64,000 nucleotides of DNA from Thysanoteuthis rhombus. Taxonomy: Eukaryota > Mollusca > Cephalopoda > Oegopsida > Thysanoteuthidae. The notes under the pieces were generated by a model that had not been told where the DNA came from, did not search any database, and saw nothing but the letters and a program-made list of their open reading frames with translations. This document shows positions 1 to 64,000 of this stretch, one piece after another. Both the position numbers and the translations under genes were made by a program. Positions within the stretch are counted from its first letter, which is position 1. Every line of letters begins with the position of its first letter. Location: the NCBI GenBank assembly GCA_963457665.1, contig OY735215.1:43401825-43465824 (forward strand), in the 5' to 3' direction.

Positions 1-7
1 CACATAC

Positions 8-28201
<28,194 letters not shown>

Positions 28202-28319
28202 TTCTGGAGACCGTGGAATCACTGTTGTGGTTTTTTTAAATCTCTTTTGTTGCTTTCCAGTTTATATGTGTGTAGATGAGAAGAAAAAGAGTAAGACAGA
28301 TGCAAAGAAAGATTGCTTG

Positions 28320-28490
28320 ATATGAACAAATTAGATAGATCGATAGATAGATAAATAAGGTGGATAGATAGATATGAGCAAAGTGAAAAAGAATGTCCTA
28401 ACAGATAGATCGATCCTATAGAACTGGAATCGATGTATGAAGCGGAAGAGTCTCTCTCTCTCTCTCTCCCTCTCCCTCTCTCTCGTCGTC
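28320..28490. repeat. (GATA)n and (CT)n simple sequence
   Basis: Interrupted GATA units at 28328-28380 and a CT run at 28450-28485, just upstream of the SLCO start exon. Confidence 0.9.
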
Positions 28491-28577
28491 TTTACAAATT
28501 CCTTTGAGATTTTCTTCCCATTTTGGCCGAGGTACAATCTGGAAAAAAGAAATGAACATTTTTTTAAGACTAAGACG

Positions 28578-28987
28578 GATCTGGTTAGCCACTCAATATA
28601 AACTGTCATGTGACCAACGTCTTTTGGCCACACGCCATATTGGGCGTTATTGATCAAAAAATAAAAATAGGAGGGATCAGTAAATAAGTTACTTCCCTCC
28701 CTCTCTTTGAGGGCAGTGATCATCGAAGAAACCTGGTTTTTCAAAACAGGGAGGGGGCACAATCAAAGGGATCAGTTAAACACAAACTCATCCAGTAAAT
28801 CGAACCCCCACCAAAAAAACTATTTAGGGGTGAGGTGAATTTTTCTTGGAACGTTATTTTAGACATAATGAAGAGAAAAATTACAGCCCTTTCTAGTTCC
28901 ATTGGTATGTCCTGTAAGCTTGATACATCCATTGCCAGCCAGTCAGCTGGGCCAACTTGAAAACTGAGGAAACCTACGTTTTGGTGA
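28578..28987 (+). repeat. Interspersed repeat family A, best full-length copy
   Basis: Shows the whole order of the family: cactcaatataaactgtcat, gaccaacgtcttttggc, the gatca block, cagccctttctagttccatt, gcttgatacatcc and aacttgaaaactgaggaaac followed by ctacgtt. About 400 bp, without coding capacity. Confidence 0.85.
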
Positions 28988-29101
28988 CAGTTTTGATTGA
29001 CGGGTGTGCATCCACGTCTTGCTGGGTCATCTGTTGATTGTTGAAAAGGTATATATCCTCTCTTCTGATTCTTAAACATTTTTTTAAAAGACCATACTTA
29101 C

Positions 29102-29357
29102 TCTGAGAGCCTGTACCACTGCTAACACCCTTGTCAAATAAAGTAATTGTGCAGGTATCCACCAATTCTTCTGTATCCCATTCTTCATCCTCCCACAAAA
29201 TTTCGTTGAAATTCACTGACAACCTTTGGAAATAACGAGTGGCTGATATGAATGAAAAATTCTTCAGCCAACGGTGTTTATAATTTTGAGAAAGGTCATT
29301 AACATTCAATAAGTTTCTCGGATAGTTGAACTTCTTGTTGTTGTAAATGCTCTTCAC
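29102..29357 (-). other. Possible 5' exon of the SLCO gene (5' UTR or N-terminal extension)
   Basis: An open stretch of about 85 codons ends at a strong donor (cag a|gtaagt, GT at 29101-29100). If joined to an AG at 28223-28222, the single base a plus tg would create an ATG in frame with the OATP, giving M-IPRSPEM before the usual start. Against coding: there is no ATG in frame inside the stretch, a TGA lies just upstream in the same frame, and the proposed acceptor lacks a pyrimidine tract. An alternative acceptor near 28254 has a better tract but would close the frame, making this a 5' UTR exon. The 5' end of the exon is unknown. A family A repeat lies in the intervening intron. Confidence 0.35.
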
Positions 29358-29399
29358 GTGACATTTTGGTCTTTTTCAGTCTTCGGCCTTCTCCAGGTG

Positions 29400-30224
29400 T
29401 AATATGGAGGGGAGACCGGGGACGGTTGTATCAAGGGTAGGTGCATCAAATCTTATCCTTCCAATCAAAATATGCTAGAATGATGACGCTCATATTGTAC
29501 ATGCATAGTAAGACTCCCGAACAGCACACCAGGAGGATAGAAAGAACATTCAAAACCTGCTGTTACATACATTGAAAAAGAAATTGAAGTATTCCAACAA
29601 TGTTTTTATCTGTATATTGACTCAAGGTAGGCCTACGTTCTATTCATGGACCACCAAAAATTTGATGAATAAATAACTAATACAATATCATTATAAACAA
29701 ATAATACGATTATATAAAAAGAACAACAATTTTCAGAATGGTATGCTCATTGAGATAAAAAGCCAAGATTAATTAGTGAAAATAAATGCATTTTTAACAG
29801 GTTGCAACATTTCCCAGTTAGTGTCACATGGGTTATTATCAGACAGGTGCAAGTTTGGGAAAAAAATTATGAGAAATTTGGTTGCTGTGTAAACAAAATA
29901 GTCTGTGAGTAACTGACAGAAATACAAAAAGCATCGAAACCGTCCCAAGTTTCCATAAATACATGTAAGGGGATAGGAACTTGTTTTTCTGGTTTCTTTC
30001 TCCCGATGTGTAAAGTAAACAAGTTGGTATCAAACAGAGAGTTTACAAATTTGTCGTTTACTAACATTCAGATAAAATTTTCACTTTTTTTTCCTTCTAT
30101 TTCATTCCTACAGTTAAAACAACCTTTAGTCACTTATTTGAATAGAATTTCTTCTTTTCTTTTTTTTATTTTTTTATTTCAAGGAACAAAATGTTTGCCT
30201 TTGATAAGCTGTATTAGAAAGTGT
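29400..30224. other. Upstream region of the SLCO gene, no recognised feature
   Basis: AT-rich sequence. No convincing core promoter, CpG island or RNA gene could be identified. The transcription start of the SLCO gene is presumably here or further right but cannot be placed. Confidence 0.6.
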
Positions 30225-30540
30225 CAACCAAAACAGTCGGCATAGTTTCATTGTATTTTCAAGTTTGTTAGTCTGGGTGCCTGACTGCCTCAGCTAACGA
30301 TGACTGTGCGTATGTATCTATAATCATTAGTAAAGGCCACGCCGATGGCGCGAAAGAGCTGAAAATTTAAGTATTTACTTATCATGTATTTTCCTGAGCA
30401 TGTTTTTTTTTTAAATTTGGATTTTTTTTCACTGATTACTAGCCAAGAAGAATCAGATAAGCATCTTATTCATTAATCATCCAATTTTCAATTGATTACC
30501 TACAACACAGCATATTACCAAAAACATGGGTCACGTGGTT
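30225..30540 (-). repeat. Interspersed repeat family A, reverse copy
   Basis: Contains acagtcggcatagtttcatt, gatggcgcgaaagagctgaa, aatcatccaattttcaattg and ccaaaaacatgggtcacgtgg, the reverse complement of family A in order. Confidence 0.75.
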
Positions 30541-30639
30541 CTCGAGTACAAGCCAGACGTGTTATTGTTTACATACTGAAATAGCATATATAACTCAAAT
30601 TTTGCCTTCTTACAAAAACAACTGAAAAGGGAAGTCCCG

Positions 30640-30870
30640 TTATTATTATTGCTATTGTTGTTGTTGTTGTNNNNNNNNNNNNNNNNNNNNNNNNNNNNNN
30701 NNNNNNNNNNNNNNNNNNNNNNNNNNNNNNNNNNNNNNNNNNNNNNNNNNNNNNNNNNNNNNNNNNNNNNNNNNNNNNNNNNNNNNNNNNNNNNNNNNNN
30801 NNNNNNNNNNNNNNNNNNNNNNNNNNNNNNNNNNNNNNNNNNNNNNNNNNNNNNNNNNNNNNNNNNNNNN
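30640..30870. other. Assembly gap (200 N) after a trinucleotide run
   Basis: A TTA/TTG trinucleotide run (30640-30670) leads into exactly 200 N bases (30671-30870). The round number suggests a placeholder of unknown true length, probably a collapsed microsatellite. Confidence 0.97.
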
Positions 30871-32879
30871 AAAAGAATTGTGTCCTTACGCTGGCTGTGA
30901 AATTCAGCTGTCGTAGTTGGGCCCCATATATTCAAAGACTACATACTCGGCTCCGTTTGCAATATGCGACTTAGTGGCTAGAAGCATTTAGAGTTGCATC
31001 ACTCATTTCACTCTGTGCTATTCCACCCATAACTGGGGGCAGAGATGGATTCATGCAATTCCAAAGGGCAAAAGTGCAGGATGAACACTAACATCGAGTC
31101 TATTCTCGGTGCTATTATCCGCTTGACCACTTTACATATCCTTGAAAGTAAAGCATTCCAATAGAACCTTTTTAAGTGAGAGTTTCCAGATCCAAAAGAT
31201 GGTGATAATCGTATGTTAGGCTAAGTCGTCTGAGGTTGGGTAAGTGAGGGCAAGGGGGACTCCTATGTAGAAAGACAGGAAAAGGATGCAAGCCGTATCT
31301 ATAACGGCGTGCTGCAAAACAAATACTGAACGCTATTATCGTTTTACGCCTTTTTCCGTACAAGCGAAAAGTGACGTAAAGCGAAACTTTCGAAAAGTGG
31401 GAGTTTCTACAAATAGGGGAAAGCAGGACAAATCGAGAAAAAGGTGGGGTCGAATTACTTGCTTTAATATTTGTGTCGACCACTCGACGGTACCAGTGTT
31501 AGCCTCATTTTGATCAGCAAGAATCCTACTCTTTTTTCATTAAGTTCAAGTCATACATGACGTAAACACGAAAGTTCTATCGCCCTGGTAAGTAACTTTT
31601 TTCACTTTGTCAAACAGTGCTTCGTTCATGAAGAGTTGATGATAACGCAGTCTACGTAAATGAGAAGTTCAATATAAAACGCACATATACTACATTTCGA
31701 GCAGCCTCTGTCAGAACGTGCATTCGGGGATGGTTGGTACACTGTAAGCGGGGCTACTTCGTACGCTGTAACTAACTGCCTGAAATTGAGGCGGACAAAA
31801 AAAAATTACGAAATAACAAAGAAAAAACAACTTCGAACAAGTCAGAGAATATTCAGAGAGAAGAGAAAAGAGGAAAGGAGTCCCTAAACAAAAAAAGGGG
31901 GGGGATTATTAAGACTGATGAAACCATGAGGCCATTCTATTCCTAAAATCTTTCTTTTTACTAAAAATACATTTTCTATAACTGTTAATATTTCTTTATG
32001 GTCGAAAATGTTACATTTCTCAATTATAACGATTGATTCATCACATCTGTACTTATAAGTGAGAGAACGAACTTGCCCAATCCGATTGCACCGACTCTCC
32101 CCACTGTTTAAGGTTGGACGGAACACTTTTCCTGAAGGTCCAAATGATAATGAACTTCACAAATGTTTTAGACTTCACCAACCCTTTTAAGGGAAGTGTC
32201 TCATCCATAGTGATTTTTCGTCATATTTGCATATTAACAGGTTCATTTTCTATTAAGTGATAAAATGTATCAACTCTCCACGGTCACCCTTACACTCAAT
32301 CAAACGGTAATAACACCGACACAAACATTTCATATGAACATACAAAAATATTTTTTAAAGATACTCTCTATAATCTCGATCGTTCAAAGAACACCTCAAA
32401 CTCCTGAAATTCTTATTTGTCTTACTCTTATTGTTACGTACGCGTCTCGGTCTACTCATTCTTCAGGCTTTGTTATTCTTTTTCCTTTATTTCTATGCAT
32501 GTCTCATTTTTATACGAGCCCCTATTTCTTTTTTAGTTTGTTTGTTTGTTTGCGTAGTATTTCTGCATGAATGATAAGAGACCCCCTCTCTTTTCTTACG
32601 GATCCTACACCTGTTTAAAACTGAAGAATAAATATGCTGAAAAGACCCTCTCTTTCATTATGGACACGACACCTGTTCAAGAATGAATAATAAATTGGCT
32701 GGAACAATGCACAAGATATTTAGAAAAACGTGACTTCAATTTCCCGCAAAAACATATCTTCATAAATCTACATCTATAGAGATTCACGTATGATTTCTAA
32801 TGTTTTAGATTTTAACCTATTCACGTGAGTCCGTTTCGTTATCTCTACTAATCTATCAATCAGAAACACTCAAACGAAA
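30871..32879. other. Intergenic, mostly unrecognised
   Basis: 31290-31420 (gctgcaaaacaaatactgaa, then gcgaaaagtgacgtaaagcg-aaactttcg) resembles 43640-43735 and is probably a dispersed repeat. The rest shows no recognisable gene, RNA or repeat. Confidence 0.5.
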
Positions 32880-33470
32880 CTGTCGCCAAAGTTATCAACG
32901 TAGGTTTATTCATATTTTCAAGTTGGTCTGGCTGGTTTGTTAGTTGGTGTATGTGAGTATCACTCGTACACGCAGCTCCAATGGAGCTAGGGGGCTGGGA
33001 ATTTAAGCATTTGCTCTTTATTATGTCTAAAAGTATTCTGCCGGCAGAATGTTAGATGGAGAGACGAGCTAGACAAGTTCAGAGAGTACTGGATCCACGA
33101 CGCCCATGATAGAGAAGTGTGGTGAATCCTGGGGAAGGTTTATGTCCAAGACTGATGATGATGATGATGATGATGTATAATAAAACCTGTGCTTTGTTTT
33201 TGTTTTGTTTTGTTTTTTTCAGAAATTCCAACCCTAAATAGTTGTTTTTGTGGGGTTGGGGGCAATGTACTATTGGTCCCTTGGTTTATTTCTGGGAGAA
33301 TCCACACATTTTTTTTATTATTTGGACTTTTATACTGATCACTAACAAACAAAAGGTGAAAGAAGTATCTTATTTGATCAGCCTTTTTTTCCCCAATTTC
33401 TTGTTGATCACTCCAAACACGGCATGCTGCTAAAAGACATTGGTCATTCTATTGAATAACTAACCAGGCC
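32880..33470 (-). repeat. Interspersed repeat family A, reverse copy split by an insertion
   Basis: 32885-33036 (aagttggtctggctggtttg, ctttattatgtctaaaa) and 33190-33470 (ttgttttgttttgttttttt, tgatcac, ggcatgctgctaaaagacat) are the two halves of one reverse copy. Between them lies an RTE 3' end. Confidence 0.75.
33037..33178 (+). mobile_element. RTE 3'-end fragment with (GAT)n tail, nested in family A
   Basis: Reads as VRWRDELDKFREYWIHDAHD and then REVW before a stop, followed by ggggaaggtttatgtccaag and (GAT)n. It is the same C-terminus and tail as 26395-26537 but less decayed. Extreme 5' truncation (about 140 bp) is typical of target-primed reverse transcription. Confidence 0.8.
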
Positions 33471-33521
33471 TGACTATCTTTTCTTCTTTTTCTTTTTACT
33501 TTTTCTTTTCTCCCCTCCCCT

Positions 33522-33526
<5 letters not shown>

Positions 33527-33552
<26 letters not shown>

Positions 33553-33555
33553 GTC

Positions 33556-33626
<71 letters not shown>
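33527..33626. repeat. (CT)n-(TGTC)n-(CT)n compound microsatellite
   Basis: CT dinucleotides flank about eight TGTC units. Frames across it encode only Arg/Glu or Asp/Arg/Gln/Thr repeats and are not genes. Confidence 0.95.
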
Positions 33627-33627
<1 letters not shown>

Positions 33628-33786
33628 ATTGTGGCGTTTGTTGCAACCTGACGATCAGCAACCACGTCTCGTTGCGTGGTGATGTTACATAATTAGGTCT
33701 CTTGGCAACAATGCAGTAAAATAAGGTCAGATGGCAACAAGGTAGAAAATTTAGGCTCCCTGACTATTTAGTAAAATAGGTCAGAG

Positions 33787-33920
33787 GCACTGTTCCCTCT
33801 AGGCTGTGCGTATGCGTACGCGCGCACACGTTCAGCATCGTGCGCACAAAAAAAATTTTTGTGCGCTGAAAACGTTTCAAATTATGCGGATAGCTTACTG
33901 AGTTTCCATTCAACAAGATA
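33787..33920 (+). repeat. Dispersed repeat F, copy 2
   Basis: ctgtgcgtatgcgtacgcgc then tttcaaattatgcggatagc-ttactgagt, parallel to 22630-22745. The alternating purine/pyrimidine core is a potential Z-DNA segment. Confidence 0.7.
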
Positions 33921-35305
33921 CATGAGTTCAGCGAAGCGTCCACTATCCCACAGCAGTAGCAGCAGGGCGGAAAGAAGAAAGGAGAGCAAGTAGTCTTTCC
34001 CCGGGTCAAGTGATTCTCATGCTTGACAAATATTTCTGTGTGGAAATAAGAGTATCAGGTGACATGTGGAAATACAGTGTGTTGTCTTGTTTCAACAATT
34101 TTTTCCCCATTCACAGCACTTCCCTTATCATTTTTGCAGCTGCACCTGTATCCCCATTAATGATCTTAGAGCAAAAGTCGGATCAATTATTGGTAGGTGT
34201 CTTGATGCTAATGCCTGAAGCATGATTGTTGGTAAGCTCATCTCACAGAGAAATTCCTAAGTGTTACATCTTTTATCCTTACTGGTTACCCTACTACGTT
34301 AGCCTTCTGTTTAACAAGCCTAAGAGGGCCTACTGTAGAGTGATGGTTCGCAAATTTGTTCCATAAACCAATTAGCCCAAGTGGCTGGTTCGATCTCAAC
34401 TATACGCCCCAGTGCGATGGTCTTGGGTCAAAGTAAACTAAACTAAATTTTGAAAGCGCATGCTATGGAGCGATGATTGTACCGTTCGCCACGCAGAACA
34501 ATTACATAGTGTACTGAGTTTGATTTTCTAATCTCAGCAAGTAGCCTGGTTCTGGGGCAGGTTGATCTTTTTTTAACAATTTAATAATTTCAACATAATT
34601 TTTAATAACAATTTTTGGCATGACAAGGACAAAGGTAGAAATTAATTGATTTCTTGGGTGTTTATCTTATCCGTATTTCTCAACAGCCAACAAAAAAAGG
34701 TTTAAGAAAAAAGTATAGTGACAAAAAAAGTGATCACAAAAGAACCTTGGATTTTTTGTTGTTTACTTGACAGAGAACAGTCTAATGCCTATATCCTTAG
34801 CTAACGAACAATGTGACTTGAATTTTGCCCGTGCTAACACAAGGAGGTTTTGCTAGACAGACAGCAGTGGGTTCAAGTGCAATACCTGACCTCCCCTGCT
34901 TTTCGCTATGACAATGCTGGAATGCACTGCCCATGGAGAGTGGCACACGAGGTGTGTGCATCCAGAGGCCCATTCTACGTCTGTCACAACGGAGACTCAC
35001 AATGAAACCTTATGGCTCCAAAAGTTCAGATTTTCAGTCTGTCTCTTCTCATTTGATCCATTAGATTATGTTTATACATTTTAAATATATCTCTGGTTTG
35101 ATTAGGCTAATAAGATTGATTAAGTTATAAAATCTGTTTCTGATGGTGTGTCAACTTATCAAAATGCTTTAATGATCTTATTCGAGGTTGTTTTGTAGCG
35201 TGTTACGGTTTGGGGAAGATTTTACTGATTCGGCCACGTTTCTTTATACGTTCGTGAACAAACACAATATGTTTTTTTTATAGTACTTGGACTAAATTGA
35301 TAGAA
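33921..35305. other. Intergenic, unrecognised
   Basis: A somewhat GC-richer patch at 34800-35000 is open for 67 codons on the minus strand but has no recognised motif. 34360-34530 (tggctggttcgatctc with an aaactaaactaa tail) could be an old SINE. Nothing else is supported. Confidence 0.4.
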
Positions 35306-35590
35306 AAGAGGTATACTTAGTCACTCAATATAAACCGTCACATATTCAACGTCTTTTGGCAGAATGCATTGAAGGTGATCAATTTAAAAATTAGAAAAAA
35401 AGAGGTGATCAATGGATTGATGACTACTCATGCTTTTTGTTGGGAAGTAATTGTTTACATTTTCAGTCCTCTAGCCCCATTGATACGGTCTATACGCTTG
35501 ATACGTACATAGTCAGTCGGTCGGACCGACAACCAGCTAGACAACCATCCAGACCAACTGAAAAACTGAAAAGAAAACTATGATGGTTTC
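35306..35590 (+). repeat. Interspersed repeat family A copy
   Basis: Contains cactcaatataaaccgtcac, caacgtcttttggcagaatg, aggtgatcaatggattgatg, tttcagtcctctagccccat and ggtctatacgcttgatacgt. Confidence 0.85.
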
Positions 35591-36364
35591 TAATATTGAG
35601 TTTACCAACGAGATGGAAAGGGAGACACGTGGCAAAATATCTTACATTGGGACCCACACACACTTGTTCATTGATGATGGCAGGAATTGCCCAGTTTAGA
35701 CAGTGTATTACTGTATGCGTCAGGGCATAGCCTTTGGCATTATGTGTATGGAGAATGTGCGGCTTGAATTGAAAATTTTCGGAAATAAGACATCGTTGTA
35801 TTTTATCCAGTCGTCTCTCTAAAGGATTGTTTTTCAAGTATCACCTTCGAGAAGAGACGTACGCTTCAATGTTATTCTATTTGTTGACACGAGAGATGCA
35901 GGGTGCCTTTTTTCCTCTGCAACAATCTTTTAGATGATATGATCAACCAATCAATAAAAATAGACCGGAATTGTGGACAAAGTTTCGAAATTTTGTCTTT
36001 GACTGCAGGGTACCCATACCGTTTAGCCAACTCAGTACTTTTCACGCTTAAATTTAGCGCGTTTTTATTTTGGCAGCGCGGTAATTCAACATTTAGCGCG
36101 ATTTTAAACCAATTTTGAGCGCAATTTTTCGGGATTTTCAGTCGATCTTTTGCTATATTCTAACCATCTAGGCCAATCGTTTTCAGCATGTTTGGTGTTT
36201 TTAATGTTTTTTTCTTTCGGTCCGATTTGATGTGACGGAAAATTGAATTAGCAGCCCTGTTCTAGTAATAAGTGTCGCGATTCCCAAATACTCGCAGAAG
36301 CACTTGAAAACGCTTTTTTAAAAGAATTATTTTATGAAAAAATAGATCTAGACACACGTCGTAT

Positions 36365-37606
36365 GACAATGGTCAGCAAGATAATTTTGTTTGTCTTTGT
36401 TGTTTGGTTAAATCCTCATTTGACCTCCCAGTATTGATGATCTGATGCAAAACTTCAACACTATCGACTCTAGTAATAAACAGTGTGCAAAACTGGACTC
36501 TTCCATTTGGACGTGGGATAAACTTTGTTGAAAATATATTCTCAACCAGCTTTTCGATACTATTCACACTTCCCAGTAAAAGAATCCAGTATTCCCTCTG
36601 GAAAAAACGGAAAACATCTCAATGCAAATGTATCTGGGTTTAACCAGTAAATAATACGGAAAAAGAAATCGATCAAGACAGATGATCAGCAGACACTCAA
36701 TGTATTCTACCCTACATGGATAGGATATGATGCGCGAATATGTGAGATAGGAAATCAAAAATCATCTTTAGCCCTTGAAACTATTGTAACGTAAAAGAAC
36801 TAGACTTAGTGAAAGGGAGGACTCAGATGGCAATGATCTAGACTGTACAGAGCAGTGCCTCCTAGGGCATCGCATCAGAAAGGGTCTTCCATCTATATAT
36901 ATAGATAGATAGATAGTTAGATAGATAGATAGATAGATAGATCAGCAAGCTACTATATACACAAACCCCCTACGAGAGCAGGATGTGACACAAAGTTGGT
37001 TCAATGTTGGGAATATCAACGCAGACATGTGGAGCAGGACCTTCCCCAAAAAGTATCTTAAGTACTCACAACTATTGTTCCAGGGACATAAGAGCACTTG
37101 ACTTGGTCACAGGGCGAACCCAGATCCCATTGATCCAGATTACACAGGACAATGCCAGAAGCATCATATCTATGTTCGTATGGTCTTAAAAGACATTCCA
37201 AAATGGATGATGGACTAGCTTATCTTGCTGGCCTTTGTTTGTTGACCCAATTCTCATTGGATCTCCTACAATTGATTGTCCGATACAACATTGATTTGTG
37301 AATTATCAATACAAAAAAATGAATTTGTGAGCATGATCAGTAAAACTTCTGGTCTTTAATAGGGGGTTAAATCTTCATTTGATCTCCCACAACTGATGGC
37401 CTGATACTAAACTCTGCAGTGTTATCATATGAAAATTTAAAAAAAAAACAATAAAGATCAGAACATACGTCGTATAGCAATGATCAATAATATCATCTTG
37501 CTGGCCTTTTTTTAGTGGGTTCGATCTGTATCGGATCTCTCAGTATATTTGGTCTGATTCCAATTCATGCTTAGTTGATGTCAACTCCAATAATGAACAG
37601 GATGAT
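36365..37606 (+). repeat. Degenerate ~120-bp repeat G, about four copies
   Basis: Copies near 36365-36485, 37205-37310, 37355-37445 and 37480-37606. Shared order: agcaatg(g)tca-aa(g)at(a)at, cttgctggccttt(g)tt, gggtt(a)aatc(t)tcattt, gatctccca-aactgatggcctgata. A (TAGA)n run sits between at 36896-36942. Confidence 0.6.
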
Positions 37607-39629
37607 TTTCTGGGTTTGCTATCCGTAACCATGGACTTTTCCACGAGCGGGGGGGTTCGTTATCAAATTTTTTTTTGTTTACATAACTAAAATTAAGCAA
37701 AGGCGTATTATTTAACAACAAGTCGAAATTATCTTTCATGTTTTTACAACCACTGAATTTGGTGATCATTCAATGTCGAAATAGCACATTTAAAACCATT
37801 TTCATCTATATTACTCTACGGTGAAATTGATAATCTTTTCTATTTTTATTTTTAGTAGATGAAATATTATTCCCCTTAAAATTATGTTTCCTTCCCATCA
37901 ACAGTTTTAGGCTTCAGATATTTTTCCGTAAATCACTGTAGACTATATTTCCGTACTCAGAATATCAAAGCACGGAATACTAAAACGTTTACAGTTTTCG
38001 TAAGTTTCTTCTTTACTTAACAAAAAGTAGACTAATGTATAATGTTCAACATTATAGTCAAAGTCAAAATAATCATTCAGCTACACTCAATCTGGTGATT
38101 TAAAGTGCAGTCAAAAAGAACAATTAACACAATACATAAACAGATAGACGCCAGGTTAGTTTAATTTGATTTGTTTTTAAAAGTTGATATTTGTGCTTTT
38201 TAGATTTTTTCACGATTCTGGGGAAAGGTACGTGTGTGAACTCTCAACAGAAAATAAACAAAATCATTCTCCCTCTCACTATTAGCCTCTTCTATACCAG
38301 AAAACCCACTGATGTTGAAAGAATTAAGATAGTGTGTATATTAATTTGTTTTTAAAGGGTGAAATGTTTGAGTTTTTAGAATCTCTATAAAAACATCACT
38401 TCAGAGAGAAAAAGGGAGTTAAAAAAATGTGTCCATTTAGAATAAATTTACGTTGTGAAGTGATCTGCCGTAAACATATCTTTGGATTATTTTCAAAAGT
38501 AATTCGATGAAAACTTTCTCGAGGGTCACATTGGTACATACAAATTTCATGGGGCTATGTCCTTTGTGTTTTCATGAATTTGCAGGTATATAATCACGTA
38601 ATATTAATACTTCCACACACATATGTTTATATGGTAATGAAAGATTTGTTGGCGGAGAAAAAATGTTATTCTACACAAAAAATATTGGTTTTTCAACATT
38701 TTCTTCTTCCTTTTCAATGCACACTTAAAAATTTGAGGCTTTTCTATGTTAAGTTCCAGTATTTGTCCAAAATCAAAAACATCCTACACTAACCAAGAAC
38801 TCATCTCCAAAAAGTGCAGACGCATTGAATATGCTCTCATGTCAATCTGCTGTGCGATCATTCAACGTCCTGGTAATTTCCAGTTAATCCCATCACTAGC
38901 AAAATAAGTCGTAAAACAACACTGCATACAAATGGCGGCAACACATTTGATTTTGGCTCAACATACTACCAGGTATGATTCCAAACCATTTCCTTTTTTT
39001 ACCAACATTCCTATGGAAGTCTTTAATGTACCCTGTTTTTTCTTAATTTCGTCGAAACCCTCAACCCTTCTCACACCAATCATATTACACACTATTTACC
39101 CAAAACAACCTTATTTAAGAAGACGAACATCCACCTGTCTATAGAACACTTTCCCTCTAATATACAGTAATAACAAAAAACGCTTTTCTATACTTATACA
39201 CAACTTTTTCTCTACCCCACTTCCATCTGGACATTTCTGCAGTTTTCACAATTTTTTCTCAAACAAACTTTCGCTTCTTGTGTGGCAGGGGGGGTAATGT
39301 TGGAGGTAATTTGACGATTAGAAAGTGAAATAACAGAAGAGAAAAACAAGTGTCATATTTCAAAATGTGCCATTATCATTAACACATAGATACTGATAAA
39401 TTTTTCAAGATATAACACTTTTTTTTGCAATTTTTTCACCTTCGTATTGTCATATACAATCACTACTGATTATCCTAACCAGAGAAAGTTTACACATGGT
39501 AAGATATTTGCAAAGTAAATGTAAAACAGGGGAAAACACGGGAGAGAATTACATGAATAGCATTGATAGTCGGCAATAATATGGGGAAATAAGTGAGTGA
39601 AGTGATACAAAAATCTTATTTGTTTAAAG
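37607..39629. other. Intergenic, unrecognised
   Basis: AT-rich, with only short open frames (72 and 70 codons) lacking recognisable motifs. Confidence 0.5.
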
Positions 39630-39693
<64 letters not shown>

Positions 39694-39717
39694 ATACATA
39701 TATATATATGTATATAC

Positions 39718-39750
<33 letters not shown>

Positions 39751-39782
39751 CATATATATATATGTATATACATATATATATG

Positions 39783-39849
<67 letters not shown>

Positions 39850-39850
39850 T
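39630..39850. repeat. Complex (AT)n / (ATGTATATAC)n array
   Basis: About 220 bp of AT dinucleotides with regularly spaced GTATATAC interruptions, itself self-complementary. Long Tyr/Ile frames on both strands are artefacts. Confidence 0.97.
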
Positions 39851-42230
39851 GTCAATATCAGATTATCGATATAAAAATATCGTATTCAGCGTTGCCAGTT
39901 CAGCTCTTTTAGAGCTAGATCTATCTCATTTTTTATGCATTTAGCTTGTAACCCTACACCTAGCTCCTAGCTCCTAATTTAGTCCCTTTTCCGTTGAAAT
40001 GATATATAAATGTTGTTATATAAAATGTATGAAACACCACATGATTATACGTTGATTACTAGTCGAACTTTCTTTTTATTCTTTGTATTCTGGACGATTA
40101 GGTCTTAATATAGCTAAGGAATTTGGGGTCTATGACCCAACGACTTGATATCGTGAACCACGCTATAACGAACTGGACATTTTTGCATTTTTTTTTTTTT
40201 CGCATTTCTAACTCTGAAATCTATACTCGACTTAACAAACCCGATCATGCTATACCAGAAGTGTAGTAGGTCAAGGAGATATCAGATAAAAGAAATAATC
40301 TTATGCCATTAGTTGAATTTTTAAAGAAATATTACAATGAAAAGTATTTGTGGCCTTCTTTTTTCTCTCGTTCGGAACTAATTGTTGTTTTTTGTGGCAA
40401 ATTGACTACAAAGTAGCAGAAAATTCCTGTCGCACTACAAATTGTAAGTCACAAAGTTACTTTGGAATGAAATCGGCGATCTCGTGAGCTAAGTGTCCCG
40501 AATTATCACGGTTGTTTTGAGGGCACTCGGTCATCGGATACAACAAAACTGTGCGTGATCAAATCTCCTGAAAACAAAGTCCAAAAATACCCCGAAATAG
40601 AATAAAAATTAACACTTTATCAGCTATTCTATCATCATAGAGTCGTGAGCATACTACCTTTTTTTTCTATCAATTCTCAAAATTGTATTATTGGGAATAC
40701 AAATAGCTGTAAAAAAAAATGTTGACTCTATCGAAGAAATGACTCTGAAAGTATGAAAAGTCTCTTCATTAGACTTGATTAATTCTTAATATTTTATTAG
40801 AGATCCAGACAAAGGCCCTACCGGACAAAATTTCCACCAGACAAAAATTTAGTATTTCTGTGAGTTTGAATGAATGAAGATTTTATGGGATTTTATTTGC
40901 AATGTGATCTTATTTTCTATCTCTTACCATACGTCAAAGAAAGTATAGAATTAGTAATAATATGATTATAGTAATAAATAAAATAAGCCCAAAAAGTAAC
41001 ATGCTTTTCTTTTTATTATTTTATGACAAATAATGAGATTTCTTGTAGGATTTTAATTGATAAAAAAGAAAAATTAAAACTTCAATTGGATTTTTCTAAC
41101 ATTTGATGAAACAATAGTATTTTAGCTTTTATTAATTGTATTTCATGATAAACCCAAATTTCTAATTTCTGATTTGAAGTTAGTCCATAATTGTGGGATT
41201 CGTTAGATTTTTTTGTCATAGACCCATATTGTTGTAACCGTTAATTTTGGACGCTAAAGTAAAGTGATATAAAAATTGCAAAAAGATCATAACAAAAAAG
41301 GGAAAAAATATCAATAAGAAAACTTACATATAATGGGATTCTTGTTCTTTCCGCGTTATAAAAATATGATTAACTAAAAATGACGAAAAATCTCTTGGAA
41401 GTCCGTCAGATCGTGAAATCTTCCATCATTTCTATCCCTACAGCTCTGTATAAATTTTCATCCTCCGTATAAATTTTCATCCAGTTGGTCAACTCTCCGC
41501 CTTAAAGGGTTATAGCCTGATGCCTGAGGCGTCCCATAAAGAGAAGTGCTGCAACCACCCACACGTTTGTGTTCTCACTTTACGCTAGAGATCTTGTATC
41601 ACATTCTGCCCTCGTGAGTAGGCGAAGAGATAACTCCTTTAAAAGGCTGGGGTGGTTTTCATCATGATGAAAGGTCTCACTCCAGGGGCACCGGGAGCAA
41701 TCTAAGGCAGGGGGCAGCTTTTCAGAAATTTTATGACATATATTTTCATTTCGAGGTTGCAAAGTTATGACAAACAAAAGTGCGAGTGTTTCCCAACCTG
41801 GGGGTTGCAGACTTCGACGGTCTACAAAAGTATTACAACCATAGTAACATTTGAAAATATTGCTATGTTCTGTTGACCTTTGAAGAACTGATAGTACACT
41901 TTGATCTTGAACTTGAGGTTGGTAAAAGGAATCTGGATAGTACCCCGGAACCAAACTTTCAAAAAAGATGTTCGACTATCTCAAGACATTTCTAAAAGCC
42001 ACTAGAATAATGTTTGGTTAATGCTGTAGCTCAAGCGGTGCGAACACTTTATTCATGTTTTGGGGTGCTCAGGGTGTTAAATTTATTGCTACAAATTGTT
42101 TTTATGTATGAAAAAATAATTGAGACTTATTCTATTGAACTCACTAATTATTGTTAAAATTGGTCAGATTTTCTGCTATCATACATAATCATCAGATCAA
42201 AAATCAGGCAGATTTAGTCGAAAAATGGTT
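39851..42230. other. Intergenic, unrecognised
   Basis: No recognised gene. A 124-codon minus-strand open frame (41580-41954) overlaps a tttcccaacctgggggttgc motif common in decayed DNA transposons, so it is more likely repeat-derived than a gene. Confidence 0.45.
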
Positions 42231-42413
42231 ATTATTTCTATTGATATTCGGACCATCCTCATCTTGGTTGTTTTTCATACAACGTTTCGGCCGTTGCACT
42301 CTACGGCCTTTGTCAGGTATCATCTACCTGACGAAGGTCGTAGAGTGCAACGGCCGAAACGTTGTATGAAAAACAACCAAGATGAGGATGGTCCGAATAT
42401 CAATAGAAATAAT
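42231..42413. repeat. Near-perfect palindrome, 89-bp arms and 5-bp loop
   Basis: Arms 42231-42319 and 42325-42413 differ at about two positions; the loop is tcatc. Each arm reads out from the centre as tacctgacgaaggtcgtaga, then gtgcaacggccgaaacgttg. The cTGACGA...GAAAC core resembles the ctgacgaaggc...gccgaaacgt motif repeatedly seen near Penelope-like element ends. The structure could be an inverted pair of element ends or a foldback transposon. Confidence 0.9.
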
Positions 42414-43560
42414 AATAATGCCTCATCTCAAAAATTCCGAGATATACTGAAAAATGGTTAATTTGGCAACACTAGATTGTTTCCAACGGATTAGGTGACT
42501 CTCTGTGTGTAGCTAGACAAGAATTCTTTTTTTCGTATTCTATGGCTTCACAAGAAGATAAATGACGATGATATCAGCTTGTTTGTTTCATAACGTGAGA
42601 GGAATTGAATTTGACATAAAAGTTTGCTACTCAACAAGTCAAAGTAATAAAGTTTGATTGTTTGGGGTATTGGAGGAGGGGGTTCTACCTATGAAGTACA
42701 GAGGATCCAAATAATTCACAGTTTTTATCTTAAAGTGAAAATATTTTTGTAGGTATGAGAAGTTTTATTCAGTTGGTAAGAATACTTTTTTTGGCAAGAT
42801 GTTTTTTTTCACAGTCAGCCTCTATTCATATCAATTCTATTCCAGCCAATCGCTATGTATCGTTTTATTTTACTTTCATGGTCTTTCTCTGATTTTATCA
42901 GATGATCTATGTATACAGAAGCCAGTGTAAACGGAGTCTCACCCTCTATTCATATGATCGTTTTCAGGACTTTATAGTTGAACATTTTTTTGGTCTTTGA
43001 CCTGTTCATCTTTAACCCTATTTTTTTACTTTCCCTGTTTATATCATTTATTTATCCTATGCTTATGATATCATTGAAATGTCATAAGGAAATCCAAAAT
43101 TGTTGAAATATTCCCCATCTATGTTTATTCCTATTATCCTCCAATCAGTTTTCCGGAAGGTGCCTTCAAGGTTCATTGTAAGTAGCTGAATATTGTATTC
43201 CTTGTCTCACACTTTTTCCGATATTTATCTTTATTGTATTGATATGTAGTGTAACCTTTGAAGTGCCATTTTCATACGCGTTCTGTATGACTTGCATGCA
43301 ATTATCGTTAACGCTTTGTTCTCGCATTGAGTTGAAGACTTCTGTGTGTTTTATTGAGTTACAGTTTTCATTTCGCCCGTGGTCCGAGAATAGAGCGTCC
43401 CTACAGAGAAAAATATTTCTTCAAACTGGAATGACGTGAAGCAACGAAACAATGGCCATTTATCTATACGACAAAGGTTTTTTTGAGCGTTCCCAAATCC
43501 CGAAATTGGCAATGATGGTATGTTATGCTGAGTCATCAAAAGTGGGGTGTTGGAAGGTAC
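42414..43560. other. Intergenic, unrecognised
   Basis: AT-rich sequence with no supported feature. 43560-43740 belongs with the possible repeat shared with 31290-31420. Confidence 0.45.
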
Positions 43561-44005
43561 AGGAGGCTATGAGTGAGGGAGATGGAGAGAAAGAGGGACG
43601 AGAGAGGAAAGGGGGTGGATGTTGTCTGTACAATGGCTCTCTGCCAAACAAACACGGATCTCTATTTTCGCTTTTCGTTTTTTCTTTTTTTTTTTTTTTC
43701 TTGTGGCGAAAAGCGAACTTTCGGAAGGCGGGGGGTACCTGTTTTTGTGGAACTGTATTAAAAATGCCATGAGGCCGCATCTGTGGAGGAGTTGGTTTAA
43801 TCCGATCCGCGCAGTTAATTCATTTACTTCCTACCGAGAGGGAACCGACAAGAGTTGCAAAAAAAAGCAACAAAAATTAAGAGGAAGATAATCAGTAACG
43901 AACGGTTAATAACAGTGATTCAATAAAATTCATTGAGAATTTTGGAGGATTTGATGTGGACAGCCATGAGCATATACATGCATATATGCTTACTTCGTTG
44001 GCAGA

Positions 44006-44008
<3 letters not shown>

Positions 44009-44095
<87 letters not shown>
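44009..44095. repeat. (AAT)n-(GAT)n microsatellite
   Basis: About 19 AAT units followed by about 10 GAT units, immediately upstream of the retroelement tail copy. Confidence 0.95.
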
Positions 44096-44405
44096 ATGAG
44101 ATTTACGACCCCCTCCCCAATTGTTAGCTGTGGCCTATCAGGGAGAAGAGGAAATGAAAACAAGAAACGAACAAACAAACAAACAAATACCACGTTGTGG
44201 TGGAGGTAATAACCACGGCAATACCGTGATAGATGAGCGAGATATGAGAAGAGGGCTGGAGACCTGACGGACAGCCCTCAGCGATAACCAGCAAGCAACT
44301 GGTGTGAAACTGAACCACAGCATTGCTGTGGACTGTGAGAGTGCGGAGAGAAGGGCAGGAGACCTGAGGTGGCTTGCTGTCACATTGTCCCCAACTTGTG
44401 TAGAA

Positions 44406-44455
<50 letters not shown>

Positions 44456-44476
44456 TGATGATGATGATAATGACGA
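44096..44476 (+). mobile_element. Retrotransposon 3' tail copy with (AAT)n(GAT)n end
   Basis: Shares aattgttagctgtggcctat-like, gagggctggagacctga, gcaactggtgtgaaactg and acagca-tgctgtgga blocks in order with 9415-9720. Both copies pass through attaataat into (AAT)n. It is 5'-truncated and carries no coding sequence. Confidence 0.75.
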
Positions 44477-44779
44477 TACTGTACTGAAGGGATAAAATGA
44501 GAGAATCCGCATGTACGTGTTGCAGAGTTACCAATTTAGAGGTAATTTTTTTCAATTTTTCCTGGATGTCACTCTCAGATTCGGGAGATTAAAAAAACAC
44601 AACTCAATCGGCAAAACTGAACTTTGAAACATGAGAAAATTTGAAGAAAAAAAAACATCTAAATATTCTCAACACTGGACTCACGAATTCGGTAAAACAA
44701 CAAAAATTATATAAAACATTTAAATTGGCCTCATGGGTGTGTAGGTGTGCAGCATACACTGCTATGAAAATATTTGAGA

Positions 44780-45425
44780 AACTGTTCTTAAAACGTTAGA
44801 GGAACAGTTTTTCAAAACATTAAAGAAACAGTTCTTGAACATTAAAAAGTGATTTTTAAACATTAGAGAAACAGTTCCTGAACATTTAAAAATCGGTGCT
44901 TGAACAGTTCTTAAAACATGGAAGGAACAGATCTTAAAACGTTCAAGAAACGATGCTTTAGCGATAAAGAGACAGTTTTTGAAACGATGAAGAAACAGTT
45001 TTTAAAACATCAAAGGAACAGTTACTGAAACATTGAATGAACATTGTTTAAAACATCAAAGAAAAAGGTTTTAAAATGTTAAAAAAAAACTGCTTTTAAA
45101 ACATTAATGGAACAATTCGCGTTATACTAAAGAAACGGTTTTTAAAACAATAAGGGAAAGTTTCTTAAAATATGAAAAACAGTTCTTGAAATACGGAGAA
45201 AACAGTTCTTGGAACGTTAAAGCAACGGTGCTTATACATCAAAGAGTCAGATTTAAAACATTAAAGAAGCAGTTCTTAAATCATCAAAAGAATAGTTCTT
45301 GAAACATTGAAGAAATAGTCCTTAAATATTTAAGAAACAGTTATTAAAACATGAAATTGACTGTTCTTGAAACATTAAAGAAACAGCTCTTAGAATACGA
45401 AAGCAACAACTGTTAAAACTATTTA
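44780..45425. repeat. Long minisatellite, ~28-bp unit (aacattaaagaaacagttct)
   Basis: Roughly 20 or more degenerate units of (g/a)aacattaaagaaacagttcttgaa cover about 640 bp. No long open frame runs through it. Confidence 0.9.
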
Positions 45426-48400
45426 GATAGAAAAATATCATCATTAAATACTGGCACTTACTCTCGCATACCGGAAGGGAAATTCGTGATGTAACTTTAT
45501 GGTTGCATTAATCATTTGATGGGCAGTCCAGTGTCCTTACACTGGTTCCGGCAACAGCTGTCCCAGCCAAGGATTCCCATATCATATGTTTCTCCTGTCT
45601 CAGCTTGAGATTTGAATGATAGACTTATAAAAAACAAGCATTGAAAGTGACGTCACTCAATTCCCCATTCTCGCTTACGGCACTTGTATTCACAAGCCGT
45701 CACTTATCTAAACACTGACCAGCTCGGCATTGCTTAACTCCATATCATCTTTATTCGTGTGTGAGAAAGTGTCTCCCATTTCCCTTTAGTACCAAATTTA
45801 TTTTTTTCGGAACCAAATAACTTTGTTCAGTACCAAATTCGTCCAATTCTAGTCTTGAAAAATATCAAATGGCAACTCTGATCTGTCCTAGATATTTAGA
45901 CATTTTGCAAGAGCCATGCCTACTTTTTTTTTTTTTTTTTTGGTTTTGTTTGTTTCAATTTTCCTTCACACGCCGATGTAACAGAATGTCAAGCGGATGC
46001 TGTTCTATGGCACTGACCCAAAACTCTTCTCAACGTTCCTTTTGTCATATGTTACTATTTTTTTTTCGTTTTTCATTCTTCTTTTGTTCCCTGTTTTAGG
46101 CTCACAAAAGTTGCATGACAATTTTCATAAGCCGTTAAATGTGTATGTGTATGTATCATTTCAGAAGTTATCATTCATCTTGTAACGAACGTAATGTATG
46201 TATGCATATGTGTATGTAGGTCTTATTGCAGCAGAGTACCTTCATTTATATTTACATACGTGTGCCCCTTTACATATTACTGTGTAGATATTTCCTTTGC
46301 TTTGTCCTGTCTGGCAAAATGCCGTTATAGTAAAGTTTAAACTAACAAAGTTGGATTTGCTAACCGTCACTGTCCAGTAAGCGTCTTAAGGTATATGCTA
46401 GGCTGAATTTAGTATGGAAAAAGCTGTAGTGTCAAGTATGGTTAGTAGCTAGAACTATCTTTACAAATGACTAAAATTAGCAATATTATCACTCATTTCT
46501 TGGTAACTATGTAGCTGGATATTAGATATACTCATTTAATGCCTTTTTATCTACAGAATAAATACATAGGACTCCATAACAAATTACTGATAAGAATTGT
46601 AGATTTACTTTTATAAAACATACAAGTGTATATCTTTTATAATAGTCAGATTTTTGGCTAAATCAAGAAATATCAGGCCAAAAATGGTGAATTTGGCAAC
46701 CCTTGTGAGAAAACAAAACAAAATCAGACGAATAGAATACAGACCCCTTCCGAAATAATTTTTCTAAGGCTTTTTTCAAAACTTTTTTGGGACCCTATTT
46801 TGACAGGGATTATTTATAACACCTACATTCCCTATAATGTAGATATTTCAAGAGGTGTTTTTACTCTCTCTTAGATGTTTTCTAGTGGAAAACACCTGTG
46901 ATGTTATAATTAGGATTTATCCTGACCAAATTTATTCTTTGTGGGAATTTTTTTACTTGATTTCAAATCTATCTATATATCTGTCTGTCTGTCTGTCTGT
47001 CTGTCTGTATATCTCAGTCTCTCTTTATCTATCTTAACAGGCTAAGAAGAATTAATTGAGATAGATCTCTTGTCCATCCAATCGTCAATTGGGTTTTCCC
47101 AATGGGTTCTACGATATCTCTAACTCCTGTTTTGTTTTTTCTCTCTAATGTACTGTTATCTTACGTTGAGTACGATTATCTCCCGTGCACGTTGCACAGT
47201 TCACAGATTGAAGGTAATTCTTTTAGTTAAGTTCCATATTCAGGCTCCATAGGCTGACTATCGGAAGGATGCATCGGTTGCATACCCTTCTTTTTAGGAC
47301 AAACAAGAATTTTCAAGTGCTTGAAGATTTAGCTTGCTACGACAACTCCTGCCGCCATTGATGGCTTAATAACATTTACTTCTACCCAGATTGTATGACG
47401 ACCGTACGAATTTATCAAGAAGACTGTTTGTGCAAAGATAGCCTAACGGTTAGATGGACGGAAAATGGAATTTCCAAACAGATTCTAAATTCTGAGTTAG
47501 GTAGACTTCATTATGGATTTATATCCTTGAGAAAGATACGAATTTACTTCTTGCAAAAGATCATGTCAGGAATTATGCCTTGTTGCAGTTGGTATTATGT
47601 AACTCATTACAAACTGTTACATGCTACCTGGAAAGGAGATTGGTACTGCAAGTGACTCTCATTGTCCCAATAAATGCATTGATGGGCCAAGCATGATACT
47701 CCGACAATCTAAAAGGTCATGAGATAATTTTATCAATTTTTTCCTCTTTTGCTTTTTGTTAATGCTGTCTTCTTTTTTTTCTCTCCTTGGGAGAAGTCAT
47801 AGGAGAGTGATTTACCCAAGTGCTCACTAACCCACTCTCTCCTCCGTCAAACATGTCCTGATGCAGAAATGGGCTCATGCCTTATATAATTATATAATTT
47901 TCTTTTTTACGGATTTAAAACAAAGATTATAGAAATGATCATACCTCTTAGTGTTCCACAGCTTTTATGCACCCGGCACTTGATGCAATTTTGAGGGAAA
48001 CCCAATATTTTAATGTCGGTTAACAAACAGACAGTGTGTGCTTTGGGTTTTTTGGGATACTTCCTGAAAAGTTCAGACAGGATTGCGCATGCGTGTTTCG
48101 GGCTGTTGAAAAGGAAGAGCCAGAATCACTAGCGATGCATTTGGGTTATGGATGAGCATCAGGACCGTTTTTGCGATGGATTTAATGATATTTGGAGTAG
48201 ATGATAAAAATGATACCATACACTTCCGGAATAAAGGACTTGGAACAAGCACTATTCGGTAAGTACTTGTTTGTTGCGTGTGTAAACAAGAAATGATCAT
48301 TCCCTTTCTTCGTCAATATCTCTACACGGATAGACAGACGTGTGATAATCAACTGATCTATCAATCTATCTATCTATCTAGTGTGTATGACTTTGTATGT

Positions 48401-49010
48401 CTGTGCTTCTGTGTGTGTCTGGTTGCATGTCTGTTTCCGTCTGTGTGTCTGTGTGTGTGTGTGTGTGAAATCGAATGTCAGGTCTCGCCAGTATCCAGGC
48501 CTTCTCCTCAATATCATAATAACTATTTTAGTAATGCTGCTGTTTGTATAATTTCGATTCTTCTTAAGATTCCAATTCATTATTTGAACTCGTTGCGTTT
48601 TCACACTAGGCAGCGTTTTCTGAAGATCTATTGACAGCACCCTCCCTAGTATTCTAGCTATTTATGATAATGCTGTCTTCTGTATGTTTCGATTCTTCTT
48701 CAGATTTCCAGTTTTTCGAGTTTTTTTCCTTGTCTTTTCGGTGATTAGTTTTGGCACAAGGCACGAGTATGGAGCTCTTAGTGAGGAAAAACACACCCTT
48801 CAGTTGAAAAGATATTCGATAGAGGCTTCCTATCCTTTGAATTACACCAATAAGCCTAAAATCATAAAGATAAGGCAACGTCCGTTGACACAATAATGTG
48901 CTCATACTGGCTTAAGACCACAAGAGTGATATACTAGTAAGGGTCGAACTGATTACGAAGGGGATATGGGGGATTTTTTTTCAAAAACAAGAAGAAACGT
49001 TTATAGTAAG
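45426..49010. other. Intergenic, mostly unrecognised
   Basis: Contains (TGTC)n at 46978-47008, (TCTA)n/(GT)n at 48360-48470, and a short tandem pair at 48525-48560 and 48670-48710 (taatgctg...tttcgattcttctt). No gene is supported. Confidence 0.5.
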
Positions 49011-49019
49011 AAGTGAATG

Positions 49020-49200
49020 TTTGAATTTTCATCCCTCTAGCATTATTGGTGCTGCCTGAGCGCGTGCTACAAACAAACATACATTTATAAGTACATATTA
49101 AGAAAGATGAACAGACAGATAGACAGACAAATTTGAGAACTGAAAAAAATCTATGTTCACAGTCAGGACGATAATTTTCGTTGACGGTGTCTAATAGTTA
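49020..49200 (+). repeat. Interspersed repeat family A, 3' part
   Basis: Contains gaattttcatccctctagca, tgcctgagcgcgtgctac and tgagaactgaaaaaaatcta, matching the 3' third of the family. Confidence 0.65.
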
Positions 49201-49399
49201 CAAACACTGTATGGTGTACTGGCTGTAGCTCTCTCTGAACACTGTCGTACCGCTACGTTTGTTATCTAATATTTATGATTACCGGTCCCATGGCAAATTT
49301 TTGTTTCACAATATTGGGTTTGATTACATCTGCTAACGAAGTTCGAGAATTGAATGTATCACTCCTGAAAGTCTTCCTGTCTTCCCGCCTCTCAACGTG

Positions 49400-50360
49400 A
49401 TTTCTCTTGAAGTTCTCGATTAACTTCGATGAAATCTCGTGAAAGGATGGACCATGGAGTAAGTAAGATGCGACAAAATTTTAGAGTTGATTCCATCTAT
49501 TCCTTTAATTGAGTTAGGGTGCGGCGTTTGTAGAGGTAAAGGTAAAGAAGCTCCCAATCATCAAGAACAACTGCATGGGTCCGCCTCTAAGTCCAATGAT
49601 ACGTGTCTCACTCATCCACGGAATGTCATTAGAATACATTGAGAACTTTTGCAGACGTCGTGTAGACAGACACGGGTAAATACATAAATGTATGAAATAT
49701 TAGAACGGAAAGAATCTCTCAAAAGAAAACGGATTTCTGGATCCACCCCAAGATGTATTCACTTCTTCCTTATCCCGTGACTTACAGTTTTATGAAATTT
49801 CATCGAAAGTCATTGAGAAATTCAGGAGATATCGTGTCGATGATAGGGGCGGATTGTATATCGGTTTTCGGTACATTTTTGACATGAGTTATCGTTTTTG
49901 TTGGGGTGGAATCTTGTCAACCAGCATAAATCATAAGTGAAAACAATCGAACATGAAAAAAAATGTTTCTAATTTTCCTATAAACTTTAAGGAAGGCCAT
50001 TTAGGAATTCGCAACCGACAACTTTGAATGTACATTTCTTCCAGTTATGAAAAAGTCATTCTGTATGGAGCTGACCCTTTTCCGGTGTTTATGGTCCATC
50101 CACTCTAAAAATTTCACTGGAATTCATTGAGGACTTTTTGAGATATCTTTGGGACAAATAGGAGTGGATACAGAAACGTACGAACAAAAATGTGAGAATA
50201 CCTCTCAATCTGTAACAAATAAATCGATCCAACCCAAAACGTAATTACTTCCTCCTTACCTCGGATCCATTTTTCCTCGACATTTCATAATTATTCATTG
50301 AGAATCTTTAGAAGTATAGTGTGGACTGACAGGGACAAATTCAGCCTCTGCGACATCAGA
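49400..50360 (+). repeat. Degenerate array of a dispersed mollusc-type repeat
   Basis: Four or five spaced units contain cattgagaactttt(t)g-aga(t)atcgtgt-ga(c/t)agac-gggacaaat at about 49636, 49810, 50130 and 50296, with interspersed cacttcttccttatcc-like blocks at 49755 and 50240. The cattgagaacttttgagatatcgtg...cagacagacaaa motif is widespread in marine invertebrate genomes. Confidence 0.55.
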
Positions 50361-51470
50361 TCGTGGACAAAATTAAGAAATTGCGATAAGGCAGCTGATA
50401 GCGGTCCACAAAAGAAGGACTTGGCAGAGTGCATTGAAAAGTACGAACAACTGGATAATAGTGTGAGGTCTGAAGGGGACTACATTTATGCAAATTAAGG
50501 TGCCATTTCCCTTGGTAGTAAATATTAAATGGCTTGATTCTTTCCGGACAAATTTCGTACATAAGCGTGTCCGATTAAGGTGCCTTCGTGCGACCGAACT
50601 AAATTGAAATTCACACGTATGCTTATACGAATGTAAAGACGGAGAACGTAACAGAGAAAGTGTAATTAACCAGTCATCTGATAGGCGTTGCGTTAACAGA
50701 TGCCGCTTAACCACGGGTGGATATGAGTGGAGATAACGGGTATTCAAATCTATCGCTCTAGCTTTGACCCGGTTGTGGATCAATACAGATTATATCCGGT
50801 TGCATGAAAACATAAGAAATGCCCAAGACGGACTCCAAGGAATCCCAATCGATCTACAAGCAAAAGGTTTGGTGATATTATTTACGGAGGGAGCTTTACG
50901 GAAAGCGTCTGCAAATATTAACAAGTATTTGATTATTCTTTTTGTTTCTTCTTCTTCTTCTATTTCTCCTTCTTACAACCCCACCTTTCGTTGTCTTTAT
51001 GATTCAAGTTAGCTCATACCTTTTGATCTATTTGGCTATTTAATCCTTCTATTGAATTGCGAAAGTCAAGATATGTGATGATCGTAACGCACATCAGTAA
51101 TTGAATTGGTCACCTTCTGAACTTAAACGGGATGAACAATCACGATAAATATCTATTTGAATCTATGAAGCACAATCATTGATTACATAACTATACAAAA
51201 GGTATAAATTTCATGTATTCATACTCACACACTCACACACATACATACATGCACACGCATATAGAGAGAAGGAGAGACCGGCGGATAGATAGATAGATAG
51301 ATGCATAAGGATTTGTATTATATAATCACAATTCTTCTTTCCATATTGTTTTGAATATATGTAAACGCTAACTAAGTTATACATATATATATATTTTTAG
51401 TTGCTAATATGCGCAAATATATATACATGTGTGCACTCAATTATAAATATACGCAGTTTTCTTAAATATC
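50361..51470. other. Intergenic, unrecognised
   Basis: Open frames of 66-136 codons overlap on both strands with no motif or splice support. Confidence 0.45.
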
Positions 51471-51490
51471 TATCCATCTATCTATCTATC

Positions 51491-51562
<72 letters not shown>
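51471..51562. repeat. (TCTA)n-(TC)n-(TA)n compound microsatellite
   Basis: Three simple-sequence blocks in the same order as at 1145-1261. Confidence 0.95.
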
Positions 51563-51565
<3 letters not shown>

Positions 51566-52009
51566 GTGTTTATATATACACATAAAAAGTTTTGTACAAA
51601 TACGCATACGCTTCCGAATTATTAAATTCTGATTGTATCTTTCTGTGTTGCCTCCTCCCTCGCCAAGTTGGACAAAGAGGGTAGTACTCATGCACTTAGT
51701 CTCCGGGTGGTAATACGGGAAAGTGGTTCGCCCATGTGTTTACAGTGGCATTTTTTTCGTCATCGACCATCGAAGCATGACGGACACAGGCGATTAGTTC
51801 AGACCCCTTCCCAAACGATTTAATGCTAGGTCAGCAAAAGCTACTTCAGATATATTTAACCAGGTCTATTTTTCTGCGACAAGTACTTTCATGCTATCTC
51901 ATCTCTACTTCGTAGCCTATTAATGTAAAAAGCAAATATTCATTTTCTGTTGTCTTTCTTTGTTCAATTCTGTGATGAATATTAATCATGTAAATATTTT
52001 ATACAGTGA

Positions 52010-52340
52010 TATATATATATAAAGAGAGAGAAAGAGAGAGAGGAGGAGGAGGACGGGAAGGGATGTATGTGTGTGTGTATGTGTGTTTGTGTGTGGGTGT
52101 GTGTGCGTGTGTCCACGTGCATATATATTACGGTGGTCCCTTTTTTTTAGTTTAGAAAAAATGAAATTGGTGCCCCTAAGCGTTCCGTATTAGTTGAAAT
52201 GAAACATTTTCCAATCAGTTAAAGCATTGATAATCATCGGAAGATACATTCGGAGACATGTTAGCAAGGGGAGATGTGGAAAGAGAAGGAGGAGGAGGGG
52301 GTAAGTTTGTGGGGAGAGGTTGGTTTGAGGGGAAGAGGAG
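52010..52340. repeat. Purine-rich and (GT)n simple sequence
   Basis: (AT), (GA) and (GT) runs at 52010-52120, then a strongly G/A-skewed region continuing to about 52570. Open frames here reflect the skew. Confidence 0.8.
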
Positions 52341-53348
52341 ACTGTGGAGGACGGGATGCAGTGGAGAAAGGGGGCAAGATAATCAACGCATATAGTGCGG
52401 TGCTGGTAAAGGTGGTGGTGTCGGGATGAGGAGAGGCAGGAATGGTTGGTGGCAGGCGAGACACAGGAGGAGGGAGAGAGGGATAGGTCGCAATTGCAAC
52501 AGAGAATCAACAAGAAACACACGCAGAGACGCAATGATAAGTTGAGCGAAGGAGGGGAGAGTAATCTCCCCTTCCCACCTTTTTTTTTATCCCTTCCTCC
52601 TGACACAATATCTTTGTCTCCTCTTCCTCCATATGATCACCCCTCCGTTCCTTATTTCTCAATATCTGTCGATGTAATTTATGTCATTTCCTTTTTATGT
52701 ATCACATATATTTTGTTGTTATGGTACTATGTTTCGATTTTTTTTTCTTGTTGGGAACATCTGTTGTTTACTATGTACAAACGAATCACAAAGAACTGAT
52801 GTTTCAACTACATACTGATAAGGGAAATGCATACAGTCTCTCTTGCTGATTTATAACTACCAGCAAGCAAAGTATCTCCACAATGTAAAACAAAAAAAGT
52901 AACAATCAGTGACGAACAAGTAAACGAGAAAAAAAAGAGAAAAATAGATATGTAAATAGAATAGAAGGAAGGTTTACCACCCTAGAAAAATAGATACCCT
53001 CCAAAAAAATGTCCTAAATAGGGATTTGAAATAAATCGAATCATTTGCTGAAATAAATCCAGACAGGGCAGAAACATAGAAGTATCTGTGTAGTGAATCC
53101 TTTATTTCATTATATTTTAAGCTCTACTCAAACTCAACCTAATGTTTAATGTTGAATTATCGATCACTTCGCGAAAAAAACCATCACATATTGGATACTG
53201 CATCATATTATATTGTACTCCTGATTTGTATTGTACACATGTCATGGTCAGAAACGTTTTCCCTGTAACCTGCGTAAGTAAGCCCTTTGTTAAAAAAAAG
53301 AACTAAAAATAAATACACATCTACCATCATTCTAACTGGAAAGGCAAA

Positions 53349-53690
53349 AATTTCATCTATCTTTCAGAATGTAATAAATGCCAACTGTAATATATAAGCA
53401 AGTCTGAGCAGCTGTTCAGCATTAGACTTAATAACTATTGACATAGGACTGAATCATTCAATCATCCGAATCTATTTCTAATAGAGCTACACTTCTGTAC
53501 CCCGTATTTTTGCACAGACACTACAGTCACCATCATTGAACAAAATAGAAAAAAGTATACCTCCCGACTGGAATTTTAGAACTACATAAGGATATGCGAT
53601 CGATAAACTTGAAACCCACTCCTAATGGACACAACACTAAACTCAACAGCCCTAACCACACCGATCTCTCATCCAATAATTCACTCAGTC
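53349..53690 (+). pseudogene. Penelope-like element GIY-YIG endonuclease remnant
   Basis: One frame, broken by several stops, reads NFIYLSECNKCQL-YISKSEQ, FSIRLNNY-HRTESFNHPNLF, LIELHF, TVTIIEQNRKKYTSRLEF. The IYL..C..C...YIGxxxxx...R.N.H pattern is the Cys-containing GIY-YIG endonuclease module at the C-terminus of Penelope-like elements. Here the Gly of YIG is Ser and at least three stops are present, so it is dead. The C-rich, G-poor sequence to about 54260 may be its 3' region. Confidence 0.65.
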
Positions 53691-56390
53691 CTAATTACTC
53701 CATGCTTACCAACTCACTATCTACATACCTGTACCTAAGACTATATTTCTATCCAGGCCCAAACACTCCATAGTGTACAAATACTCTTATTCCACTCTAC
53801 AACCCCTTCTGTACAATCTACACCCCCACCTACATATGATTAATGCTACAAACTTATTTTACTTTCTCCATACCTATTCCAGAACCCTACTTATTGATGC
53901 CCGTGTATGGTCTTTGGTACTACTACTACTACTACTGAATTAATTTCTCAGAACATCTACAATAACAAGGATACAGAACATGCGTTCCCCAACTGATACT
54001 CGATCATACCTATTAAGGACGTCTCTAACCTACATTCCACCACCTTGATCACCACTACATATGGCCTCGACCCCACTTTACTGAGTACACGAAGAGCCCA
54101 ACATTTAACCATAATCTATCTCCCCAATATCCACGAAAGCAGATTCTTTAAAATGTCCTCCTCCTCGACCAATACAATACTTATAACTGCTGCTTCTACT
54201 TCCAGCAAAAGATCTAACTAAACTGCTAGAGATTCCTTCATTGACCTAAAAGTGTCCTAACTCACTACCATGGTCTCTCCAAAATCCTCATTTTTTATTT
54301 CCATTTTTGCTTTCAAAGCAAAACATCAGATACTAAATTTGTTTTCTACCTTTAAACCATTTCAAAATATAATACTTATAGTATAAGGCAAGCAATTTAT
54401 CATCTTGACGACTTTAAAGTAAGACTAACGTGAAAATTAGGCATATGGCGTTTTATCCGATTACCTTATGCAGTCGAGAACTTATCTGTATTTTATTTTA
54501 GATGTCTTGTCTTATCTGCTAAGTCCATCTTTCGTTCGATATCCAGTTTAAATATGCATGCAGTCATCTCACGGCCCAATGTAATCAGATCAGCAATTTA
54601 TTGAAATCAGTATGTAATCGTACAGGGTATAAAAAAAGCATGTGTCGAACACAATTGAAGAAATGTGTGGGTGCATGTACAGCTTTTACCCAACAATGTG
54701 CCATTTACCAAATTTGACATTTCAGATAAGTTGGTCGGTAGACAAGGTAGTGTAACGTCGAGTTTGAAGTTTTCGTGGGTCAGCAGTACACGAGAAAATC
54801 AATATAATATAATATAAATAAATATCAAACATTATGGATCTATCTTCTTGGTTTCTGGAATCAATCTCCCTTGACTTCCGCCATTTACAATTACCTAAAT
54901 TTGGATTTTTAAAAAATATCTAAATTGACGACCCTGAAGACAAATGACATAAATACTTCGAAGCCGAATACTCATACGACAGACGGAAAATTATATTACA
55001 TGATATTATGGCAGACTAAGACACATCCCATAAATTCTTCAGGCGAATGGTTCGAATAATTCGAATCCCTATTTATTGGAAGAGTGTCTATATTTCTAGG
55101 TTGAATTTATATTTCCTTTCTTTTTTCTTTACCTTCTTTGGTTGTTGATCCCCGTTAATATTTTATCTTCCATAGAGGAAATGGATCCTTGGTTAGTTGT
55201 TATGAATTACTTTGAACATTTTAGACACTTTCTTTATCAGTGCATTGTTAATGCATCAGCCGCTTATGATATGTTCCCCTCAGGAAGTTTACCTTTATCT
55301 GCCCTCCCCCATCCCGTGTTAAGGTTCACTTTCACATGATCTTTGTGGTTAATGTTTAATTAATTTCATATTCTTAGTGGGATTGCATCTAAATATTTAA
55401 GATAATCATGACAAGGTGATTAAGTTGTTTTTAGATAGGCTAGAGGTATAATAGTATTAATAATAATGTGAATAGTAATACTGCTACTGCTATTATTGAT
55501 AATATCGAGAAGAAGAATATATTTATGATGGTTGATTTTTTAATACCTGTACGTGGGTGTCAAATTATGTTGTTTTTTTGTAATTCAAATTTTACAGCTA
55601 CTTCATTTTTTTTTTCTAATTTGTAATCGGATCGCTCGAGGCTTGCTGTTCTCATGAAGGATGCACTATTTTTATGCTCCCTCGTAATTGGCAAATATTT
55701 CGTTTTTGTTGCTCGGTGAATTAGCATGATCAATCCTCTGAGGGGCGTAAGGATTTCTCTACTGAGTGTCATGATTATATGTATTTATAAAGTACGATAA
55801 AACTGACGAATATTTATTATTTTATGCGTATATGCCTCATAGAATCTCAAACAGCTGCACCCTGGGGGATGCAACTTTGTCCACAGGGTAATTTGAATGT
55901 GTAATCAGTGGATGGAGTTCCAACTCTGTCAGAGAGGCTTTTTCTTCTTTCAATTTTAATTGCTATCAATTTATTAGACTGTCTGACCTTTTGAAAATGT
56001 TTCGGCCGTGAGGAAAAAAATATGGTTTCAGAGGGTAAGGTCACTATTCACAATGTATCTTACTGCCAAACTGGACCCTAACTTTCTGTTCGTCGTAGGA
56101 AATCTACGGTCGTGAAATCACCTCTCAGTGCTTACGCTAGTACTCAAAATGGAATATGTCCTAAACCCGACAATAAAACACGTGAATTCTTCGTTGAGAC
56201 AAGCTTGATAACTGACTGGCCGAGGTGGTCAACTTTCCATGTCATTTTGGTAGGCTTACCTCAATCAGACACAAGGCCACAATATTGGAGCACTCGATAA
56301 AAATCTCTAATGTTGGCACCTGATTACAACAACTGAAAATGTTGACTAGCATCACTGAAGACCTCTTTTGAAAAAATATCCCATCGTAAT
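53691..56390. other. Intergenic; C-rich strand-skewed block then unrecognised sequence
   Basis: 53600-54260 is unusually poor in G on the plus strand and could continue the Penelope-like remnant. 54260-56390 shows no recognised gene or repeat. Confidence 0.45.
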
Positions 56391-56394
56391 TGAT

Positions 56395-56660
56395 ATAGCC
56401 ATCCGAATAGGAAAAAGCCTGGCTATTGCAGGGTCAAACTCCACTCTTAATCCTATTCCAGCAGAAGATGCTTGCTGTAACTCTTGCATTGTACATATAA
56501 TGAAAGAAAAAAGATATGAATATATACATTTTAGTATAAATGTATTTATTCATCGAAATGAATTGAGCCCTTGTGTGTCCGTAAGATACATTTTTGCGGA
56601 GATGTAACACTTGTCAATTAGGCTAAGTCGGTAAGAAACTCGGCTATCAATCAGTTGGAC
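56395..56660 (+). repeat. Dispersed repeat E, copy 2
   Basis: Contains aagcctggctattgcagggtcaaac-like sequence, ttgcattgtacatataatga and gtcggtaagaaactcggc, parallel to 14335-14570. Confidence 0.55.
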
Positions 56661-57149
56661 GTTAATTTCATATATCGGCTTGGTTTAACGGCGAAGAGTT
56701 TACTCCTCTAAATTTCGTGAAGATTGTTCTTTCTACGTTGGAAATACAAAGTCAGCTCTGGACAATATTAGATATTTTCGCTGATACACTTTGCATCATG
56801 AAATGTCGTAATAAGGAATGCTATACATGTTTACCTTCGGCACGAGATGTTTCAGACCCACCGATCCCAAATTAACCCTTTCAAGACTAACCAATCAAGG
56901 TGCTTAATGAATAGATTTTCAAAAGAGTATAAAAGGGCAAAGCATATATTAATAATTATTCAACTAGAATAAGGGGAATTATTTACGTATCACACTCTGC
57001 GAAAAATCAAAATAATAATCTCCGAGACCCATCCCGGGGATCAGAGTATATAGTGTCTTATGTGTTCTGCAAGACTTTAGCTTTGAATCCAGCAATAGAA
57101 ATTGGGTGTATTCCAATAGAAGTGACTGTGAATTCAAAGGTGTACTTTG

Positions 57150-57400
57150 CAGTCATCTATTACCATTCACATTCGATTTATTGCTTTCTGATAGAGGGAT
57201 ATTCGCTGATCAAGGCCATGAACAGTGAACAGAACCATTAGTATTTATATCAGATAGCGAAGAATAGATTCCTGCAATGCTACGCTTTCTTACAACATGT
57301 TCCTGCAATACTAATCTCCGTTCCATCGAGAGGAAACGTGTATCTAAGTATTGATAAACAAAAGTTTGTTGCCTTTTAAGTATAGAATGATCTTATCTAT
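57150..57400 (+). repeat. Dispersed repeat H, copy 1
   Basis: Highly similar to 60380-60620: shared gatcaaggccatgaacagt, tttatatcagatagcgaaga, gttcctgcaatacta, ccgttccatcgagaggaaac and ttaagtatagaatgatctta. Confidence 0.85.
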
Positions 57401-57439
57401 TTATTTATCAATTCATTTATCTATGATCTACAAGTATAT

Positions 57440-57722
57440 ATTCAGGGTTGAGCACTCTTTAAGTAGGGAAAGTCGTTATTTTAAGCTTATGCAATGCTCT
57501 TCCATAGGAGTAGAGCAGTCGGCTGGATGCAGAATTTAAAAAGGTGAAATAAATATATCGCTTAAATTCAGCCTTATTGACGTCCAGTTCCGTAGCGCAA
57601 CGGTAGGATACCGGCCTCTGGGTTTCAATCCTGCCTTGTAGTACTGGATGGGATAATGGATTGTCTATAGCCACACTGTACAGTTGTAATACAACGAAAC
57701 AGCTGTCTGTGGATGACACAAT

Positions 57723-57769
<47 letters not shown>
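57440..57769 (+). repeat. tRNA-derived SINE family, best copy, ending in (AT)n
   Basis: An A-box-like gtagcgcaacgg (57592-57603) and a B-box-like gggtttcaatcctg (57620-57633) have tRNA-like spacing. They are followed by a conserved body (tagccacactg, gttgtaatacaacgaaacag, tgtctgtggatgacacaat) and an (AT)n tail at 57726-57769. Other copies are at 385-1135 and, reversed, at 60635-60795. The pol III boxes are inferred from consensus resemblance. Confidence 0.75.
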
Positions 57770-57772
<3 letters not shown>

Positions 57773-57922
57773 AGTTACATAGAGTACAAACAAAGTTTGC
57801 AATATAGCATAATATAATATAAACCAATGTCTGATATGTGATGGATTTATTTCGTAGAGTGCTCGATGCACTCAACTTTAAACTCTAAGAGTCAAGTTTT
57901 TTTAGAGTAAAGCTGGAAATAT

Positions 57923-58035
57923 GGTAGAAAGTAGATTCGTTACACAGATATGTTCATGTTTCTCTCCTCTTTGGTGAATGAAGAGGCCAAAAGAGGACTG
58001 AAACATAAACGTGTTTGTGTAGCAAATCTACTTTC

Positions 58036-58088
<53 letters not shown>
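57923..58088. repeat. Foldback element: ~52-bp imperfect inverted arms plus (AT)n
   Basis: The left arm 57923-57974 (ggtagaaagtagattcgtta...) pairs with the right arm 57988-58040 (...gcaaatctactttctacta) around a 13-bp loop. It contains gaggactgaaacat, reminiscent of the ccgaaacgtt motif of the 42-kb palindrome. An (AT)n run follows at 58039-58088. Confidence 0.8.
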
Positions 58089-58091
<3 letters not shown>

Positions 58092-58550
58092 GCACGTGTA
58101 TTATACAAGAAATTTAATGTATAAATCAAGCTCCGAATTGGGTATAAAACATGTTAAGATGTAAACATACAATACAGATTTTAGCTACATAAATAGGGAG
58201 TATTATATTTGAAATTGCATCGTCTTTGGGTAAATACAGTGAACAAATAGATATTGAGTTTTATGCATGTGAATAAATGAAAGGAACCATTCTTTCATTA
58301 AATCAAATGTTTACGACATTTTGAAGAACAGAAATCATGGTGGGATACATTTGCTCCATTAGACATTTATCTAGGAACAGATCAAAAGCACAGAATTAAA
58401 AATCATTTTACTTTCGCGTCTTTCCTGTTTAGGCATGAAATGCGAAGTAATGTCTGCATGTGCCTCATACTGTGACTACATCATTGTCTAAGGTTGCAAA
58501 AGCCGAAGATATCTCATTTACTTTATATTCGGTGACACATACTTCCTGCA

Positions 58551-58553
<3 letters not shown>

Positions 58554-58630
<77 letters not shown>
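58554..58630. repeat. (AT)n microsatellite
   Basis: About 38 AT units. Confidence 0.97.
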
Positions 58631-58632
<2 letters not shown>

Positions 58633-58930
58633 AAGCCACGGCTGCCAAATTCAGCGTGATTTTTCAATTTTTCGAGAAGTCCCAGGAATCTCAAAAGAGT
58701 TAAAAGAATGATGAACTAATTTAGTGAGGGATCTTGAAATATGCTTGATGGGGGATGAGATTCGGTGCTTTGTTAGATTGAAAAAAGAAAGATTAACCCA
58801 TACGAGACGATGCACATTCTGAATTGATATGTCTTCCGTCAAAAATCAAAGCGTGGCCTATATGAGTTGATTAGTTTTGGTTTGTATACACTGAACAAAG
58901 TCCCCTATCTTTTGAGTAGTACATCGTGTA

Positions 58931-58931
58931 A

Positions 58932-59011
<80 letters not shown>

Positions 59012-59028
59012 GGGGAGGGAGAGAGAGA
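58931..59028. repeat. (CA)n-(TA)n-(GA)n compound microsatellite
   Basis: Three dinucleotide blocks joined end to end. Confidence 0.97.
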
Positions 59029-60040
59029 TTAAGTACTAAAGTATCTTGCTTGATCAAATCGGTGTGTTGAACTTTTCATTTTGTTATCGTTTTCAGACGA
59101 AAGTAAAACATGACATCTTTATGCAGATAAGTAATTTTGATTATTGAAAGAAATATATATCCATGTAAATACAAAATATCACAAAACATCACTTTGTCTT
59201 CAGTTTGTATACTTGAAAAAAAGAAACAATAAAAGAACCAACATAGTTACACTTCTGTGTCAGGAGAGAAAAGAAAAGCAATTACCTTCACTTGTTTCAA
59301 ATTTATTTACTGGCTCCTAAAAAAGGCTGCCCTTGTGATTACTCCAACGAGAGAAATTTCAAGCCAGAGAGGGAAGCGAAATCCTTTGCATAATGGTTTT
59401 TCATCAGTGCACGAGGTCGATTATTTTGGAGAAATAACCATGTAGGGAGAATACCAGAATATCTACAAAAGATTTAGGTGCTGTCAAAAAACTTGATAGT
59501 CATTCCCACAATCCATGTTCAGAAAGTATGAAGGCAGTCAAAGTGGCAACTTAATCAAAGGTACACGCCGCGACTACTATCGAAAATCCAAGTCCAATGA
59601 GGCCTGGATACATTTCTCTTGAAACTTATCGCAGGCCATAGCTTTCCTTGATAACGTATCTTTATAAATGAATTTAATCTTATATAGATGTAACAGTTAT
59701 ATGGATATTTTCTATCAATATATTTGATTTTCATTTGTGATATTATTTCACACATTAAACAAAATGACATTTTGGGAATTTTCATGAGAAATAGCTTATA
59801 AGTATAAAAGAATGTAATTTGACTGTCAAAGTACTTCCTAATCATGTGTTTTCTATTGAATATGCTTTTTTTCATTGTCATTTAATGAATATGTAATAAA
59901 TGTGCACTGAATGTGTGTTTTAATTATGTTATATACTTTACTTGATATTCTGGAAACATCCTTCAAAGATATGGAAACACTATTTGCATCAAGTTGGCCC
60001 TTAATCGAATCGACCACCTCGATTTATCCAGGCACCGGAG
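59029..60040. other. Intergenic, unrecognised
   Basis: AT-rich. The 108-codon minus-strand frame at 59555-59881 has no recognised motif and no splice context. Confidence 0.45.
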
Positions 60041-60149
60041 CGGCCATACTGAATTGGCTCGCAACAAGTTGATCTCGCACAGTAATATCTTCTCCGCTTT
60101 TATTAGAGATCTCTGTTGCTGTAACCCGCTGTAGACAAGGACAAATCTA

Positions 60150-60380
60150 TTCTTCGCTATCTGTTTAAGGCCTTAATCTGCGAATATCTCTTTATCAGCA
60201 ACAAATAAATCAACGGATTAAATTTTATTTTAGCGATTCTAATTGGTTAATGACTTATTGATTTATTGTTGTGCTGATAAAGTTATATTCGCCTATTAAG
60301 ACCATAAAAAGTAAACAGAATCACAAGTATATAGCTCAGATAGCGCAGTAAGATTCACAAAAATGGAATCTTTCCGTTGA
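60150..60380. repeat. Degenerate inverted and direct pieces of repeat H
   Basis: 60150-60225 (ttcgctatctg, tctgcgaatatctctttatca) resembles the reverse complement of the start of repeat H. 60265-60350 (gctgataaagttatattcgc, agatagcgcag) resembles it in direct orientation. Confidence 0.5.
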
Positions 60381-60620
60381 TTTATCGCTTGCTGATAAGG
60401 AGATATTCACTGATCAAGGCCATGAACAGTAAACAGAACCGTAAGTATTTATATCAGATAGCGAAGAATAGATACCTGCAATGCAACGCTTCATTACAAT
60501 ATGTTCCTGCAATACTAGTCTCCGTTCCATCGAGAGGAAACGTCGATCGAAGTATTGATAAACAAAAGTTTGGTGCCTTTTAAGTATAGAATGATCTTAT
60601 CTATTCATTTATCTATGATA
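60380..60620 (+). repeat. Dispersed repeat H, copy 2
   Basis: About 230 bp, closely matching 57150-57400 in the same orientation. Confidence 0.85.
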
Positions 60621-60634
60621 TACAATTAGATGTA

Positions 60635-60795
60635 TATGTATTGTGTCATCCACAGACAGCAGTCATGTTGTATTACAACTCTTCAGTGTGGCTATAGACA
60701 ATCCGTTATCCCACCCAGTAGCACGAAACAGGATTGAAACCCCCATTTCAAACCCGGAGACCCGAAACTGGACGGTCAGCAATGCCGAATTTAAG
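60635..60795 (-). repeat. tRNA-derived SINE family, reverse copy
   Basis: Contains tgtgtcatccacagacagc, gttgtattacaactc, gtggctatagacaatccgtt and ggattgaaaccc, the reverse complement of 57560-57720. Confidence 0.8.
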
Positions 60796-60864
<69 letters not shown>

Positions 60865-60883
60865 AGCGATTTTAAGCGATATG

Positions 60884-60923
<40 letters not shown>

Positions 60924-60940
60924 CATATCGCTTAAAATCG

Positions 60941-60982
<42 letters not shown>

Positions 60983-61015
60983 CGATTTTAAGCGATATGT
61001 TCTATATGTATATAC
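60796..61015. repeat. Alternating inverted repeats of a 22-mer separated by (TA)n
   Basis: The word agcgattttaagcgatatgt occurs at about 60864 (plus), 60921-60943 (minus) and 60981 (plus), separated by perfect TA runs. The result is a long self-complementary cruciform-prone block. The ttaagcgata word also occurs at the head of the SINE family (57560). Confidence 0.9.
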
Positions 61016-61092
61016 ATTGTCTGTTTTGCAGTAAGCCGTTATAGAGGCAGCACGCAACCTGTCCTTTATTCTTCTACATCCAGATCTCCGTA
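61015..61092 (-). pseudogene. Partial copy of the candidate terminal exon at 61706
   Basis: About 75 bp nearly identical to 61684-61760 (shared tctgttttgcag, aagccgttatagaggcagca, cgcaacct). In the frame that is open in the right-hand copy, this copy has a TAA in place of a Glu codon. Confidence 0.6.
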
Positions 61093-61173
61093 TAATAATA
61101 GGAAATTATTTCAAATAAGTTTCAATATAACATAAGGCGATTCATAATTATATAATAATTATATTATAATTAT

Positions 61174-61194
61174 TATATATATATATATATATAT

Positions 61195-61233
<39 letters not shown>
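61174..61233. repeat. (AT)n-(GATA)n microsatellite
   Basis: About 12 AT units followed by about 8 GATA units. Confidence 0.95.
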
Positions 61234-61675
61234 TCCACAAAGCAGGTCCGTGGTAAAGCAGCTCCCTACACTAAAATTAACCGTATAAAATTTGAATTAT
61301 AGTAAGAAAAAAATTCTCCATAAAACACGGAATCCATTTGAATGAAATGATATCATAGGATGATCAGGGGCTATATAGATTTGTGAAATTTCTAAAAAAT
61401 AAAAAAAAAGTTAGAGCAGATTTTACCACAAACGTTTTCGAACCAGAGTGCTAAAAAAAGAACACTTTCGAAATAGACGACAGAAACTTAGGGTCAGAAT
61501 TGGCAATTTTGTCTCATTGTCGATTTCCCCGTTATTTTGAGAAGTATCTCATATAAACATGGCTATTCATGCATATCTCCATAGATAAGAATATACTAAA
61601 ATGAGAAAAATTTATACAGTTATGCCCACTTTTTCGACAGTTATCGCTTCACGAAAAAAAGAGGGTAGTGAAAGT
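61234..61675. other. Unrecognised sequence between the two exon-like copies
   Basis: No gene, RNA or known repeat could be supported. Confidence 0.5.
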
Positions 61676-61705
61676 AACCTTTATTGTCTGTTTTGCAGCA
61701 AGCCG

Positions 61706-61792
61706 TTATAGAGGCAGCACGCAACCTTTCCTTTCTTTTTCTACATCCTGATCTCCTTTACTTTCTTCCACCGGAGCCTCTTGGGATTCAGC
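61706..61792 (-). CDS. Candidate 3'-terminal coding exon of an unidentified gene
   Basis: On the minus strand a good acceptor (ttattttag, AG at 61794-61793) is followed by 28 codons, AESQEAPVEESKGDQDVEKE and then RKGCVLPL, and a TAA at 61708-61706. An AATAAA (61685-61680) lies about 20 bases after the stop. The charged tail ending in a Cys and hydrophobic residues looks like a soluble or membrane-protein C-terminus but matches no family I recognise. It is not a CAAX box, because the Cys is fifth from the end. No upstream exon with compatible phase was found within the window. Confidence 0.3.
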   Translation of the reverse strand, partial: AESQEAPVEESKGDQDVEKERKGCVLPL

Positions 61793-62361
61793 CTAAAATA
61801 ACATAATCATCATTTTGGTGATCAGTTAGAAATGTTCCCTGTATAAATATACAGTAATTGCTCCTTCACGTAACACCATTTCGTCCAACAAAATCTTTTT
61901 TTTTAATCTTATTTAGAAACAAAATTTTCAGGGCAACGGTGGAAACTGTTTTTGTATATTAATGACTTGCACGGTATAAGATATCAAAAAGGATTGGGGA
62001 ACTTCATTCGAAAAAGATTCTCACCTCGATCACTTTCTTCGCAAAATGTTGTTTGATGGGCCAATTTATAACTCAGACGGCCGTTTCGGATTGATTGAAT
62101 TCTTCCCAAATGGGTACTGCTTCGTAGTTTGCTGCCTGAGTTGTCTAGTCAGTAGAATCCAAGGCTATTCGCAGAAATCATACGTCATATGAAAACATTG
62201 AAAGATGGTAAAGTGATTAAGAATGAATTGTAAATAATCCAGGTTTTTCCTATTGTTCCTTTCTGTGTTAGGGTTTTTTGTCAAAGGAGCAAACTCCAAC
62301 GTTGACTTTTCAGCAGTTGAAATTTTGTACTGTCCAATTGTAAACTTGCTGTCGTAATCGT

Positions 62362-62364
<3 letters not shown>

Positions 62365-62414
<50 letters not shown>
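62365..62414. repeat. (ATC)n microsatellite
   Basis: About 17 units. On the minus strand it is (GAT)n, the tail sequence of the RTE elements, but no RTE body is recognisable beside it. Confidence 0.95.
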
Positions 62415-62509
62415 ACCATTTAGCGTCCGCCGTTTGATCTACACCTTCCACAGAACAAACATACGAGTATTGAATTAGATATAAACAGACTGAGATAGAT
62501 AGATAGATA

Positions 62510-62865
62510 TGTTTGGTTATTCATTCAATAGAAACTGTCATTTGACTGATGCTTTTTGGCAACATATAGTGTTTAGGATGATCAATTAAGACATTTGAAA
62601 GAGGTGGGTTCAATGGATACGTTATTTCTCATGCCTTTTGTTGGTTGGTGATCATTAAAAATGTTCGAATTTTTCTAAATACAAGCGTGAATACTGCCGG
62701 ATACTAACTAAGAAACCAACTTAGCGTAAACTTGCATTGTGAACTGAGCCCCCTCTATGAACGTTTTGGGTGGGTATTTTAAAAACATATTGGCTGATAC
62801 TCGTGACATATATATATATATAGCAAACCAGCCAGCCAGCCAGCCAGAATCACTTGAAAATTGTA
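62510..62865 (+). repeat. Interspersed repeat family A copy
   Basis: Contains tcattcaatagaaactgtca, gctttttggcaacata, gatgatcaattaagaca and a degenerate 3' end with ccagccagccagccag. Confidence 0.75.
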
Positions 62866-62921
62866 AAAACCTATTCAGAATATGTTGGCAGTTTTTTTCT
62901 TATAATCTGTGTCTATTTTCA

Positions 62922-63050
62922 GTGACTCCTACACCAATGAATAAAAAGCGAGAGGTAAAGGCCTTCTTAAAGGAGGATGAAGTTCTGGATGTTTACTGCG
63001 GGACAGAATCATGTCGGCCGACCTTCTTGCAATGTTGTGCGAATATCAAG
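62922..63050 (+). CDS. Candidate coding exon of an unidentified gene
   Basis: A good acceptor (gtctattttcag, AG at about 62920-62921) and a plausible donor (aag|gtaatg) bound an open stretch reading TPTPMNKKREVKAFLKEDEV and then LDVYCGTESCRPTFLQCCANIK. The ATG inside could be a translation start (MNKKREV...), making this a first coding exon. Polar residues and cysteines give it a protein-like composition, but I do not recognise the family. It lies just 3' of a family A copy, and no partner exon was found to the right edge. Confidence 0.35.
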
Positions 63051-63059
63051 GTAATGTAA

Positions 63060-64000
63060 ACTGTTTTTGCCCAAGAAAGAGTTGTATTTTTTTTTCTAAA
63101 AAATTGTTTCTGTTGTTCGAAAAGTATTCGATCCATCTATCTATGATCATTGTATAGGTATTGATTGTGGTTAATCCGACCTTATGAGAGTGGAATCATA
63201 ATATCAGAAGGCCTGCTTAACACATGATTCCGTTTATTCCGACGTTCTGCTAGAATTTATGAACAAAATTTCTTGACAAAGCAAAGAGAAAATAATTATA
63301 TCGAAGTTTTCATACACAGGTTTATAGTGAATAATTACGTGGTTTGAGATGAGCATAATGGTACAGGTGATGATCTTATTTGTAAATGAGTTGCAAAAAT
63401 GTATGTATGTAGATAAGTTTGCATGTATAAAGAGAGCAGCTTCTCTTTCACCTTGCATAATTGTTGTTTGATTTACTTATATGCTGGTATTTACTTCAAG
63501 CGCGATTCCAAATGTGATAGGACTCTGAATTTATCCATCACTATTGGGTTGATAATAAATGATGTCTTTGCTTCGGTTCTCGTTGCTTTTGGTTCCTTTC
63601 TATTCTTCCTGTTACGAGAAGAAAGGGGAATACAATTTTTAAAAGTACCATTTCTCGCAGCCTATTTTTACGCACTTTCAAAACGTATTGCAATGATTGA
63701 ATATCTTCTTTGAAAGTTTAATTTTGGTTTTCATCTGCAAGAAAATAACATGAAGTTAGTCTGGTAAAAAAAGATACCATTGCATTCTAACATAGGATTT
63801 TTGGCTATATTAAGGCCATGTTTACATTCTGGTCTAGATTTCATCGATTTTACCATAATTGGGGAATTTGCATTCAAAAGAATCGCTGAGCTTCGAAATT
63901 TATTCAAAAATAGAGAATTTGGATTTGAAAAAAAAGGATGAAGTTAATGATTAAATGGCTGGATTTAGGGAAAATATTGCTTGGTTTCCAAAGAAAAGTT
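63060..64000. other. Right-edge sequence, unrecognised
   Basis: A 96-codon frame (63423-63713) contains a hydrophobic segment but no recognised motif or splice context. Otherwise nothing is supported. Confidence 0.4.

Follow-up and report, generated by a model that had tools for sequence, protein, structure and literature searches.

A near-perfect palindrome in the Thysanoteuthis rhombus genome as a probable two-ended insertion of the 3' end of a Penelope-like element

Introduction

How does a near-perfect palindrome with a hammerhead-like motif in its arms arise at a single site in a squid genome? The window analysed here, a stretch of 64,000 nucleotides from Thysanoteuthis rhombus (contig OY735215.1), holds such a structure, which the original prediction had tied both to hammerhead ribozymes and to Penelope-like elements (PLEs). 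To address its origin we compared the palindrome with its relatives in the same genome, examining how their arms end, how they meet and what they duplicate at the target.

Results

The palindrome and its insertion

A repeat search of the window delimits two inverted arms at 42229-42319 and 42325-42415, each of 91 nt, which are 98% complementary and enclose a 5-nt loop. The near-perfect palindrome that had been proposed is thus real, its earlier coordinates lying 2 nt inside ours at both ends. The arms have two mismatches, CTGACGA/CTGACAA and GGTCGT/GGCCGT. Flanking the palindrome is an exact 12-bp direct repeat, GAAAAATGGTTA (42220-42231 and 42449-42460), which has no third copy in the window; a 12-mer or longer was held in common in 164 of 20,000 random placements, microsatellites included. 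Because the right arm runs to 42448, where it abuts the second copy of this target-site duplication (TSD), the insertion is placed at 42232-42448 (217 bp), and the palindrome makes up most of it. The features of the locus are as follows, with unit positions referring to the 309-nt unit defined below.

42220..42231, no strand: left TSD copy, 12 bp, exact repeat of 42449-42460
42229..42324, minus strand: no-tail arm, unit 275 to 179, running outward to the left (BLASTN 100% over 97 nt, unit 179-275)
42281..42316, minus strand: hammerhead-like core of the left arm, with CTGACAA, a 4-bp stem I, a 6-bp stem II and a loopless helix III (relaxed descriptor)
42325..42448, plus strand: tail arm, unit 185-308, running outward to the right (BLASTN 97.6% to unit 185-308)
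42328..42363, plus strand: hammerhead-like core of the right arm, CTGACGA-A-stem II-GAAACGTT, with stem I cut short
42366..42448, plus strand: start of the presumed PLE reading frame (ATG at unit 226; L102 and L104 translations)
42414..42448, plus strand: the tail, at the right end only (unit 274-308), missing in the other arm
42449..42460, no strand: right TSD copy, 12 bp, exact repeat of 42220-42231

The first bases of the no-tail arm overlap the TSD. A recent origin, as had been suggested, fits the perfect 12-bp TSD and the two window arms, which differ at 0 of 62 positions in unit 209-270, compared with a mean difference of 8.4% in this region between arms of different insertions. The rest of the window holds no second clear copy of the unit. 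Rfam microRNA-hairpin matches at the palindrome were rejected, as a long perfect hairpin yields such matches. An 18-mer has a single match to a viral contig, and by our estimate about one would arise by chance in so large a collection. The palindrome stems from two head-to-head copies in one insertion, not from a hammerhead and not from a foldback transposon.

The 309-nt unit is the 3' end of a PLE

Relatives of the window copy were collected from the same genome (2.73 Gb), 40 of 1151 candidates being scored. Comparison of the copies defined a 309-nt unit (reference, copy L021), which comprises, in order, a tRNA-like head, the hammerhead-like core (about 184-227), an ATG at 226 and the end at 309. 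Genome-wide, a 45-mer from the unit (226-270) is matched exactly at 653 sites in forward and 661 in reverse orientation (1,314), and its reversed control has none; the probe sits outside the tail, and exact matching favours well-preserved copies. Among 100 sites listed, the closely spaced ones (<500 bp) make up eight pairs, all of which are arranged minus-then-plus. At one locus (L029, 490-896), unit 235-309 is repeated head to tail five times with a 74-bp spacing.

The original prediction had proposed both a Penelope link and a genome search with the arm sequence, and this search bears out the link: the arms are a PLE end. The unit adjoins PLE coding sequence at two loci, L102 and L104, which have about 1.2 kb in common, unit included, with PLE-like open pieces upstream of the unit; at a further locus, L106, a same-strand PLE match precedes it. 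The point of reference is L053, a PLE of the same genome with a reverse transcriptase (RVT_1, 3.2e-15) followed by a GIY-YIG frame (1.2e-5, both Pfam). In a single BLASTP comparison, the RT piece of L104 matches that of L053 (2e-9), and the L104 RT pieces on their own have no Pfam match. The GIY-YIG piece of L104 has neither a Pfam GIY-YIG match nor a match to the L053 endonuclease; it does match, at 8e-6 by phmmer among 3003 sequences, the endonuclease of L048, which is Pfam-positive, and a profile built from three GIY-YIG members gives it 32.0 bits, where none of 2000 shuffles exceeded 11.2. A 701-base stretch of this PLE recurs in at least 39 other places at 92-95% identity (40 scored of 1063 first-look candidates).

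Thus the unit is continuous with a PLE RT, and GIY-YIG lies downstream of RT. The unit also carries an optional 30-40-nt tail at one end and includes the first ORF codons, the start codon being an inferred one: after the ATG of the unit L104 reads MKNNQDEDGPNINRNNNNTSSQKFRDIL, and the frame that opens at this ATG (226) would be the PLE N-terminus, with its own start codon. A complete pLTR-ORF-pLTR copy with the unit at its 5' end was not seen in three stretches upstream of PLE copies (L109-L111). What the unit represents is the 3' terminus of a PLE from this genome, with RT and GIY-YIG pieces upstream.

The window holds one further PLE feature.

53316..53665, plus strand: decayed GIY-YIG endonuclease, separate from the palindrome (tblastn with the L053 endonuclease, E 4e-19)

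This confirms the GIY-YIG remnant that had been noted 11 kb away. A motif scan missed it and tblastn found it; it contains stops and is 57% identical to the L053 endonuclease in the longer aligned piece. The remnant belongs to a different PLE family from the source of the palindrome.

The tRNA-like head

The head of the unit resembles a tRNA: within 331 bases of L020, RF00005 scores 27.7 bits (E 7e-4), slightly short of its gathering threshold (29). Neither ARAGORN, run on the reference copy, nor Rfam at gathering, run on L019 and L021, reported a tRNA or any other family, respectively. Arms start at unit 1-6 in 18 of 40 sampled insertions, so that two marks of a tRNA-derived SINE are present, a tRNA-related 5' region, with the score noted, and a discrete RNA 5' end. 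As to possible RNA polymerase III transcription, TTTT is missing from the unit, as it is from 46% of shuffles. A separate SINE as the sole source of these copies was considered and is weakened by the continuation of the unit into PLE coding sequence (L102, L104). Since the tRNA-like stretch lies inside the 3' end of the PLE itself, it may be a PLE leader, with no separate SINE involved. The leader raises the possibility of PLE-driven SINEs.

The hammerhead-like core

The layout described earlier for the right arm is present: CTGACGA, an extra A, a 6-bp stem (GGTCGT/ACGGCC) closing an 8-nt loop, then GAAAC, with CTGACAA in the left arm. At the level of the family, this claim holds further, as the shared layout, ATAC-CTGA(N)(G)A-A-stem II-GAAACGUU-GUAU, resembles the minimal hammerheads lacking helix III that are reported in PLEs (PMC6155905, in excerpt). 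It does not hold for a complete ribozyme at the locus, which neither arm contains. The CUGANGA...GAAA core with G8 occurs in the right arm only, with the extra A before stem II, and the left arm reads CUGACAA. Stem I of the right arm is shorter than 4 bp because the palindrome junction truncates it, and three helices around one intact core are found in neither arm.

Covariance models gave the same answer: Rfam reports no family at gathering in the window, and the 20 matches up to E 10 that it gives in 42130-42520 do not include a hammerhead. A loose CTGANGA...GAAAC pattern matches twice in the window with 1.12 expected, and 26 of 100 shuffles reach two. A descriptor of stems I, II and III with G8 fixed finds 0 sites in the window (0.005 each in 200 simulated windows); with G8 allowed as A, a relaxed form that stands apart from the simulated control, it finds one window site, the left arm.

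Downstream of the PLE frame of L053 lies a similar core with one extra base before stem II. Closely similar cores (CTGATGATGGGA...TCCCGAAACATG), again with an extra base before stem II, are seen near two GIY-YIG matches in L052 and L053 (minus strand, 2284). The reference list of PMC6155905, as excerpted, includes a title that names a viroid hammerhead with an extra core nucleotide. In excerpts of a study of an Anolis PLE (PMC11167929), hammerhead mutants insert normally and cleavage occurs only with protein. Given these Anolis mutants, the lack of an Rfam match, the loss of G8 in one arm and the truncated stem I in the other, and the retention of CTGANGA in 26 of 49 family arms, the core is here a lineage marker, an inherited part of the PLE end whose function is only putative.

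Two-armed insertions carry one tail

Two sets of insertions were examined. The first comprises 35 palindromes found with the window copy, a query without the tail; palindromes are over-represented in this set, and bias affects its inner ends as well. All 35 are head to head. In 34 of them one outer end reaches at least unit 296 and the opposite one does not go past 284, and among these 34 the no-tail end falls at 270-280 in 33 and at 222 in L038. The exception, L020, ends at 284 and 276, with a full tail at neither end.

The second set comprises the first 44 of the listed 45-mer sites, taken in list order, which represent 40 insertions (L062-L101, completed by L102-L106, plus L024). Of these, 32 are two-armed, and all 32 have exactly one tail end. 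The two-armed calls rest on BLAST in 28 cases, among them L093, whose no-tail arm was extended by eye; L085 was called via L105, L067/L068 (one insertion) via L102, L071 by eye, and L092 with L106, a pair joined by position, strand and intervening PLE matches that has only 7 exact TSD bases. Among the other eight insertions, L091 and L024 look one-armed with a TSD, and L062, L072, L077, L084, L088 and L101, which were not shown to be two-armed, were assigned no arm count. At L077/L103, a no-tail end on one side is accompanied on the other by a short inverted piece of PLE 3' untranslated sequence, possibly a third, unusual start site.

Pooling the sets, with the overlap (L007 = L078) removed and L107/L108 added, gives 66 of 67 two-armed insertions with exactly one tail. 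This exceeds chance, as an independent choice by the two ends would give at most half; with a 50% choice per end the probability is 1.8e-18 for 64 of 65, the count before the last insertions were added. The tail end lies mostly at unit 301-309 and the no-tail end mostly at 270-280, typically about 34 nt earlier, with far-upstream no-tail starts in L038 (222), L069 (223) and L082 (about 250). Insertions in which one arm includes coding or untranslated PLE sequence also obey the rule (L102, L092/L106, L107/L108).

Target duplications, inner ends and arm divergence

TSDs were sought in 58 distinct two-armed insertions; the step for the first set omits L005, L020, L029, L032 and L038 (30 of 35 included). 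An exact TSD of at least 9 bp is present in 42 of the 58. Leaving aside L010, whose 18-bp match ran into element sequence, the 41 listed TSDs measure 9-17 bp with a mode of 12 bp (16 of 41). Overlap between TSD and arm is small and scattered.

Where the arms meet, either one may be the longer. In the first set the tail arm is longer in 13 of 35 and the no-tail arm in 22 of 35, the latter including the tailless L020; in the second set, counted by hand, the tail arm is longer in 16 of 32, the no-tail arm in 11 and the two lie within 5 nt in 5. The 35 palindromes have 33 distinct inner-end pairs, with centres ranging from a 105-nt spacer to 6-nt overlaps. L008 and L029 have the same inner ends and the same junction. 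L065 and L066 have different TSDs and a nearly identical centre, with a similar AT-rich spacer of 31-34 nt. The likeness within each of these pairs may reflect a re-copied palindromic template or a preferred microhomology.

Arms of the same insertion resemble each other more than arms drawn at random: the mean distance is 0.055 vs 0.083 after shuffling, and 0 of 2000 shuffles were as low (33 of the 35 palindromes, L020 and L038 being left out). An arm's own partner has a median rank of 0.24, where random would give 0.5 (55 insertions). Insertion-private variants, which bear on whether one RNA or two served as template, are common to both arms 3 times and confined to one arm 52 times (63 insertions).

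Origin of the palindrome

At each outer end of these insertions lies a 3' end of the element; in the centre the arms join 5' end to 5' end. We consider it probable that the palindrome is a 5'-truncated, two-ended insertion of the PLE 3' terminal unit, primed from both ends of the target break. The PLE endonuclease would cut the target in a staggered way that leaves two 3' overhangs of about 12 nt, as the TSD mode of 12 bp implies, and both overhangs probably served as primers, since both outer ends are 3' ends of the element. Each 3' end would start the copying of PLE RNA into cDNA, and of a pair of adjacent start sites each would use a different one; both cDNAs would run toward the RNA 5' end, halting there or earlier, and their 3' ends would be joined, often with a few shared or extra bases. 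A start site accounts for the near-fixed no-tail outer end better than a stop does. The two ends hardly ever share a site, which suggests that both may be served by a single RNA or by a single dimeric complex of RNA and protein with fixed geometry: two primers sharing such an RNA or complex would be forced onto different sites, and two independent RNAs would impose no such constraint.

Palindromes could also form by hairpin self-priming, in which a cDNA or an antisense PLE transcript folds back and copies itself into a head-to-head inverted repeat, a route put forward for rotifer PLEs (PMC3846280, in excerpt). It accounts for the palindromes and for a small centre, such as that of the 5 of 32 sampled two-armed insertions whose inner ends lie within 5 nt. 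Self-priming predicts, however, that the folded-back arm is the shorter at the centre, on the no-tail side, yet in 22 of 35 and 11 of 32 insertions it is the no-tail arm that is longer; this freedom of either arm to be longer argues against self-priming, which also leaves the near-fixed second outer end at about 270-280 unexplained. We regard it as unlikely. Retrotransposition of a transcribed palindromic master copy, the palindromes then being a hairpin SINE-like subfamily, would fix both outer ends and would suit the similar spacer and near-same inner ends of L065 and L066, with their different TSDs, and the one junction of L008 and L029. The diversity of inner ends (33 pairs among 35) and of centres (105-nt spacer to 6-nt overlaps), and the persistence of the end rule in arms with PLE coding or untranslated sequence (L102, L092/L106, L107/L108), make this origin very improbable.

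The remaining explanations bear on the motif and on the inverted repeats themselves. If the locus were an active hammerhead, palindrome transcripts would self-cleave, and the CTGACGA/GAAAC layout with a loopless helix III, like that of minimal PLE hammerheads (PMC6155905, in excerpt), speaks for this, as does CTGANGA in 26 of 49 family arms covering the core. Against it stand the missing Rfam match, the change of G8 to A in the left arm and the truncated stem I in the right; a palindrome transcript would, moreover, probably pair arm to arm, and in Anolis, according to the excerpted PMC11167929, the hammerhead cleaves only with protein while its mutants insert normally. The chance of such activity appears smaller still. 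A foldback DNA transposon or MITE with long terminal inverted repeats would share the long inverted repeats and the target duplication, but TSDs of 9-17 bp (mode 12), variable inner ends, a one-sided tail and continuity with PLE coding sequence are foreign to it. Neither fixed terminal inverted repeats nor a short fixed TSD was found, and PLE identity together with variable ends refutes this class of element, whose probability we take to be negligible.

Beyond this locus, it is plausible, though we say so tentatively, that PLE integration here is normally two-ended target-primed reverse transcription in which a single RNA bears both start sites and each 3' overhang uses one of them, once, and that the tRNA-like leader may yield PLE-mobilised SINEs. 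If so, the one-sided tail would be the geometric signature of a two-primer complex at a staggered cut of about 12 nt, and short SINE-like transcripts that the tRNA-like leader may yield would include both start sites.

Discussion

Two-primer integration, as favoured here, has a biochemical counterpart. In excerpts of PMC11167929, the PLE of Anolis cuts the two target strands and extends each of them, its reverse transcription begins at two neighbouring internal sites between which the tail lies, and the in vitro enzyme has no apparent strand difference in its start site. The elements described here are like this Anolis carolinensis Poseidon in having two adjacent RT start sites spanning the tail, with cleavage and extension of both strands, and in the hammerhead at the ORF start and the AT-rich targets (PMC11167929, in excerpt). 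They are unlike Poseidon in vitro, where the excerpted text reports no strand preference, in that each two-armed insertion uses one of each site; the lack of a strand difference in Anolis allows one tail per insertion without predicting it. The start sites here lie 45-55 and 76-84 nt into the presumed ORF, and the main Anolis site at 111-118 (PMC11167929, in excerpt). According to the same excerpts, the in vitro study covers cleavage and first-strand initiation, with the later steps yet to be validated. With its 1,314 exact 45-mer matches, and with 32 of 40 sampled insertions two-ended, the family is a natural archive of the two junctions and of where the cDNAs came together.

The closest structural precedent is the Penelope of Adineta vaga. 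There, in the excerpted text of PMC3846280, PLEs have inverted pLTRs and palindromic head-to-head junctions attributed to self-priming, necessarily on an antisense template. The likeness extends beyond head-to-head inverted terminal copies with palindromic junctions: the A. vaga pLTR includes the first ORF codons, and there are 8-10-bp TSDs and an optional 31-bp tail on one inverted pLTR. Inverted pLTRs with an optional one-sided tail are therefore already known (PMC3846280, in excerpt). In A. vaga, however, inverted pLTRs mostly flank an ORF (PMC3846280, in excerpt), whereas most sampled copies here are short and ORF-less; and the tail, optional there, is nearly strictly single here (66 of 67), with arm lengths that oppose self-priming. 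One-sided tails and inverted pLTRs thereby become testable geometry, with self-priming disfavoured.

Metazoan retrozymes (type I hammerheads) offer a further comparison: they too are non-autonomous and carry hammerhead-type cores, and PLEs have been suggested as their helpers (PMC7229834, in excerpt). As described there, retrozymes form tandem repeats with canonical, mostly active hammerheads, while the core here is minimal and in many cases decayed, and the sampled copies are mostly pairs in head-to-head order at dispersed sites.

The unit is also like tRNA-derived SINEs in its tRNA-like head, its short high-copy form, its discrete 5' end and a 3' end shared with an autonomous element, but the partner is a PLE and not a LINE. 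In L1 twin priming, both target strands prime on element RNA, which gives 5' inversions of different element parts. The likeness lies in the priming by both strands; unlike L1, both arms here copy the same region, which yields a palindrome. In the open-licence papers searched, covered mainly through titles and abstract openings, we found no precedent for a near-strict rule of one tail, for the test by arm length, or for the tRNA-like leader or a PLE-tailed tRNA SINE.

Elsewhere in the window, open frames at 22975-23376 and 27845-28261 (minus strand) resemble what we take to be exons of an organic-anion-transporter-like membrane protein. A run of N lies at about 30.6-30.9 kb, and a degenerate tandem array with a period of about 23 bp occupies 44767-45392.
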